Below are positions 1-64,000 of a stretch of DNA of 64,000 nt, one piece after another (positions within the stretch are counted from its first letter, which is position 1; every line of letters starts with the position of its first letter). The notes under the pieces are model-generated. The model did no database searches. It was not told the DNA's origin and saw only the letters and a program-made list of their open reading frames with translations. A program made the position numbers and the translations under genes. The DNA is from an uncultured Paracoccaceae bacterium (GTDB lineage Bacteria > Pseudomonadota > Alphaproteobacteria > Rhodobacterales > Rhodobacteraceae), in contig CAKZTM010000030.1 in assembly GCA_937920555.1 (NCBI GenBank), positions 1-64,000 on the forward strand, written 5' to 3'.

Positions 1-329
1 GCCACAACTTGATCCGCGCTTGGCGCCTGATTTGGCACCAAATCACCGCTCCATGAAAAAAAGATCGGCCCATTCGGTTCTGCCGAAATCGGATTAAAAT
101 ACACCTCACCATTTTCAACAGGATCGCCAACGAATATATCGTGGAAAATAGAGAGTTTGATGTTGTTCGGCGTATCAAAGTCACTAAATAGGCCCCGGTT
201 CAAAAAAATCATCCGGTCACCTGTGGGATTGCCTGCAAGATTGACTATCCGGTTTTCAATCGGTCCAGAAAGCCCATCAAAATCTGTTTGTAACAGAGGT
301 GCGCAGGCCGGTGAAGCAATCAGCATCAT
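1..329 (-). CDS. Secreted protein of unknown function, 3' end outside window, possible nonsense codon in signal peptide
   Basis: The protein reads MMLIASPACAPLLQ and continues in frame to the window edge. An AxA-type cleavage site (ACA) follows a short hydrophobic stretch, so it is probably exported. Reading upstream in the same frame, a TGA lies directly before the two ATGs (positions 332-330). Eight more codons lead to an ATG at 356 preceded by a good ribosome site, GGGAG. With TGA read as Trp this would be a complete signal peptide with an Arg near its start. The annotated start lacks a basic n-region and a clear ribosome site. The gene may therefore be a fresh pseudogene or carry a sequencing error. 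The mature part is not a family I recognise. Confidence 0.45.
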   Translation of the reverse strand, partial: MMLIASPACAPLLQTDFDGLSGPIENRIVNLAGNPTGDRMIFLNRGLFSDFDTPNNIKLSIFHDIFVGDPVENGEVYFNPISAEPNGPIFFSWSGDLVPNQAPSADQVV

Positions 330-619
330 TCACAGCCCTAGAATAGTTGACCTCATAGTTGCTCCCGTCTTTGTTGGATCAGGTTATAATCGATAAGCTG
401 AAAAGCACAGTGACAATCCTCACTGCGACTCATGAATCATTCGTCCATTTTTAAGGTAGCGGTTTAGGCCGTTTATCTTTCCGCATGCATTTCACGCCGT
501 CATTCCAATGGAGTGAACAATGTGCATATCTTATAGACATAGCAAACGCATCATTGTGCATTCGAAAGCATATGTCAGCAAACGCAGATATTTCGGAGAC
601 AGCGCTCCAGCAAGAAACA

Positions 620-1128
620 TGAGCCATTTAACTGGGCTGCTCAGATAAGTGGTGATCTAGCATGATCCGAAGAACCGGCATTTGGTGAACAAGTGGTCGA
701 TTTCGTTCAGACTTTTAAGCGTCTTAGTACTGACCGTGACCAGAGCATGGAAAAACGTCGAACGACTAAGTCGGATCAACTGCCATTGTTAGCTGAAACG
801 GAGCTGTGGATACCCCCGTTTGATCATATTGCGCTTCTTGTCTGGGCTCATCGCTTCTCACTTCGGATTAGAATCGTTCTCCACGACCTCCGAATCTTAA
901 CATACAGATCCTTGACAACCGCCTTGGTGGATTCTGGCAGCTCGCCTCTAAATAGAAACACATCCGCCTTTCCATAAATGGCCTTGCGTTTCCAGGTGCC
1001 AACCTGATTTGGGTGCAGTTGATCCTTGGCCGCAATCTACGGCACAGCCCCGTCACCGAGCAGCGCCTCCAAAGCCACCTGTTTTTAGACCGCTCTGTAA
1101 AGTTCTAGCGTTAGCTATCTTCGTATCC
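620..1128 (-). pseudogene. Decayed IS3-family transposase (orfA plus start of orfB)
   Basis: The minus strand from about 1128 down shows a broken IS3 OrfA. It reads QVALEALLGD, then in-frame stops, then IAAKDQLHPNQVGTWKRKAI and GKADVF, which is the helix-turn-helix region of IS3-type OrfA. The orfA frame stops at 850-848, overlapping an ATG at 851 that opens orfB: MSPDKKRNMIKRGYPQL, a stop, then RLSRSTFFH. After a frameshift it continues as NEIDHLFTKCRFFGS, matching the usual IDxLFTKxPFFGS region of OrfB. Resemblance fades below about 620. At least four stops and one frameshift make it dead. I found no convincing terminal inverted repeats. The flanking 357-619 and 1129-1184 hold no gene I can support. 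Confidence 0.7.
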
Positions 1129-1184
1129 CTTCTAAGGTCTAGACTAAACCTTAGCTGAATGTCTGATCTTGTGAGACCAATTCA

Positions 1185-1838
1185 TTAGAAAGGGGGGGTA
1201 TCTTTGAAAGCCACCCAATCGCCACCGTTTGGATGTCTTAACCTTAACTCGCGCGCATGAAGGCACAGACGCGGTGCCGCGCTCAAGGCCAAAGATGTTG
1301 CATAAAATCTATCACCTAAAATCGGATATCCCATTTCCTTCATGTGGACCCTAAGTTGATGACTGCGTCCAGTCTTGGGCATTAATTCAACTCGCGCCCA
1401 AGTTTTCTTCTGCTCTAGGACACGCCAATGCGTCTCTGCCACCTTGCCCGCTTGAAAACAAACCTTTTGCAAGGGCCGGTTTGGCCAATCTACAATCAGA
1501 GGTAAATCGACCACGCCGGTCGCAGATGGCGAGCCCCAAACCAAAGCCTCGTAGGTCTTTTCCAAATGCCGACGCTCGAATTGTAAACCGATGTGTCGCT
1601 GCGCAGCAGAATTCGCGGCAAAGACCATTATACCGGAGGTATCCATATCAAGACGGTGCACCAAAAGCGCACGCGGGCGTAGTGCTTTTAGACGCATTTC
1701 CAGGCAATCGGAATGTGCACAATCTTTCCCAGGTACCGACAGAAGACCAGAGGGCTTCGATATTACAATGAGATCGTCATCCTCGTAGAGGATGACGATC
1801 GGCTCGTCGGGTGGATCATAGGTAAATGTTTGCATCAT
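1185..1838 (-). CDS. rluA: RluA-family pseudouridine synthase
   Basis: This enzyme isomerises uridine to pseudouridine in rRNA and/or tRNA in the cytoplasm. The family signature HRLDMDTSG sits at residues 61-69 of the protein as started here; its Asp is the catalytic residue. The C-terminal KTGRSHQLRVHMK and GDRFY motifs are also present. At about 218 residues it has the size of RluA, which modifies 23S U746 and tRNA U32, and it lacks the S4 domain of RluC/D. An in-frame GTG at 1874 would add 12 residues, but it lies beside the divergent start at 1877, so the ATG at 1838 is preferred. The exact RNA target is inferred. Confidence 0.85.
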   Translation of the reverse strand: MMQTFTYDPPDEPIVILYEDDDLIVISKPSGLLSVPGKDCAHSDCLEMRLKALRPRALLVHRLDMDTSGIMVFAANSAAQRHIGLQFERRHLEKTYEALVWGSPSATGVVDLPLIVDWPNRPLQKVCFQAGKVAETHWRVLEQKKTWARVELMPKTGRSHQLRVHMKEMGYPILGDRFYATSLALSAAPRLCLHARELRLRHPNGGDWVAFKDTPPF

Positions 1839-1876
1839 CCGCTTGCTTTTAAAGGGGCGCCTAGTAATTTGCACCT

Positions 1877-2605
1877 ATGATAAATATATCCAACCGTCGG
1901 CTTTTTGAGGCCATTGACGCGACTTGGGCACCCTTTAGATTTGAGCAAAACGGACCTTTTAAGCTCCGGGTTGGAGCAGGTGGAGGCAAACGCGTTTCTG
2001 CTGCTAGTTCAGATGCAGCCACTGCTACTACCAGTGAAATTGAAAACGCATCTGGTGCGATGCGCAGTTTCGGTCAGACGCCACTTTTCATGCTCAAACC
2101 AGATCAGAGAAAATTGGACGATAAACTTAAGACCTTGGGCTTTGCTCTCATTGACCCGGTTGTAATCTATGCCAACCTTGCAACCGAATTGGCCCAGCAT
2201 GCTCAGGATAGTTTACACTCTATCCCAAGCGATATTCCTCTGGCTGCTCAACGTCATATTTGGAGCGCGGATAACATAGGACCTGAACGCTTGGCAGTCA
2301 TGGAGCGAAGCATGAGCCCCAAAACTTACATGCTAGGACGCAACGGAAGTCAAATCGCGGGCACAGTTTTCGTTTCTTGTCACAAAAAAATAGCCATGCT
2401 GCATGCTTTCGCTGTCAGATTGTCTGCGCGTAGGTCCGGTGTTGGACGCCGCCTCACATACGGGTGCGCAAAATGGGCGGTCGCTCAAGGTGCCGAAGCG
2501 TTTGCGCTAGTTACAACGCGCGACAATACCGCCGCGCGTCGCCTCTACGAAAGTTGTGGAATGATCGAAGTCTCGAGCTATCACTACCGGATCAAGACAG
2601 AATGA
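1877..2605 (+). CDS. GNAT family N-acetyltransferase
   Basis: This is a 242-residue protein with a C-terminal GNAT fold. The acetyl-CoA pyrophosphate-binding loop RRSGVGRRL is at residues 185-193. The typical late motif NTAARRLYESCGM, followed by a beta strand, is at 217-229. The N-terminal 120 residues resemble the poorly conserved N-terminal half seen in two-domain roseobacter GNATs. The substrate cannot be told from sequence. It is divergent from the pseudouridine synthase gene, with fewer than 40 bases between the chosen starts, so the two promoters must overlap the opposite coding ends. Confidence 0.75.
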   Translation: MINISNRRLFEAIDATWAPFRFEQNGPFKLRVGAGGGKRVSAASSDAATATTSEIENASGAMRSFGQTPLFMLKPDQRKLDDKLKTLGFALIDPVVIYANLATELAQHAQDSLHSIPSDIPLAAQRHIWSADNIGPERLAVMERSMSPKTYMLGRNGSQIAGTVFVSCHKKIAMLHAFAVRLSARRSGVGRRLTYGCAKWAVAQGAEAFALVTTRDNTAARRLYESCGMIEVSSYHYRIKTE

Positions 2606-2681
2606 TTGCCGGACCTCTCGAGCCGCGTTAATATTGAACCATTAGATTGACGTAATAGTATCAACCAAAGATCGATTTGAT

Positions 2682-3647
2682 ATGAAATGGTCCGTCTTTA
2701 AAGGCACCGAAATCGACTCGCCCAAAGTGGCTGTTACTCTCATTCTGGCGGCTTTGCTCTTTCTTAGCCTTCAAGATGGGTTGGTTAAACTTGTCTCCTC
2801 AGACACATCCCTTTGGCAATTCCAAATTTTGCGGTCTGTCGCGAATTTAGCGCTCATCTTCATAGGGTTGACGTTCTCGAAGGACTGGGCGCTCATTCGT
2901 CCTAAAAACCTCACCGCTGTGATATTTCGCACGCTTGCAATAATGATGACGATGATATTCTTCTTTTCTGGCGCACCGTTTCTAACGCTGCCAGAGATGG
3001 GTGCCGGGCTTTATACTTACCCAATTTTTATGACTATTCTGAGCGTCATTTTTCTCAATGAAAAGGTAGGGGCTTGGAGGTTTTTGGCAATCTTGATGGC
3101 TGCTGCTGGAGCGGTTCTAATTATCCGGCCCACCAGTCAAAGCTTCCATGCCGCCCAAATCCTGCCGATTTTCGCAGGTTTTTTCTACTCAATCAACGCG
3201 ATAATTCTGCGAAAATACTGCCGAAGTGAAAGCCCGGTTACTATGGCGACTTGGGCCAGTTTTGGCTTTTTAGTAATGTGCTCGCTCGGCGCAGTATTTG
3301 TGGCAACAACGCCTCTACCACAAAACGCAGCAACCGAATGGCCCTTCCTGCTAACGGCTTGGCCGCTTCTCACCACATCGGTATTGGGACTTGCTGTGTT
3401 TTGTGCAGTTTGCAATGTCACCGGAAACGTTCTGATTGTTAAGGCGTATCAAAGCTCGGAACTTAGTCGGCTTGCGCCGGTAGACTATAGCTATCTGATC
3501 TTTGCTACACTTTGGGGATACGTATTTTTCGCTGGGCTTCCAAACCTGCCCACAGTCATCGGGATGCTTCTAATTGCTTCTGCCGGAATTCTCACGGCAT
3601 GGAGACAACGCATGGATACCACACCCCTTACCTTCACCAGTCCTTAG
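2682..3647 (+). CDS. EamA/RhaT-type DMT superfamily transporter
   Basis: This is an inner-membrane protein of 321 residues with about ten hydrophobic segments arranged as two EamA repeats (roughly residues 15-145 and 160-305). Repeat 1 contains the typical GLYTYPIFMTILS stretch followed by LNEKVGAWRFLAILMAAAG. Repeat 2 carries the matching region near its end. Such proteins export metabolites or amino acids; the substrate is unknown. The 3' end overlaps the convergent LysR gene by 14 bases. Confidence 0.85.
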   Translation: MKWSVFKGTEIDSPKVAVTLILAALLFLSLQDGLVKLVSSDTSLWQFQILRSVANLALIFIGLTFSKDWALIRPKNLTAVIFRTLAIMMTMIFFFSGAPFLTLPEMGAGLYTYPIFMTILSVIFLNEKVGAWRFLAILMAAAGAVLIIRPTSQSFHAAQILPIFAGFFYSINAIILRKYCRSESPVTMATWASFGFLVMCSLGAVFVATTPLPQNAATEWPFLLTAWPLLTTSVLGLAVFCAVCNVTGNVLIVKAYQSSELSRLAPVDYSYLIFATLWGYVFFAGLPNLPTVIGMLLIASAGILTAWRQRMDTTPLTFTSP

Positions 3648-4539
3648 GCCCTTTGCCCTTGAAATACTCGACCATGAAATCGATAAATGCGCGCGTCTTC
3701 GGCTGCGTGTACAGACCCGGTGGATATACCAGATGGATACCAATAATTGGTTGAGGATGGTCTGTAAGGATGGGTTTGAGCGCGCCAGACTTCAAATGAT
3801 CACATAGGAAAAACGATGGTGCAAACCCGATGCCCAATCCATCGATCATAGCTTGAACCAACACATCTCCATTGTTAGCGGTCAAAGAACCACCCGTTCT
3901 AATTTGACGCTCTTCACCCGTTCGCGACACGATCCGCCACGAATTTCCATTAGAAAGCATCGAATAGTGCAGAAGTTTGTGACGTAAAAGGTCATCGATG
4001 GAGTTTGGCGTTCCGAATTCCCCAAGATAGTCAGGCGAAGCAACTAGAAGGGACTGCGTTTCGGCAATTTTTCTGACCTTCAAAGAGCTGTTGGGCAATG
4101 CGCCAATGCGCAGTGCCAAATCATAACCATCCGAAATGATATCTGCAAAACGGTCATCCAAGACCAAATCAATCTTCACGTCGGGGAAGGCCGCCAGAAA
4201 GGCGGTAATCGCCCTTCCCGCGAAAAGCGCTCCAAAACTAACCGGAACCGAGATCTTGAGCAGCCCGCGAGGAGACGATTGCATGGAAGTAACCATCTGA
4301 TCCGCATCCGCCGCCTCTGTAAGCACTCTTTTCGCACGATCATAATAACTCATGCCTATTTCCGTTGGGCTTACTCGACGCGTTGTGCGGTCCAAGAGCC
4401 GCGCACCCAACCGTTCTTCAAGAGCAGAAATGTGTTTCGAGACCGCCGACTTTGAAATACCCAAACGTTTGGCCGCTCCGGTAAAGCCACTATTGTCTAC
4501 CACATTAATGAAGGCTTCCATCTCAGACAGACGATCCAC
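3634..4539 (-). CDS. LysR family transcriptional regulator
   Basis: A winged helix-turn-helix opens the protein: MEAFINVVDNSGFTGAAKRL and SKSAVSKHISALEERLG, then LLDRTTRRVSPTEIG. A LysR substrate-binding domain follows from about residue 90 (LLKISVPVSFG). It is of the CrgA/DsdC-like type common as solo regulators. The chosen GTG start at 4539 gives VDRLSEMEAF, the usual N-terminus. An upstream start at 4593 would add 18 residues not seen in the family. It converges on the DMT transporter gene, and a regulatory link between them is only a guess. Confidence 0.85.
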   Translation of the reverse strand: MDRLSEMEAFINVVDNSGFTGAAKRLGISKSAVSKHISALEERLGARLLDRTTRRVSPTEIGMSYYDRAKRVLTEAADADQMVTSMQSSPRGLLKISVPVSFGALFAGRAITAFLAAFPDVKIDLVLDDRFADIISDGYDLALRIGALPNSSLKVRKIAETQSLLVASPDYLGEFGTPNSIDDLLRHKLLHYSMLSNGNSWRIVSRTGEERQIRTGGSLTANNGDVLVQAMIDGLGIGFAPSFFLCDHLKSGALKPILTDHPQPIIGIHLVYPPGLYTQPKTRAFIDFMVEYFKGKGPKDW

Positions 4540-4639
4540 AAAGCGCACCCAGATTTGGAAACAATATTTCGAAAAGTAGCGCACCGTTTCCAAGGAGGCA
4601 ATGCGGTTTCATTAGAAATCGCTGAGTGCTTCCCGTCGG

Positions 4640-5212
4640 TCATCCACATCTTGCCAACTGGCGCTTGTAGGTTTCCGACATATCTCGAACCTCATTTGCT
4701 GCACGTAGCAGGAACCTCTTGGATCGATAGCTACCGCGATTATATCCGGCGTGACCTTCATGATATGCTAAATATTGGCGGTACGCATCATCTAGTGGAA
4801 TGCCGTTTTTTACGCGGGTCTGGTTCATATACCAGCCGATGAAATCGGCCGCATCATCGAAGTCATCACGCTGCGCAAATCTTTTGCCAGTTGAATTACG
4901 ATACCAGCTCCACGTACCATCAATAGCTTGCGCGTATCCGTAAGCAGAAGAAACACGGCCAGTTGGTATAAAACCAAGCGCATATTTCCGAGGCGTTCTG
5001 GCATCAGGCACAAAACGCGACTCGCGCCACATGGTTGCCAGCAACACATGCGCGGGTACACCCCACTGCCTTTCCGTTTTTCTAGCGGCCTTAATCCAGC
5101 TTGGTCGCTCTGCGGAAATGGAACAAGCGTTGGTAATATTACGGGGCGGATTCAATGAAGAACCGCACGCGCTCGCGAGAAGCGCGATCAAAATCGCGAG
5201 TTTTCTAATCAT
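4640..5212 (-). CDS. Lytic transglycosylase lipoprotein (SLT domain)
   Basis: The protein starts with a lipoprotein signal peptide, MIRKLAILIALLASAC, with the lipobox Cys at residue 16. An SLT-type lysozyme-like domain follows: the catalytic Glu is in TMWRESRF (E64), and YGYAQAIDGTW at 91-101 is the family's substrate-groove motif. It should cleave glycan strands of peptidoglycan from the inner face of the outer membrane, releasing anhydro-muropeptides. At 190 residues it is a small member with only the catalytic domain. Confidence 0.85.
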   Translation of the reverse strand: MIRKLAILIALLASACGSSLNPPRNITNACSISAERPSWIKAARKTERQWGVPAHVLLATMWRESRFVPDARTPRKYALGFIPTGRVSSAYGYAQAIDGTWSWYRNSTGKRFAQRDDFDDAADFIGWYMNQTRVKNGIPLDDAYRQYLAYHEGHAGYNRGSYRSKRFLLRAANEVRDMSETYKRQLARCG

Positions 5213-5446
5213 CTGCTCAACTGCCTATGGCTTTTCGCCTTTTGAGAAAGCATATCCCATCATTCTAAATTTTCAAAGCACTGTATTGGCCGGTCCCATA
5301 ATTGAACCAGATAGAAGTCCCGAAGGATGTTCATAGCGCAATCGCGATCAGTTTCGTTAATGAATTGCGAATTTAAATGCTGCACCGGATGGACAGGACT
5401 GAATTTGAACTTTAAATGGGTACGGTCTCTAACCATCGGATTTGTA

Positions 5447-5773
5447 ATGCTCAAAGCACAAGCGAAGTTTACAATCGGTCAAGTGGTCCGACACAGGATT
5501 CACCCGTTTCGCGGTGTAATTTTTGATATAGATCCCACATTCGATAATACCGAGGAGTGGTGGCAATCTATCCCTGAGGAGCATCGACCAAAGAAAGACC
5601 AGCCATATTATCATCTCTTGGCTGAAAACGAGACATCGTACTACACTGCCTATGTCTCGGAGCAGAATCTGATATCTGATAAAAGTGGTGACCCAGTTGA
5701 GCACCCAGAAGTGGAAGTTCTTTTCGGGGCGCTGTCTGGTGATCAGTATCAATATGGAAGCGTACTTCACTAA
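5447..5773 (+). CDS. hspQ: Heat shock protein HspQ
   Basis: A 108-residue protein with the family's KFTIGQVVRHRIHPFRGVIF start and the conserved YYHLLAENE and YVSEQNL blocks. In enterobacteria HspQ is a small hemimethylated-DNA-binding protein and a specificity factor for Lon protease. The ATG at 5447 fits family length; the open frame extends upstream but without homology. It converges on ggt with 8 bases between the stops. Confidence 0.9.
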   Translation: MLKAQAKFTIGQVVRHRIHPFRGVIFDIDPTFDNTEEWWQSIPEEHRPKKDQPYYHLLAENETSYYTAYVSEQNLISDKSGDPVEHPEVEVLFGALSGDQYQYGSVLH

Positions 5774-5781
5774 AAAAATTT

Positions 5782-7350
5782 TCAGTAACCCAGCGCACAG
5801 CCATCTTTACGTGGATCTGAACCGCCAACCAAAACCTCGTCATCTATCCGAATGGCCTGAGCACCGCCAATTGCAGTATCTGGGATGCGCACGTTGTGGC
5901 CAAGATTAGCCAGCTCCTGACGTACAGCGTACGAATAACCACGCTCTACATCCAAAAACCCATCTTGTGGGAAGGAACGCGGCGCATCTATCGCCTCCTG
6001 AGGGTCCATACCAAAATCAGCAATGTTTGATATAAATCGGGCGTGGCCAGCAGCTTGATATTGTCCACCCATAACCCCAAACGGCATTATCAGTTTACCA
6101 TCCCGCTTCAGCATGCCGGGTATGATCGTGTGCATTGGTCGCTTACCACCACCAGCTTCATTGGGATGCCCTTCCTGTAGTGAGAAGCCCGCAGCCCGGT
6201 TTTGAAATAACACGCCAAATTTCTCTGACGCAATCCGAGAGCCAAAGGAGTGAAAAACTGAATAGATCAAGGATACCGCCATCCGATCCTTGTCCACCAC
6301 TGTGATATAGATGGTCTCTTTGTGAACTGCCTCCGACAACTCTTTCGGGGACACCATAGCTTGGGTTGGGTCAATCAATTCGGCTAACTCGGAAGCCGTA
6401 ACTGGCGACATCATGTGCTCTAATCGTGGCGTATGTTCAGAAATAAACCGGTTACGGGCATCGTAAGCCAGCTTGGCTGCTTCCGCCTCAAGATGCACAC
6501 GTTGCGCACCATTTGGATCCATGGAAGCGATATCAAAACTAGATAAGAGGTTTGCCATCAAAACGGCTGCCGCTCCTTGCCCGTTTGGCGGTAACTCAAC
6601 AAGCTCTAAATCCCGATAAGTGCCCGAAATAGGCTCGACATAATCGCATTTGGTAGAAGCGAAGTCATCCAAAGTATGAGAGCCTCCGGCAGCTTTGAGC
6701 GAATTGACCATATCCTCAGCGACTTCGCCCTCGTAAAATCCAGAACGGCCTTGGGCCACAATTCGGCGCAACACTTCTGCTTGGCCGGGCGCACGATATA
6801 TATCACCAACCTTTGGTGGCTTACCGCTAAGAAGATTGTATTTTGCCGCAGCCCCCTTCAGCTCAGATGCAACCTCTGCCCAATCTGATGCGACGCGTGG
6901 AGCCACCGGCACACCCTCTTCTGCATAGTGGATGGCAGGCGCTAGTAACTCCGACATTTCTTTGCTGCCGTGATCACCCGCCAATGTGAGCATCGCATCG
7001 ATTGCGCCGGGTACCGATACCGCATTCGCGTCGTAGACGGGCATCTCGTAGTGGCCCGCAGCTCTTAAAGTAGCCGCGTCTAATGCGGCAGGCGCTCTGC
7101 CGGATCCGTTCAGACCCACGATATCTTCTGATCCAGCAAGCTTAACCAGAAAGAAGCAATCGCCACCAATTCCAGTCATTTGAGGTTCGCAAATACCCAA
7201 AACAAGTGCGGCCGCAATTGCCGAATCAACCGCATTACCTCCCGAGGTCAACATATCTACGGCAACTTTTGCCGCGAGCGGGTGCGATGTCGCACACATG
7301 CCATTTCGCGCAATAACGCTTGAACGGCCAGGAAAATGGAAATCGCGCAT
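5782..7350 (-). CDS. ggt: Gamma-glutamyltransferase family protein
   Basis: This is an Ntn-hydrolase that is made as one chain and cleaves itself to give a small subunit starting at a Thr nucleophile. The candidate is T346 in KETIYITVVDKD, the equivalent of the usual TTHxxVVD site. PFGVMGGQYQAAGH at about 423-436 and the N-terminal GGNAVDSAIAAAL and TGIGGDCF motifs are typical. No signal peptide is visible, unlike the periplasmic E. coli enzyme, so this one is probably cytoplasmic. It may act on glutathione or other gamma-glutamyl compounds; some relatives are acylases. Confidence 0.85.
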   Translation of the reverse strand: MRDFHFPGRSSVIARNGMCATSHPLAAKVAVDMLTSGGNAVDSAIAAALVLGICEPQMTGIGGDCFFLVKLAGSEDIVGLNGSGRAPAALDAATLRAAGHYEMPVYDANAVSVPGAIDAMLTLAGDHGSKEMSELLAPAIHYAEEGVPVAPRVASDWAEVASELKGAAAKYNLLSGKPPKVGDIYRAPGQAEVLRRIVAQGRSGFYEGEVAEDMVNSLKAAGGSHTLDDFASTKCDYVEPISGTYRDLELVELPPNGQGAAAVLMANLLSSFDIASMDPNGAQRVHLEAEAAKLAYDARNRFISEHTPRLEHMMSPVTASELAELIDPTQAMVSPKELSEAVHKETIYITVVDKDRMAVSLIYSVFHSFGSRIASEKFGVLFQNRAAGFSLQEGHPNEAGGGKRPMHTIIPGMLKRDGKLIMPFGVMGGQYQAAGHARFISNIADFGMDPQEAIDAPRSFPQDGFLDVERGYSYAVRQELANLGHNVRIPDTAIGGAQAIRIDDEVLVGGSDPRKDGCALGY

Positions 7351-7428
7351 CTATGTCCTCCAGTGAAGTCGACCCAGACCTTAGCGATTGAACGCGGAAT
7401 TAAAAGCGGCGACTTCAGAGGGGGGGCG

Positions 7429-7557
7429 AAGGAAGACTGCCCGGCGTCATGTTGGGGTGGGGGCTGAAACACACGACACCGAGCCAGCTCTTCGCTACAG
7501 GGATAGGTATGATCAAGATTCGCGGCGAGCTTTGGACCGAAATATGGCCATAACGTG
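7429..7557 (-). repeat. Repeat A: candidate small RNA with C-rich loop plus conserved upstream part
   Basis: This unit recurs 210 bases away as repeat B. On the minus strand the core (7499-7429) starts TGTAGCGAAGAGCTGG. It then folds as GCTCGGTGTC pairing with GACGCCGGGC over 10 pairs, two of them U-G. The loop contains GCCCCCAC. Read on the plus strand, the same U-G pairs become C-A mismatches, which points to a minus-strand RNA. The part at 7500-7557, upstream on that strand, is also shared with B and may hold the promoter, though I cannot place clear -35 and -10 boxes. No open reading frame of note overlaps it. Confidence 0.5.
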
Positions 7558-7637
7558 ATATCGGGATGCCCATGAATCGGAACCTAACAATGGGTTAATA
7601 AACCAATTTGGAGGTGCAGAGAGCATTTTGGGGACCT

Positions 7638-7769
7638 GAAGGAAGACTGCCCGGCGTCATGATGGGGTGGGGGCTGAAACACACGACACCGAGCCAGCTC
7701 TTCGCTACAGGAATATGTATGATCAGGATTCGCGGCGAGCTTTTGGCCCGAATGTGTTCACAACGTGAT
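7638..7769 (-). repeat. Repeat B: near-identical second copy
   Basis: Second copy of repeat A. The core at 7709-7639 differs from A at one loop position. The shared segment then continues at lower identity to about 7769. The stem and the GCCCCCAC loop are unchanged. The spacer between A and B (7558-7637) is unrelated except for a short inverted repeat, GGTTAATAAACC, near 7594. Confidence 0.5.
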
Positions 7770-7827
7770 TTCTACAACTGGGAAAGAACCCGCATGATCA
7801 AATCAATTGTAATATATGGAACCCCAT

Positions 7828-7890
7828 GAAGACCGCTCGGTGCCGAAAGTGGGGGCTTTTTGACGACACCGAGCCAGCTCTTCGCTACAC
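7828..7890 (-). repeat. Repeat C: divergent third copy with preserved hairpin
   Basis: The first 26 bases on the minus strand (7889-7864) are identical to A and B. The distal arm has changed. GCTCGGTGTCG (7874-7864) now pairs with CGGCACCGAGC (7845-7835), 11 pairs with one U-G. Compared with A/B, three pairs have switched between U-A and U-G and none is lost. The loop keeps GCCCCCAC. This pattern of pairing-neutral change is the main evidence that the unit is a structured RNA. Confidence 0.5.
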
Positions 7891-7979
7891 ATCTAGTTAT
7901 GCACAGAACAATTCAGCATTACTAGCTGAAAAATAACATGAAAACAGTGTTGTTAACATTTTCACAACAGTTCTTGTTT

Positions 7980-8082
7980 TTGAGAAAAGAAATGCTCAGC
8001 AAGACACAAATCGGTGGGGGCCGCACAAGGTCTTACTGAGCATTGTAGTCCAATCGAGGGTTCCGCGCTTGTGTGTAGCGCG
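7980..8082 (-). ncRNA. Candidate fourth structured RNA or terminator hairpin with the same loop
   Basis: On the minus strand a small hairpin CGCGCT/AGCGCG (8082-8064) is followed by a long one. In the long one, arms 8044-8030 and 8005-7991 form 15 pairs, one of them U-G, which again reads as a C-A mismatch on the plus strand. Its 24-base loop carries GCCCCCAC, as in repeats A-C, although the stem sequence is unrelated. A T-rich stretch (TCTTTTC) follows directly, so it could be a Rho-independent terminator or the 3' end of a small RNA. The remainder of 7351-8180 shows no gene. Confidence 0.4.
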
Positions 8083-8180
8083 TTAGGGTTCTTATGGTCG
8101 AAAAATTCAACACTAACAATGCGTCAATAACTTAATCGTTTTTCTTGCAATAATCCGCCGATGTGGGTCTAATCGAACAC

Positions 8181-8522
8181 ATGTCATCTTATCAAAACAT
8201 AGCTCGCATATCTGTTGTCGACCCTGTCGTGTCACTTCACCGGTTGGAGTTAAATATCATTTTGGATCTTTACGGCCGGATGGTCGCAGCAGGAGAATGG
8301 CGTGACTACGGGATTTCGATGCTGAAGGACGTGGCAGTCTTTTCTATTTTTAGGCGTGCAGCGGAACATCCCATTTACAGAATTGAGAAGCGACCAAAAC
8401 TGAAAGGACGACAAGGCCAATACTGCGTAATCGCCATGGACGGCCATATTTTAAAACGCGGAGACGATCTTGGGTTGGTTTTGCGAGTGCTCGAAAAAAA
8501 GTTAATTCGCGCAATCATCTAA
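8181..8522 (+). CDS. DUF2794 family protein
   Basis: A 113-residue protein conserved in alphaproteobacteria, function unknown. The family core is clear: LHRLELNIILDLYGRMVAAG, then EWRDYGISMLKDVAVFSIFR, YRIEKRPKL, and a C-terminal ILKRGDDLGLVLRVLEKK. An in-frame GTG at 8163 would add six residues; the ATG at 8181 is preferred. It ends in a 4-base convergent overlap with the NlpC/P60 gene. It lies just beyond the small-RNA-like repeats on the opposite strand. Confidence 0.8.
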   Translation: MSSYQNIARISVVDPVVSLHRLELNIILDLYGRMVAAGEWRDYGISMLKDVAVFSIFRRAAEHPIYRIEKRPKLKGRQGQYCVIAMDGHILKRGDDLGLVLRVLEKKLIRAII

Positions 8523-9343
8523 AGGCGCTTGTGGGCTAGAACCGGGCCATCAGTCTCTGCAATCCGGCGGATCGCCTTATCAATCGGCTCTAAAACTGTT
8601 GCCATGTGATGCGCATTGGCGTGCAGTAAAGTGTGTGCGTCGAACACCAAACCAACATGTCCTTTCCAGAACAACAGATCCCCCCGATCAAAAGGACTAT
8701 CTAACTCAACGGCGCGACCCAACTCCGACATCTGCATGTCGGAATCACGAGGACAATCCCGGCCTACCGCCATCAAAGCAAGCTGTACCAAACCGGAACA
8801 ATCGACACCAAACGGCGATCTCCCACCCCAAAGATATGGAGTCCCTAAAAAACGAGCCGCCTCGTGTACGAAATCCTTCGTTTGGCCACAAACATGACGC
8901 TTGTTGATAAAACCTTGAGGCGTTTCAAGGTAGTCGTCACTTTCCTCAAGAGCCCTTACTGAAGACTGATAGGGCAAAATAAGAGTCGGCATTTTTTTGA
9001 AGCTTGGTTGTGGATAAACATGTGCGAACTTTGAAGTGACACGTTTGTTCGTGGTCGATGTCGCATTCAGGCCGGAACTATTCACGTAGCCCACATATCC
9101 ATCACAGGCATTTTGCACCCAACAGATATCACCACTGGTTTCGTAAACATAGACCAGTTCACCAAATAACAGTTGAGACGCTAAGGCGTCGCCGTCCTTA
9201 GATCCGAGGAGATCAAGAACAGGAACCGCTACCTGCATAGGTTTACCTTCGACGAAAGCAGCGGCTGCAACTCGCCCTTTTACCTGTAAGGCCGCGAGGT
9301 CTTTCCTATAAGGATATCGTCGAGGATCAAGATCAACTGCCAT
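8519..9343 (-). CDS. NlpC/P60 (C40) peptidoglycan endopeptidase with SH3-like domains
   Basis: The N-terminal half carries bacterial SH3-like segments (about residues 35-150). The NlpC/P60 papain-like domain follows at about 155-274. The catalytic Cys is in FGVDCSGLVQLA (C182) and the His in GHVGLVFD (H229), with H241 in HANAHHM as the third polar residue. Members cut D-Glu-diaminopimelate bonds in cell-wall stem peptides. No signal peptide is seen. The ATG at 9343 overlaps the end of the upstream aminopeptidase gene by 11 bases, so the two are probably cotranscribed. Longer in-frame starts run into that gene and are not supported. Confidence 0.88.
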   Translation of the reverse strand: MAVDLDPRRYPYRKDLAALQVKGRVAAAAFVEGKPMQVAVPVLDLLGSKDGDALASQLLFGELVYVYETSGDICWVQNACDGYVGYVNSSGLNATSTTNKRVTSKFAHVYPQPSFKKMPTLILPYQSSVRALEESDDYLETPQGFINKRHVCGQTKDFVHEAARFLGTPYLWGGRSPFGVDCSGLVQLALMAVGRDCPRDSDMQMSELGRAVELDSPFDRGDLLFWKGHVGLVFDAHTLLHANAHHMATVLEPIDKAIRRIAETDGPVLAHKRL

Positions 9344-10715
9344 ACCGCGCGTCCAACACCTCGAAGATTGCTCGTGCGCCCTGGCAAGCCCCACCCTTTG
9401 GCCGCCCCGGTTTTGCGCGTGGCGTCCATCCATAAATATCCAGATGTGCAAACTGTTCTGTCTTCTCAACGAACCTGCGCAGGAATAAGGCAGCTGTTAT
9501 CGATCCCGCAAAACCGCCTGACGGTGCATTGTCCAAGTCTGCAATACCCGGTTCAATCATCGGTTCATATGGCGACCAAAAGGGCATTCGCCACAAAGGG
9601 TCAGAAACTTTTCGACTGGCCACATCAATTGCCGCGGCTAACTCATTGCTATCAGTGTAATATGGTGGTAAATCTGGTCCCAATGCAACACGCGCGGCTC
9701 CAGTGAGCGTAGCCATACAGAACATTTGTTTGGGCTCTTCTTCATCGGCCAGAGCAAGCGCATCAGCGAGCACCAAACGCCCTTCTGCATCCGTGTTGTT
9801 AATCTCGACATTTAACCCTTTGCGGGAATTCAGAATATCTCCAGGCCGGAACGCACCTGCCGAAATCGAATTTTCAACTGCGGGGACCAACAGTCTCAAC
9901 CTTACGTTTAACTTTCGTGCCATTATCATTTGCGCAAGCGCCATTGCATTTGCGGCGCCGCCCATATCTTTTTTCATGAGCCCCATCGAATTTCCGGGCT
10001 TGATATTCAGGCCACCCGTATCGAAGCAAACCCCTTTTCCCACTACACTGACTTTTGGAGCATCTTTAGAACCCCATGTCATATCAAGTAAACGCGGTGC
10101 TTGATCAGACGCACGCCCAACCGCATGTATCATCGGAAAGTTCTGATCAATTAGATTATCGCCGGCTACTACGGACACGACGGCATCATGAGCTTTGCCA
10201 AGCTTTTGGAATTCTTTCTCCAAAGCGTTCGGGCCCAAGTCATTCGCAGGTGTATTAATCAGGTCCTGCGCCAAAGCAGCTGCACTCGCGACCATTTCCA
10301 AGCGCCTCTTATCAACGGATTGAGGCGGCCGAAGTCGGGCCGAGGAGCCCATGTTCTTCCGGTACGCGTCAAAAGAATATCCAGCGAACAACCACGCCAA
10401 AGCCGCCTCATCTGGGTCGCCGAAATTACCTTCAAGATGATAATTCCCCTCCGGCAATGCGTCGGCTAGGGTGGCCAGATGAAACCGATCACGCTCTCTT
10501 GAAGACTGCGTTCCAAACCCAAATAGGGCCCGCTTGATGCCCCCAGCATCGTCTGGAACCAAACACAACTGACCCAACTTTGCTGTGAAGCCATTTGAAT
10601 CGACCCACGCCCGAGCCTTTTCGTCAAGACTCGCACGTACAGAATTCCAGTCTTCTAACGGCACGACACGCACCGCAATTGATGTTTCAGTCTCGTCAAC
10701 AAATCTAAGCGTCAC
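9333..10715 (-). CDS. Leucyl aminopeptidase family protein (M17)
   Basis: A 460-residue two-metal aminopeptidase. The M17 signature NTDAEGRLVL is at 307-316, the metal and bicarbonate region VGKGVCFDTGG at 225-235, and the catalytic Lys and Asp region KKDMGGAA near 248-255. It removes N-terminal residues from peptides in the cytoplasm. It is slightly shorter than E. coli PepA (503), with a reduced N-terminal domain like PepB-type members. The downstream NlpC/P60 gene overlaps its 3' end, suggesting joint recycling of cell-wall peptides, which is an inference. Confidence 0.88.
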   Translation of the reverse strand: MTLRFVDETETSIAVRVVPLEDWNSVRASLDEKARAWVDSNGFTAKLGQLCLVPDDAGGIKRALFGFGTQSSRERDRFHLATLADALPEGNYHLEGNFGDPDEAALAWLFAGYSFDAYRKNMGSSARLRPPQSVDKRRLEMVASAAALAQDLINTPANDLGPNALEKEFQKLGKAHDAVVSVVAGDNLIDQNFPMIHAVGRASDQAPRLLDMTWGSKDAPKVSVVGKGVCFDTGGLNIKPGNSMGLMKKDMGGAANAMALAQMIMARKLNVRLRLLVPAVENSISAGAFRPGDILNSRKGLNVEINNTDAEGRLVLADALALADEEEPKQMFCMATLTGAARVALGPDLPPYYTDSNELAAAIDVASRKVSDPLWRMPFWSPYEPMIEPGIADLDNAPSGGFAGSITAALFLRRFVEKTEQFAHLDIYGWTPRAKPGRPKGGACQGARAIFEVLDARYGS

Positions 10716-10792
10716 GGGTATTTTTCCGATAAGTGGGTTAAGTTTCCCACTCTACCGCGCCAAGCAGTTTTTGCAATCTCGGGTAGCGCGAT

Positions 10793-11176
10793 CTAAATGA
10801 TCGATTTATTAGTGAACTCGATCAATGAAAACAAACTGTCCTCACCAAGCCGTATCAAACGCCCTGACACCGCAGCCACGGAAACCCAATTTCGCGCATC
10901 AATGCAATCCTGAAGATCAACGGCCACATCAGTCAAACACACCAGCCCGAGCTGGCCGCTAACTTCGACCACTCTGTCAAGCAGAACCTCCGCCTCGGCA
11001 AATTCCTCTAGCGACAAGAGACGCTCAATCTTGCACAGCGCATCCGTGACCTCAAAGATCATATTGTCGACCATCGCACGGCAACGCTTTTCGCCTAATT
11101 CGCGTTTGAGCCTCTGAATTGGATCAGTATCGATCGCAGACGGCTCGCTTGTGTTAAACGCAACAACATTCCCCAT
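10793..11176 (-). CDS. Conserved hypothetical protein, mostly helical
   Basis: A 127-residue acidic protein beginning MGNVVAFNT. It is predicted to be largely alpha-helical, with a Leu-rich middle (ALCKIERLLSLEEFAEAEVL). It resembles a Rhodobacterales protein usually found upstream of the leucyl aminopeptidase gene, and its helical bundle look recalls an Hpt-like fold, but no phosphorylatable His motif is visible. The start at 11176 is fixed by an excellent ribosome site, GGGAG, seven bases upstream; a longer GTG start has none. Confidence 0.7.
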   Translation of the reverse strand: MGNVVAFNTSEPSAIDTDPIQRLKRELGEKRCRAMVDNMIFEVTDALCKIERLLSLEEFAEAEVLLDRVVEVSGQLGLVCLTDVAVDLQDCIDARNWVSVAAVSGRLIRLGEDSLFSLIEFTNKSII

Positions 11177-11227
11177 AACACTACTCCCAAATACACCCAC
11201 GACATCAGTATTTCACGCGCCTAAAGA

Positions 11228-11284
11228 ATAGGTTATCTTAAGTTCAATAAGGAACCTATGGGGACGCTTTTGTGTCCACATTTT
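11228..11284. promoter_or_regulatory. Inverted repeat and terminator-like hairpin in leader of carbonic anhydrase gene
   Basis: Between the two divergent genes lies ATAGGTT (11228-11234) facing AACCTAT (11253-11259). It is followed by GGACGC-tttt-GTGTCC (11262-11277) and a short T-rich stretch. The second element could act as an attenuator in the carbonic anhydrase leader, or be incidental. No protein or ligand can be assigned. Confidence 0.25.
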
Positions 11285-11323
11285 TAGGTTAACAACATAA
11301 TAGTTTGAAGGGTGATCGAGAGT

Positions 11324-11977
11324 ATGGAATTCGCAAGACCGCTCCCAGCATATCTTGTTAAGCGCTATCTCGGATGGAAAGCAACGGACTATGATGAAAA
11401 CCGCGCTTGGTATCGTAGGCTTGCGGAGGAAGGTCAGCGCCCTCGCGCAATGGTGATTTCATGCTGCGATAGTCGCGTTCATATTACTTCGATCTTCGGT
11501 GCTGAGACCGGTGAATTCTTTATCCACAGAAACATCGCTAACCTCATTCCGCCTTATAGTCCCAACGAGGACTTTCACGGCACTTCCGCCGCGATCGAAT
11601 ACGCCGTTAAGCACCTGAAGGTATCTCATATTCTTTTGGTTGGACACTCAATCTGCGGTGGCGTGCAGGGATGTTTTGACATGTGTACTGGGGCTGCACC
11701 CGAACTCGAAGAATCCTCCAGCTTCATCGGCCGATGGATGGACATTCTGAAGCCGGGGTTTGACAAAATTTATGATCCTAATGCCTCTCGAGCGGAGCAA
11801 CTGCATGCGCTCGAAAAAGAAGCCGTTGTCTTGGGACTATCAAACCTTATGAGCTTCCCCTTTGTAAGGGAAGCCGTCGAATCTGGACAAATGGACTTAC
11901 ATGGCCTGTGGAACGACATTCGCTCCGGTGATCTAGAATGCTACGATCCTACGACGGATGCGTTCGCAAGCGTTTAG
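11324..11977 (+). CDS. Beta-class carbonic anhydrase
   Basis: This zinc enzyme interconverts carbon dioxide and bicarbonate. Ligand and catalytic residues are all visible in the 217-residue protein: C48-D49-S50-R51 in ISCCDSRV, H108 and C111 in GHSICGGV. The family dyad Asp-Arg is therefore intact. The start at ATG 11324 is preferred over GTG 11312 because of the GAGAG just upstream. It probably supplies bicarbonate for biosynthetic carboxylases. Confidence 0.93.
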   Translation: MEFARPLPAYLVKRYLGWKATDYDENRAWYRRLAEEGQRPRAMVISCCDSRVHITSIFGAETGEFFIHRNIANLIPPYSPNEDFHGTSAAIEYAVKHLKVSHILLVGHSICGGVQGCFDMCTGAAPELEESSSFIGRWMDILKPGFDKIYDPNASRAEQLHALEKEAVVLGLSNLMSFPFVREAVESGQMDLHGLWNDIRSGDLECYDPTTDAFASV

Positions 11978-11993
11978 ACTAACTAAGATACAC

Positions 11994-12176
11994 TTAATCC
12001 TCCTCCATCTCGTCAAATAGGTCGTTCACTTTATGACGAAAATGGGGATCGGAGATCACGATCTCTCGAAGCATCAATTGCCGTAAAGCGCCACCAAGCG
12101 TTTCTTCACGATCACGACAAGTCATCCAAAATTTCTGCGACAGTTTTTTTGGACAATTAAAACGAAGTTCTTCCAT
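11994..12176 (-). CDS. Small hypothetical protein, possibly ribbon-helix-helix
   Basis: A 60-residue protein, MEELRFNCPKKLSQKFWMTC and onward, with a strand-helix-helix pattern like small DNA-binding or antitoxin proteins; no relative is recognised. The start at 12176 is decided by a near-perfect ribosome site, GGAGGTGACC, directly before ATG; the frame extends to 12209 without one. No toxin gene lies next to it, so a toxin-antitoxin role is not supported. Confidence 0.65.
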   Translation of the reverse strand: MEELRFNCPKKLSQKFWMTCRDREETLGGALRQLMLREIVISDPHFRHKVNDLFDEMEED

Positions 12177-12232
12177 GGTCACCTCCAAAGCGCAGTTACA
12201 GCGCGACAAATTAAGATGAAGTTAGCAACTCG

Positions 12233-12260
12233 AAATTTGATTTGTGTTTTGATCAAATTT
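12233..12260. promoter_or_regulatory. AT-rich inverted repeat between divergent genes
   Basis: AAATTTGAT (12233-12241) faces ATCAAATTT (12252-12260) with a 10-base gap. The right half contains the palindrome TTTGATCAAA. It sits between the small minus-strand gene and the TPR gene and could be an operator for either. The gap is too long for a standard FNR site (TTGAT-N4-ATCAA). Confidence 0.3.
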
Positions 12261-12334
12261 TTAAAGGCCATGCCATCCCAAAAGGATTCGTGTTAAAGTT
12301 GAATCCATTGAACTAGCCATTGTCAGGCAAATTT

Positions 12335-12778
12335 GTGAAAAACTGGACTATTCCATCATTGGGGCTGGTATTGTCTGTGGTCGCGGCAGGCGTTTTTGCT
12401 ATGGATAACTCTCTGCAAAAGAGTACTATGTTCGAAGCGCAGAAATTGATCGAACAGGAGGACCACGACGCTGCCATCATGCTCCTGAACGCCGCAATAG
12501 GTGAAGACATGAACGACGCGGACGCGTTCAATCTGCTCGGATACGCTTCCCGCAAAATAGGGGATCTAGGAGCCGCAGCAGAATACTATGCGACGGCACT
12601 AGGGATAAACCCTACCCATCGAGGCGCACTCGAATATCAAGGTGAGCTCTATTTGCTTTTAAAACGTCCCGAAAAAGCGGAAAGTAATCTCGATAAACTT
12701 CGGGAAATATGTGGCGAGAGTTGTGAAGAATACAACGATCTCGCCAAAGATTTGGCCGTTTATAAGTCAGGCGGTTAG
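12335..12778 (+). CDS. TPR-repeat periplasmic protein
   Basis: About 147 residues. A signal-peptide-like N-terminus (KNWTIPSLGLVLSVVAAGVFA) is followed by at least two tetratricopeptide repeats: DADAFNLLGYASRKIGDLGA with YYATALGINPTHRGALEYQG, and a degenerate one after it. Two Cys near the end (REICGESCEEYN) could form a disulfide in the periplasm. Such proteins are scaffolds; the partner is unknown. GTG 12335 is preferred over TTG 12320 because it opens the signal peptide directly. The 3' end overlaps asd by 4 bases in convergent orientation. Confidence 0.75.
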   Translation: MKNWTIPSLGLVLSVVAAGVFAMDNSLQKSTMFEAQKLIEQEDHDAAIMLLNAAIGEDMNDADAFNLLGYASRKIGDLGAAAEYYATALGINPTHRGALEYQGELYLLLKRPEKAESNLDKLREICGESCEEYNDLAKDLAVYKSGG

Positions 12779-13797
12779 CCCTTCTTGAGAACCCGACGGC
12801 CCAACAATTCCGCAATTTGAACCGCGTTCAACGCAGCCCCTTTACGCAGATTGTCGGACACGCACCACAGGTTGATGCCGTTCTCAATCGTCGAGTCCTG
12901 CCGGATGCGCGAAATATACGTCGCAAAATCGCCAACACATTCCACAGGTGTCGTGTAGCCGCCATCCTCGCGCTTATCGACCACCAGAATACCGGGGCTT
13001 TGACGCAGGATCTCACGCACTTCATCTTCATCGATGAACTCTTCGAACTCGATATTGATCGCTTCGGAATGGCCGACAAAAACCGGAACCCGCACACATG
13101 TGGCCGTGACCTTGATCTTTGGGTCCACAATCTTTTTGGTCTCCGCGACCATCTTCCACTCTTCTTTAGTCTCACCGGAGTCCATGAATTTGTCGATATG
13201 GGGGATCACGTTGAACGCAATCTGCTTGGTGAAAATTTCCGGAGATTTCTCCTGACCGGGCACATACATGCCCTTTGTCTGAAGCCACAACTCATCCATC
13301 GCATCCTTACCGCCACCAGACACAGACTGATAGGTCGACACCACGACGCGCTTGATCGTCGCGCGATCATGCAAGGGCTTCAAAGCCACAACCATCTGGG
13401 CCGTCGAACAATTCGGATTGGCAATGATATTTTTCTTGGAATAATCCATGACCGCATCCGGATTCACCTCCGGCACGATCAACGGCACGTCCGGGTCATA
13501 GCGATACAAAGACGAGTTATCGATGACCACACAGCCAGCCTTAGCAGCAACCGGCGCATATTTCTTCGTCGCCTCTGAACCCACAGCAAACAGAGCCATG
13601 TCCCAGCCAGCAAAATCAAACGTATCCAGATCCTCAGATTTAAGCGTTCGGTCGCCAAACGAGCACTCGGTTCCAAGCGAACGACGGGAGGCCAAGGCCA
13701 CGATCTCGTCCACGGGAAACTCCCGCTCATCCAGAATGTTCAGCATTTCGCGGCCCACATTTCCGGTGGCGCCAACAACAGCGATCCGATACCCCAT
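12775..13797 (-). CDS. asd: Aspartate-semialdehyde dehydrogenase
   Basis: This enzyme reduces aspartyl phosphate to aspartate semialdehyde with NADPH, the branch point to lysine, diaminopimelate, threonine and methionine. The Rossmann start VGATGNVGREML and the catalytic Cys C130 in ANPNCSTAQMV are clear, and the 340-residue length is normal. It stands as a single gene between two convergent neighbours. Confidence 0.95.
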   Translation of the reverse strand: MGYRIAVVGATGNVGREMLNILDEREFPVDEIVALASRRSLGTECSFGDRTLKSEDLDTFDFAGWDMALFAVGSEATKKYAPVAAKAGCVVIDNSSLYRYDPDVPLIVPEVNPDAVMDYSKKNIIANPNCSTAQMVVALKPLHDRATIKRVVVSTYQSVSGGGKDAMDELWLQTKGMYVPGQEKSPEIFTKQIAFNVIPHIDKFMDSGETKEEWKMVAETKKIVDPKIKVTATCVRVPVFVGHSEAINIEFEEFIDEDEVREILRQSPGILVVDKREDGGYTTPVECVGDFATYISRIRQDSTIENGINLWCVSDNLRKGAALNAVQIAELLGRRVLKKG

Positions 13798-13851
13798 TTT
13801 GAGAATCCTTAAAGTCTGAAAAGATAGCAGCGGTGCTATATCACGGGTGGC

Positions 13852-14430
13852 TCAGACAGCAAGGCGCATCGTCGTTGCCGACTCAAATCCGAATACATGC
13901 TTAAGCATCCCAATCTTCGAAGTTCCCCCCTCTTCAAACTCTTTACGTACAAAAGGTGCCTTGGCGCAGGGATTGCTGTCGATCACGTGCAAAAGCACCT
14001 CTGAAAGACCACGCGTTTTCGCCTGATCTGCAACCGCAACCAATAGGGCAGAGCCGACACCCTGCCCCCCGCGTATCTTCGGCTACACAAATCCCATCCA
14101 TCAACAATCAATCTGGTTCCAGTTCACGTTAAGGAACCGACAGCTCCACCCCTCGCCAAACTCATCCAAATAGTACGTAGAACTTGATCAGATCAGGCAA
14201 TTCACCACCCACAAATGTGGCATCATCCGTCTTGAAGCCGAAAGTTTCCAAAAGCTGCTGATTTGAGGTCACAGAAATCGCATGATTTGGCAGCAGCCTC
14301 TTGGCAGTAAACGCGTCCCCCGCGGGCCAAATATACCGCCTATTTTGAAGCCAAACTCGTCCATAGAATACTCCGCCGCGTGCACCGTGTGCGTTTCTTC
14401 AAACCCAAGAGTGATTGCGAAATCGTTCAT
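13852..14430 (-). pseudogene. Frameshifted GNAT acetyltransferase
   Basis: The protein reads across three frames. It starts MNDFAITLGFEETHTVHAAE and YSMDEFGFKIGGIFGP, shifts to AFTAKRLLPNHAISVTSNQQ and FVGGELPDLIKFY, shifts again to LLMDGICVAEDTRGAG, and finally VGSALLVAVADQAKTRG and LKHVFGFESATTMRL. Together these are the parts of a roseobacter GNAT of about 190 residues, including the acetyl-CoA loop region. At least three frameshifts and several stops break it. Decay or sequencing errors are both possible; the number of breaks favours decay. Confidence 0.75.
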
Positions 14431-14484
14431 GGCCTTTCATGCGAGGTGCATTAAAATGAATCTCGAGTCAGATGGAGAAATCAA

Positions 14485-14835
14485 ATGCGTCTACCCATTA
14501 TTTTGGTCGCCAGTTTGTTTGCTATGCCTGCGCTCGCAGATAGTCCGGTCGTGGAGGTGGTGACAGCCACAAAATCCGGCGGAACCTGGAGCTTCAATGT
14601 CACCGTACGCCATGGAGATGCGGGATGGGATCATTACGCGGATGGTTGGGAGATCGCCGCGCCAGATGGAACCCAGCTGGGGTATCGAAAACTATTGCAT
14701 CCTCATGATAACGAGCAGCCGTTTACGCGCTCCCTGTCGGGCGTTGAAATCCCGCAAGACATCGGAACGGTCATTGTTCGAGCACATGACAGTGTGCATG
14801 AATGGGGCGAACCTGTAGCGTTTAAGCTTCCTTAG
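14485..14835 (+). CDS. Small secreted protein of unknown function
   Basis: A 116-residue protein with a clear signal peptide, MRLPIILVASLFAMPALA. The mature domain (VTVRHGDAGWDHYADGWEI, then LGYRKLLHPHDNEQPFTRSL) looks like an all-beta periplasmic domain. Similar small proteins occur widely in Rhodobacterales, with no known role. Its stop codon abuts that of the convergent DUF3179 gene. Confidence 0.75.
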   Translation: MRLPIILVASLFAMPALADSPVVEVVTATKSGGTWSFNVTVRHGDAGWDHYADGWEIAAPDGTQLGYRKLLHPHDNEQPFTRSLSGVEIPQDIGTVIVRAHDSVHEWGEPVAFKLP

Positions 14836-16206
14836 CTATCCCTCGTAGAGCTCGCTTTCAGCACCCAAGTATCCGTCCCAAGCAAACCAGTAGGCAATGT
14901 GTCCGGCAACACGAGGCAATTCACGGCCGTCGCTTGCGACCATAGCCTCTTCACCCAATTCCCAAACCACTCCATCCGGACTTGACAACTTGCCGCCGAC
15001 AACCGGGGCAAATTTCAAATCTCCGCGTTCATAAGCCCGTACAGTTCGTGTTGCCTGATCACCCACCAACACCAGCGGTAAAGTCCCAATCCCATCATTG
15101 ACCATCTTTCCGCCCGCAAAGGCAGAAAGCGGCCAAGCTTTTGCGAGCCCCATGACTCGAACACCAAATACATAGTCTTTTTGTCTGTGTTTTGATTGAT
15201 CTACCGCCACTGGAAACATCAAGTCTGGCGAGCCAAAATAGTCCTGATAAACTACGCCTGGGCCGTAATCCCGGCGATGTCCTGTGTCCAAAGACAGCAC
15301 GCGAGTGTCGGGGTTCTCCCGCCGCCATTCCTCCCAGCTAGTGATAACCACAGGGCGTTGCACGAGTTCAATACCGCTCTCCACCAAATCTCCAGATACC
15401 GGTTTTCCGGTGAACTGATTCCATAAGGAGTGGGTTTCGCGGTCAAACATCAACTTGTTAGACCGGTACAGGAACCCTGAGGAGCCAAAGACAAATGGCT
15501 CTGACCGTCCCTCCACCTGTGTCTCAAACAAGATGCCCGATCCACACAAAGTGCAATAGGCTAATGCGACCGGCACCCCACCTATCACCTCATTAAACAT
15601 CTCATGCCAACCCATGATCCTCAACGGATAGGCGCGTATGTCTCCATTGATTGACACCCCAAACACCAGATCGTTTGATCGCAAATAATCTGCCTCAGTG
15701 CTGGAGATCAGCTTCGGGTTATCAAGCGAAGGTATCCCGTCTTTACGGACTCCACCCCATGTCACCTCCTCAAACCGAATTTTCATCCGGTCGCGTTGCA
15801 GCGCGTCAGGTGTCAGGAAAACCTCAAAGTTTGGGTCAATATCCAGAAAAAGTTGCCTTTTGAAATCCACATATGATGCGTGCGGGACAATCTCTGGGTG
15901 TTTTTCTTGCCAAAGCATCCACCCAAACCAACCCTGAGGTTCGGAGGCACCAGTGAGAGTTTGAAGCAGCAATTCAAATGGCTCTTGAGGAGCTCGTGAG
16001 AACCGCATGGCGGTAATTAGACCCGGCACCATATCGAGCGAGCCTCTGGCCTCCACTGCGATAAGCGCTTGGGTAAATTGCTCTGGTGGTCCGAATACCA
16101 GGTGGCGCAAGGCGTTTGCCATGGACAGATTTTGGGCATGCCCAACCACCGGGCTCAAAGTCGCGGCCGCTGTCAGCACCGTGAAATTACGTCGGGTAAT
16201 TAGCAT
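14836..16206 (-). CDS. DUF3179 domain protein with Tat-like signal
   Basis: A 456-residue exported protein. The N-terminus MLITRRNFTVLTAAATLSPV has a twin-arginine motif and h-region. The DUF3179 core is marked by YPLRIMGWHEMFNEVIGG and AYCTLCGSGILFE (about 192-227), whose CTLC pair suggests metal or heme binding or a redox role, together with FVFGSSGFLYRSN and SLWNQFTGKPVSG. The biochemical function of this family is not known. The gene is divergent from an orphan small gene, with about 200 bases between them. Confidence 0.85.
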   Translation of the reverse strand: MLITRRNFTVLTAAATLSPVVGHAQNLSMANALRHLVFGPPEQFTQALIAVEARGSLDMVPGLITAMRFSRAPQEPFELLLQTLTGASEPQGWFGWMLWQEKHPEIVPHASYVDFKRQLFLDIDPNFEVFLTPDALQRDRMKIRFEEVTWGGVRKDGIPSLDNPKLISSTEADYLRSNDLVFGVSINGDIRAYPLRIMGWHEMFNEVIGGVPVALAYCTLCGSGILFETQVEGRSEPFVFGSSGFLYRSNKLMFDRETHSLWNQFTGKPVSGDLVESGIELVQRPVVITSWEEWRRENPDTRVLSLDTGHRRDYGPGVVYQDYFGSPDLMFPVAVDQSKHRQKDYVFGVRVMGLAKAWPLSAFAGGKMVNDGIGTLPLVLVGDQATRTVRAYERGDLKFAPVVGGKLSSPDGVVWELGEEAMVASDGRELPRVAGHIAYWFAWDGYLGAESELYEG

Positions 16207-16341
16207 TACGTCACCTCATGGGAAAATTTCCCTTAGATAGTGCGCCACCCGGCAATCAAATACCATTGAAACTCTCGTGAACGGGTCAAAGGAGTTTTAC
16301 CGCACGGTGCTCCAACCAAGCATTAATGATCCCCTATGACA

Positions 16342-16376
16342 TTGCACTCAAGGCATTCAGCGTAAATCGAGTGCAA
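16342..16376. promoter_or_regulatory. 8-bp inverted repeat upstream of the 16411 gene
   Basis: TTGCACTC (16342-16349) faces GAGTGCAA (16369-16376) across 19 bases. It lies between the DUF3179 gene and the orphan gene at 16411. A separate palindrome, GGGAAAATTTCCC, is at 16220-16232 near the DUF3179 start. Either could be an operator; no regulator can be named. Confidence 0.3.
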
Positions 16377-16410
16377 AATCCCCCGGCAATCATTCACACG
16401 AGCACCACAA

Positions 16411-16764
16411 ATGACAATCTACGTAGAGAAAAATAGTGCATCACTTTTAACCGGCTCAAACGATCCGGACGGAGATGCGATCACAGTTCGGCGGATCAAT
16501 GGCACACAAATCGCCAGTTGGCCGCTGACTGTCGACATGACTGTTGGCTCAGTCAATATCACCCAGTCGGGCGAAGTGACCTTCGACGACGAAGGAAGCA
16601 CCTCTGGACATCCCGCCGGTGGACAAAGCCAGACAAACGGCTCTTTCACGTTCACTCTTTGGGACGGCCTTGCGGAAAGCTCCGTCTACACAGCCTATGT
16701 GCAACTAGACGGTGTAAACACGGCACCAACCGGACAAAACCAGTCCCTTATCTTCGAAGTCTAA
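16411..16764 (+). CDS. Orphan cadherin/Ig-like beta-sandwich domain protein
   Basis: A 117-residue protein, MTIYVEKNSASLLTGSNDPD onward, rich in Thr, Ser, Asp and Gly. It looks like one repeat of a cadherin-like or tandem-95 adhesin domain (SNDPDGDAITV, GSFTFTLWDG, VNTAPTGQNQSL). Such repeats normally come in long arrays in surface proteins. Here a single one stands alone with no signal peptide, weak ribosome site and its own strong terminator. It may be a fragment of a lost adhesin or a small structural protein. Confidence 0.6.
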   Translation: MTIYVEKNSASLLTGSNDPDGDAITVRRINGTQIASWPLTVDMTVGSVNITQSGEVTFDDEGSTSGHPAGGQSQTNGSFTFTLWDGLAESSVYTAYVQLDGVNTAPTGQNQSLIFEV

Positions 16765-16771
16765 GGCCCGG

Positions 16772-16805
16772 GGTGCCTGCAGTCATGCGGCAGGCACCAT
16801 TTTTG
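16772..16805 (+). terminator. Rho-independent terminator
   Basis: GGTGCCTGC (16772-16780) pairs perfectly with GCAGGCACC (16790-16798) and is followed by ATTTTT. It closes the short gene ending at 16764 and insulates the dipeptidase-homologue operon that begins 60 bases downstream. Confidence 0.85.
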
Positions 16806-16864
16806 GGAAATATTTGATTGCGAGATCATCAAACTTAGTCAAGATACCTCCGAATAGAGGGCGT

Positions 16865-17851
16865 ATGACAAAAACAATCCGCATCGATAATCTTCAATAT
16901 GCCAACTGGTCCGAAAAAATTTTTCGCCAGATGCGAGATGGTGGTGTGCACGGCGTGCATGTCACAATAGCCTACCACGAGAACTTTCGCGAAACGGTTC
17001 TCAATATCGAGGCGTGGAACCGCTGGTTCGAGCAACTGCCAGACCTTATTTTCAAGGGAAGCACCGGCGATGATGTTCGCCTCGCACAGCAGACCAACCG
17101 CACCGCCATTTTCTTTGGCTTTCAGAATCCCTCACCAATTGAAGATGATATCGGCCTTATCGAGATATGCCATAGTCTCGGCGTCCGCTTCATGCAATTG
17201 AGCTATAACAACCAATCCCTGCTTGCCACAGGCTGCTATGAGGCCGAAGATCCCGGGATTACCCGTTTCGGACGCCAAGCCATCCTAGAGATGAACCGGG
17301 TCGGCTTGGTGATCGATATGAGCCACTCCGCGGACCGCTCAACGCTTGACGCTATCGATATGTCCACTCGACCAATTGCCATCACTCACGCTAACCCACA
17401 TTGGTGGCATCCCGCTTTACGAAATAAGTCAGATGAGGTGATCAGCGCCCTGACTGCGAAAGGCGGCATGCTTGGCTTTTCGCTTTATCCACACCACTTG
17501 AAAGACGGAACAAATTGCACGCTAGAAAGCTTCTGTGAGATGATCGCTGAATGCGCCTCAAGATACGGTGCCCAGAACATCGGGATCGGATCAGACCTAT
17601 GCCAAGATCAACCCGACAGCGTGGTTAATTGGATGCGCAATGGTCGATGGTCCAAAGAGATGGATTTTGGCGAAGGTTCGGCAACCGCAGCTGGTTTTCC
17701 GGGCATGCCGGAGTGGTTCCAAAACAGCGGGCATTTCGGCAATATTGAAAATGGATTGTACGCCACTGGCCTAGATGATGCTCAGGTCGCTGGTATCATG
17801 GGGGGGAACTGGCTTCGGTTCTACGATGAGAACTTCAGGCCCGCCACATGA
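16865..17851 (+). CDS. M19 membrane-dipeptidase homologue lacking several metal ligands
   Basis: A 328-residue TIM-barrel protein related to renal/membrane dipeptidases. The second half is typical: LGVRFMQLSYNNQS, GRQAILEMNRVGLVIDMSHS (with the His ligand), ITHANPHW (the other His) and NIGIGSDL. The N-terminal HxD motif is replaced by IDNLQYANW, and the Glu-Gly-Gly-His region by FFGFQNPSP. Thus HxD and the bridging Glu appear to be missing. It may be inactive or have changed chemistry. The ATG at 16865 follows GAGGG. Its stop overlaps the next start (ATGA). Confidence 0.8.
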   Translation: MTKTIRIDNLQYANWSEKIFRQMRDGGVHGVHVTIAYHENFRETVLNIEAWNRWFEQLPDLIFKGSTGDDVRLAQQTNRTAIFFGFQNPSPIEDDIGLIEICHSLGVRFMQLSYNNQSLLATGCYEAEDPGITRFGRQAILEMNRVGLVIDMSHSADRSTLDAIDMSTRPIAITHANPHWWHPALRNKSDEVISALTAKGGMLGFSLYPHHLKDGTNCTLESFCEMIAECASRYGAQNIGIGSDLCQDQPDSVVNWMRNGRWSKEMDFGEGSATAAGFPGMPEWFQNSGHFGNIENGLYATGLDDAQVAGIMGGNWLRFYDENFRPAT

Positions 17852-19518
17852 CCGCCCATTACGCCCATGATGAAATACAACGAACAGACCTGCGCCCCGC
17901 AGACGAAGTGATGCGGTTAGAACGGATCGGGTCATTCTTTCCAACTCGACTAAGCTTCATGCGAACTTTGATCCGAAGGCTCGCACACGAACGGTCTCAC
18001 TTGAAGAGACCAGTTTGGGAGATGGATGCGGACGGCTACGGACGCGCAGTTTATTCAATCGACTATGGCGGTCACACATATAGCTTAATTGCGTTTTCAA
18101 CCCGGCTTGACCCAGAAAACAGAACCGACCGCGTCATTGCAGAAGCGTGGGACGCCTCTTTCGTACTGTTTGACGGCCTACCAACGCGCGAGGACATCCA
18201 TCGTAATCAGGAAAACGCGCCCAAACAAGAAGCAGGCCGCTTTACTGACCGTGAACTGACACTGAGCCGCGCGAACAAATCCGTCCGCATCTTTGATCAT
18301 ACGGTGGATGCCTTGGCGGGTGGGCGGCAGCCGCGCCAGAAAATGGTACGAGACATCGGGTACTTGATGCGTACCACCGCAGTTTATGGCAACGGAAAAT
18401 TTGGGATTGCGGATCGTACAAAAACCCAACACCGCAAACACATGTCCGCTCCATTCCAAGCGGAGATGTTGACGGTTTGGTTGATCCGCACATTTTCGCA
18501 TGATCTGGTCGAGCATGTTGCAAAAATGAAAAACCCCACAGATGCGGTACGGTTGGCCAAGAACATCAAAAGGCATTTGGGTATCGGCAACTCTACCGGT
18601 TTGGGTATGGCACCCTTTCTAGTGAACCACCCAGTACTTCTGAACAACTGGATGATGGTGCGCGAAACCGCCTTGGCGCGCGTGCGTGCCACTAAAAAAA
18701 TTGACCCTCACGTGACGCAGAAATTGGTCCAACGTGCAACATCGCATCTTTTGGAATGGAATGTCCAAGACCACTTGCAGACAAAACGCATTTTGCAACT
18801 GCGCGAGGATTGGGGCGTTCTTCACAAAGACCGAAATTGGATGAGTAAAGCCAAACCTTGGGACGCTCTATTTGCCGCATCACGGCTCTTTGGACTGGAG
18901 TGCCAGGAACTTACAGTAGCGCTGGCTCTAGAGGCGAATGGACCCCTTATTGATGGGCTGGCGGACTGTATGGATTGCGGCTTGGAGCCGCAACTTAATC
19001 CCTCTATGAGCACAAGTGAAATCACGCAGATCATCAAAGATCACGCCGCTTGGGCCCTAAAGTCAGACTTCACCAAGACTACGGAGACTGCCAAGTTTTG
19101 GTATGTCTCTGCGGAAAAACTGGAACCGCGCCTTGGTGACCGTTACAATGAGCCCGGGGCGGAAAAGGAAAGTCCGCTGGATGTGGCACGTCAAATCCAA
19201 AATCTGGCGCATGATCTTCACGGCCATCCGAAAACAAGCGTCGCAGAGTTTCTTATGACATATCCGCAGCACCGTCGGACGACCCGCAGACTGCAAATTT
19301 TAGCACGGTTTCCGTACGCAGAAATTAGAGATAATATGATCAGTGATAAATGCAAACCAATCGATATGTTGCGCTGCAAACTCTCATTCTTTGGAGCTTC
19401 CAAGTTTGACCCAAAATCCGATCGCTGGACTCGCATTACACTCTATCAAGGAGCACCGCTTCATGACGAACTTGGAGAGGGCGCCGATGATTGGTGGCTC
19501 CCGTGTTTTGCACCATGA
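17848..19518 (+). CDS. Unrecognised 556-residue protein in coupled trio
   Basis: I do not recognise this protein. It has no signal peptide or membrane segment. It is rich in charged residues, with several Trp and His. Notable blocks are YGRAVYSIDYGGHTYSLIAF near 65-85, HLGIGNSTGLGMAPFLVNHP near 240-260, and LPCFAP at the end. The GIGNSTGLGMAPF segment is Gly-rich and may be a phosphate- or cofactor-binding loop; this is only a guess. It begins inside the stop of the dipeptidase homologue and ends inside the start of the DUF3726 gene, each by 4 bases, so the three are probably made in fixed ratio and act together. Confidence 0.75.
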   Translation: MTAHYAHDEIQRTDLRPADEVMRLERIGSFFPTRLSFMRTLIRRLAHERSHLKRPVWEMDADGYGRAVYSIDYGGHTYSLIAFSTRLDPENRTDRVIAEAWDASFVLFDGLPTREDIHRNQENAPKQEAGRFTDRELTLSRANKSVRIFDHTVDALAGGRQPRQKMVRDIGYLMRTTAVYGNGKFGIADRTKTQHRKHMSAPFQAEMLTVWLIRTFSHDLVEHVAKMKNPTDAVRLAKNIKRHLGIGNSTGLGMAPFLVNHPVLLNNWMMVRETALARVRATKKIDPHVTQKLVQRATSHLLEWNVQDHLQTKRILQLREDWGVLHKDRNWMSKAKPWDALFAASRLFGLECQELTVALALEANGPLIDGLADCMDCGLEPQLNPSMSTSEITQIIKDHAAWALKSDFTKTTETAKFWYVSAEKLEPRLGDRYNEPGAEKESPLDVARQIQNLAHDLHGHPKTSVAEFLMTYPQHRRTTRRLQILARFPYAEIRDNMISDKCKPIDMLRCKLSFFGASKFDPKSDRWTRITLYQGAPLHDELGEGADDWWLPCFAP

Positions 19519-20123
19519 TGCGCTCCCAAAATGAAATAGTTAGTATGGCCACCAAAGCCGCACGCGGAGCTGGTCACCTGTCCAGCCTTGCCGAAGACAT
19601 GGGGCGTGCAACATTGTGGTTATGCGAGAACGGCTTTGATGGAGTTGGGGCTCTGATCGAGGAAATTCGATCCAATAACGGCCCTGTCGAGTACCAGACC
19701 GGCGAGGACGGTATCACACTGAGTGGCGGTTCTGCCGCCTGCTTGGCGGTCTGCGCTATGGATGGTCTGGCCGCAGGAATTTCACAAAGTGCAATACTGA
19801 AAAATACCGAAAATCCTTTGATGCTCTTGGGTGTTTGCGCCATCATGTCTCTTGACCTTCAAACCGGTGTAAAATTGGGTGATTGGGCAAAACTGGGTCA
19901 CGGTGAATTGGTGGCACTGAGCGAAAACCCTCCCACCTCAGATTGTACATTTCGACTTCTCACAAAAACCAAACCCGTCATGATAGAATCTGATATAAGG
20001 CAGATTGATATAGCCGATCACCGTTGGTCTGTTCTGGAAACACTAGCGGCGCGAACTTATGTCCCCGCAACAGCGGAGTCCCGCACTAAAGGTGCGGGCG
20101 CCGGGTTAACTGATAACGATTAA
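19515..20123 (+). CDS. DUF3726 family protein
   Basis: A 202-residue protein. The start QNEIVSMATKAARGAGH, SLAEDMGRATLWLCENGFDG matches DUF3726, a family of unknown function from marine alphaproteobacteria. ATG 19515 overlaps the upstream stop in ATGA, deciding the start. It is the last gene of the trio; no terminator hairpin was seen before the convergent mtgA. The constant pairing with a dipeptidase-like protein suggests a shared substrate, which remains unknown. Confidence 0.75.
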   Translation: MMRSQNEIVSMATKAARGAGHLSSLAEDMGRATLWLCENGFDGVGALIEEIRSNNGPVEYQTGEDGITLSGGSAACLAVCAMDGLAAGISQSAILKNTENPLMLLGVCAIMSLDLQTGVKLGDWAKLGHGELVALSENPPTSDCTFRLLTKTKPVMIESDIRQIDIADHRWSVLETLAARTYVPATAESRTKGAGAGLTDND

Positions 20124-20197
20124 GGTCAGATCAAGATCGGCTGTCATCAGAAAACACAGAATATCGGTAGACTAATTGTGCTCTCAGGATAGGCCAG

Positions 20198-20881
20198 CTA
20201 CCCTTCTACTTGGAAGCAATCAGACCGGCCATCTTTGGCGATTGTCTCCGCTCCAGAGGCGATTGATCGCGCCCGCTCAGCAACAAATTCCGACGGCCTA
20301 GAAGCCGATCTGCCTTTTGGGTCCGGCAAAATCGCGGCCAATTGCGACGCCTGAGCCAAATTCAAATCACCCGCGCTCACACCGAAATAATGACTAGCAG
20401 CAGCCTCAACACCAAAAACCCCGGTATTCAACTCGGCGACATTCAGATAGACTTCCAGTATCCGCCGCTTTCCCCATACCGCCTCGATCGCGACGGCAAA
20501 TCCTGCCTCCAGCCCTTTACGTACAAAACTGCGGCCATGCCAAAGAAACACATTCTTGGCCACCTGTTGAGTAATCGTCGAGGCCCCGCTATTTGCACCG
20601 CTTTCAATTACCGCGCGGACGGCCTCCACATCCACACCCCAATGAAGACAGTAATTCGCGTCCTCAGCCGCCACCACAGCCCGCGCCATGACAGGCGCAA
20701 CATCTTCCATCGCAACCCAATCACGTTCAAACGACCCCAACCGCCACCATTCCGTGGCCTGATAATAGTTGAGCGGAGGGTTCACCCAGCGCAAAGCTAA
20801 AACAACGAGTACCGCGACCACAACCAGCCGCAGCACCCATTTGAAAATCCACCGAATGATCCAGCGCAGGATCCGAACCAT
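20198..20881 (-). CDS. mtgA: Monofunctional biosynthetic peptidoglycan transglycosylase
   Basis: A membrane-anchored glycosyltransferase 51 that polymerises lipid II into glycan strands. A hydrophobic anchor (VLRLVVVAVLVVLALRW) precedes the GT51 motifs: AVVAAEDANYCLHWGVD with the catalytic Glu, GASTITQQVAKNVFLW, RKGLEAGFAVAIEAVWGKRR and ILEVYLNVAELN. The ATG at 20881 lies one base after the gltB stop. It is the last gene of the gltD-gltB operon, an unusual but simple read-through arrangement. A start 11 codons upstream, inside gltB, is possible but not needed. Confidence 0.93.
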   Translation of the reverse strand: MVRILRWIIRWIFKWVLRLVVVAVLVVLALRWVNPPLNYYQATEWWRLGSFERDWVAMEDVAPVMARAVVAAEDANYCLHWGVDVEAVRAVIESGANSGASTITQQVAKNVFLWHGRSFVRKGLEAGFAVAIEAVWGKRRILEVYLNVAELNTGVFGVEAAASHYFGVSAGDLNLAQASQLAAILPDPKGRSASRPSEFVAERARSIASGAETIAKDGRSDCFQVEG

Positions 20882-20882
20882 A

Positions 20883-23800
20883 TTACTCGGCAGGAACCTT
20901 AGCGGCCGCATCACTTAAGGGATGCGCCAATCGATCGAGCATTTCTTTTGGACAAATCTGAACAAACGACGCCCGCGCTTCATCCCAATGCCGCAGCAAT
21001 TCCTTGGCCTTGGGTGATCCGGTCTCCGCTTCATGCTCCTCGACCAAACCTTTCAAGACATCCACCCAGTGATTGGTTTCCACTGACTGCCAAACAATTG
21101 TCTCGTCATTGGCACGACCCGCGAACTCTCCGTCAGGATCGTACACAAACGCCATCCCGCCCGTCATGCCGGCCCCGAAATTGTCACCGATGGACCCCAG
21201 AATAACGGTCGTGCCGCCGGTCATATACTCACAGCCGTTAGAACCACAGCCCTCAACCACAACCGTGGCCCCGGAATTACGAACACAGAAGCGTTCGCCC
21301 GCGCGACCATTGGCAAACAATTCGCCTGCGGTAGCGCCGTAAAGCACAGTGTTGCCGATGATAGTGTTTTCAGCCGCAATCAACGGGCTTTCTAGCGGTG
21401 GTCGCACAACAATACGCCCCCCCGAAAGACCCTTGCCCACATAGTCGTTCGCATCACCTGACACTTCGATCTTAAGACCTGGTGCCGCAAATGCACCCAA
21501 AGACTGGCCCGCAGACCCCTGAAGTTTCACGGTCAGATGATCATTTTGAAGATCATTATTCATTCCAAATCGCTTGACAATATGTGACGACACCCGCGTA
21601 CCAATGGTACGGTGGGTATTTTGAACCGCATAAGACAGTTGCATCTTCTCGCCATCCTTAAAGAACGGCTCCGCATCGGCCACGATCTGCGCATCCAGTG
21701 TATCCGGCACAAATTGACGCTCTTTGGAGCGGTCATAGACAATGCCGTGACCCTCATCGACCTGCACCAGAAGCGGATTGAGATCAAGATCATCAAGATG
21801 CGCCGCACCGCGAGAAACCTGCGTCAGCAAATCCGCACGTCCGATCACCTCATCTAAGGACCGCGCCCCGATTGAAGCCAGAACTTCCCGCACTTCTTGC
21901 GCATAAAACGTGATCAGATTGACCACCTTATCCGCATTTCCAGTGAACTTCTTGCGCAACTCGGGATCTTGAACACAAACACCGACAGGGCAGGTATTCG
22001 ACTGGCACTGACGCACCATGATACAGCCCATGGCGATCAAAGCCGCCGTGCCGATCCCGTACTCTTCCGCACCCATAATGGCTGCAATCACCACATCCCG
22101 ACCGGTGCGCAAACCACCATCCGTCCGCAGCGTCACACGATCACGCAGGTTATTGATCGCCAGAACCTGTTGGGTTTCGGTAATTCCCATCTCCCATGGA
22201 AGGCCCGCATATTTGATCGAGGTCTGAGGGCTCGCCCCCGTTCCACCATTATGCCCGGACACCAGAATAACGTCCGCCTTGGCTTTCGCCACGCCGGCCG
22301 CAATCGTGCCGACACCCGACTGACTAACCAGTTTCACGCAGACTTTCGCACGTGGATTGATCTGCTTGAGATCGTAAATCAGCTGGGCCAAATCCTCGAT
22401 CGAATAGATGTCGTGATGGGGCGGCGGTGAAATCAATGTCACACCGGGCGTCGAATGACGCAGACGGGCAATCAGCTCCGTCACTTTGATGCCGGGCAAC
22501 TGGCCACCCTCACCCGGCTTGGCGCCTTGGGCCACCTTGATCTCAAGCTCTTCGCACTGGTTGAGGTACTCCGCGGTCACGCCAAAACGACCCGACGCCA
22601 CCTGCTTGATCTTCGCAGATGGATTGTCGCCATTAGATTCCGGCGTGAAATGCGCAGGGTCTTCCCCGCCCTCACCGCTGTCGGATTTCGCGCCAATCCG
22701 GTTCATGGCAACATTCAAGGTCTTATGCGCCTCTGGGGAGAGCGCCCCCAAGGACATACCCGGTGTCACGAACCGTTTACGGATCGAGGTGATGCTTTCC
22801 ACTTCCTCAATCGGGATCGGCTTTTGATCATATGTGAAATCCAAGAGATCACGCAGGTGGATCGGGTCACGATCCTTCATGGACTTGGAATATTTCTGCC
22901 AAAGGGCATAGCTCGACTGATCACAGGCCGCCTGTAAAACATGCATCGCCTGAGCTTCCCAGGCATGTGTTTCACCGGCACGCCGCGCCTTGTAGAAACC
23001 GCCAATAGGCAGAATATCCGCCACATGCGCATAGGCTTTGTCGTGAACCGCTTCGGTCTTCTTCTGAATACCTGAAAGGCCAATACCTGAAATGCGCGAC
23101 AGCATGCCCGGGAAATACTCGGCAACTAGCGCTCGGCTCAAACCAACCGCCTCAAAGTTCAAACCACCCCGATAGGATGAGATTACAGAAATTCCCATCT
23201 TCGACATAATCTTGAGCAAACCTGCATCAACCGCGGCACGGTAACGCCCCATGGCTTCGGACAATGGACCATCCAGAAGACCCCGCTCGATGCGATCAGC
23301 AATCGATGCCTGTGCCAGATAGGGGTTCACGGTCGTCGCACCTGATCCGATCAGCACCGCAAAATAATGCGGATCGATACATTCCGCAGCACGCACGTTG
23401 ATCGAACAGAAGGTGCGCAGCCCTTTGCTGGTCAGCCATGAATGAACCGCAGAGGTGGCAAGGATCATTGGCATGGCAACTTTATGTGCATCTACCGCCA
23501 TATCTGACAGAACGATATGATTGGCACCAGACCGGACCGCATCTTCCGCGCGGGTACGCAAAGCTTCCAACGCCGCACGCAGGCTGGTTCCCTTTTCATA
23601 AACGCAATCGATCGACTCAACCGCATCGCCGAAATGCTTGACCATCGCATCGAAACGACCGTTGGAGACAAACGGGCTCCCCAGCATCAGAATCTCGGTC
23701 TGGGAGTTATCTTCATCCAGCACGTTCTTGAGATTGCCAAAGCGAGTCTTCAGGCTCATCACCCGATCTTCACGAAGGCTATCAATCGGCGGATTGGTCA

Positions 23801-25409
23801 CTTGGCTGAAGTTCTGCCGGAAGAAGTGGCTGAGTGGTCGGTATTGCTCCGACAGAACCGCCGACGGCGTGTCATCGCCCATGGAGCCAATCGCCTCTTT
23901 GGCGTCCTCCACCATCGGGGCCAGAATAGTCTCCAGATCCTCAATGGAATACCCAGCCGCAATCTGACGCTGGCGCAATTCGGCAACATCGATACCTGCG
24001 TCTTCATCAGCCGCACGTGTGACCTCTTCCAGATCAACAATCGAGCCAACCCAATCGGAGAACGGCAAACCTTCCGCCATCCGCGTCTTCAGTTCCTGAT
24101 CGCGGCACAACTCGCCGCGCCCCATATGAACACCGATCATTTGCCCCGGACCAAGCGCACCCTTCTCAACAACAGACGCCTCATCAATCGGCACCATACC
24201 TGCCTCCGAGCCTGCGATCAGCAAACCGTCACCGGTCACAACATAACGCATGGGGCGCAAACCGTTGCGATCGAGCCCCGCACACACCCAGCGCCCATCC
24301 GTCATAGCCAAAGCCGCCGGACCATCCCATGGCTCCAACACAGAGTTGCAATAGGAATACATGTCCTTCCACGATTGCGGCATGTCATCAGACTGCTTGG
24401 ACCACGCTTCGGGCACCATCATTGTCTTGGCCATAGGCGCTGAACGTCCGGCCCGCACCAAAACCTCAAACACTGCGTCCAAAGCTGCCGAGTCCGACGA
24501 GCCATGTGCCACAATCGGCTTGATATCTTCTGCCAGATCACCAAAATTCTCGGAAGTCAGCAGAATCTCATGGGATTTCATCCAGTTTAGATTGCCCTTG
24601 AGCGTGTTTATCTCACCGTTATGGGCCAACATCCGGAACGGTTGGGCCAACCACCACTGTGGGAATGTGTTGGTCGAATAGCGCTGGTGATAAATCGCAA
24701 AAGCCGAAATGAACCGGTCGTCCATCAGGTCCGGGAAAAACACCGCAACCTGCTCTGCCAGCATCATACCTTTGTAAATCACCGAACGACACGACAGCGA
24801 ACACACATAAAAGTCGTTTACCTGCGCGGCGGTCACAGCCTTCTCGATCCGGCGACGGATCACATAAAGCTCGCGCTCGAATGTTTCCTCATCCACACCT
24901 TTAGAGTTGGAGATAAGAATCTGCTCCACCTCCGGACGGGTCGCATTGGCCTTGTCACCAAGACAGGACACATCGACAGGCACATGCCGCCAGCCGTAAA
25001 TATAATAACCAAGGCGTAGCACTTCCGTCTCAACGATGGTCCGGCATGTTTCCTGTGCCCCGAAATCTTCACGAGGCAGAAAAATCATGCCCACAGCCAT
25101 CAGCTCATCACCGGGCTCGTGACCTGTACGACGCACCTGTTCCTTGAAAAAATCAACAGGGATTTGAACGTGAATACCGGCACCATCACCAGTTTTTCCA
25201 TCCGCATCGACCGCGCCGCGATGCCAAACAGCCTTCAATGCATCAATGCCGGCCTCAACAACCTGACGCCGCTGGATACCATCCTTGGCAACCACAAGTC
25301 CAACACCGCAAGAGGCGTGCTCTTGCGCGTGATCATACATGCCCGTCTCCGCCAAACGATCAAACTCAGCACGCTTGGCCTCTACCCATTTTTGATCAAA
25401 CTTGGTCAT
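20883..25409 (-). CDS. gltB: Glutamate synthase, large subunit
   Basis: A 1508-residue NADPH-GOGAT alpha chain that makes glutamate from glutamine and 2-oxoglutarate. The mature enzyme probably starts at Cys34 (EHASCGVGLVVA), the amidotransferase nucleophile, after removal of a short propeptide. The FMN-binding synthase barrel (GEGGEDPAHF, KPGEGGQLPG, GHNGGTGASPQTSIKYAG), the 3Fe-4S Cys cluster (MVRQCQSNTCPVGVC) and the C-terminal beta-helix GXGXG domain are all present. It overlaps the GFA gene by 4 bases and is co-oriented with gltD. Confidence 0.97.
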   Translation of the reverse strand: MTKFDQKWVEAKRAEFDRLAETGMYDHAQEHASCGVGLVVAKDGIQRRQVVEAGIDALKAVWHRGAVDADGKTGDGAGIHVQIPVDFFKEQVRRTGHEPGDELMAVGMIFLPREDFGAQETCRTIVETEVLRLGYYIYGWRHVPVDVSCLGDKANATRPEVEQILISNSKGVDEETFERELYVIRRRIEKAVTAAQVNDFYVCSLSCRSVIYKGMMLAEQVAVFFPDLMDDRFISAFAIYHQRYSTNTFPQWWLAQPFRMLAHNGEINTLKGNLNWMKSHEILLTSENFGDLAEDIKPIVAHGSSDSAALDAVFEVLVRAGRSAPMAKTMMVPEAWSKQSDDMPQSWKDMYSYCNSVLEPWDGPAALAMTDGRWVCAGLDRNGLRPMRYVVTGDGLLIAGSEAGMVPIDEASVVEKGALGPGQMIGVHMGRGELCRDQELKTRMAEGLPFSDWVGSIVDLEEVTRAADEDAGIDVAELRQRQIAAGYSIEDLETILAPMVEDAKEAIGSMGDDTPSAVLSEQYRPLSHFFRQNFSQVTNPPIDSLREDRVMSLKTRFGNLKNVLDEDNSQTEILMLGSPFVSNGRFDAMVKHFGDAVESIDCVYEKGTSLRAALEALRTRAEDAVRSGANHIVLSDMAVDAHKVAMPMILATSAVHSWLTSKGLRTFCSINVRAAECIDPHYFAVLIGSGATTVNPYLAQASIADRIERGLLDGPLSEAMGRYRAAVDAGLLKIMSKMGISVISSYRGGLNFEAVGLSRALVAEYFPGMLSRISGIGLSGIQKKTEAVHDKAYAHVADILPIGGFYKARRAGETHAWEAQAMHVLQAACDQSSYALWQKYSKSMKDRDPIHLRDLLDFTYDQKPIPIEEVESITSIRKRFVTPGMSLGALSPEAHKTLNVAMNRIGAKSDSGEGGEDPAHFTPESNGDNPSAKIKQVASGRFGVTAEYLNQCEELEIKVAQGAKPGEGGQLPGIKVTELIARLRHSTPGVTLISPPPHHDIYSIEDLAQLIYDLKQINPRAKVCVKLVSQSGVGTIAAGVAKAKADVILVSGHNGGTGASPQTSIKYAGLPWEMGITETQQVLAINNLRDRVTLRTDGGLRTGRDVVIAAIMGAEEYGIGTAALIAMGCIMVRQCQSNTCPVGVCVQDPELRKKFTGNADKVVNLITFYAQEVREVLASIGARSLDEVIGRADLLTQVSRGAAHLDDLDLNPLLVQVDEGHGIVYDRSKERQFVPDTLDAQIVADAEPFFKDGEKMQLSYAVQNTHRTIGTRVSSHIVKRFGMNNDLQNDHLTVKLQGSAGQSLGAFAAPGLKIEVSGDANDYVGKGLSGGRIVVRPPLESPLIAAENTIIGNTVLYGATAGELFANGRAGERFCVRNSGATVVVEGCGSNGCEYMTGGTTVILGSIGDNFGAGMTGGMAFVYDPDGEFAGRANDETIVWQSVETNHWVDVLKGLVEEHEAETGSPKAKELLRHWDEARASFVQICPKEMLDRLAHPLSDAAAKVPAE

Positions 25410-25822
25410 GCATCACCTCCAGTGAAAAAGGCCACTGCTTCGGCCTCGGTCATTGCCTTTGTCTCGTCCGTGCGCCCCAACCCCTTTGGTTCGAGATCGG
25501 TGTAATATTCGTGTGTCCGCTTTAATCCGGTCGTGTCATCAAGCGTGCCCAAAGCGATCGACGGATGCCCAAAATCCACAGCTTGGTAGTAAATGTTTGA
25601 CCCGCATTTGGAACAGAACGCCCTCTCCGCCCAAGCGGAGGATTTGAACCGCGTAAACGCGTCCGCCCCATCGGTCAGCCTGAAGCCTTGCGTGTGGACG
25701 CCCATGAACAAGCCCGACGCCCATTGCTGACACATCTTGCAATGACAGGCGCTGAAATCACCGGTGATTTCAACCTCGAACGAGATTGTGCCACACATGC
25801 ATCTTCCGCTGCGCGTGCTCAT
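25406..25822 (-). CDS. GFA domain protein (CENP-V/GFA family)
   Basis: A 138-residue zinc protein of the glutathione-dependent formaldehyde-activating-like family. Zinc ligands are visible as GRCMCGTISFE, CHCKMCQ and FCSKCGSNIYY. The true GFA activity of most members is doubtful, so a function is not assigned. It begins within the stop of the small lipoprotein gene and ends within the start of gltB, so it is embedded in the glutamate synthase operon. Confidence 0.85.
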   Translation of the reverse strand: MSTRSGRCMCGTISFEVEITGDFSACHCKMCQQWASGLFMGVHTQGFRLTDGADAFTRFKSSAWAERAFCSKCGSNIYYQAVDFGHPSIALGTLDDTTGLKRTHEYYTDLEPKGLGRTDETKAMTEAEAVAFFTGGDA

Positions 25823-26043
25823 TCCAACTCTCCCAATCGGGTGTCGTTGCGCAAAACGACATCGACTGCAGTTCCGGCCAACGCTCCTGCCGCACCCACT
25901 GTTCCGGCAACCACGCCACCAACGCTACAGCCCGAAGCAGTTATTAAGGTCAGTAGTACTGAACTATATAGCATCAGTTTCCGAAATTTCGGTGAGTGAG
26001 TTGTGCACGGGTTATGTATGGGTTGTGCGGGTACTTTTTTCAT
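25819..26043 (-). CDS. Small lipoprotein in the glt operon
   Basis: A 74-residue protein with a hydrophobic stretch ending in a lipobox (LITASGC, Cys39), then a Gly/Ala-rich segment GGVVAGTVGAAGALAGTAVD. Similar tiny lipoproteins are common in Rhodobacterales. The start at 26043 overlaps the gltD stop in ATGA like every other junction here, but gives a long n-region. An ATG at 25974 with a fair GGAAA site would give a 51-residue protein with a conventional length but uncharged signal peptide. The choice is not settled. Confidence 0.6.
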   Translation of the reverse strand: MKKVPAQPIHNPCTTHSPKFRKLMLYSSVLLTLITASGCSVGGVVAGTVGAAGALAGTAVDVVLRNDTRLGELE

Positions 26044-27482
26044 TCTGCAGCGACCTTTGCAGAAGCTTTCGCTTCGATATATTCAACAATGCTGTCCGCC
26101 GCTTCGCGCCCGTCACGGATCGCCCAAACCACTAGAGAAGCGCCCCGCACGATATCACCGGCGGCATAAACGCCCTCCATGGACGTCGCATGGGTCCGGA
26201 AGTCCGCTTTAATTGTGCCCCAACGGGTGACCTCCAACTCCGGTGTCTCCCAAAGCGTGGGTAACTCTTCCGGCTCAAAACCAAGCGCCTTGATCACAAG
26301 ATCCGCGTCCTCAGTGTACTCCGATCCCGTGATCTCTTCAGGGGATTGACGCCCCGACGCATCCGGCGCACCTAGACGCATCTTTGCGACCTTAACCCCT
26401 TTAACGACATCATCACCAGTGAACCCTTTGGGGGCAGACAACCAGACAAACTCGACGCCTTCCTCCTCGGCGTTCAAGGTTTCACGCATGGATCCGGGCA
26501 TATTTGCGCGATCACGACGATAAAGACATTTTACCGACTTGGCACCTTGGCGAACGGCCGTGCGCACACAATCCATCGCTGTGTCACCACCACCAATAAC
26601 CACCACGTTTTTGCCCTCGGCCCAAAGCTCTCCGTTTTCGATCTCAGGTACTTTGTCACCAAAGTTTTGACGGTTGGACGCTGTCAGAAAATCAATCGCC
26701 TTAACGATACCTGGCAGCCCTGAACCCGGCCCGCCGAGATCGCGGGACTTATAAACTCCCGTTGCGATCAGAATCGCATCATGGCGCTCACGAAGCTCTG
26801 AAAAAGTGACGTCCTCACCAATATTAGTTTTTAATTTCAGTGTGATACCTCCCTCTATCAGCTGATCGTTCCGACGCATCACAACATCTTTTTCCAGCTT
26901 AAATCCGGGAATGCCGTAAGTCAGAAGCCCACCTGCGCGGTCATAACGATCATAAACGACGACCTGAAGTCCCTGCCGACGCAGCGTATCCGCAGCGGCC
27001 AGACCACCGGGCCCCGCGCCTATAATACCGATACTTTCAGTGCGCTCAGAAATCGGTGAGATCGGCTTGACCCAACCCTTGTTCCAAGCCGTATCGGTGA
27101 TGTATTTTTCCACAGCGCCAATTGTCACAGTCCCATGGCCGGACTGCTCAATCACGCAATTCCCTTCGCAAAGGCGATCTTGTGGACAGATACGACCACA
27201 AATTTCTGGGAACGTATTGGTGGCTTGCGAAAGCTCATAGGCTTCCTGCAATCGACCTTCGGCGGTCAAACGCAACCAGTCGGGAATATTGTTATGAAGC
27301 GGGCAATGGGTCTGGCAGAATGGCACCCCGCACTGGGAACACCGCGACGCCTGTTCCTCTGCTTTTTCGCGCGCATACTGCTGATAGATTTCGTCGAAGT
27401 CCTCATTGCGTGTTTCCGCTTCACGCTTTTCAGGCATGTCGCGGTCAATCTTCACAAACTTGAGCATCGGCTGGTGCGCCAT
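26040..27482 (-). CDS. gltD: Glutamate synthase, small subunit
   Basis: A 480-residue FAD and Fe-S protein that passes NADPH electrons to GltB. N-terminal Cys clusters ASRCSQCGVPFCQTHCPLHN and CGRICPQDRLCEGNC hold 4Fe-4S centres. The FAD motif GAGPGGLAAADTLRR and NADPH motif VIGGGDTAMDCVRTAVRQGA follow. Start at 27482 has GGAG seven bases upstream. It is the first gene of the run gltD, lipoprotein, GFA, gltB, mtgA, all with about 4-base overlaps. Confidence 0.96.
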   Translation of the reverse strand: MAHQPMLKFVKIDRDMPEKREAETRNEDFDEIYQQYAREKAEEQASRCSQCGVPFCQTHCPLHNNIPDWLRLTAEGRLQEAYELSQATNTFPEICGRICPQDRLCEGNCVIEQSGHGTVTIGAVEKYITDTAWNKGWVKPISPISERTESIGIIGAGPGGLAAADTLRRQGLQVVVYDRYDRAGGLLTYGIPGFKLEKDVVMRRNDQLIEGGITLKLKTNIGEDVTFSELRERHDAILIATGVYKSRDLGGPGSGLPGIVKAIDFLTASNRQNFGDKVPEIENGELWAEGKNVVVIGGGDTAMDCVRTAVRQGAKSVKCLYRRDRANMPGSMRETLNAEEEGVEFVWLSAPKGFTGDDVVKGVKVAKMRLGAPDASGRQSPEEITGSEYTEDADLVIKALGFEPEELPTLWETPELEVTRWGTIKADFRTHATSMEGVYAAGDIVRGASLVVWAIRDGREAADSIVEYIEAKASAKVAAE

Positions 27483-27807
27483 ATCAAACTCCGAAACATG
27501 TTGAACGTCGTAAGTCCCGACGTTGGATTGTTAACTTTGCTGAGATTTACTAGGATCAAATCGGTTTGATGACCCGCAACGGCAAACTCTCAAAAAGTTC
27601 GGTGCAAAACTTTTGGACCGCCCGTATAACCAACCATTAACCAAAATAAAAGTAATATTTACTGACCTAATCGACAAAAATTCGAGTAGTCTGACAGCAT
27701 ACCGCCGCATCTCGGCAGATTATATGGAATATATGCTGACCTATATAGAGCATTTCTCTTATTCTCCAAATGCTTAGAGTACCCAAAATTATTTTGGTCA
27801 GGGCCTC
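27483..27807. other. Divergent gltD/uppP intergenic region
   Basis: This stretch is AT-rich and contains no convincing gene, repeat or riboswitch fold that I can see. It must hold the promoters of gltD (minus) and uppP (plus). No clear -35/-10 pair could be assigned by eye. Confidence 0.5.
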
Positions 27808-28611
27808 ATGGAATTCTCAGCACTCGTTATTCTCGCTCTAATTCAAGGAATTACAGAGTTTTTGCCGGTCAGTTCTTCTGGTCACCTGATTCTACTCCCC
27901 CAATTGACGGGTGGCGAAGACCAAGGGCAGGCTATGGATGTGGCGGTTCATGTGGGCACGCTTTTTGCGGTGATGCTCTATTTCTGGCGCGATATGTTAG
28001 GGCTAATCATTGGCTCAATTGATATCGTAACCGGGAAGGTTCGCACCCAAAATGCCAAGCTTGTGCTACTTTTACTACTGGCCACTATCCCCGTCATCAT
28101 CGCTGGGATTATTTTGAAGCTATCCGGTTTGAGTGACGCAATGCGCGACATTCGCGTCATCGGGTGGGCAATGCTCGTTTTCGGGATCGTGCTTTATTGG
28201 GCAGATTTGAAAAGTCCAACCACCAGAAAAGCCAACAGTTGGTCCACGAAGGACGCAGTTATTATGGGTCTATGGCAGGCCATCGCACTTATTCCGGGAA
28301 CATCCCGTTCCGGCGCAACCATTACGGCGTCTCGGTTTTTGGGGTTTGATCGGCGCGATGGCGCAAAATTGGCTATGCTTATGTCAATCCCGACCATCGC
28401 TGCATCAGGCATACTCATCGGTGCGGACGCCTACAACACGATCACATCAAAACAGATCAACGATCTCGTCATTGGTGCAGCTCTTTCATTTATCGCCGCT
28501 CTCTTTGCGTTGGGTCTGATGATGAAGTTGCTGGGATCGGTCAACTACACACCTTATGTCATTTATAGGGTCGCACTCGGGCTAATACTGCTCTTCATCG
28601 GCTACAGCTAG
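27808..28611 (+). CDS. uppP: Undecaprenyl-diphosphatase
   Basis: A 267-residue inner-membrane enzyme (BacA type) that recycles the lipid carrier for peptidoglycan and polysaccharide synthesis. Signature motifs are at the N-terminus (LALIQGITEFLPVSSSGHLI) and in the middle (PGTSRSGATITASRFLGF), with about eight hydrophobic segments. Loss-of-function usually gives bacitracin sensitivity. The gene ends in a 4-base convergent overlap with the glycosyltransferase gene, and the neighbourhood is envelope-related. Confidence 0.95.
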   Translation: MEFSALVILALIQGITEFLPVSSSGHLILLPQLTGGEDQGQAMDVAVHVGTLFAVMLYFWRDMLGLIIGSIDIVTGKVRTQNAKLVLLLLLATIPVIIAGIILKLSGLSDAMRDIRVIGWAMLVFGIVLYWADLKSPTTRKANSWSTKDAVIMGLWQAIALIPGTSRSGATITASRFLGFDRRDGAKLAMLMSIPTIAASGILIGADAYNTITSKQINDLVIGAALSFIAALFALGLMMKLLGSVNYTPYVIYRVALGLILLFIGYS

Positions 28612-29804
28612 TTTTTGGCCAGCATATCCAAATAAAAGCTCTCGAACGCACGATGAACGGTATCAGGATCAAAACGACTGCTGGTACTTTTCTCTAGGGC
28701 ACCCGCTGCCAGCCGATCCCTGAGTGCTTGGTTCCCCATTACTTCACCGATCGCAGATGCCAGTTGGTCCACATCTCCAACACGACACAGACGCCCAACA
28801 TTATCATTAACTAATTCCGCTACACCGCCGCAATCTGTCGCAATAACAGGCACACCTGCGCGAAAAGCCTCAACAATAGAAATCGGGAGCGCCTCCCAAC
28901 GGGACGTCAGCAAAAATACATCAGCTGCGCCAAGATAGTTTTCGACATCCGAAACACTTCCCAAAAACTTGAAACGATCCGACACCCCTGCCTTCTCTGC
29001 CCAGCCGGAAACCTCATCAGCCAAAGGCCCGGTGCCGCCAACGGCGAAAACCACGTTTGGGTGAACCGGCAAAACCTTGGCAGCGACTTCGATCATTACG
29101 TCGATGCCCTTTTGAAAATCCAAACGGGACAAGCTAAGACACAAGCGGTCATCTGGCAGTAACCCCAAATCCTCGCGAATGCGGGCGACTTCAGGCGCGC
29201 TTGGCTTGGGTTTGGCATCGACTCCCAAACCCAAAACCTTGGTGCGCTCGCTTGGTACGCCAAATTCAATCAATTGCTGAAGTGTAGTTTGACTGGGCGA
29301 AACCACGAAATTTGCACAAAAACGGCTGACTTTTGCGAACTGTTGAGTCCGCTCTGGCGCACTACCGTGATAGGTAATGACTTTGGGGATAGATGACGTT
29401 CTGAGCGCCAACCGTGCGACAATAGCTGGTGCTGTTTCGTGAGAATGCACAATATCGATCCCACGTTTTTTAATGATACTTCTTAGCACCTTCGAGCAGC
29501 GAAACGCTGCCTGCACACGAGACACCACCGACGCTTCTGAAGATGATACTTCGCTTAGGGCCACATCCTCAAAATCGCTATCGATATCGGCGTTACCCCA
29601 AACGTTAGGCGTACCAGCAAGCGTTACATGATGACCTTGTGAGCGCAAATGCTCTGTTAAATCGAGAATGTGGCGCTGAATCCCACCTTGCTTGAAGTTT
29701 GTGTTAAATTGAAGGATTTTGAGGCGCCGATTTAACAAGTTTGGATACTCTTGAGTTCTATTTATAGTTTTGTGTCGAAGCGGTCGCGTTGTCGTATGTC
29801 GCAC
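28608..29804 (-). CDS. Glycosyltransferase family 4 protein
   Basis: A 398-residue GT-B glycosyltransferase. The N-terminal domain has FKQGGIQRHILDLTEHLRSQ. The C-terminal nucleotide-sugar domain shows LSRLDFQKGIDVMIE and the family motif with its Glu in SIVEAFRAGVPVIATDCGG. It probably adds a sugar to a surface polysaccharide or glycolipid. A TTG at 29738 just before the first strand is an alternative start, since the first 22 residues look unlike the family. Confidence 0.85.
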   Translation of the reverse strand: MRHTTTRPLRHKTINRTQEYPNLLNRRLKILQFNTNFKQGGIQRHILDLTEHLRSQGHHVTLAGTPNVWGNADIDSDFEDVALSEVSSSEASVVSRVQAAFRCSKVLRSIIKKRGIDIVHSHETAPAIVARLALRTSSIPKVITYHGSAPERTQQFAKVSRFCANFVVSPSQTTLQQLIEFGVPSERTKVLGLGVDAKPKPSAPEVARIREDLGLLPDDRLCLSLSRLDFQKGIDVMIEVAAKVLPVHPNVVFAVGGTGPLADEVSGWAEKAGVSDRFKFLGSVSDVENYLGAADVFLLTSRWEALPISIVEAFRAGVPVIATDCGGVAELVNDNVGRLCRVGDVDQLASAIGEVMGNQALRDRLAAGALEKSTSSRFDPDTVHRAFESFYLDMLAKN

Positions 29805-29882
29805 GCATCAGCCCTGAACCAGCCTTGACCGTAGCGATTGCGCTAGGATAGACCTTTGACAAATTCTTTAAAGGGGCCATGT

Positions 29883-30659
29883 GTGACATTTCGTGCGCAG
29901 CTTGCAGATTTTGTTCGAAGTATAGCAACCAAGTTACTACCGCAATCACTTCGCGGATGGATCAGAAAGCAACAACGTTTGCTCAAGCTTCAAGCTGTGC
30001 CAGTTGGGACTGTTGATTTTGGCAGTCTTAAAAGACTTACCCCAATTAGTCCGATCTTTGGAATTGACCGCGACCTTGTCTCGGTGGAGCGGTATTATAT
30101 TGAGGATTTCCTAAAAGCTCACGAAGCGGACATCGCGGGTCGGGTTCTTGAGATGGGCGAACCCCTATACACAGAAAAATTTGGCGGCTCGAAGGTGGTT
30201 GTCAGCGACGTTCTGAACTATGTTGAAGGCAATCCGAAAGCTACCATCGTGGCCGACCTGACGGACGCGCCACACATTCCTGACAATACATTTGACTGCA
30301 TCGTCATAACCCAAACCCTACAAATGATATTTGAAGCGGATAAGGCGATAGCAACGCTGCATCGTATACTGAAGCCCGGTGGCGTTGTACTCGCGACCTC
30401 ACATGGCATCACCAAGGTCGCCCGACGGGAGGGTGTCGACGATTGGGGGGAGTACTGGCACTTCACAACTCAATCAAGCAAACGGCTTTTCGGGGATGTC
30501 TTCGGTCGCGAGAACATAGACGTGTCGTCATATGGTAACATTTTGACAACAATCGCATCACTGCACGGCTTGTCTGCGAGCGAAGTTGATCCAATTGAGA
30601 TTGACCATAACGATCCTGACTATGAACTGCTTGTCATGGTTCGCGCAGTAAAGGTCTAG
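29883..30659 (+). CDS. Class I SAM-dependent methyltransferase
   Basis: About 258 residues. The Rossmann methyltransferase core is visible: VLEMG at the SAM loop, DLTDAPHIPDNTFDCIVITQ and LHRILKPGGVVLATSHGI. The central acidic residue is in ATIVADLTD. The acceptor is unknown; similar proteins accompany glycosyltransferases in surface glycan synthesis. GTG 29883 is chosen because AAGGGG lies seven bases upstream, whereas a TTG at 29856 has no site. Confidence 0.75.
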   Translation: MTFRAQLADFVRSIATKLLPQSLRGWIRKQQRLLKLQAVPVGTVDFGSLKRLTPISPIFGIDRDLVSVERYYIEDFLKAHEADIAGRVLEMGEPLYTEKFGGSKVVVSDVLNYVEGNPKATIVADLTDAPHIPDNTFDCIVITQTLQMIFEADKAIATLHRILKPGGVVLATSHGITKVARREGVDDWGEYWHFTTQSSKRLFGDVFGRENIDVSSYGNILTTIASLHGLSASEVDPIEIDHNDPDYELLVMVRAVKV

Positions 30660-30675
30660 TGCCCATATGTGTACT

Positions 30676-31386
30676 TTACTTGATGGCCAAAAATCCCTCG
30701 AAGCAAAGATACTTTTGGACGGTGGTAATGTCCTGAAAACCTGATCGCTTCATCAGGTCAATATTTCCCTGCGTAGAAAACGGTTCCAGAATGCCCTTTA
30801 GGCTTCTGGTCTTTGACACGATTTCCTCGCCGTTAAATCCGTTAGCCAGCTTGAAGTCATTGTAAAGAATAGATGTAATGTCTTGGAACCTTGCATCCGG
30901 CGCACGCACTTTTTCAAACAGAACAAGAGCACCACCCCAGTTCAAGGAATCGTAGATTTTGTCGAAAAGTGCCTGCCTGTCGCGAGGCGCAATAAACTGC
31001 ATGCAGTAGTAAGACACCATAAAGTCCGATTTTTCGAACTCAAACAGACGCGCATCTTCATGAAGAATTTCGATGTTCTTGACGTCGGCACAGTGTGTTC
31101 GAGCGTTCTCGATCATTGTATCAACTGGATCGAGACCAACCCATCGCGCGTTCGGCTTGCCCTTGTTGTGGACCGCGAGCTTCTTGAGCAACTCACCAGT
31201 TGAAACACCGAGTTCATAACAAACACTGGTATCCGAAACAAAAAAATCACTGAGCTGGCAAGTAAGGTCATGGCCTTCCTCATAGAGAGGAACGGACTGC
31301 CGAATGTGATCTACAAAAGTATCAGGAGTATTGCCACCGAAAGTCCAGCCGGCGTTTTCAACTTCAATGTCGTGACCAACACCCAT
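30676..31386 (-). CDS. CmoA-like SAM-dependent methyltransferase or carboxy-SAM synthase
   Basis: A 236-residue protein resembling CmoA along its length. WTFGGNTPDTFVDHIRQSVP matches the CmoA start; YELGVSTGELLKKL is the SAM loop; MQFIAPRDRQALFDKIYDSL and GGALVLFEKV and YNDFKLANGF follow the CmoA pattern. CmoA makes carboxy-SAM for tRNA wobble uridine modification with CmoB, but no cmoB is in this window. The context is glycosyltransferase and methyltransferase genes, so it may instead be a paralogue acting on small molecules. Confidence 0.75.
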   Translation of the reverse strand: MGVGHDIEVENAGWTFGGNTPDTFVDHIRQSVPLYEEGHDLTCQLSDFFVSDTSVCYELGVSTGELLKKLAVHNKGKPNARWVGLDPVDTMIENARTHCADVKNIEILHEDARLFEFEKSDFMVSYYCMQFIAPRDRQALFDKIYDSLNWGGALVLFEKVRAPDARFQDITSILYNDFKLANGFNGEEIVSKTRSLKGILEPFSTQGNIDLMKRSGFQDITTVQKYLCFEGFLAIK

Positions 31387-31624
31387 AACTCTTCTCCAAA
31401 AATTTTTTAATACACAAAGCTCAACTGAGGTGGCTTCATTATCTTAGCTAAAGACCATGAGTCAAAGGCTGAGGCCCAAAAGACCCAAGTGAAATCAACT
31501 GTGTTGCCGATTGATCGTTGCATTTGCCTGCAGGTTCCGGTGTGGGCTCTTTGACCGAGCCCGCTCGTTGGTGACACCACATCCAGGTTCGTCAGGATCG
31601 CCAGATAACTGCCTTTGGCTTAGC

Positions 31625-32368
31625 TTATGAATTTACAGGTGGTGCAAATTGTCCACCAGAACGATTGAGATGGTCATCCATTGCACACACAGCTCCATTA
31701 ATGTCTGCCGACCCAAGGGCAGTTACAATTGCCAAATGCTCACTCAAAGTAGTTTCCTCTCGCCCAGACCAAAGAAGAAGAGAGGCGTGGTACTTGAATA
31801 ACCATGTCAGCATCATTTCCGTTATCGCTTCGATTATCGGATTACCTGAGATTTCCGCTAGACGCGTGTGGAACGCGATATCGGCCTTCATGAAAGCCTC
31901 GGCGGTACCAAGCTGGGCGCGCTGCATTTCGATGAGCTTAGTCAGATCCCGGATGTCTTGAGCGTTACATTTTTTGGCGGCGATCTTGGTCGTCGCCAGT
32001 TCAAGAATATGGCGAACTTGCTTTAGGTGCTCGATGTTGGAGGGCTCGCTCGACAACAAAAGCCTAGCAATATCATCGAGTTGATTGAATGCTACGCCAG
32101 CAGTTAGCACATTTACGCGACTACGCTCTCCGTGGGTTATCGTGATTAGACCTTTGTTTTGCATGGTCTGAAGAGCTTCTCGTACTGCAGGTCGACCGAC
32201 ACTAAACCTTTCCATTAGCTCTCGCTCTGATGGCACAAAGTCTCCAGCCGCCAATTCACCAGTCGCTACCATTTCGCGCAAGCGTTGATAAACCTGATCT
32301 GACAATTTTAACCGAACAATCTTTAGATCAGTCTCCAAGGTTTCTTTCATCGCAATCTGCTTTTCCAA
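31625..32368 (-). CDS. GntR family (FadR-type) transcriptional regulator
   Basis: A 247-residue regulator. The winged helix is QVYQRLREMVATGELAAGDF, VPSERELMERFSVGRPAVRE, ALQTMQNKGLI. An all-helical FCD ligand domain follows (about 95-235), with metal-site-type residues in ADIAFHTRLAEISGNPII and SEHLAIVTAL. It sits beside the acid-sugar genes and probably responds to one of their intermediates. Candidate half-sites GGTA/TACC occur in the divergent promoter at 33325-33339. Confidence 0.85.
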   Translation of the reverse strand: MEKQIAMKETLETDLKIVRLKLSDQVYQRLREMVATGELAAGDFVPSERELMERFSVGRPAVREALQTMQNKGLITITHGERSRVNVLTAGVAFNQLDDIARLLLSSEPSNIEHLKQVRHILELATTKIAAKKCNAQDIRDLTKLIEMQRAQLGTAEAFMKADIAFHTRLAEISGNPIIEAITEMMLTWLFKYHASLLLWSGREETTLSEHLAIVTALGSADINGAVCAMDDHLNRSGGQFAPPVNS

Positions 32369-32432
32369 TCTCTTGACGCGTATAAGCAGCTAAGCCATGT
32401 CATCAAGACAGTGCGGTCTGGACGTATTAACC

Positions 32433-33260
32433 TTAGGTGATCCGCTCAATGCTGGCCGCAATCTCATCAGGTTCGAAAACCCGTTTCCAATCGTCTTTCA
32501 TCAACACCGGCTTGCCGAATTCGATGGCTTTGTTGCAAGCATCTGAAAACACGCCGTCAATTTCGCCAAATATAACAGCGCCCAGAATATTCATGTGACC
32601 CAACAGGAAATCCCGTGCCGCTTCCTGAGGAACACCGCGTGCCACGACCTCGTCCATCGCCTCCCTCATCACATCTAGAAGCGATGCACAAACAGTTTCA
32701 GAGAGCCCGGGCTCTAACAGCGCCATTTGCTCTACGGTAACCCTGTGTGATCGGGCGACTGGGGCAAAGATCGTCCGACCAACTTTCTCGCCCAACGTGT
32801 AATCTGCGTCGGGGCCCTGTATAAGCGCATTTACGATACCTTGCTTGGCTGCAATACCACCGAAATGATCTTTACGACCTTCTGGTGTATCTTCATCATT
32901 AAAGATCGGCGGATGACAGGGATGACTGACAAAGTAGGTCACATCTTCGCGCTTTGGCAGATGTCCTGCAAAGGGCGCAGCCGCATCTAAGCAGACAATC
33001 ATCGCACCTGATGGAACCCTATCTATTATGGATGTAGCAACTTTGCCGATCACGGTGTCAGGCACCGCCAAAACAACGACCCTCGCATCATCAAGAGCTT
33101 CGATCGGGTCCTGACATTCAAAGCCTAACTCAGCTTTCAGTCTGTCACGCCCTTCTTGAGAAACTTCTACATGGGCGGTCTCAAAATCGGACCCGGCAAG
33201 ATTGCGCGACAAACGCACACCCATTTTTCCACCTGCCCCAAACAAAGCTAATTTTGTCAT
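32433..33260 (-). CDS. NAD(P)-dependent dehydrogenase with PGDH_C-type C-terminal domain
   Basis: About 275 residues. A Rossmann start, MTKLALFGAGGKMGVRLSRN, is followed by VVVLAVPDTVIGKVA, a conserved FVSHPCHPPIFN and a helical C-terminal domain (PF16896-like) with ARDFLLGHMNIL. The family is found next to DUF1537 sugar-acid kinases and RuBisCO-like proteins, and probably oxidises a branched or four/five-carbon acid. The ATG at 33260 has AGGAGG directly upstream; longer frames lack homology. Confidence 0.8.
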   Translation of the reverse strand: MTKLALFGAGGKMGVRLSRNLAGSDFETAHVEVSQEGRDRLKAELGFECQDPIEALDDARVVVLAVPDTVIGKVATSIIDRVPSGAMIVCLDAAAPFAGHLPKREDVTYFVSHPCHPPIFNDEDTPEGRKDHFGGIAAKQGIVNALIQGPDADYTLGEKVGRTIFAPVARSHRVTVEQMALLEPGLSETVCASLLDVMREAMDEVVARGVPQEAARDFLLGHMNILGAVIFGEIDGVFSDACNKAIEFGKPVLMKDDWKRVFEPDEIAASIERIT

Positions 33261-33273
33261 GCCACCTCCTGCT

Positions 33274-33339
33274 ATTGGCGCCTCTACGCCAATATTTAGC
33301 TCAAATTGACAACTGATATGATGAGGTACTAAGCATACC
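33274..33339. promoter_or_regulatory. Divergent promoter and operator region of the acid-sugar cluster
   Basis: ATTGGCG (33274-33280) faces CGCCAAT (33287-33293), a perfect 7-base inverted repeat. Next is TTGACA (33306-33311), a good -35, and TACTAA (33327-33332) as a possible -10 toward the kinase gene with short 15-base spacing. GGTA (33325-33328) and TACC (33336-33339) flank the -10, similar to GntR half-sites. The region separates the dehydrogenase gene and the kinase gene. Confidence 0.45.
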
Positions 33340-33389
33340 AATAAGTCAAGCATAGTTTGCCTAAAGTTGACGTCGTTAGGGAGTTCGAA

Positions 33390-34754
33390 GTGACACAACA
33401 AGCCAAAGGCCCGCTATTGGCCTGGTATGGCGACGACTTCACCGGCGCCGCTGCCACAATGGAGGTTTTAGCCTTCGCAGGCCTACCCTCGATGCTGTTT
33501 CTTGATGTACCAACACAAGCGCAACTCTCTCGCCATGAAAATTTGAAGGCCATCGGCATCGCTTCGACCGCGCGCGCACAATCGCCCGAATGGATGGACC
33601 GCAACCTGCCACAAGCCTTCAAATCTTTACTCAGGCTCAAGCCGCAACTGCTTCACTACAAGATTTGCTCAACACTCGACTCCTCCCCAACGTCCGGTTC
33701 CATTGGCCGTGCCATCGACATTGCAGCGAACATTTTCAAACCTGAGGCAGTTCCGTTCCTCGTCGCGGCCCCCCAAATGCGCCGCTATCAGTTATTCGGG
33801 CATCTGTTCGCTGGATTGGGGGGCGATGTATACCGACTTGACCGCCACCCGGTTATGGCCAGACATCCAGTAACCCCGATGAAACAGTCTGATGTGGGGC
33901 GGCATATTTCTGAGCAATCCGAACGGATTGAAACCTCCATTTGGTCATTAGAGGATATTTCCGCCGAGCGCGCACCCGCACTGCCCAAAACACCCGAACG
34001 AATACAGGTGTTCACAATCGATAGCATCGATAGCAACACCGAAGCAGCAGCCGGGCGACTTCTATGGGAGAAGCGCGTCGAAAACCCGTTCGTAGTCGGC
34101 AGCCAAGGTATCGAATACGCTCTGGTGCGGCATTGGATCAAAACCAGTACACTGGAGGAACGGCCTCCAACAAAAGGTGTGGGACATGCTAAAGGAATGG
34201 TCACCGTATCTGGATCGGTCTCCCCCACAACCGCGGAACAAATCGCGTGGGCACGCGCCAACGACTTTACCTTGATCCAATTTGATGTAACCCAAGCCTG
34301 CGGCGCAACGGCGGATCTAGATGCGGAGATCGGGCGTGTCGTGACGGAGGGGCTGAGCGCACACTCCAAAGGCGGCTATCCGCTGATATTCACGGCAGAA
34401 GGTCCAGATGATCCGGCTGTTACTCAATTTAATGCGGTTGCTGCGACGTGCCGAAAGGACATTTCGAAGATCAACCAATCCATTGGGACCGCCTTGGGAA
34501 AAGTACTTCAGCATATCCTGACCCGTAGCGACATTCGGCGCGCAATTGTTTCCGGTGGAGATACGTCCGGTTATGCGACACAGCAACTTGGCATATTTGC
34601 GCTATCAGCCCTGGCGCCTACAATCCCTGGTGCCGCTCTTTTTAAGGCCCATGCAAATGGGCCAATGGATGGTTTGGAGCTTGGGTTAAAGGGCGGGCAA
34701 ATGGGTAGTCCAGATTATTTTGGATGGATCAAGGATGGAGGAGGCGAAAGGTGA
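33390..34754 (+). CDS. DUF1537 four-carbon acid sugar kinase family protein
   Basis: About 454 residues. The N-terminal substrate domain has WYGDDFTGAAATMEVLAFAG; the C-terminal nucleotide domain has IVSGGDTSGYATQQLGI and ALFKAHANGPMDGLELGLKG. The family phosphorylates sugar acids such as threonate, erythronate and 3-oxo-isoapionate. With a RuBisCO-like protein next to it, a 3-oxo-isoapionate kinase (OiaK-like) role is most likely. GTG 33390 is preceded by AGGGAG; TTG 33357 is not. It overlaps the RuBisCO-like gene by 4 bases (GTGA). Confidence 0.85.
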   Translation: MTQQAKGPLLAWYGDDFTGAAATMEVLAFAGLPSMLFLDVPTQAQLSRHENLKAIGIASTARAQSPEWMDRNLPQAFKSLLRLKPQLLHYKICSTLDSSPTSGSIGRAIDIAANIFKPEAVPFLVAAPQMRRYQLFGHLFAGLGGDVYRLDRHPVMARHPVTPMKQSDVGRHISEQSERIETSIWSLEDISAERAPALPKTPERIQVFTIDSIDSNTEAAAGRLLWEKRVENPFVVGSQGIEYALVRHWIKTSTLEERPPTKGVGHAKGMVTVSGSVSPTTAEQIAWARANDFTLIQFDVTQACGATADLDAEIGRVVTEGLSAHSKGGYPLIFTAEGPDDPAVTQFNAVAATCRKDISKINQSIGTALGKVLQHILTRSDIRRAIVSGGDTSGYATQQLGIFALSALAPTIPGAALFKAHANGPMDGLELGLKGGQMGSPDYFGWIKDGGGER

Positions 34755-36016
34755 ACCGGATTTTTGCAACCTATGACATCGAAACACCCGTTGAGCTCAT
34801 CCAAGCCGCTGCTGTTCTGGCAGGTGAGCAATCCACTGGCACTTTCGTCAGACTGGCGGCAGAAACTGATGAACTTCTCAAAAAATCAGCAGCGCAGGTC
34901 GAAAAGATCATACAAACAGGTACCTCAAAAAATCCCTCGCTGCCCAGCCGCAAAACTGGTGATACATATGAGCGCGGCTTAGTAACAATAAGCTGGCCAA
35001 TGGGAAACTTCGGACTATCGCTGCCAACGCTTCTATCTACGCTTGCAGGTAATCTCTTTGAGCTTGCCGAACTATCAGCGATCCGGTTGGTCGACATCAA
35101 TCTGCCGGCGGACTTCTCCAAGCATCACCCCGGTCCGCAATTTGGGGCAAAAGGAACTCGCGACTTGTTGGGCGATCACAACGGCCCGCTGATAGGTACA
35201 ATCGTCAAGCCAAGCGTTGGTTTAAGCCCAGCTGAGACTGCAGAGTTGGTGAAAACGCTCATAGAGGCTGGAATTGATTTCATCAAAGACGATGAGCTTC
35301 AGGCAAACGGCCCAGATTGCCCATTCGTCAACCGCCTAGAAGCAGTGATGCAGGTCACCAATGCCCACGCAGATAGAACCGGAAAGCACGTCATTTATGC
35401 CGCCAACATCACCGACGAAATCGACCAGATGTGGCGTAACCTAGACAGCATACAAGAGGTTGGTGGCAGTTGCGCAATGGTATGTATGCAATCCATTGGC
35501 CTTACTGGCATACGTGCAGTGCGTGACCACAGCACGGTTTTGATCCACGGACATCGCGCGGGATGGGGCCTTTTCTCTCGCTCCCCTAACATCGGTATCA
35601 GCTTTAACGTTATGCAAAAGCTCTGGCGACTTGCTGGCGTTGATCATCTACATGTGAACGGGCTGGCCAACAAATTTACTGAAGACGATGCAGTCGTTGT
35701 AGAGGCGGCAAAATCCGTGCAGCTCCCCGTTTCCGAAAATGGAGGCCCTGACCACCATGCGATGCCAGTTTATTCATCTGGTCAGACAATATGGCAGATC
35801 GAGCCCGCGCGGCAGGTTCTTGGTAATGATGATTTCATTTTTTGTGCCGGCGGTGGCATTGTGAGCCATCCGGGCGGGGCAGGTGACGGTGTCACCGCCT
35901 TAAGAGACGCGGCTACGGCTGCAAGACTGGGCATTCCACTAGACAAGTTTGTAGAACCGGGTTCTCCCCTTGCCAAAGCGATGAGTGTCTTCCCCAAACC
36001 GAAATTCTCTATATAA
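34751..36016 (+). CDS. RuBisCO-like protein (form IV), probably sugar-acid phosphate decarboxylase
   Basis: About 421 residues. The RuBisCO barrel is clear. GTIVKPSVGLSP holds the first active-site Lys (K153), while the second Lys of the KPKxG motif is Ser. IDFIKDDELQANG keeps the carbamylated-Lys region (KDDE, 179-182). LIHGHRAGWG (about 264-273) holds the His, and the phosphate loops with GGG follow. It is therefore not a CO2-fixing enzyme. RuBisCO-like proteins paired with DUF1537 kinases act on 3-oxo-isoapionate 4-phosphate (OiaX or OiaT). GTG 34751 overlaps the kinase stop and has GGAGGAGG upstream. Confidence 0.85.
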   Translation: MNRIFATYDIETPVELIQAAAVLAGEQSTGTFVRLAAETDELLKKSAAQVEKIIQTGTSKNPSLPSRKTGDTYERGLVTISWPMGNFGLSLPTLLSTLAGNLFELAELSAIRLVDINLPADFSKHHPGPQFGAKGTRDLLGDHNGPLIGTIVKPSVGLSPAETAELVKTLIEAGIDFIKDDELQANGPDCPFVNRLEAVMQVTNAHADRTGKHVIYAANITDEIDQMWRNLDSIQEVGGSCAMVCMQSIGLTGIRAVRDHSTVLIHGHRAGWGLFSRSPNIGISFNVMQKLWRLAGVDHLHVNGLANKFTEDDAVVVEAAKSVQLPVSENGGPDHHAMPVYSSGQTIWQIEPARQVLGNDDFIFCAGGGIVSHPGGAGDGVTALRDAATAARLGIPLDKFVEPGSPLAKAMSVFPKPKFSI

Positions 36017-36068
36017 GCTTGGTCATATACCCGCGAATTTCAGACAAGCGCGCCAGCAAAGATCGGGT

Positions 36069-37205
36069 CTAACCACCCAGACGTTCCATGACGTAACGGG
36101 CAAACTCAAAATTAGGCCGCTCTAAATGCGACAGCGGTCCGGGCTCAGAAAGGTTGGATGACAATCCGCGATAGACCTTCTCGGTACAACCGCGGTCCTC
36201 TTCGTTCACATTATCCAAAATCCCCTTAAGCGCTTCAAAATGCGCATCTGCATCCGGGTCTTCGACAAATTCAGGTGCCAGCCCACCCCCATAAAGAATG
36301 TTCACATGATCCGGCCCGTCAGGATGAAGTGACAAATACCAAAAATACCCCGGCGTCAGCGTAATCATGAGTGCAGGATATATAGACAATAGATACGTCT
36401 TTCGTCGATCGTCGCCAACAAGATGGGTGTTATTTGGATGGGCTAGCGTCAGGGCCATTGTGTCGTTCTTCAAAATCCAATGGTAGTTGAACGCCGGAAA
36501 GCCTTCCGGACATTCCATCTCCTCCAAACTCACAGTCCCACCAATTGTGCCCGCGTGACACACGGGCAGATGGTAACTTTCCATGAAGTTCTCTGCCAAC
36601 ACCTTCCAATTGGTATTCCAACGGTGATGTTCCCGGAAGGTCTCTGTATAGTCCTCCATACCGTAATGCCCAATCAGCTCCGACACATCCGACAACGCCT
36701 CCGAAACAGGCGGAGCATCGGCATTCAGAGTAACCATGATCCATCCTTGCCATTCCTCGCAACGCAGCTGTGGCAAGCAGATCTTAGACCGCTCAAACGC
36801 CTGATTGTGCATCATCGCGGGAGCGCCACGAAGTTGCCCATCAAGCCCATAGGTCCAAGCATGATAGGGACACACAATCGAACCCACATTACCCCGCCCC
36901 TCCAAAAGTGGGGACATACGGTGTCTGCACACATTTGATTGCGCCCGCAGACCACCATCATGACCACGAATAACCATAATCGGCTCACCCGCAATCTCCA
37001 TGGTCGTATAATCACCGGCGGTCGCCAGAGCGCTGGCACGCCCTGCGCATAACCAATCTTGCCGAAAAATCCCCTCTAACTCCAAACGATTAAATGCCTC
37101 GGACGTGTAGACAGATTTGGGCATTGCCTGCGCCTGTTCAAATGGCACAGACACATTGGCACGCAACTCAGCCAAAGGATCTAATCCAACGTCATGTTTG
37201 GTCAT
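36069..37205 (-). CDS. Rieske aromatic-ring-hydroxylating oxygenase, alpha subunit
   Basis: About 378 residues. The Rieske 2Fe-2S ligands are C93, H95, C112 and H115 (NVCRHRMSP and CPYHAWTYG). A non-heme iron site follows in NWKVLAENFMESYHLPVCH, with two His. It resembles the GbcA/CntA-type oxygenases that attack quaternary amines such as glycine betaine, carnitine or stachydrine, more than true aromatic dioxygenases; the substrate is not certain. No reductase gene is next to it. ATG 37205 is chosen over GTG 37214. Confidence 0.85.
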   Translation of the reverse strand: MTKHDVGLDPLAELRANVSVPFEQAQAMPKSVYTSEAFNRLELEGIFRQDWLCAGRASALATAGDYTTMEIAGEPIMVIRGHDGGLRAQSNVCRHRMSPLLEGRGNVGSIVCPYHAWTYGLDGQLRGAPAMMHNQAFERSKICLPQLRCEEWQGWIMVTLNADAPPVSEALSDVSELIGHYGMEDYTETFREHHRWNTNWKVLAENFMESYHLPVCHAGTIGGTVSLEEMECPEGFPAFNYHWILKNDTMALTLAHPNNTHLVGDDRRKTYLLSIYPALMITLTPGYFWYLSLHPDGPDHVNILYGGGLAPEFVEDPDADAHFEALKGILDNVNEEDRGCTEKVYRGLSSNLSEPGPLSHLERPNFEFARYVMERLGG

Positions 37206-37252
37206 AGCGCACACTCCATCATCGCGATGGGAACCCTAGCAGCAAAAGCGTC

Positions 37253-39241
37253 TCAGTCCAGACCAAGCCGTGCGTAAAGCGGATCCAACCAGCCAATTTC
37301 GGCGATGCGTTTGCCAAAAAACGCCGCGCCCTCATTGGTGAAATGCCCATAGTCCGAGAACACTTTGAACCCATCATCAGTAATGCCAAAACAGACCTCA
37401 TCACTACGCTCACAGATGAAATCCTCCTTACTCAAAAACAATGCGTCATGTCTCAAGGCTATTTCACGCAAAACACTATTCAGCTCCAGGATTCCTTCAC
37501 GATGTGAAAAACGAGCTTGGAAATAGGAACGATTGACCTCCAAAGCCAGACCTGAAACATCGGAACCCGCCAAAACACGCTCCCAAACAATCGCATCAAT
37601 TACGGTCTGACCATTGATGTCACCAAACTCGACCGTGTTTCCAACCAATGCCACTTGCTTACCATCGCTCTTGGCCCGCACAACCAGCGCCTCGGTGCCG
37701 GTTAGATCATTTTGGAAATAGCTATCGACCACATGACATTTGCGACCCAGAGCATATTGAGGCGCAATAAAGACCACATCGGCCAACAAGTATTCGGGGC
37801 TGGTGAAAAACTCAGTACCCGGTCGCAATGCTTGATTGAAGCATGACATTTGAATGTCCTGAAGGGCCATAGAAAGCGCCGGAAATTTCTCCTTATTGCG
37901 CAAGAACGCATTGAACATATCTTTGGCATGCGAATTTCCAACAACCAGAATTTTTGCAGTATTCGGAGCGTAGGGAATGCCCGGAAAATTACTCTCCATA
38001 AACTCCGTACGGGCCTTATCCAGCTTACGGTTATCAATCTCAAAGTTTGGTAAAACCGCCCGCAGATGATCGAACTGGCCAAAATTTCCTTGTTGGTTAA
38101 TCACCACGGCGCAGATCAAGCCCAGACTGACCAAACCGTAGGCCGTGGTCCTAACGACGTTATGTCCACTAATACGCTCTCGTTGACGAAACGGCTGTTC
38201 GACAAACAGATAGGTCAGCCAAGACAACCCAACGACGCCAAGGATGGTCAGCAAGAGGGCGATATTTGAAGGCTCCCCCAGTCCGATACGCAAAAACGCC
38301 AGTGCTGGAAAATGCCAAAGATAGAGCGAATAGGACATCAACCCGACCGTCACAAACGGACCAGTGGCCAGAAGCCGGCCGATGCCTACATCGGGCTTGG
38401 CGAAAAACAGTATCAGGCATGTCCCCAACACAGGAATGAGCGTCGGATAAGACGGATGCGGTGTAGTATCAGAGAAAAAGACCGAGGCAGAACAGATCAT
38501 CACAAATCCGGCAGTAGGCAAGAAAAAGTGCAAGCCGGACGCAGACGCACGCCCGTGTCGTAAAACCATTACGGCCACCAAAACCCCCGCTAGAAGCTCC
38601 CAGATACGCGATGGGAGAAGATAGAAATTTAAGTTTGGATGTGTTCTGTCCACGGAGATCGCAAACGCAAATGACACCACTGAAAGCGCTAGAAGAATGG
38701 TGACCCAAAAACGCGATATGCGGTGCAGAAAGATGGCGAGAAATGGGAAGAACAAATAGAATTGCTCCTCGACGCTCAGCGACCACGTGTGGAGAAGCGG
38801 TTTTAGAAGCGACCACTCAGCTCCGTATTCTGCCGTCGAAAAATGAAAAAAGATGTTTGCGTAAAACAAAAGCGCCGCCACAACCGAATGGGCAAACTCT
38901 TCCAATGCGCTGGGCAGAAGAAGAGCCCAAGCAAATGGCAAAGAGACAAGGATCACCGCAAAAAGGGCTGGCAAAATACGTCTTGCGCGGCGCTCGTAAA
39001 ACCCGAGAATACTGAACCTGCCGGTACTGGCCAGCTCTTCAAAGATTAGAGTGGAAATCAGATAACCGCTTATGACGAAAAAAACATCAACGCCAACAAA
39101 GCCACCGGTCAAAAAAGTCCCACCGAACACCTCGAACTCAGCGTGATAAATCACGACGGTCAAAACAGCGATGGCTCTCAGGCCGTCAATTTCGGGGCGA
39201 TACTGCAAGTGTCTTCTCTGCAGGAAAATCGGGTGCAACAC
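37253..39241 (-). CDS. Acyltransferase 3 / SGNH fusion (OafA/YrhL family)
   Basis: A 662-residue membrane protein. The acyltransferase-3 domain (about 1-370) starts YRPEIDGLRAIAVLTVVIYH and has about ten membrane segments with FFVISGYLIS and SLSVEEQFYLFFP. The C-terminal periplasmic SGNH-like domain (about 420-662) has ILVVGNSHAKDMF and DYGHFTNEGAAFFG. Such proteins O-acetylate surface polysaccharides. A TTG at 39208, giving MQYRPEIDG, may be the true start because family members begin that way. Confidence 0.88.
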   Translation of the reverse strand: MLHPIFLQRRHLQYRPEIDGLRAIAVLTVVIYHAEFEVFGGTFLTGGFVGVDVFFVISGYLISTLIFEELASTGRFSILGFYERRARRILPALFAVILVSLPFAWALLLPSALEEFAHSVVAALLFYANIFFHFSTAEYGAEWSLLKPLLHTWSLSVEEQFYLFFPFLAIFLHRISRFWVTILLALSVVSFAFAISVDRTHPNLNFYLLPSRIWELLAGVLVAVMVLRHGRASASGLHFFLPTAGFVMICSASVFFSDTTPHPSYPTLIPVLGTCLILFFAKPDVGIGRLLATGPFVTVGLMSYSLYLWHFPALAFLRIGLGEPSNIALLLTILGVVGLSWLTYLFVEQPFRQRERISGHNVVRTTAYGLVSLGLICAVVINQQGNFGQFDHLRAVLPNFEIDNRKLDKARTEFMESNFPGIPYAPNTAKILVVGNSHAKDMFNAFLRNKEKFPALSMALQDIQMSCFNQALRPGTEFFTSPEYLLADVVFIAPQYALGRKCHVVDSYFQNDLTGTEALVVRAKSDGKQVALVGNTVEFGDINGQTVIDAIVWERVLAGSDVSGLALEVNRSYFQARFSHREGILELNSVLREIALRHDALFLSKEDFICERSDEVCFGITDDGFKVFSDYGHFTNEGAAFFGKRIAEIGWLDPLYARLGLD

Positions 39242-39416
39242 AATTCACATTGAAACTTGGCATTAATGTGATGCGACCTCCGCCTAAAGCCGCAAAAACG
39301 CACTACGCGATCAATCTGCAAGGTGGGCGCGACTTGTGCATCAACTCTGCATGGGTTGTATAGCGTCATATTTGCGGTCATCCTAAGAAACACCACATTA
39401 AACCGGACTCCAAAAA

Positions 39417-40094
39417 ATGACCGCGCCAAAGGCCTATATCTTCGACGTATTTGGAACTTTGACGGACTGGCGAACCTCTGTGACAAGAGAGGTAGCGGCA
39501 GTATTGCCTCAAATGGACGCTGAGGATTTTGCGACCCGTTGGCGTAGCGAATACCAACCAGCGATGGAGCGAATTCGGACCGGCAAACGAGGCTATGTGC
39601 CACTTGATGAAATTCATTCGGAAAACCTCTCGACGGTTATGAAGAGCCTAAAAGTCAAAGCGCTAGACAAAGAACAGCACGATGATCTGGCCCGCGCTTG
39701 GGAACGTTTGGATACGTGGCCCGATGTCCTTCCAGCCCTTGATCAGCTGAAAAAAAGGGCAATAATCGCCCCTTGCTCGAACGGTTCAATAGCATTGATG
39801 ACCCACCTTGCCCGACATGCAGGCCTGCCCTGGGATTGTATTTTGGGGGCTGACATTGCCCAAGACTACAAGCCCAGACCGGCCGTCTATTTGGCCTCCT
39901 GTGCAGCACTGCGGCTCCCACCCGAAGACGTGATGATGGTCGCCGCTCACAATGATGATTTGGAAGCTGCTCAAAAACTTGGATTACAAACCGCATTCAT
40001 TCCAAGGCATACAGAACATGGTCCCAACCAGAAGATTGACTTGCGGCCCACCGGCGACTGGACCAATTGCGTCGCGTCACTTTTAGAGTTGTAA
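39417..40094 (+). CDS. Haloacid dehalogenase type II family protein
   Basis: A 225-residue HAD hydrolase. Motif 1 is FDVFGTLTDW with the nucleophile Asp; motif 2 is PCSNGS; motif 3 is DYKPRPAVYLA; motif 4 is VAAHNDDLEAAQ. This layout is that of L-2-haloacid dehalogenases, which remove halide from 2-haloacids such as chloroacetate. Its real substrate may differ. It ends one base before the convergent GST gene. Confidence 0.87.
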   Translation: MTAPKAYIFDVFGTLTDWRTSVTREVAAVLPQMDAEDFATRWRSEYQPAMERIRTGKRGYVPLDEIHSENLSTVMKSLKVKALDKEQHDDLARAWERLDTWPDVLPALDQLKKRAIIAPCSNGSIALMTHLARHAGLPWDCILGADIAQDYKPRPAVYLASCAALRLPPEDVMMVAAHNDDLEAAQKLGLQTAFIPRHTEHGPNQKIDLRPTGDWTNCVASLLEL

Positions 40095-40967
40095 TTAGTT
40101 CTTTAGCAACTCCATCAAGGCAGGCCATGCAGCGGGATCTGCAACCGATTTATCCCTGCAAAATGTGTTACAAAAGCCAATGATTTGGCCATCAATTTCC
40201 GCCAAACTGTCCGGTTTTATTGGCTTTTGCGAATACGGGCACAGCTTGTTTCTGGCAACGCCCCCCTCAACAGCTTGGGCCGCCAGCGGCTTAGGACCCG
40301 GCCAAGCGCCGCGAGGATATGGAAGCTGATAGGTCTGCTGTACGTAGTTTTCAGCCTTTCCCAAAGCCCTCCATCGGCGAAAAGAGGGATCGGCAAGATG
40401 CGCCTCCACATAGGCCCGCGCCTGCGCGCCGACCGGCAATCCATATGTGGCGATCCGCGTGGCCACCGGTGCAAAAAAAACATCGGCAGCCGAGTATTCA
40501 CCGCAAAGCCAAGGCCCGCCAAAACGTTCAAATGCCAAGGCCCAAATGTACTCCAAACGCGTCAAATTTGCTTTGACCGCGTCGGACACTGGAAAGCCAA
40601 CGTAGGAATGCTCTAAGTTCATGGTACATTCATCACGAAGTGCGCCAAAGCCGGCATGCATCTCAGCCGCCAACATCCTCGCACGCGCTCTGGCTAGAAC
40701 ATCCATGGGCCAAATCCCGGCGTCCGGGTGACGCTCATGAAGCGTCTCAGCTATTGCATAGCTCTCAAAAATCGCATCTTCCTGCCCCTCAATCAGAATT
40801 GCGGGTACCGTCGTAGATGGTTCAAAATCCTTCAAAAGTTCTGGAAACGCTTCGGTATACATCCGCGCGGTACGAACCTTCACGGGTATTCCAAATCTCT
40901 CGAATAGAAGCCACCCACGGAGCGACCAGCTCGAATAAGTCCGATCGCCAATTGCAAGTGTATACAT
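40095..40967 (-). CDS. Glutathione S-transferase with Cys-rich C-terminal tail
   Basis: A 290-residue protein. The thioredoxin-like N-domain starts MYTLAIGDRTYSSWSLRGWL, with the Ser region used by many bacterial GSTs; the all-helical C-domain runs to about 205. A further segment, ARNKLCPYSQKPIKPDSLAE and GQIIGFCNTFCRDK, resembles a YHS/TRASH-like metal-binding tail with four Cys. This fusion is found in Rhodobacterales and suggests metal handling or redox sensing joined to the GST, which is inferred. Confidence 0.82.
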   Translation of the reverse strand: MYTLAIGDRTYSSWSLRGWLLFERFGIPVKVRTARMYTEAFPELLKDFEPSTTVPAILIEGQEDAIFESYAIAETLHERHPDAGIWPMDVLARARARMLAAEMHAGFGALRDECTMNLEHSYVGFPVSDAVKANLTRLEYIWALAFERFGGPWLCGEYSAADVFFAPVATRIATYGLPVGAQARAYVEAHLADPSFRRWRALGKAENYVQQTYQLPYPRGAWPGPKPLAAQAVEGGVARNKLCPYSQKPIKPDSLAEIDGQIIGFCNTFCRDKSVADPAAWPALMELLKN

Positions 40968-41049
40968 GTCTCAAATTCCCTCGTGATACTTAGGACACAT
41001 TACCAAGAACCAGGCCCGCACTTCTAACGAAATCTCGTGTCATCGATCA

Positions 41050-41637
41050 TCACGGAAGGTGATTAACGCTCTTGACCACCCAACTATCCGTTATGTGTAG
41101 ATACTCGATCCGGGTAACGGAAAGATTGTCGATATGAAACCGGGTCGCTACCGACGCAGGCATATTGGAGGCGTGGGCAATCGCGGTTAGAATAACGCCG
41201 AAATGGGCGACACAACAAATATGCCCATCACGATGCACCCGCGCCAGGTCTTGCAAAACTTGGCTTACCCGACCTTGAAGCGCATGAAAACTCTCCCCGC
41301 CCGGCGGTGCCGCATCACCGGGGTTTTCCCAAAAATGTCGGCTCGCTTCAGGATCATTTTGGGCGATTTCATCAAACTCGCGCCCCTCCCAATCACCGAA
41401 GTTGAACTCGCGCAGATCCGCATGATGATCCAAACGTAAGCGTGAGCCACCGATCGCATCCGCGGTGTGGACCGCCCTGCTAAGATCAGAAGATACAACA
41501 ACTGCGTCACTTGGGATCATCTCAGATGTTCGGGCCACTTGCTCCAGATCGCTCAAATCAGCTGGAATATCAGTCCAACCATTGGCCGCCGTTGAGTTCG
41601 TTGGTCCATGCCTTACAAGCCAAAACGTTGTTCTCAA
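41050..41637 (-). CDS. cobC: Histidine phosphatase, probably alpha-ribazole phosphatase
   Basis: A 195-residue phosphoglycerate-mutase-type phosphatase. The catalytic His is in FWLVRHGPTN, with the second His in VAHFGVIL and the Arg-Glu pair in DLREFNFGDWEGREFDE. It begins within the last codons of cobU (4-base overlap), so it is probably the CobC that removes phosphate in the nucleotide-loop branch of cobalamin assembly. Without that context it would only be a histidine phosphatase. Confidence 0.8.
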   Translation of the reverse strand: MRTTFWLVRHGPTNSTAANGWTDIPADLSDLEQVARTSEMIPSDAVVVSSDLSRAVHTADAIGGSRLRLDHHADLREFNFGDWEGREFDEIAQNDPEASRHFWENPGDAAPPGGESFHALQGRVSQVLQDLARVHRDGHICCVAHFGVILTAIAHASNMPASVATRFHIDNLSVTRIEYLHITDSWVVKSVNHLP

Positions 41638-42170
41638 GGCAACTGCCCCTTTAAGACTATCGGCAATCCAGCCGCCACAAAAACCACAAGATTTGCCGCC
41701 GTCGCTGCACGTTGATTAAGCAACCCCTGAGCATCACGGAACGACCGTCCCAAACGCGTTTCGGGCACCAAGCCCATTCCAATTTCATTTGAAACCATCA
41801 CAACCGGACAGTCCAATCTATCAAGTCCCGCCAACAACAGATCCGTTTGAAGCCCGAGATCACGTTCATCTTCCATTTGATTGGACAGCCAAAGGGTTAA
41901 ACAATCGATCAATACCCCCTCACCGTCCTGCAAATTCGAAAGAGCGGCAGCCGGATCAAGTGGTTCTTCAACCGTGCGCCAACCCTCACCGCGCTGCTTG
42001 CGGTGGATTTCAATACGGTTCACCATTTCCGCATCGCGCGCCTCAGCGGTGGCAAGATACACCCGCCGTTCGCAAAATTGCGCCAAAAGATTTTCCGCAA
42101 ATGTAGATTTACCTGATCGCGAACCGCCCAATACCAGTGCGAACGGGCGATTTGCATGTTTTTTTTCCAT
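41634..42170 (-). CDS. cobU: Adenosylcobinamide kinase / adenosylcobinamide-phosphate guanylyltransferase
   Basis: A 178-residue bifunctional enzyme of the late cobalamin pathway, attaching phosphate and then GMP to adenosylcobinamide. The P-loop is LVLGGSRSGKSTFAE. The family regions VYLATAEARDAEMVNRIEIH, LIDCLTLWLSN and VSNEIGMGLVPETRLGRSFRD follow. I looked for a cobalamin riboswitch upstream and saw none in the short gap before the divergent rpoH. Confidence 0.95.
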   Translation of the reverse strand: MEKKHANRPFALVLGGSRSGKSTFAENLLAQFCERRVYLATAEARDAEMVNRIEIHRKQRGEGWRTVEEPLDPAAALSNLQDGEGVLIDCLTLWLSNQMEDERDLGLQTDLLLAGLDRLDCPVVMVSNEIGMGLVPETRLGRSFRDAQGLLNQRAATAANLVVFVAAGLPIVLKGQLP

Positions 42171-42257
42171 TTTTGACGGGTCTCATGATCCAAACGGGAA
42201 GGGACCTCGTACCAATATCAAACAGGCACAAAAGCTCAATGGCACGGGAGACGCACA

Positions 42258-43142
42258 ATGGGACAGGCCGACACATCAATGCGGGTTTTTCGCAACTTGG
42301 CGATGAAAGCCGAATTACTCGAAGCAGAGGTTGAGCATGAACTTGCCTTAAAGTGGCGCGACGAGCGATGCGAAAAATCCCTGCACCGTTTGATAACCGC
42401 TTACATGCGGCTCGCGATCTCTATGGCCGGCAAGTTTCGCAAGTATGGTCTTCCAATGTCCGATTTGACCCAAGAGGCAACCGTTGGACTGATGAAAGCG
42501 GCCGAGAAGTTCGATCCAGATCGGGGTGTTCGGTTCTCTACATATGCCGTTTGGTGGATTAAGGCCTCTATCCAAGACCATGTCATGCGCAATTGGTCAT
42601 TGGTTCGTATTGGCTCGACTTCCGCACAAAAGAGCCTTTTCTTCAATTTGCGTCGTGTCAGGGCAAAGATTGAAAACGATACACGAAGCTTGGGAGCTGA
42701 AATTGATACCGTCGCCCTGCATGCCCAGATTTCCGCAGAGATTGGAGTATCGCAGCGCGACGTTCGGATAATGGACGCGCGCATGGCAGGAGGTGACGCG
42801 TCACTCAATACAACCCAAGCCGCCGACGAAGACGGTCGCGAGTGGATCGAAACGCTGGTTGATACCGCCAACCCAACTGAAGAGGTGGTGGCCGAGACTT
42901 GCGATCAGCAAACCCAACGTGTCTGGTTGGCTAAGGCAATGAACAGCTTGAACGCTCGCGAGCGCATGATCGTTGTTGAGCGCAAACTGGTGGATGAACC
43001 GCGAACCTTAGAAAGTCTCGGCAACGAATTGGGGCTCTCAAAGGAACGGGTCAGACAATTAGAATCAGCAGCACTGACCAAGATGCGTAAGCACCTTCAA
43101 ACCGAAGTCGGCGGGTCTGTGAGAGAGATGATTTTCGCGTAA
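42258..43142 (+). CDS. rpoH2: RNA polymerase sigma factor RpoH, RpoHII type
   Basis: A 294-residue sigma-70-family factor. Region 2 reads GLPMSDLTQEATVGLMKAAE and FDPDRGVRFSTYAVWWIKAS. The RpoH box QKSLFFNLRRVRAKI sits between regions 2 and 4. Region 4 has LGNELGLSKERVRQLESAAL. In Rhodobacter, RpoHII acts downstream of RpoE in the photooxidative stress response. Assignment to the II type rather than RpoHI is based on the overall look and is moderately sure. The following 250 bases (43143-43395) are AT-rich with no gene. Confidence 0.85.
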   Translation: MGQADTSMRVFRNLAMKAELLEAEVEHELALKWRDERCEKSLHRLITAYMRLAISMAGKFRKYGLPMSDLTQEATVGLMKAAEKFDPDRGVRFSTYAVWWIKASIQDHVMRNWSLVRIGSTSAQKSLFFNLRRVRAKIENDTRSLGAEIDTVALHAQISAEIGVSQRDVRIMDARMAGGDASLNTTQAADEDGREWIETLVDTANPTEEVVAETCDQQTQRVWLAKAMNSLNARERMIVVERKLVDEPRTLESLGNELGLSKERVRQLESAALTKMRKHLQTEVGGSVREMIFA

Positions 43143-43395
43143 GTTGCCCGGACTTGTCGTATTGTCAGGCTGATTAACCACGATTGCGCGCCCAAAATAC
43201 CGACCTCATGTCATTCAATCGGCGCGCAACACACTGATAAATATAATATTTCATACAAATCTCAATTTTAATCATATTTACCTAAATGCCTTGATTATGA
43301 CGTATTCGGCAATTACCACCTCAATCTTGTAGCATGTATAGTTACAGAATGTGTATTGAGTTTGGGATGTTTTGTCCCTGTATGAGTGAGGATTG

Positions 43396-44601
43396 ATGCT
43401 GGCTGGACGCAAAATATTGCTGGCCATTGGTGGTGGTATAGCCGCCTTTAAGTGCCTCGACCTGATCCGGCGTTTGCGGGAACAGGGTGCGGAAGTTACG
43501 CCTGTGTTGACCCGTTCAGCTGAGGAATTTGTGACGCCTTTAAGCGTCTCAGCTCTGTCTGCTCAGAAGGTTTATCGAGATCTCTTCAACCTCAATGATG
43601 AACACGAGATGGGTCACATCGAGCTCTCACGGGCCGCAGATCTTGTCGTTGTGGCACCCGCGACCGCTGATTTGATGGCAAAAATGGCAGGTGGCCACGC
43701 CAATGATCTCGTCTCAACGTTACTTATGGCGACGGACAAAAAAGTTCTAATCGCTCCGTCCATGAACGTTCGCATGTGGGAACATGCCGCCACACAGCGC
43801 AATCTCAAGACTCTTCAAGACGACGGGATCGTCGTTGTAGGTCCTAATGAAGGGGATATGGCTTGCGGCGAATACGGTCCTGGACGAATGGCAGAGGTTC
43901 CGGAAATCATAGACGCGATTTCTGCAACCTTGTCTGATGGTCCATTAAAGGGCCACCATGCCCTTGTGACGTCAGGTCCAACCCACGAGCCCATTGATCC
44001 TGTGCGCTACATAGCAAACCGATCATCAGGCGGCCAAGGAACTGCGATAGCAGACGCACTGATAGCGAAAGGTGCGCAAGTCACTTTCATTACCGGCCCT
44101 GCCAGTGCTGAACGGCCGAAAGGTTGCCAAATCATTGAGGTTACAACGGCCGCCGAAATGCTGGCCGCAACCAAAGCGGCCTTGCCGGCCGATGTTGCAA
44201 TTTTTGCAGCCGCTGTAGCGGATTGGCATATCAAAGGCGATAAGTCATCGAAGATAAAGAAAACAAAGGGCAAAACCGGCCCCGATCTGGAATTTGAAGA
44301 AAACCCAGATATTCTCAAAACCGTCGCCAGTATGAGAAATGGACGCCCCAGCCTCGTGGTCGGGTTCGCTGCGGAAACAGACAATGTAATCTCCAATGGC
44401 AAAGCCAAGCGGGACCGCAAAGGCTGCGACTGGATTGTCATCAACGACGTTAGTCCCGAAACCGGTATTATGGGCGGCTCTGAGAATGACGTAACTCTAA
44501 TTTCTGATGATGATACCGAAGATTGGCCCCGTATGAGTAAACGAGCTGTTGGAGAACGGCTCGCCGCTCGCATTGCGGAAGAATTGAATAGCAAGATTTA
44601 A
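43396..44601 (+). CDS. coaBC: Bifunctional phosphopantothenoylcysteine decarboxylase / phosphopantothenate-cysteine ligase
   Basis: About 401 residues. The N-terminal FMN decarboxylase (CoaC) has [37 protein letters not shown] and [14 protein letters not shown]. The C-terminal CoaB ligase starts near [20 protein letters not shown] and has [10 protein letters not shown] and FAAETDN. It performs two steps of coenzyme A synthesis. The ATG at 43396 has GAGG upstream. dut follows 23 bases later, the usual alphaproteobacterial arrangement. Confidence 0.95.
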
Positions 44602-44624
44602 GTTTAGTGAGTGAAGGTGAGTTA

Positions 44625-45113
44625 ATGTACGATCTATCAATGGTGAAACCCCCCGTGTCGGTAAACATCAGCCGGAGCCGTGATGCGGACCGGACAGTGC
44701 CGCTGCCTGCTTATGAGACCGACGGTGCTGCTGGCATGGATGTACGTGCCAATTTTCCGTTAGGTGAACGGGATAAGACCATTACGGTTGAGCCCGGTGA
44801 GCGCCAGCTCATTCCGACAGGCCTCATCATGGACATCCCAATTGGATACGAGATGCAGGTCCGTCCACGCTCAGGTTTGGCGCTTAAATCAGGTATTACC
44901 TTGGCAAATTCGCCGGGAACAATTGACAGTGATTATCGCGGCGAGATTGGGGTCATTTTGATTAACCTCAGCCTTGATGCGTTTCATGTGGTGCACGGTG
45001 ACCGTGTAGCACAATTCGTATTCGCGCCTGTTACGCGATGCGTGTGGAAAGAGGTCGAGGATCATCCGGCCACTCTGCGTGGGGCAGGGGGCTTCGGTTC
45101 AACCGGAGTTTAG
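44625..45113 (+). CDS. dut: dUTP diphosphatase
   Basis: About 162 residues; hydrolyses dUTP to dUMP, keeping uracil out of DNA. The five trimeric dUTPase motifs can be read: [54 protein letters not shown] and [11 protein letters not shown] 44625 follows GAAGGTGAG; a GTG at 44607 is an alternative. It is probably cotranscribed with coaBC. Confidence 0.95.
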
Positions 45114-45175
45114 TAGTTTTAGGTGGGGGCGCCGCGCTGTGTGGTGTCTGAATTTGTGTAAGTGGAGTAAAGAAT

Positions 45176-45622
45176 ATGTTGCGTTTGTCTAAAAAATCCG
45201 TCTTGGCGTTGGAAGCCGTGCTGGATGTTGCATTTTATGCGCGTGTAAGCCCGGTCCAATCCCGCGAAATTACCGCACGCCAGGGCATACCTCATCGGTA
45301 TCTTGAGCAGGTCATGCAGCGGCTCGCCCGAGACGGTGTTCTCAAGGGCGTACGTGGCCCGCGCGGAGGGTACATGCTCGCCCGTCCCGGACACGAAGTT
45401 ACTGTCGGTGATATCGTACGGATCGTAAATGACGTTGATCCAGACGATGATGATACGGTTTCAATCTCCGAGTTGGCATCAAAGGTTGTAAGCCCTCTTT
45501 GGTCCGAGATTGAAGGCAATATTCTGAGGTGGTTTGACGACATAACAATCACTGATCTGTGCGACATGGCCGATCGTCGTGGCGTCTCGCCACAGTCCAT
45601 GGTTCATAAAATGGCAGGTTAA
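45176..45622 (+). CDS. Rrf2 family transcriptional regulator without the Fe-S cysteines
   Basis: A 148-residue regulator. The winged helix is LSKKSVLALEAVLDVAFYAR, ITARQGIPHRYLEQVMQRLA, GVRGPRGGYMLARPGHEVTV. Where IscR has three clustered Cys there is an acidic run, VDPDDDDTVSI. Only one Cys is present in the whole protein (near residue 131). It therefore probably does not bind a Fe-S cluster in the IscR way. It is upstream of moeB in the same direction; a functional link is unproven. Confidence 0.85.
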   Translation: MLRLSKKSVLALEAVLDVAFYARVSPVQSREITARQGIPHRYLEQVMQRLARDGVLKGVRGPRGGYMLARPGHEVTVGDIVRIVNDVDPDDDDTVSISELASKVVSPLWSEIEGNILRWFDDITITDLCDMADRRGVSPQSMVHKMAG

Positions 45623-45672
45623 CATCATCCGGTCTCTTGAGTAGGCTCCATTAACCGCTATGGGGTCGACCA

Positions 45673-46437
45673 ATGACTTTTTCTGATGATGAACTGGAAC
45701 GCTACGCCCGCCACATCGTTCTTCGCGAAGTTGGCGGGCCCGGGCAGCGCAAACTATCAAATGCCCGGATTGCATGCATCGGGGCGGGAGGCCTTGGCTC
45801 ACCTGCCCTGATGTATTTGGCCGCCGCGGGCGTAGGAACACTCGGCATTATCGATGATGACATAGTTAGCCTGTCCAATTTACAGCGACAGATCGTGCAC
45901 AAGACAGGCGCCATCGGTCACCCAAAAACCAAGAGTGCACACGCGACACTTGGGCGGATCAATCCCAATGTCTTCGTGGACGAACACCAGTTGCGATTAA
46001 CTAAAGATAATGCTGCAGACATCTTGCGGAGCTACGATCTGATTTTGGACGGATGCGACAACTTCAAAACCCGGTATTTGGTCAACGAGACCTGCGCAAA
46101 ATTTCAGATCCCGCTCATCTCTGGGGCGATCACGCAATGGGAAGGTCAGCTAAGCCTCTTTGATCCCGCCAATGGCACGCCCTGCTATGCTTGTTTATTC
46201 CCTAATGAACCGGCAAAAGGTCTCTCACCGTCCTGTGCTGAAGCTGGGGTCATGGGCGCGCTTGCAGGAATTATCGGCTCCATGATGGCTTGCGAGGCGA
46301 TTAAATATGTCGCCGGGGCAGGACAAACTTTGACAGGCGAGATATTGATCCACGACGCGCTTTGGGGCGAAAGTCGTAAGGTAAAGGTTACTCAAAATCC
46401 CAATTGTAAAATCTGTGCGAAATACGCTCAGCAGTAA
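45673..46437 (+). CDS. moeB: Molybdopterin-synthase adenylyltransferase (HesA/MoeB/ThiF family)
   Basis: A 254-residue E1-like enzyme. It activates the C-terminal Gly of a sulfur-carrier protein (MoaD, possibly ThiS). RYARHIVLREVGGPGQRKL, the ATP loop ACIGAGGLGSPALMYLAAAG and LSNLQRQIVH are the MoeB pattern. Zinc-binding Cys pairs occur as PCYACLF and CKICAK. MoeB and ThiF are hard to separate by eye; MoeB is favoured because of the motif set and absence of thiamine genes. Confidence 0.88.
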   Translation: MTFSDDELERYARHIVLREVGGPGQRKLSNARIACIGAGGLGSPALMYLAAAGVGTLGIIDDDIVSLSNLQRQIVHKTGAIGHPKTKSAHATLGRINPNVFVDEHQLRLTKDNAADILRSYDLILDGCDNFKTRYLVNETCAKFQIPLISGAITQWEGQLSLFDPANGTPCYACLFPNEPAKGLSPSCAEAGVMGALAGIIGSMMACEAIKYVAGAGQTLTGEILIHDALWGESRKVKVTQNPNCKICAKYAQQ

Positions 46438-46471
46438 TTTGTAGAAATTTGGAACCGCAGATCTTAAACGA

Positions 46472-47401
46472 TTAAAATCCGACCCGGTCGCTACCTTTAA
46501 GATCCAAAATCTTCCGTGCGTCATCGGGTGTGGCCACATCCAATCCCAACCCCTCAACAATCCCGCGTACGAGATGCACTTGCTCTGCGTTGCTTGATGC
46601 CATTTTTCCCGGCCCCACCCAAAGACTGTCCTCCAAACCAACACGAATATTGCCGCCCATGGCGGCAGCCTGTGCGGCAATGGCCATCTGGGAGCGACCC
46701 GCTCCCAAAACTGACCACACATAGTCTTCTCCAAACAGACGATCCGCAGTCCGTCTCATGTGCAAAACCTCTTCGGGATGGCCTCCGATCCCCCCCAGCA
46801 AACCAAATACGGTCTGAACAAACAAAGGCGGTTTCACCAAACCTTGGTCCAAAAAATACTTCAAATTGTGAAGATGGGCGGTATCGTAACACTCAAATTC
46901 AAACCGGGTGCCTGACCCTCCCAAAGTCTCCAGAACAAATGCTATATCCTCAAATGAGTTTCGGAAAACAATATCACGGTTACCCAAATGAGCCGCTTCC
47001 CAATCGTGCTCAAAAGACTTGAATCGATCAAGCATTCCAAACAAGCCAAAGTTCATGGACCCCATATTCAGCGATGCAACTTCGGGCTGATGCACCGCTG
47101 CGGGCCGCACTCTCTCATCAACTTTCATTTGGGGCGAGCCCCCTGTAGTCAAATTTAAAACAGCGTTGGTCCGCTGCTTTATGACGCCTAAAAACGGCGT
47201 GAAGGCCTCCGCTGATTGATCAGGCCGCCCATCTACCGGATCCCGCGCATGCAAATGCACGATCGCCGCCCCAGCCTCGGCGGCTTCAATCGCGGCATCA
47301 GCGATTTCCGAGGCTGTGACAGGCAAGGCCTTTGACATCGACGGTGTATGGATCGCCCCGGTGACAGCACATGTGATAATGACCTTACGCTTGACCGCCA
47401 T
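46472..47401 (-). CDS. 3-keto-5-aminohexanoate cleavage protein (BKACE, DUF849)
   Basis: About 309 residues. A zinc TIM-barrel that condenses a beta-keto acid with acetyl-CoA to give acetoacetate and a new CoA ester. VIITCAVTGAIHTPSMSKAL, AAIVHLHARDP with the zinc His pair, LNLTTGG, SLNMGSMNFG and GGNIRVGLEDSLW are diagnostic. The substrate of this member is not known; roseobacter ones are often linked to carnitine. The ATG at 47401 has GGGAGGG upstream. Divergent from an SDR gene with 57 bases between starts. Confidence 0.9.
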   Translation of the reverse strand: MAVKRKVIITCAVTGAIHTPSMSKALPVTASEIADAAIEAAEAGAAIVHLHARDPVDGRPDQSAEAFTPFLGVIKQRTNAVLNLTTGGSPQMKVDERVRPAAVHQPEVASLNMGSMNFGLFGMLDRFKSFEHDWEAAHLGNRDIVFRNSFEDIAFVLETLGGSGTRFEFECYDTAHLHNLKYFLDQGLVKPPLFVQTVFGLLGGIGGHPEEVLHMRRTADRLFGEDYVWSVLGAGRSQMAIAAQAAAMGGNIRVGLEDSLWVGPGKMASSNAEQVHLVRGIVEGLGLDVATPDDARKILDLKGSDRVGF

Positions 47402-47458
47402 TGCGCGCCCTCCCGATTTTCTCCAACATTGCATGATCCATACAGGGAGGGAACACCG

Positions 47459-48214
47459 ATGGACCTAAATCTTGAAGGTCACCGCGTCATCGTAACAGCC
47501 GGAGCGTCTGGTATCGGCCTTAAGATCGCTGAAGCCTTTCGCGATGAAGGGGCAAATGTCTGGATTTGTGATCTGAACCCGACCAGTATTAGTGGTGTTA
47601 GCTCGGCAGTGTGTGACGTTGCCAACCGCAATCAAGTTGGTGATTTCTTTGGTACGGCTGTGGATGATTTGGGCGGTCTGGATTGCCTTGTGAACAATGC
47701 AGGCATTGCTGGCCCGACCGCCAATATTGAGGATATTGATCCCGCTGACTGGGATGAGTGCCTCACGGTCTGCCTGACCAGTCAGTTCAACTTCGCGCGG
47801 CTGGCCATGCCCTATCTTAAAGCTTCCTCCAACCCATCGATGGCCAACTTGTCCTCAATGGCGGGTCGCGTGGGCTTTGCGCAACGCACCGCTTACGCGG
47901 CAGCAAAATGGGGCGTTGTCGGGCTCACAAAATCCTTATCCATGGAAGGCGGCTCAAGCGGTGTCCGCGTCAATGCCATACTCCCAGGGTTGGTGGCCGG
48001 TGATCGCCAGAGGCGAGTTCTTTCGGCAAAGGCAGAAGCCAAGAACTTAAAGTTTTCTGAAATGGAGGCGCAGGCCTTTTCGTACACGTCAATCAAGGAT
48101 TATGTTGAGCCCAACCAGATTGCGGACCAAATCGTTTATCTGGCAAGTGATCGAGCTCGGACGATTTCCGGCCAAGCCATTTCGGTCTGTGGCGATACAC
48201 AAATGCTGGCCTAG
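47459..48214 (+). CDS. Short-chain dehydrogenase/reductase
   Basis: About 251 residues. The NAD(P) loop is TAGASGIGLKIAEAF; the NNAG motif is LVNNAGIAGP; the catalytic Ser and the Tyr-Lys pair are in NLSSMAGRVG and TAYAAAKWGVVG; and the C-terminal ISGQAISVCG is standard. The ATG at 47459 is preceded by AGGGAGGG. The shared divergent promoter with the BKACE gene suggests the two belong to one catabolic route, with the SDR perhaps oxidising the hydroxy precursor of the keto acid. Confidence 0.9.
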   Translation: MDLNLEGHRVIVTAGASGIGLKIAEAFRDEGANVWICDLNPTSISGVSSAVCDVANRNQVGDFFGTAVDDLGGLDCLVNNAGIAGPTANIEDIDPADWDECLTVCLTSQFNFARLAMPYLKASSNPSMANLSSMAGRVGFAQRTAYAAAKWGVVGLTKSLSMEGGSSGVRVNAILPGLVAGDRQRRVLSAKAEAKNLKFSEMEAQAFSYTSIKDYVEPNQIADQIVYLASDRARTISGQAISVCGDTQMLA

Positions 48215-48276
48215 CAACTAACTATTCTAGGGAACGCAACGTTCGACTAAGCGCCAATTTTATGGAGGCCAGTGTT

Positions 48277-49017
48277 CTATCCTGCGTAGGGTCTTAAGAC
48301 TTCGTTCTCAACGACCCGCCGAAACAACACAATGCTCTTAGACGAGTGACGCGGATCATAAGTAAAGTTCTTTAGTTCCAGGGCGCGGAACAATTTTTGC
48401 ACACCTTTAAGCCCCGTTACGTGGTCATGCAGCTCAAGATAAATGCGGGTAACATTGGACAAGTCCGCATCTTCGAACAGAAAGCTCTCGGCACCCTCAA
48501 TGTCGCATACTATGAGGGATATTTCCTCATCTTTTATCAAGTCATTAAGGCTCTCTGTCGGAACACTAACGGTAGCCTGATAAGGATTTGGTCCTGCCGC
48601 GAGTGATCCCATCCAGAAATCCTGGCGAAGATAAAAGGTCATAGCGTCGATTGGCTCATTGGTCAGAACAGCATTGCGACGTTCGACCTTCTTTACACCG
48701 TTTACATGGTGAAGGCGTTCCATATATCCCATCAGGTTTGGATTGGCCTCGACCGCAATCACCTTGTCCACACTTGAGTGCCTGTCGAGAAGCGTGGAGA
48801 TGAACCCAATCCCCGCCCCAATTTCCAAAACCCTATCACCCGGCTCGACGATGTGGGGAAGCTCAAGCGCTTCCTCCGCCTCAAAAGCGCCGGCTATGAT
48901 CGCGTTTTCGATTGCAGGTGTAATGATCTCGGGTGCCACCGGAATAAGAACGCCATGCGTTTCATAATTCTCAACGGGAGCCTGCTCATCAAATGCTATC
49001 TCAATTCTTTCAACCAT
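48277..49017 (-). CDS. FkbM family methyltransferase
   Basis: A 246-residue SAM-dependent methyltransferase. RVLEIGAGIGFISTLLDRHS is the SAM loop; VIAVEANPNLMGYMERLHHV and LIVCDIEGAESFLFEDADLS follow the FkbM pattern; a C-terminal IYLELHDHVTGLKGV is present. Members methylate sugars or small molecules. There is no glycan operon directly around it. It stands alone between an SDR and the regA region. Confidence 0.82.
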   Translation of the reverse strand: MVERIEIAFDEQAPVENYETHGVLIPVAPEIITPAIENAIIAGAFEAEEALELPHIVEPGDRVLEIGAGIGFISTLLDRHSSVDKVIAVEANPNLMGYMERLHHVNGVKKVERRNAVLTNEPIDAMTFYLRQDFWMGSLAAGPNPYQATVSVPTESLNDLIKDEEISLIVCDIEGAESFLFEDADLSNVTRIYLELHDHVTGLKGVQKLFRALELKNFTYDPRHSSKSIVLFRRVVENEVLRPYAG

Positions 49018-49205
49018 AGGTTTAGTTAACCACTATTGTTTCGCCTGTCCAGCGCTTTTCTCGGAACTACAGGCCACACAAATAGATCCACCTTACGGAC
49101 TAAGATGCCGTGCCGTCTCGCCGTTGATTACGTTAAACAGTGAAGTTCAATTAGAGCATACGCTCTTCAAAAGGATGAATTTCTATTTTTTTTCAGGGGT
49201 TTATA

Positions 49206-49231
49206 ATTTCAATTTATAGAAAAATTGAAAT
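49206..49231. terminator. AT-rich inverted repeat after regA
   Basis: ATTTCAATTT (49206-49215) pairs perfectly with AAATTGAAAT (49222-49231) across a 6-base loop. It lies about 50 bases beyond the regA stop on its strand. The stem is wholly AT-rich except one pair per arm, so termination would be weak. It might also be a protein-binding site. The remainder of 49018-49282 has no gene. Confidence 0.3.
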
Positions 49232-49282
49232 AGCGCTAAAGCATGCAAGCGCCGAAATACCACGCAAATATACACACCAATT

Positions 49283-49837
49283 TTATTTTGGGCTGCGTTT
49301 TGCCAAGATTCTCTGGAGTGTTCTACGATGCATGTTAAGGCGTCTCGCTGTCTCGGATACATTACGATCGCACAATTCATAAACACGCTGGATGTGTTCC
49401 CAGCGCACCCGATCCGCAGACATTGGATTATCGGGCGGAGGCGGTTTAACCTCTTCATTTGCGAGCAACGTATTCGTAATATCGTTCGCATCAGCTGGCT
49501 TGGATAGATAGTCCGTTGCGCCTATTTTTACCGCCGCGACGGCCGTCGCTATAGCACCATACCCGGTTAGGACGATAATCCGTGCCTCGGGTCGTTTCTC
49601 GCGGAGCGCCTCAACAATATCCAGCCCATTTCCATCTTCAAGACGCAAATCGACCACAGCATAGGCAGGCGTCTTGGCCGCAACAATCGAACGTCCCTGC
49701 GCAACGCTCTGCGCAATTAGGGGCTCAAAACCGCGCTTTTCCATAGCGCGCGCCAGTCTGCGCACAAACGGTTCGTCATCATCAACAAGAAGAAGCGTGT
49801 TGTCAGCGCCAATTTCTCTGAGTTGTCCCGGTTCCAT
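49283..49837 (-). CDS. regA: Redox response regulator RegA (PrrA/ActR)
   Basis: A 184-residue response regulator of the RegBA global redox system. The receiver has acidic pocket LLLVDDDEPF and phosphorylated Asp D63 in VVDLRLEDGNG, with IIVLTGYGAIATAVAAVKIG. A Pro-rich linker (EVKPPPPDNP) precedes a Fis-type helix-turn-helix NVSETARRLNMHRRTLQRIL. In relatives it controls respiration, carbon fixation, nitrogen and photosynthesis genes. The kinase gene regB lies beyond senC on the opposite strand, the usual arrangement. Confidence 0.95.
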   Translation of the reverse strand: MEPGQLREIGADNTLLLVDDDEPFVRRLARAMEKRGFEPLIAQSVAQGRSIVAAKTPAYAVVDLRLEDGNGLDIVEALREKRPEARIIVLTGYGAIATAVAAVKIGATDYLSKPADANDITNTLLANEEVKPPPPDNPMSADRVRWEHIQRVYELCDRNVSETARRLNMHRRTLQRILAKRSPK

Positions 49838-49933
49838 ATAGCCTTCTGCTCCTGCGTATACCTCAGCTTAAAGCAGAAGTTCTAAATGGGGAACTATCTT
49901 TAACGTAGTCCATTTTGATCCACGCGCACCCCA

Positions 49934-50578
49934 TCAAATCTGGTCAACAAAACATCCAATCCGTTCCGCCATCTGTTCTGCCGGCAGATCGCGTCGGAAG
50001 ACTTCAACCAACCCAATCTCCGGCTCCATCAAATAGGTCAGCGTGGAGTGATCCATCAAGTAGTCTTCGCCATCCCCGTTCTTGGAAAAGTAAACCCTGT
50101 AGGCCTTTGCCACATCGATGATTTGTTGCTCACTACCGGTCAGGCCAATCATGTCCTCGTCGAAATAATCTGTGAACTCCTTCATCACCTCAGGCGTATC
50201 TCGCATAGCGTCTACAGTGATGAAAAGATCACCGATGGGCTGTCCTCGGTCACGCAGGATGGTCGCCACCTCAGCGTTACGAACACCGTCCAAAGGACAG
50301 ACATCTGGGCAGTAGCTGTATCCGAAATAAACCAAAGTTGGCCCTGTGATAACATCTTTCTCTGTCACTTCGACGCCGTTTTCATCCATGAGCGTAAAGG
50401 GGCCCCCGATGACATCGCCGATACCCGCAATATTCGTGGTTCGGCATTGCGCGAAGCGATCTCCACCCGGTGGGCGCATATACGCAAAAAAGAGTGTAGC
50501 CAGCAGCCCCAAGATGACCGCCAAGACACCTAGAGACGCGAACAGCTTCGCGCTGTATGGGATCGGTTTTCTCGCCAT
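49934..50578 (-). CDS. senC: SCO1/SenC family copper protein (PrrC)
   Basis: A 214-residue membrane-anchored thioredoxin-fold protein. An N-terminal anchor (KLFASLGVLAVILGLLATLF) is followed by copper ligands C90 and C94 in YSYCPDVCPLDG and H177 in YLMDHSTL. It helps build the CuA or CuB centre of cytochrome c oxidase and is tied to RegB signalling in Rhodobacter. The gene sits between regA and divergent regB. The ATG at 50578 follows AAGAGA. Confidence 0.93.
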   Translation of the reverse strand: MARKPIPYSAKLFASLGVLAVILGLLATLFFAYMRPPGGDRFAQCRTTNIAGIGDVIGGPFTLMDENGVEVTEKDVITGPTLVYFGYSYCPDVCPLDGVRNAEVATILRDRGQPIGDLFITVDAMRDTPEVMKEFTDYFDEDMIGLTGSEQQIIDVAKAYRVYFSKNGDGEDYLMDHSTLTYLMEPEIGLVEVFRRDLPAEQMAERIGCFVDQI

Positions 50579-50695
50579 TGAAGATCTCTTTTCAAACTTG
50601 GTTGACCCTAATGTCATCTTGATCTCGAAAGTTTCAAGGGGTCAGACTGACGCAACAGCTTGGAGACGGCACGCTCCAGCTGTAAAAGCAACGTC

Positions 50696-52135
50696 ATGAA
50701 TGCAGTTTCTTCATCTTCGAATTCGCTGACCGTATCAAGCATCAGTCGGCCAAATTGGGTTCGCCTGCGCACTCTGGTGGCGCTCCGGTGGCTCGCAATT
50801 GGGGGTCAGATATCTGCCATCCTGATTGCCAGCACGGTTTTGGGTATCAATCTTCGATTAGATTTATGCGGACTGGCCATCGCGGCATCAATCGTTTTTA
50901 ACATCGTAGCCCTGCTGAGCTATCCGGCGAATAAGCGGCTAAACGAAGTAAGTGTGACGCTGACACTGCTGTTCGACGTCACGCAGTTGATTATTTTACT
51001 TTATCTCACAGGCGGTTTGAGCAACCCGTTTTCGCTCCTGCTACTTGCTCCGGTCACGATTTCGGCAACGGCACTTACTTTGGCCTCCACGCTAATCGTC
51101 GGGACAGTGGCGATTGGGGCGATTACGATACTCGTGTTCAACTATGAGCCCCTCAACCTGATGGATGGCACCGTCATCGAGCTCCCAACGCTTCTGATAG
51201 CGGGGATGTGGTCATCACTGGTGATCGGGATTGTTTTTCTGGCCGGATATGCCCGCAGGATTACTGTCGATAACTTGTCCATGTCGCAGGCACTTTATGC
51301 CACCCAAATGGCCTTGGCCCGTGAGCAACAACTCACGGCGCTTGGCGGCGTTGTCGCGGCCGCAGCGCATGAATTGGGCACCCCTTTGGCCACCATAAAG
51401 TTAGTATCCACCGAGCTTGCCGAAGAATTGACAGATCGCACCGATTTATTGGAGGACGTTAATCTCATCAAATCGCAGTCAGAGAGATGCAGAGACATCC
51501 TTCGCGATATGGGAAGTGGGGGGCGTGATGATGCTTTGCTGCGCCACGCGCCGCTGTCTGCGGTCATCATGGAGGCGGCCCAACCCCACCTAAATCGCGG
51601 TAAGAACGTCATAGTCCGCATCGACGGCATCGCATCAAATTTGGAGCTGCCCGAGCAACCCCTTATCCCAAGGCACCCCGAGATTGTGCACGGTATCCGA
51701 AATCTTATCCAAAATGCGGTGGACTTCGCGCAACAGACCGTTTGGGTCGACATGACTTGGGACGAAGACACGATCTCGCTTACAATTGGGGATGACGGTG
51801 CAGGTTTCGCGCCCGATCTCGCTGGCCGTTTGGGTGAACCTTATGTAGGAACCCGCAAGCGTAATACCCAAAAAGACACGATCCGACCTGATTATGATGG
51901 AATGGGTTTGGGTCTTTTTATCGCGAAAACGCTTTTAGAAAGAACCGGCGCATCGTTACATTTTTCAAATGCCCCTGCATTGGACATTGATGCCAGCGAC
52001 CGGGCTCAAACTCCGCAAGAACTCGCACAACCAAGTGGCGCAATTGTCGAGGTAAACTGGGAGCGCGATGGCTTGGTCAATGAAAACGACCCAACCCGCG
52101 AACCTCTGGGTCAAAATGAGTTAAACCTCCCCTAG
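50696..52135 (+). CDS. regB: Redox sensor histidine kinase RegB (PrrB/ActS)
   Basis: A 479-residue sensor kinase with six hydrophobic segments. The quinone-sensing motif GGLSNPF is at 106-112. The H-box AAAAHELGTPLATIKL has H225. The redox-active Cys is C265 in SQSERCRDIL, at the same residue number as in Rhodobacter RegB. The ATPase domain has N-box IRNLIQNAVDFA and G-box GDDGAGFAP. The start at 50696 is chosen by homology; a TTG at 50660 would add 12 residues. Confidence 0.95.
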   Translation: MNAVSSSSNSLTVSSISRPNWVRLRTLVALRWLAIGGQISAILIASTVLGINLRLDLCGLAIAASIVFNIVALLSYPANKRLNEVSVTLTLLFDVTQLIILLYLTGGLSNPFSLLLLAPVTISATALTLASTLIVGTVAIGAITILVFNYEPLNLMDGTVIELPTLLIAGMWSSLVIGIVFLAGYARRITVDNLSMSQALYATQMALAREQQLTALGGVVAAAAHELGTPLATIKLVSTELAEELTDRTDLLEDVNLIKSQSERCRDILRDMGSGGRDDALLRHAPLSAVIMEAAQPHLNRGKNVIVRIDGIASNLELPEQPLIPRHPEIVHGIRNLIQNAVDFAQQTVWVDMTWDEDTISLTIGDDGAGFAPDLAGRLGEPYVGTRKRNTQKDTIRPDYDGMGLGLFIAKTLLERTGASLHFSNAPALDIDASDRAQTPQELAQPSGAIVEVNWERDGLVNENDPTREPLGQNELNLP

Positions 52136-52213
52136 GCCCAACCCGCAAATCCTTAATCTTTTGTTAATGTGATTACTCCTAATAACACTTAACAATTTGA
52201 AAGGTTCTCAAAC

Positions 52214-54472
52214 ATGGAGAGTGCGGGCACTCCCGATTTGATAGCTGCGGCTGTCGATCTGCATGTCGCGCAACTACTGGCTTTAGTGGTCGTTCTAAGT
52301 GTTTTGTCGGCACTTGCCACTCACTTATTCCTGCGAAAAACTAACAAAAGAGAACACCCCAACAACACAAGCGGCGTGGATTTTCTATCTGACCATTGCG
52401 TTTTCCTTTTCTCCGGCAAAGCGCTGACATTCGCAACCAGCGACGCCCATGCTTTGCTTCACTCAATTACCGGGGATGATGCCAGTTGGGACAAGCTGGA
52501 ACGCCATTTTCAGGAACTGAGCCCCAATTTTTCCAAACACCTTGTCGCTCTTAACGAGCATGGGACCCCGTTTTTTGTCAGTACGAAGAATGAAGCCGGC
52601 GATTCTTACGAGGTAGAAGGACGCCCGCACCAGGGTTACGCGCTCGTTACAGTTTCCAAACTCAGTGCAGAGAAACGCGCGCACCAAAGAACTCAAACCC
52701 GTGATAACTCAGCCGTCGAAGAGACCGACAAAGTCGTGGAGCTCTTGGACGCCGCTCCGTGTCTTTTGTGGAGGCGCAAGGCCGATGGAACAATCCTTTG
52801 GGCGAACGATCAACTTTTGAAGATTGCAAATGTACAAACGCCCGGCCAAGCCCGAACCGCGTTGATGCTACCGCAATCACTGCTGCCACCAAATGAGGAC
52901 ACCAGTCTGGGCGCAGAAAGACGTGTGTCAATCAAGACCGGTTCTGAGGATGCGGAGCAATGGCTCAGAGTTCAAGAACAAGCAAACTCTGACGGTGACA
53001 TTATCGGATTTGCCACAAGCGCGGACGACATCGTTAAAGTAGAGCTTACCTTAGGCCGATTTGTGGCCACATTGACCGAGAGCTTTGCGCATCTGTCAAC
53101 CGGGTTGGCGATCTTTGATGCCGACCGGCGGCTTACAATCTTCAACCCGGCAATTGCTGACCTTGTTCAAATCGATCCCGGCTGGCTCGCGACCAGCCCC
53201 GGATTTCGCGAAGTTATGGACCGTATCCGCGAAGGCCAGATGATGCCCGAGCATAAAAACTCGCGCGAATGGAAGGCTCATATTCAAGACATCGAAACCA
53301 AGGCAGAGCAAGGCACATTGACAGAAAAATGGGTTCTGCCGTCTGGTCAAACCTTTAAGCTCACCGGCAGGCCACATCCGCATGGGGCCATTGCTTTGAT
53401 GATAGAAGATATCTCGACTCACATCTCCCTTGAGACACAGTATAAATCCGAGATAGAGCAAAGCCGCGCGACGCTCGACTATCTGACAGAATCTGTAGCC
53501 GTTTTCGACACCACTGGTGCATTGGTTTATACAAACAGCGCCTTTGTGGAACTGTGGGGGTTTGACCCTCAGACGTCAAAACAACCGCCAAATATCGTCT
53601 CCATAACTGCAGATTGGAGTGCCGCCTGCTGCCCCACGCCCGTTTGGGGTGATCTGCGCGAATTCGTGACAGGTATCGACCAACGCGCCTCATGGACTGC
53701 AGATCTTGAACTCAAGGATGGCCGCTTGGTGCAGGCGGTCTTTGCTCCACTCCCTGACGGCTCCACCCTAACGACTTTCACAAAAACCAGACGATCCAGC
53801 CTCAATGATGGGCAAGTCAGCGGAAGACTTATCGCCCAGTCTCGGGCACACGATGCCGACATCTCGTTACTGGAACTTGCGATTGAGCACATGCGTGAAG
53901 CAGTCCAAATGCTCAACGTCGAACTTGGCGGAAAGAAAAATCTGGAAGCTGCACCCGATCAAAACACCGATCCGGTTCGGGAAGTGATGAATTACGCCGA
54001 TCGTCTACTGTTATTGCGCAATGACCAAGCCAACCGCGATGTTGAAGCTACAGATTCTCTATCAGCCGATCTTCTCGCAATCATCGATGAAAAAGACGCC
54101 ACACTCAGTCTATCTTGCGAAGACATTATTGAAGACGGACAACTCTCGGCGGGAATGAAGCGCCTGCTGATTAACATGATGCTGGTTGCACGCTCTTTGA
54201 TCACACCACAGACCAATATCGACCTGTCAGTTGTGGCAATGGACGAAGGTCTTACAATTTCCTGCATGTTTAAAACAACTTTGGACGCGGGCGCAGACCC
54301 CGCAACCGCCGCTGGTCTGCCCTACCGGATCATGATGCGCTATATCGAAGAACAGGCCGGACATGGCGAGATTAGCCATCTCGATGAGCGTGGTTTTGTA
54401 AAAATTTCCTGTACAGTTCCAAAACCCACCACATCAGAAACCCAGTTACTTGTGGGATCGACAGCGCTCTAA
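52214..54472 (+). CDS. Membrane-anchored multi-PAS protein lacking kinase motifs
   Basis: A 752-residue protein. One membrane segment (about 19-40) is followed by several PAS-like domains. The best ones are at about 295-400 (SFAHLSTGLAIFDADRRLTI) and 415-520 (LTESVAVFDTTGALVYTNSA). The region where a histidine kinase would have its H-box reads ELAIEHMREAVQMLNVELGG, without HExxTP. The ATPase N and G boxes are not seen, only an eroded domain ending VKISCTVPKP. Related Rhodobacterales proteins in this position are usually called PAS sensor kinases, so this is probably a pseudokinase or a partner of RegB. Confidence 0.8.
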   Translation: MESAGTPDLIAAAVDLHVAQLLALVVVLSVLSALATHLFLRKTNKREHPNNTSGVDFLSDHCVFLFSGKALTFATSDAHALLHSITGDDASWDKLERHFQELSPNFSKHLVALNEHGTPFFVSTKNEAGDSYEVEGRPHQGYALVTVSKLSAEKRAHQRTQTRDNSAVEETDKVVELLDAAPCLLWRRKADGTILWANDQLLKIANVQTPGQARTALMLPQSLLPPNEDTSLGAERRVSIKTGSEDAEQWLRVQEQANSDGDIIGFATSADDIVKVELTLGRFVATLTESFAHLSTGLAIFDADRRLTIFNPAIADLVQIDPGWLATSPGFREVMDRIREGQMMPEHKNSREWKAHIQDIETKAEQGTLTEKWVLPSGQTFKLTGRPHPHGAIALMIEDISTHISLETQYKSEIEQSRATLDYLTESVAVFDTTGALVYTNSAFVELWGFDPQTSKQPPNIVSITADWSAACCPTPVWGDLREFVTGIDQRASWTADLELKDGRLVQAVFAPLPDGSTLTTFTKTRRSSLNDGQVSGRLIAQSRAHDADISLLELAIEHMREAVQMLNVELGGKKNLEAAPDQNTDPVREVMNYADRLLLLRNDQANRDVEATDSLSADLLAIIDEKDATLSLSCEDIIEDGQLSAGMKRLLINMMLVARSLITPQTNIDLSVVAMDEGLTISCMFKTTLDAGADPATAAGLPYRIMMRYIEEQAGHGEISHLDERGFVKISCTVPKPTTSETQLLVGSTAL

Positions 54473-54548
54473 GCGCGTGAGAATAGCAACTTGTATTCAC
54501 CTATGTTTACTCTCAGATTGGGATCTAACCCTACCAGTCGGAGACGTC

Positions 54549-55046
54549 GTGCATTCCCGTTTAGTATTGGCATCAGAAGTAGAAACGCGGCATCTGGCGA
54601 AAGCTATGCTGCCTCACCTAAAGCCTGGAGATTGCTTGCTTCTAGAAGGCCCCGTGGGCGCAGGCAAATCAGCATTTGCGCGCGCATTGATCCAACAACA
54701 GATGGCACAGGACGGTACAGTTGAAGACGTCCCCTCTCCGACGTTTACATTGGTTCAAAACTACGAGACATCCCGCGGACCCTTTTGCCATGCTGATCTA
54801 TACCGCCTGTCGGACAGTACCGAATTGATCGAGCTGGATTTCCCAGATGTTTTTGAAAGCGCAATTTGCCTGATCGAATGGCCTGCGCGATTGGGATCTT
54901 TAAAGCCTGAGCGACACCTTCTGGTAACACTCGATATTAGGGCAGAACCGGAAATGCGGAACATTACATTGCGCACCTTCGGCCAAGGGTGGGAATGGGT
55001 CCAAGAGCTAGAGGCAGCCACGCAATTTCCAACAAACGTTGCGTGA
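54549..55046 (+). CDS. tsaE: tRNA threonylcarbamoyladenosine biosynthesis ATPase TsaE
   Basis: About 165 residues. The P-loop is LLLEGPVGAGKSAFARALIQ; SPTFTLVQNYE and FCHADLYRLSD and LIEWPARLG are family motifs. It drives the TsaBD complex that makes t6A37 in tRNAs reading ANN codons. The GTG at 54549 is chosen for the GGAG five bases upstream and normal length; an earlier frame start inside the PAS gene is not needed. Leads directly into addB. Confidence 0.93.
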   Translation: MHSRLVLASEVETRHLAKAMLPHLKPGDCLLLEGPVGAGKSAFARALIQQQMAQDGTVEDVPSPTFTLVQNYETSRGPFCHADLYRLSDSTELIELDFPDVFESAICLIEWPARLGSLKPERHLLVTLDIRAEPEMRNITLRTFGQGWEWVQELEAATQFPTNVA

Positions 55047-55047
55047 C

Positions 55048-58005
55048 ATGAGTTCGGCTTTTAGTCCCCATGATCATTCCGGTATTTTTGGAATACCGCC
55101 AGGCTGCGATTTCTCCGTCACCTTCCTGAACGGCCTCAAAGAACGCCTGAAGGACCACCCGCCCGAGGCTCTGGCTCAGGTGGAAATATACACCAACACG
55201 CAACGCGCAAAACGACGTTGGGAAGACCTTCTCATCGACGGCAATGCCGGACTGCTTCCACAAATTCGCGTCGTAACCGATATTGGCAACGATCCCATTC
55301 TTGGCGGACCAGTTGACCCAAATCAAACCGCACTTTTGACACGCCTAAACCTGATGCAGGCCGTCAAGATACTCTTGGAAAGCGGCGTTTCTCTTGCTCC
55401 ACCTTCTGCCGCTTTTGAATTGGCAATTTCACTTCAGAAACTCCTTGATGAAATGGAAGGTGAAAACGTTGATCCTCGGGCACTTGAAAACCTCGACGTA
55501 GGTGAGCATTCCAATCATTGGCAAACAGCTCTTCGCTTCTTGCAGGTAATAGAGCAGACCGCTCTTGCCGCCGACATACCTGAATTAGGGTCAGACGCCC
55601 GACAACGAGATGCCACGGAAGCTTTGGCACAAAGATGGGCTAAAAATCCGCCTCAACATCCGGTCTTCGTTGCCGGTTCAACGGGTTCGCGAGGAACAAC
55701 AGCCCGCCTGATGGAGGCGGTTCTGACGCTACCCAATGGTGGGATCATATTGCCGGGATTTGATTTTGACCTCGACCCGGACAGTTGGGAAAAACTCGCT
55801 AACCAAAAAGACGCGGCCACAGACCATCCGCAATACGGATTTAGACAATTGGCGGACCGTTTGGGCTTTGATTTTAACACAGTGAAAAATTGGGCGGACA
55901 TAAGCCCGGTTGAGCCCGCCCGAAATTCTTTGATCTCGCTGGCCATGTGTCCCGCTCCGGTTACCGATCAATGGTTATCCAAGGGACCGGAACATATAGA
56001 GATGCTACCCAGATCCACCGGTAATCTACAACTCATGGAGGCCCCAAATGAGCGGTTTGAGGCAGCAGCCATTGCCTTGGCTCTGCGCGAGGCCGTCGAA
56101 GAAAACAAGCGCGCCGTTCTAATTACCCCGGATGCGACCCTGTCTCGCCGTGTCACCGCTGACCTTGAAAGATGGGGGATCGTACCCGATGACAGCGCCG
56201 GGGTTCCGTTGCGCTTTACACCGCCCGCGGTCTTCACTGATCTTGTCGTCCAAGCGGCCCAAGAGCAGTTAAGCACAACCGATTTTCTGGCCATTCTCAA
56301 ACATCCGCTTTGCGCAACCGGCTGGGATCGCGGGAAACACCTTTCACTAACGCGGAAACTGGACGCGGAAAAATTGCGCGACATGGGTCCGGTCATTGAT
56401 TGGAGCGCACTCAATGATTGGGCCTCAGGTGTTGAAGGCGCTTCTCTTTGGGTTGGTTGGCTCCGAAGTGTATTTGAGCGATTGACGGCAAACCCCCAGG
56501 CCACTCTCTTAGACCACATGACAACCCATAAGCTGGTCGCATCGCAATTGGTGTCAGGGCCACAGGATGGAACAGACGACGCGTTATGGGACAAAGCCGC
56601 AGGTCAAAAGATCGCAGAGGTGTTCGGGCAAATCTCACAAGAGAGCGATTTTGCCCCTCTCCTTTCACGGTATGAATACTCAAGTATTTTTCGCAATATT
56701 GTGGCGTCCGAGACCGTCCGTGAGGAGGGCTTTTTGCCCGACAAGCGGATTGCCATTTGGGGACAACTTGAGGCGCGCGTACAAGCCGCCGATCTGGTTA
56801 TTCTTGGCGGATTGAACGAGGGAACATGGCCTAAACTGGCCCCGCCAGATCCGTGGCTCAGCCGGGATATGAGGCAAGTACTGGGTCTGCAATCACCTGA
56901 ACGACGTATTGGTCTATCAGCTCATGACTTTCAACAAGCCATCGCGAACAGCCATGTGATCCTCAGCCGGGCTGAAAAGGAAAACAACACACCCACAGTG
57001 GCGTCGCGGTGGTTAACAAGATTGGAGAATTTGCTGCTCGGTCTGGGCGATGCCGGCAAACAGACCCTAAGCGACATGCGCGCGCGCGGCTCAAGTTACT
57101 TGCAACTGGCGCAAACAATTGACATGCCCGCTCAGGATACGCCCGCTGCGCCCCGTCCATGCCCAGCGCCACCACTCACCAGCAGACCGGAGAGGATATC
57201 TGTCACACAAGTAGAGCGGCTCATCCGGGATCCGTTTTCCATCTATGCCGGAAGCATTCTCAAACTAAGACCACTTTTTCCTATAGGCAGGTCAGCCGAT
57301 GCACGCGATCGCGGTACCAGTTTCCACAAAGTTCTAGAAAATTTCGTCAGCGCCATTTCCAAAGGCGCACCGCCCAATGCGCGGGAGATATTTGATCAGA
57401 TCGCAGATGAGACACTGGCCGAAGAGGTACCTTGGCCCTCGGAACGACGGCTTTGGCTGGGGCGCCTTTCGCGCATTGCGGACAGCTTCATAGAACGGGA
57501 AAGGGCGCGTCAGGCGCTAGGCGAACCACGTTTTCAGGAAATTTTGGGTGCAATCAAAATTCTGGATTTCTCCAGAGAACTCACACTATCGTGCAAGGCT
57601 GACCGGATCGATGTGGCAAAAGATGGGTCCATCGCCATCTACGACTATAAATCTAGCCTTCCTACGAAAACTCAGGAAAGACTGTTTTCAAAACAGCTTG
57701 AGCTGGAAGCTCACATGGCGATGCAAGGCGGGTTTGGGCCACTTGGCCGCGCCCGTGCTACGCGTCTTGAAATCATCGGCCTGTCCAAACCCAATGATTA
57801 TATGGAACTTGATTGCGACCCCGATGTAATCGCTGAAATGTGGCTTGAATTCCTTAAAGTCATGGCTCATTTCGAAGACCCTCAAAATGGGTACGCCGCT
57901 CGCTTGCGCCCCATGCGCGCAGATCAATGGGGGGATTACGATCATTTAGCTCGGCGCGGTGAGTGGGAAGACAATGCCCCATTAACCACTAGGCAAGTCC
58001 CATGA
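55048..58005 (+). CDS. addB: Double-strand break repair protein AddB
   Basis: About 985 residues; partner of AddA in the helicase-nuclease that processes DNA double-strand breaks for RecA, as alphaproteobacteria use instead of RecBCD. The alphaproteobacterial AddB pattern is present: GIPPGCDFSVTFLNGLKERL at the start, VILGGLNEGTWPKLAPPDPW in the middle, and a C-terminal PD-(D/E)XK nuclease with DRIDVAKDGSIAIYDYKSS. It starts two bases after tsaE and overlaps addA by 4 bases. Confidence 0.95.
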   Translation: MSSAFSPHDHSGIFGIPPGCDFSVTFLNGLKERLKDHPPEALAQVEIYTNTQRAKRRWEDLLIDGNAGLLPQIRVVTDIGNDPILGGPVDPNQTALLTRLNLMQAVKILLESGVSLAPPSAAFELAISLQKLLDEMEGENVDPRALENLDVGEHSNHWQTALRFLQVIEQTALAADIPELGSDARQRDATEALAQRWAKNPPQHPVFVAGSTGSRGTTARLMEAVLTLPNGGIILPGFDFDLDPDSWEKLANQKDAATDHPQYGFRQLADRLGFDFNTVKNWADISPVEPARNSLISLAMCPAPVTDQWLSKGPEHIEMLPRSTGNLQLMEAPNERFEAAAIALALREAVEENKRAVLITPDATLSRRVTADLERWGIVPDDSAGVPLRFTPPAVFTDLVVQAAQEQLSTTDFLAILKHPLCATGWDRGKHLSLTRKLDAEKLRDMGPVIDWSALNDWASGVEGASLWVGWLRSVFERLTANPQATLLDHMTTHKLVASQLVSGPQDGTDDALWDKAAGQKIAEVFGQISQESDFAPLLSRYEYSSIFRNIVASETVREEGFLPDKRIAIWGQLEARVQAADLVILGGLNEGTWPKLAPPDPWLSRDMRQVLGLQSPERRIGLSAHDFQQAIANSHVILSRAEKENNTPTVASRWLTRLENLLLGLGDAGKQTLSDMRARGSSYLQLAQTIDMPAQDTPAAPRPCPAPPLTSRPERISVTQVERLIRDPFSIYAGSILKLRPLFPIGRSADARDRGTSFHKVLENFVSAISKGAPPNAREIFDQIADETLAEEVPWPSERRLWLGRLSRIADSFIERERARQALGEPRFQEILGAIKILDFSRELTLSCKADRIDVAKDGSIAIYDYKSSLPTKTQERLFSKQLELEAHMAMQGGFGPLGRARATRLEIIGLSKPNDYMELDCDPDVIAEMWLEFLKVMAHFEDPQNGYAARLRPMRADQWGDYDHLARRGEWEDNAPLTTRQVP

Positions 58006-61000
58006 TCGCAGATGCCACAAAACTTCAAAACTTGGCCTCCCGGCCCGAAAGCTCTGCCTGGGTTTCTGCAAATGCCGGATCAGGCAAAACGAGAGTTCTA
58101 ACAGACCGGGTTGCCCGGCTTCTGTTGGCCGGTAATCAGCCGCAAAAAATTCTGTGCCTGACCTATACCAAAGCCGCCGCCGCCGAGATGCAAAACCGGC
58201 TGTTCAAGCGTCTTGGCGAATGGGCAATGATGGACGATGCATCATTGCGCGCGGCCCTGACGATGGTTGGGGAGAACGGCGACCAATACGGCGTTGAGGC
58301 CCTTCGGCAGACAAGAACCCACTTTGCGCGCGCATTGGAAACACCCGGTGGGCTAAAGATTCAGACCATCCACGCGTTTTGCGCAGGTCTCTTGCGCCGA
58401 TTTCCAGTGGAGGCGGGCATCTCCCCACAGTTTAGGGAAATGGAGGAAGGACAAACTGCCCTTCTTCGTGCGAGCATTCTGGACGATATGGCGCGGGCAG
58501 ATGATCCAAAAGCGTTTGATGCGCTGGCCCGAAACCTGACCAATGAAGATGGGTTGGACCGACTGCTTCTCGATGTTTTGAAAAACCGAGACTTGTTCAA
58601 CCAATTTGATCGGCACGTGTTGGCGGCAAAATTGGGGGTAGCGGCAGACGCAACCGCTTCAGATATCCAAACCGCCGCAATGACAGCCCTAAAAGAAGAT
58701 ATAAGCCAAGCGCTGATTAGCTATCTTGCGTCAAGTACCGTTGGGAAGGAAAAAACCGCTGGGCACGCTCTGGATATCGCAGTTAAAGCAGAGGCCGCTC
58801 AGGCATTGAATGCGCTGGAAGATGGCTTTCTAACCAAGGCAAAAACGCCACTCGCCAGCGGATTGCCGTCGGCAAATACAAAGAAAAATCAAAGTGACTT
58901 CGCCCAAGCCCTAGAACACATCAAAGAGACGGTATTTGAAGCCCGGCAGAAGGTTCTCGCTATTCGCGCCCTCAACCGTGCCCATGACCTGCATTTATTC
59001 GCGAAACCCTTCATTCAGAATTACGAGGCCGCAAAATCCGCTCAAAGTTTGCTCGACTTCGATGACCTCATTTACCGCACGCGAAATCTGCTTTCGACCC
59101 AAGACATGACCCAATGGGTGCTTTACCGGCTGGACAACGGGATTGACCATATTTTGGTGGATGAGGCACAGGACACATCGCCTATTCAATGGGACATTAT
59201 CCAACATTTAAGCGAAGAATTTACGGCCGGACAAAGTGCATCACCAACCAACCGAACGCTTTTTGTCGTTGGGGACAAGAAGCAGTCAATCTTTGGGTTT
59301 CAGGGCGCCGACCCAGATGAATTTCATGCCAAAAAGGACGAGTTTGGAGCCCGCTTCTCAAACGCCTCAAAGAAGCTCGATACAATTGAGCTGCCGACAT
59401 CGTTTCGAAGCGCAAAGCCCATCCTTGAGCTGGTGGATCAAGCCTTTCGCGATGATCAAGGCGCATTGGGTGGCCCGCCGGTGCATTTGGCGTTGGATGA
59501 AACACCGGGCCGGGTCGATCTGTGGCCATTTGAGAAGCCTTCGGGCGAAAAGAACAACCATCCTTGGTGGAGCCCGGTCGATACGATCCCAGATGAAAAC
59601 CCGGTGCATGTACTGGCCTCCAAAATAGCACGCTATGTTAAAGATCTGATCGTCACCAAAACCTCGCTTCCCACCAAAGATGGCAGTAGGCCCATCCAGC
59701 CCGGTGATTTTTTGATCCTCGTGCGGTCCCGGACGCGGTTTTTCCATATCTTAATCGACCAACTCAAGAAAAATGACGTGCCCGTTGCCGGTGCCGACCG
59801 CATGAAAATCGGGGAGCAATTGGCGGTTCGCGACTTACTTTCGCTGTTGCGGTTTTTGGACAATGAGCTGGACGATCTATCATTGGCCGAAGCTCTGAGA
59901 TCCCCGATATTCGGGCTGACCGAGGGCGAATTGTTCGAATGTGCTCATGGCAGGAAGGGCAGCTTATGGGACGCATTGCGCAAGAGCCGTCATACCAGCG
60001 CGATAGAGATGCTGGGGGACCTGCGTAAAAACGCGGACTTCATCCGTCCATACGAGCTGCTCAGCCGCATTTTGACATTTCAAGGGACGCGCGAACGCAT
60101 GACTGCGCGCCTCGGTATGGAGTGCCAAGACGCCATTGACGAGCTGTTGTCCCAAACAATCGCGTTTGAGGCCGTTCAAGCCCCCACTTTGGGCGGATTT
60201 CTTCATTGGCTTTCCGTGCGTGACATCGAGATCAAACGCGATATGGATGCCGGCCGCAACGAAGTCAGGGTCATGACAGTCCATGGCGCAAAAGGCCTTG
60301 AAGCGCCCGTTGTGATGTTACCAGACACTACCGTGCTCAGCCCCGGCAACAAGAAGCCTCCAATTGGCGAGGTTGATGGTCAGGCCTTTTGGTCGCAATC
60401 CAAGGAAAACGAGCCACTTGCCTTGCAAGAGATTGATAAGGCGCGGGCCGAGCGAGACAAATACGAATATGCGCGGCTGCTCTATGTGGCGCTCACGCGG
60501 GCTGAAAACTGGCTTATTGTTGCTGGTGCCGGCCAAGAACATTCGGACCAACATCGGTGGTACACTCGGGTTGCCAATGCCATGACAGCTTTGGACGCCA
60601 CACAAAACGGAGATGTATTGTCCCTCACCCACAACTGGCAGGGTGATCACATTGAGACGCCACAAACCGAAACGACCTCCCCCACCCACCCGAATTGGAT
60701 GCGGGAAAAACCAAAAGCCCATCCCAAACCAATGGAGCCGATATCTCCATCGAAATTTGCGGGTCCGCATGCGCTTCCGGGTGATCATGATGATAATGGC
60801 ACAAAGCGTGGTGATCTTATCCACCGGCTTTTGGAGGTTTTGCCAACTCAACCGGAACAGGAATGGGCCGATCTAACGGCCCAGCTTTGCACACCGGATT
60901 TCGATCCTACTGATATCCTTCAAGAAGTCGCGGGCGTGATCAACAACCCAGATCTGGCCAACTTGTTTGACCAACAGGCATTGGTCGAGGTCGCGATCAC

Positions 61001-61295
61001 AGCGCAATTGGATGAGCGTGATGGGCAGGTCATGTCTGGACGTATCGACAGACTGGTTATATCCCCCGATCAAATCTTGGCTGTTGATTTTAAATCCAAC
61101 CGTGTGATCCCGCCCGATGTTGCCAAAGTTCCCAAAGCAATTTTGGCCCAACAAGGCGCCTATGCCGCCGCTTTGCTGAAAATTTATCCCCAACATGAGA
61201 TTAAAACAGCAATTGTTTGGACCAGAACTTCACAGCTTATGGCATTGCCGCACGATGACGTGATCGAAGCCCTCCGGTCTGCAACAACATCTTGA
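58002..61295 (+). CDS. addA: Double-strand break repair helicase AddA
   Basis: A 1097-residue UvrD-type helicase with nuclease tail. Walker A is SANAGSGKTRVLTDRVARLL; Walker B is HILVDEAQDTSPIQWDII; motif III VVGDKKQSIFGFQGADPDEF; motif V VRVMTVHGAKGLEAPVVMLP; motif VI YVALTRAENWL. The C-terminal nuclease has the acidic-Lys motif ILAVDFKSN. It is translationally coupled to addB (ATGA). Confidence 0.97.
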   Translation: MIADATKLQNLASRPESSAWVSANAGSGKTRVLTDRVARLLLAGNQPQKILCLTYTKAAAAEMQNRLFKRLGEWAMMDDASLRAALTMVGENGDQYGVEALRQTRTHFARALETPGGLKIQTIHAFCAGLLRRFPVEAGISPQFREMEEGQTALLRASILDDMARADDPKAFDALARNLTNEDGLDRLLLDVLKNRDLFNQFDRHVLAAKLGVAADATASDIQTAAMTALKEDISQALISYLASSTVGKEKTAGHALDIAVKAEAAQALNALEDGFLTKAKTPLASGLPSANTKKNQSDFAQALEHIKETVFEARQKVLAIRALNRAHDLHLFAKPFIQNYEAAKSAQSLLDFDDLIYRTRNLLSTQDMTQWVLYRLDNGIDHILVDEAQDTSPIQWDIIQHLSEEFTAGQSASPTNRTLFVVGDKKQSIFGFQGADPDEFHAKKDEFGARFSNASKKLDTIELPTSFRSAKPILELVDQAFRDDQGALGGPPVHLALDETPGRVDLWPFEKPSGEKNNHPWWSPVDTIPDENPVHVLASKIARYVKDLIVTKTSLPTKDGSRPIQPGDFLILVRSRTRFFHILIDQLKKNDVPVAGADRMKIGEQLAVRDLLSLLRFLDNELDDLSLAEALRSPIFGLTEGELFECAHGRKGSLWDALRKSRHTSAIEMLGDLRKNADFIRPYELLSRILTFQGTRERMTARLGMECQDAIDELLSQTIAFEAVQAPTLGGFLHWLSVRDIEIKRDMDAGRNEVRVMTVHGAKGLEAPVVMLPDTTVLSPGNKKPPIGEVDGQAFWSQSKENEPLALQEIDKARAERDKYEYARLLYVALTRAENWLIVAGAGQEHSDQHRWYTRVANAMTALDATQNGDVLSLTHNWQGDHIETPQTETTSPTHPNWMREKPKAHPKPMEPISPSKFAGPHALPGDHDDNGTKRGDLIHRLLEVLPTQPEQEWADLTAQLCTPDFDPTDILQEVAGVINNPDLANLFDQQALVEVAITAQLDERDGQVMSGRIDRLVISPDQILAVDFKSNRVIPPDVAKVPKAILAQQGAYAAALLKIYPQHEIKTAIVWTRTSQLMALPHDDVIEALRSATTS

Positions 61296-61359
61296 CCAGA
61301 CAAAGTCGGATACCTAGGTTGACGCTCTAAATATTGAAGTACCGACTGGAGCAAAGAAA

Positions 61360-61680
61360 ATGGCCACCGTTAAAGTAACAGACGACACATTCGAGGCTGA
61401 AGTGAAAAACTCAGATATCCCTGTTGTCGTAGATTTTTGGGCAGAATGGTGCGGCCCATGCAAACAGATTGGCCCGGCTCTTGAAGAGCTTGCAGCCGAA
61501 TATGATGGCCGTATCAAGATTGCTAAGGTCAATGTTGACGAAAACCCCAACTCGCCGTCGCAGTTTGGTGTTCGCGGCATTCCTGCTCTGTTCATGTTCA
61601 AAGGTGGCGAGGTCGTCTCAAACAAAACCGGCGCGGCACCCAAAGCGGCACTCCAAGGCTGGATTGAAGAAAGTCTCTAA
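61360..61680 (+). CDS. trxA: Thioredoxin
   Basis: A 106-residue dithiol protein with active site [21 protein letters not shown] and the cis-Pro region [11 protein letters not shown]. It keeps cytosolic proteins reduced and serves ribonucleotide reductase. It follows addA with a 64-base gap, which is the usual neighbourhood in Rhodobacterales. A strong terminator lies 26 bases after its stop. Confidence 0.97.
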
Positions 61681-61682
61681 GC

Positions 61683-62120
61683 TTGCGACAAAACCGAATT
61701 TTAAGCGGCGTCCGAAATTTTGGACGCCGTTTTTTGTTTGCCTGGTTGTTGGGCATTGCTGGTCTAGCCACAGCCACCGCAAATACGCGCGACCTTGAAG
61801 TGCTTTTCGGCACTTGGGGAAATGACCAACAATGTGCGGGTGAAATGATCAAAGAGGGCGGTACGCTGCGCGCCAAGCCGTTCATTTTAGGTCCCGAGTG
61901 GCTTAAGCATGGCGCGGCTTGGTGCCGTCTGGACTGGTTTCCCGCCCAAACGCAGCCAAGCCGCATTTTTGTGGCTGCTCGGGCCCTGTGCGGCGAGGAT
62001 GCAGCCAGACCCTATGGGCTGGCATTTCTCTATGAGGTGCAAGACGGAATAGAGCAAATGACGTTATTTTGGGATGAGGTGCTGGTGAACGGCCCCTTGC
62101 CCAGATGCGCCTCATCCTAA
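61683..62120 (+). CDS. Small secreted protein of unknown function, start uncertain
   Basis: At most 145 residues. The hydrophobic stretch LFAWLLGIAGLATATA is a signal peptide, and the mature part has four Cys (QQCAG, AWCRL, RALCG, PRCAS), probably two disulfides. A TTG at 61683 would place the trxA terminator inside the coding region. A TTG at 61734 right after the hairpin gives MFAWLLGIAGLATATA, a better signal-peptide length. In that case translation starts at the T-run. No database family is recognised. Confidence 0.6.
   Translation: MRQNRILSGVRNFGRRFLFAWLLGIAGLATATANTRDLEVLFGTWGNDQQCAGEMIKEGGTLRAKPFILGPEWLKHGAAWCRLDWFPAQTQPSRIFVAARALCGEDAARPYGLAFLYEVQDGIEQMTLFWDEVLVNGPLPRCASS
61706..61735 (+). 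terminator. Rho-independent terminator of trxA
   Basis: CGGCGTCC (61706-61713) pairs perfectly with GGACGCCG (61722-61729), followed by six T. It is a textbook terminator. It overlaps the 5' end of the next open frame, so the downstream protein must be made from read-through or from a start after the hairpin. Confidence 0.93.
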
Positions 62121-62266
62121 AGGCGGTCACGTCACCCCACCTTTTGAGAGACCTAAACAAAGCGCTGCTCAATTGGACAGACAACCCAAAGCCGCTCCGC
62201 GTTAACCAAACTTAAACGCCGCTGCCTTCATGCCTTAACCAGCGTTGCAACAACTGGGAGTAAGAC

Positions 62267-63775
62267 ATGGTAGCACTTGCCTACACGGTGGCTTTTGAAG
62301 GTGTTGCCGCAAGATTGGTAGAAGTTCAGTGCGCTGTCGTGGCAGGGCTACCTGCATTCAACATTGTAGGGCTTCCCGATAAGGCAGTATCTGAGGCGCG
62401 CGAACGCGTGCGCGCGGCGATTACCGCGCTTGGTCTGGCGCTCCCTGCAAAACGGATCACCATCAACCTCAGTCCCGCAGATCTCCCAAAGGAGGGCTCC
62501 CATTTCGACCTGCCCATAGCGCTTGCATTGCTTGCAGCCATGAATGCCATTCCCGCTGATGAAGTGTCGCGACAAGTCGCACTAGGGGAACTTTCACTAT
62601 CGGGCGATCTGGTGACCGTTTTAGGCACGCTTCCTGCTGCGCTTGCAGCTGCCGAGGCCGATCTTGGGCTAATTTGTCCATCTGATTGTGGTCAGGAAGC
62701 GGCTTGGGTTGGAGCGTGTCAGGTGACAGCACCCGTTTCCCTATTGGCGATCATGAACCATTTGAATGGCAAGGCGGTATTGCCCAACGCGGAACCCGGC
62801 CGGATTGAAGCGACGGGCTGTCCGCGCGACATGTCAGATGTAAAAGGACAAGAACGGGCCAAACGGGCTTTGGAAATATCTGCAGCGGGACGACATCACT
62901 ACTTGATGATCGGTGCTCCGGGATCAGGTAAGTCGATGATGGCCCGTCGCCTGCCCGGCATTCTGCCACAACTCAGCGCCGAAGAAGCGTTAGAGACCTC
63001 AATGATCCACTCAGTGGCCGGGTTATTGGGAAAAGGCGGCATTTCTTATGCCCGACCGTTTATGAGCCCTCATCACACAGCCTCCATGCCCGCAATTGTT
63101 GGTGGTGGCCGAAACGCCAAACCCGGTGAAATTTCTCTGGCCCATCACGGCGTTCTGTTCATGGATGAATTTCCCGAGTTCCCTCGCGCCGTGCTCGAAA
63201 CCCTTCGTCAACCATTGGAGACAGGAGATGTGGTCGTCAGCCGCGCCAATGCTCATGTGCGCTACCCGTGCAAATTCCTTCTTGTGGCTGCAGCCAACCC
63301 GTGCCGCTGCGGGCATATGGCCGATCCTGAACGGGCCTGCGCCCGCGTGCCCATTTGTGGCGAAGATTACTTAGGCCGGATTTCAGGGCCACTTATGGAC
63401 CGATTTGACTTGCGCGTTGAAGTGCCGCCCGTCTCTCTGTCAGATTTGACCATCGATACACCCGCAGAAAGTTCGGCCACGATATCAATGCGAGTGGAAG
63501 CCGCACGAAAGGTTCAGCTTAACCGCTACAAGGGGCAAAACGGCATCCGTGTGAATGCCGACGTAGACGGGGAGGCATTGGATGAGGTTGCCACACCAGA
63601 CGCGGAAGGCATCGATCTGTTGCACAAGGTGGCCGAGAAATACCGGTTAAGTGCGCGCGGGTATCACCGCATCCTCAGGGTCGCCCGCACGATAGCCGAT
63701 CTGGATGGTTCAGCCGGGGTCAAACGCCCTCATGTCGCCGAAGCCGCCGGCTACCGCGTCACCTATGTGAATTAG
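62267..63775 (+). CDS. YifB/ComM family Mg chelatase-like AAA ATPase
   Basis: A 502-residue protein. The N-terminal Lon-protease-like domain (GLPDKAVSEARERVRAAI, ITINLSPADLPKEGSHFDLP) precedes the AAA+ ATPase with Walker A MIGAPGSGKSMMARRLPGIL, Walker B GVLFMDEFPEF and a Cys pattern PCRCGHMADPERACARVPIC. ComM is a branch-migration helicase that promotes integration during natural transformation. Whether this strain is competent is not shown here. It overlaps the convergent hydrolase gene by 17 bases. Confidence 0.92.
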   Translation: MVALAYTVAFEGVAARLVEVQCAVVAGLPAFNIVGLPDKAVSEARERVRAAITALGLALPAKRITINLSPADLPKEGSHFDLPIALALLAAMNAIPADEVSRQVALGELSLSGDLVTVLGTLPAALAAAEADLGLICPSDCGQEAAWVGACQVTAPVSLLAIMNHLNGKAVLPNAEPGRIEATGCPRDMSDVKGQERAKRALEISAAGRHHYLMIGAPGSGKSMMARRLPGILPQLSAEEALETSMIHSVAGLLGKGGISYARPFMSPHHTASMPAIVGGGRNAKPGEISLAHHGVLFMDEFPEFPRAVLETLRQPLETGDVVVSRANAHVRYPCKFLLVAAANPCRCGHMADPERACARVPICGEDYLGRISGPLMDRFDLRVEVPPVSLSDLTIDTPAESSATISMRVEAARKVQLNRYKGQNGIRVNADVDGEALDEVATPDAEGIDLLHKVAEKYRLSARGYHRILRVARTIADLDGSAGVKRPHVAEAAGYRVTYVN

Positions 63776-64000
63776 CCTCGAACTGACCGTTCAAAAACGC
63801 AGCGATCGCCTCAACTGCTTCCGTTGCCTCTGGCACCCTGTCGTGGAAGGTCTGCCACACATGATAGGTGTGGTCCCAAGTTTGCACGGTAACATCAACA
63901 TCGAACTCACGCAGCCGCTCTGCCATCCTGAGCGCATCATCAAACAGCACCTCTTTTTGGGAGACCTGAAGCAGCACCGGCGGCGCACCGTTAAAGCTGC
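63759..64000 (-). CDS. Alpha/beta hydrolase, C-terminal part (continues beyond window)
   Basis: Only the last 79 residues are visible: SFNGAPPVLLQVSQKEVLFD and DALRMAERLREFDVDVTVQT, WDHTYHVWQTFHDRVPEATE. The PPVLLQVSxxEVLFDDA segment with its catalytic Asp and the following His (H in DHTYHVW) is the hormone-sensitive-lipase-type hydrolase ending. The nucleophile and start lie outside the window. Confidence 0.8.
   Translation of the reverse strand, partial: SFNGAPPVLLQVSQKEVLFDDALRMAERLREFDVDVTVQTWDHTYHVWQTFHDRVPEATEAVEAIAAFLNGQFEANSHR

Follow-up and report, generated by a model that had tools for sequence, protein, structure and literature searches.

CcsR1-4 of Rhodobacter sphaeroides and the cuckoo/alpha-r14 small RNAs (sRNAs) carry a C-rich CCUCCUCCC motif in hairpin loops. 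Like the RNAs analyzed here, they are alphaproteobacterial, comprise several homologous sRNAs and expose a C-rich motif in their loops, but the loop here is GCCCCCAC and not CCUCCUCCC. In addition, CcsR1-4 are co-transcribed with ccaF1 (RSP_6037), whereas the neighbors identified here are the gamma-glutamyltransferase (GGT) gene, the DUF2794 gene or STAS/HATPase genes; and CcsR1-4 mature from one precursor, according to the available text of the source (PMC8307010), whereas the copies here carry a phased upstream element of their own. The alpha-R8/MmgR/SisA-D RNAs of Caulobacter and Sinorhizobium are also siblings at more than one locus with one short C-rich single-stranded core as seed. In the accessible part of their description, however, this core, UUUCCUCCCU, follows a weak hairpin and is not in its loop, and the sibling promoters are reported to lack a common motif, whereas both loci here share one upstream architecture (PMC12559287). 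UUUCCUCCCU was absent from the consensus of our 116 copies. OmrA/OmrB of Escherichia coli, as summarized in the same text, are likewise tandem siblings within a single intergenic region; they are controlled by an OmpR-family response regulator, the activator class predicted here, and have a conserved pairing site in common, but this site is at the 5' end and not in a hairpin loop, and sequence and host are unrelated (PMC12559287). Finally, StsR (RSs0827) of R. sphaeroides, a 72-nt RNA that is reported to be driven by RpoHI/RpoHII and to bind UpsM, the mraZ leader RNA (PMC8307010, available text), comes from the same bacterial family and by its description shares a length of about 70 nt; the reported RpoH dependence and UpsM binding would set it apart.

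In this study, we performed a computational analysis of a window of 64,000 nucleotides, the whole stretch of DNA under consideration (contig CAKZTM010000030.1 of assembly GCA_937920555.1, an uncultured Paracoccaceae bacterium), and of related genomes. The original prediction had described a three-copy family of minus-strand RNA hairpins at 7429-7890, with a shared 5' block, a stem of 10-11 pairs and GCCCCCAC in all loops. All three hairpins are present, share the block and the stem, and hold the loop motif. Copy A (minus strand, 7429-7499; loop GCCCCCAC at 7457-7464) was matched by our covariance model at 7434-7498 with 59.0 bits (E = 2.3e-13), and its predicted product is an RNA of about 70 nt with a short 5' stem-loop followed by a main hairpin of 13 bp. 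Copy B (minus strand, 7639-7709; loop GCCCCCAC at 7667-7674) was matched at 7644-7708 with 60.1 bits (E = 1.2e-13), and the diverged copy C (minus strand, 7830-7889; loop GCCCCCAC at 7849-7856) at 7830-7888 with 40.7 bits (E = 2.8e-8). A and B belong to a 135-nt repeat of 90% identity, and a 44-nt block is common to all three copies, its starts being spaced by 210 and 180 nt. The 24-nt core ACACCGAGCCAGCTCTTCGCTACA occurs exactly three times in the window and not at all in shuffles, and copy B used as a query against its own genome (assembly 83% complete) matched only A, B and C.

The family of three turned out to be a set of four, since a further minus-strand hairpin, D (8044-7991), has the loop GGCCCCCACC, which contains GCCCCCAC at 8014-8021. 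D is an inverted repeat with a stem of 15-16 bp that folds far better than its shuffles (z -7.3). The sequence of this stem is unrelated to the stems of A-C, and the covariance model gave no match at D. All four loops fall in a stretch of about 560 nt of the intergenic region that separates the GGT gene (5782-7350, minus strand; Pfam G_glu_transpept, E = 3.8e-124), the usual downstream neighbor of the hairpins that we call type I (here A-C), from the divergent DUF2794 gene (8163-8522, plus strand; Pfam DUF2794, E = 7.1e-38), which D adjoins and by which it is classed as type II. GCCCCCAC occurs six times in the window vs 2.5 expected, and four of the six are inside hairpins A-D. When extra CCCCCAC hairpins near model matches were sought, at least 11 pairs were formed at 1 of 17 sites, namely D with 16 pairs, compared with 3 of 28 control-motif sites (11-12 pairs). 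Between D and C, a terminator-like hairpin on the minus strand (7912-7930) is possibly the end of the D transcript; with one site vs 0.8 expected in shuffles, it is weak by itself. Directly upstream of D, the minus strand carries the inverted repeat GCGCT-ACACAC-AAGCGC (8064-8100), which may correspond to the 5' stem-loop (TAGCG...CGCTA) of other type II RNAs.

The minus-strand folds of A, B and C were better than those of shuffles (z -4.5, -4.4 and -3.2), whereas on the plus strand A and B were no better than shuffles (-0.2 and -0.4) and C only weakly so (-1.9). The expected 10-11 pairs apply to C, whose minimum-energy fold has 11 pairs in the main helix, but underestimate A and B with 13-14. 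The three U-A/U-G swaps between A/B and C that had been noted as keeping the pairing are present, together with a fourth difference, G-U to G-C, by which pairing is also kept.

A first BLAST pass over one genome per genus of the same family matched 285 of 394 genomes at E ≤ 1; most matches were weak and many surely due to chance, and the recurring one spanned the upper stem and the loop. A seed alignment of 23 sequences was then assembled from 20 copies at 17 loci read by eye, some of them beside DUF2794, together with A, B and C. The covariance model built from these copies, the homologue search that had been proposed with the original prediction, matched 308 of 394 genomes of the Rhodobacteraceae at E ≤ 0.01, each genus being represented by one genome, and 276 of the 347 genomes of good quality. 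In a class sample of 385 genomes, whose listing leaves out 360 rows with no match, the model matched four of the five family members listed and gave one weak match elsewhere (E = 0.006). The RNA is near-restricted to Rhodobacteraceae in the genomes sampled, and its copy number differs from genome to genome. Rfam 15 gave no match in the window at the curated score, in agreement with the earlier impression of an unrecognized family, and at a relaxed threshold the region 7380-8150 gave only a chance-level SNORD43 (15 bits, cutoff 45).

In the 23-sequence alignment, 98.3% of the cells of the 13-pair stem can pair, and 8 of the 13 pairs have been changed on both sides, compared with 3.9 in shuffles. 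When the 3' arm was shifted by 1-3 columns, pairing fell to 31-53%. Stem changes in homologues that disrupt pairing as frequently as they preserve it, which had been named in advance as evidence against the prediction, did not occur. Larger-scale statistics were derived from 116 copies at 100 sources, these loci being drawn from the better-scoring matches and not a random sample. The copies are the 120 matches minus the last four, which were three antisense shadows and one weak degenerate copy. The latter (locus L118, 2323-2393; 26.8 bits) is a second copy of very high GC content whose loop has an expanded run of C, possibly a decaying tandem duplicate. The loop sequence CCCCCA was invariant in 116 of 116 copies and each of the next three C was conserved at 99%, which bears out the earlier statement that this loop differs from the CCUCCUCCC type of Rhodobacter. 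A conserved unpaired C-rich loop on a structured RNA was therefore found, as in trans-acting sRNAs with C-rich loops. Among 1506 stem cells, 129 were G·U on the predicted strand and one was C·A; as C·A is what a G·U pair looks like on the opposite strand, this bias points to an RNA read from one strand. Additionally, 114 of 116 copies allow a 5' stem with four or more pairs, whereas shuffles yield a mean of 56, and the usual sequence of this stem-loop is AGCU...GGCU or AGCU...AGCU. On this comparative evidence the predicted minus-strand small-RNA gene family gains support, and A-C may be labeled putative small RNA genes.

The hairpin preceded a co-oriented GGT gene in 88 of the 100 model-matched loci, at a median distance of 84 nt from the start codon (range 49 to 280 nt). 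GGT was absent from the stretch fetched in 11 of the 100 loci, so it is not required; the one further GGT match was oppositely oriented. On the opposite side of the hairpin, a STAS-domain gene was found in 88 and a HATPase gene in 87 of the 100 loci, both co-oriented; the R. sphaeroides proteins used as queries matched Pfam STAS (E = 4.1e-19) and HATPase_c_2 (E = 1.1e-19). These two genes, which resemble an anti-sigma/anti-anti-sigma pair, are directly upstream of most GGT-side copies and are absent in the window. In R. sphaeroides they lie at L065, 1558-2437, and they might tie the small RNA to partner-switching. The conserved neighborhood also includes a YccV-like gene near the hairpin in 61 and an SLT-domain gene in 28 of the 100 loci, and both are found near GGT in the window. 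Tandem head-to-tail copies, spaced 178-266 nt, occurred in 13 of the 100 loci, and the remaining 87 had a single copy. The 100 sources include one DUF2794 locus, L151; because of it and of the seed copies adjoining DUF2794, the covariance-model matches are not all type I. A terminator was detected within 120 nt of 3 of the 116 copies, and at least five T within the first 9 nt past the stem in 23 of 116. In the absence of a clear type I terminator, processing of the RNA or read-through into GGT is possible.

The second locus emerged from a search for the loop complement. In 20 genomes, TGGGTGGGGGC had 93 sites compared with 33 for the reversed control; 29 of these were hairpins of the family itself, and the other 64 still amounted to about twice the control, an excess that may be due to composition. 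No shared gene was noticed by eye at the leftover sites of the 20 genomes. Among the 71 sites beyond the 22 at model matches, 10 had a significant hairpin (p < 0.01), seven of which belonged to the family: one type I copy (L250) and six same-loop hairpins beside DUF2794, L237 among them. The three others (L205, L212, and L213), which overlap with long open reading frames, were excluded. The mraZ leaders of 18 genera showed no conserved G-rich complement to the loop, and the UpsM/dcw leader was accordingly rejected as a target on the basis of these 18 MraZ loci. The duplex with the mraZ leader was computed for R. sphaeroides alone and without a shuffle control, and it is not specific.

DUF2794 loci were examined in 68 genera, 61 from model-positive and seven from model-negative genomes. 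On the divergent side, 34 of the 68 had a significant hairpin whose loop contained the motif or one of its near variants (loose motif set), of which the calls for L285, L309, L316, L318, and L320 rest on motif variants. With strict GCCCCCAC, the sense strand gave a hairpin in 29 of 68 genera and the antisense strand in 1 of 68, and eight reordered 8-mers used as controls gave 0-1 of 68 each. In other alphaproteobacterial families, where 28 of the 57 outside genomes with DUF2794 were tested, the strict motif gave 0 of 28 and the loose set 2 of 28 (L409 and L416). In the other 34 of the 68 loci, R. sphaeroides included, no significant type II hairpin was found; among all 68, L291 is below the cut (p = 0.025) yet was found by the covariance model (E = 0.0012). 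At E ≤ 0.01 this model matched 31 of the 68 DUF2794 loci, and the best scores ranged between 21 and 67 bits. Five of the seven model-negative genera had a type II hairpin, three of seven by the strict motif. Altogether 66 of 68 genera had a model match or a type II hairpin, which is not a prevalence since the 68 genera were hand-picked.

The type II stems are strongly diverged, many with residual similarity. The 5' arms of the 29 strict copies had a median best match of 9/14 compared with 8 in shuffles, and 16.7% of the arm pairs shared at least 11/14 compared with 0.5% in shuffles; six of the 29 stems, including D of the window, resembled no other at that level. A terminator followed the hairpin in 12 of 34 type II loci, compared with one in shuffled flanks, and none was detected in 22 of 34. 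At locus L293, two model matches stand in tandem beside DUF2794 (980-1051 and 1216-1287; 59.1 and 57.9 bits), which indicates that the type II locus also undergoes tandem duplication.

Upstream of the copies, information is highest at C residues, which stand at -59, -48, -37, and -26 relative to the G of GTAGC. The stretches separating the conserved C are rich in A/T, as is a -10-like element near -12 to -8. At lag 11 the autocorrelation of C content reached its maximum (0.63), and lag 22 gave a second one (0.38); a period of 11 is not a multiple of three and argues against coding constraint, although in R. sphaeroides the open reading frame upstream reaches the 5' end of the hairpin. A profile was built from 97 upstream regions. 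In the window, the predicted activator-type promoter of copy A (7500-7565, minus strand) consists of 11-bp-phased GCC/AT-rich repeats and had an in-register score of 13.4 against the profile, and the predicted promoter of copy B (7710-7775, minus strand) has the same architecture in a weaker form (5.6). C (-15.1) and D (region p = 0.055) are without the phased element, which they have perhaps lost by drift. Additional copies in tandem arrays, A and B of the window among them, also carry the element. Tested against shuffles, the profile fitted 24 of 34 type II regions with p ≤ 0.01 and 29 of 34 with p ≤ 0.05, and the antisense strand scored at least equally in 3 of 34. Element and loop were 45-53 nt apart in the 116 model-matched copies, and 24 of 34 type II loci had a spacing of 44-58 nt. 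The same profile and spacing at both loci suggest that they are probably controlled by one regulator. A version of the promoter written as a pattern was too insensitive for a regulon search, matching 5-14 of the 116 known upstream regions at ≤ 2 mismatches.

Direct repeats with a period of about 11 bp are thus found upstream of a -10-like element, the arrangement expected for regulators of the OmpR/PhoB type; phasing alone does not prove binding by a protein of this class, which is a candidate judged from sequence. Direct repeats spaced by a helical turn are typical of OmpR-family response regulators, as described for CenR, whose motif is the direct repeat TGA-N8-TGA (PMC9275681, available text). 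CenR itself was rejected as the regulator, as the upstream consensus shows, by inspection, phased CC/AA repeats without TGA.

One genome encodes a PuhA with full identity to that of R. sphaeroides across 260 residues, and we take this genome as very probably that species. It has one copy upstream of GGT, a 68-nt model match with 38.6 bits (E = 1.0e-6) and the variant loop GUCCCCCAC / GUCCCCCACCCGG; no type II copy was detected at its DUF2794 locus. A second model match in this genome (E = 0.147) reads like coding sequence and was discarded, and a search for the ChrR family, as a route to rpoE, gave no match there. At the GGT-side copy (L065, 1558-1568), the upstream HATPase open reading frame enters the first stem-loop and has its stop codon in that loop.

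Our analyses demonstrated a strand-specific conserved RNA structure with a near-invariant loop, two fixed loci and a common phased upstream element. The loop hardly varies although the stems diverge, and both loci have one upstream architecture; these features, together with the terminators after a third of the type II copies and the near-restriction to one family, point to a trans-acting RNA with the loop as contact. We therefore consider A-D to be probable genes for co-regulated trans-acting small regulatory RNAs whose apical loop is the contact site. From the sequence comparisons we infer transcription, the start site, the activator class and base-pairing as the mode of action. Each gene would have its own promoter and produce an RNA of roughly 70-110 nt. 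In type I (A, B, and C), a short 5' stem-loop would be followed by a long hairpin presenting a C-rich loop of about 20 nt; in type II (D), the same loop would be presented on a strongly diverged stem, with a separate Rho-independent terminator predicted in a third of the genera that have it. The stem would mainly hold the loop, of which GCCCCCAC would be the active part, and the likeliest action would be pairing of the loop with G-rich sites (core GUGGGGG) in one or few target RNAs. Such base-pairing with G-rich targets appears the most likely contact by analogy with Sis (PMC12559287) and CcsR (PMC8307010), as far as the accessible texts describe them. Tandem copies and the second locus might raise the dose or add inputs, and one OmpR/PhoB-like activator would probably switch on transcription via helically phased direct repeats at about -65 to -20. 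GsrN and the S. aureus UCCC-loop sRNAs, as well as RegA/PrrA, CtrA, and ChvI sites, were also considered.

The main rival holds that the C-rich loop titrates or recruits an RNA-binding protein, in the manner of the sponge-type RNAs CsrB and CrcZ, with copy number setting the capacity. A near-invariant short loop on strongly diverging stems would suit protein recognition well, as would the tandem head-to-tail copies in 13 of 100 loci and the fact that no conserved complementary target was found in the mraZ leaders or at TGGGTGGGGGC sites; but each RNA has one loop and not many motifs, 87 of 100 loci have one copy, and there is no protein candidate, so that we regard a protein decoy as unlikely. 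Much less room is left for a cis-acting leader of the GGT mRNA (attenuator- or riboswitch-like) in place of a free small RNA. The co-orientation with GGT in 88 of 100 loci close before its start codon, and a type I RNA without a clear terminator of its own, are what such a leader would look like, whereas the 11 loci that keep the hairpin with no GGT in the stretch fetched, the distance to GGT varying from 49 to 280 nt, the upstream element carried by further tandem copies, and the recurrence of the loop beside DUF2794, where 12 of 34 hairpins are followed by a terminator of their own, all make it improbable.

Identity with StsR or another named Rhodobacter sRNA has a similarly small chance. 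The 72 nt given for StsR (PMC8307010, available text) come near the 68-nt model match in the genome taken for R. sphaeroides, but the UpsM binding reported there contrasts with leaders in which no conserved complement was seen, and the reported RpoHI/RpoHII control with an upstream element that looks different in kind. Mobile or selfish palindromic repeats of the REP/RAYT kind, without RNA function, have hardly any probability: these too are short palindromes in tandem whose copy number varies among genomes, but the chromosomal loci here are fixed, the bacterium's own genome (83% complete) showed three matches at this locus and no dispersal, and both the one-strand G·U bias of 129 to 1 and the conserved upstream element count against this reading. 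Within the preferred reading of trans-acting RNAs, a fuller picture would be a Rhodobacteraceae core regulon of two co-regulated sRNA loci, with the 8-nt loop GCCCCCAC under near-complete purifying selection, stems kept mainly for pairing and rewritten from genus to genus at DUF2794, one uncharacterized activator acting on 11-bp-phased repeats, and a single conserved partner; for this combination we would put the chances at about even.

Rhodobacteraceae are mostly marine and include the roseobacters, which are abundant in the sea, as well as the model phototroph R. sphaeroides. If the family is a small RNA, its presence in 308 of 394 genera and its absence from Rfam would make it a missing part of core regulation in these bacteria. 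As the stems have diverged around one loop, the active nucleotides are indicated and the function can be tested by a few loop mutations; furthermore, the common phased upstream element offers a direct route to the regulator. In the open-access PMC literature, which leaves most subscription papers outside it, we found no description of this RNA family. The sRNA lists of Ruegeria pomeroyi (PMC4809877) and Paracoccus denitrificans (PMC5107571) give sizes, targets and some coordinates but no sequences in their available text, and some members have therefore possibly been seen already as unnamed transcripts. A pattern scan of named genomes found at least 80 records; the titles listed were mainly those of Roseovarius, Sulfitobacter, Salipiger, Pseudooceanicola, Rhodovulum and further Rhodobacteraceae, or of relatives without a name. 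Roseovarius nubinhibens is among the carriers of the type I pattern. This pattern was also present, in typical form, in JAFKDC010000008.1, a record titled Enemella evansiae TN21-6, in which the organism name is probably wrong.
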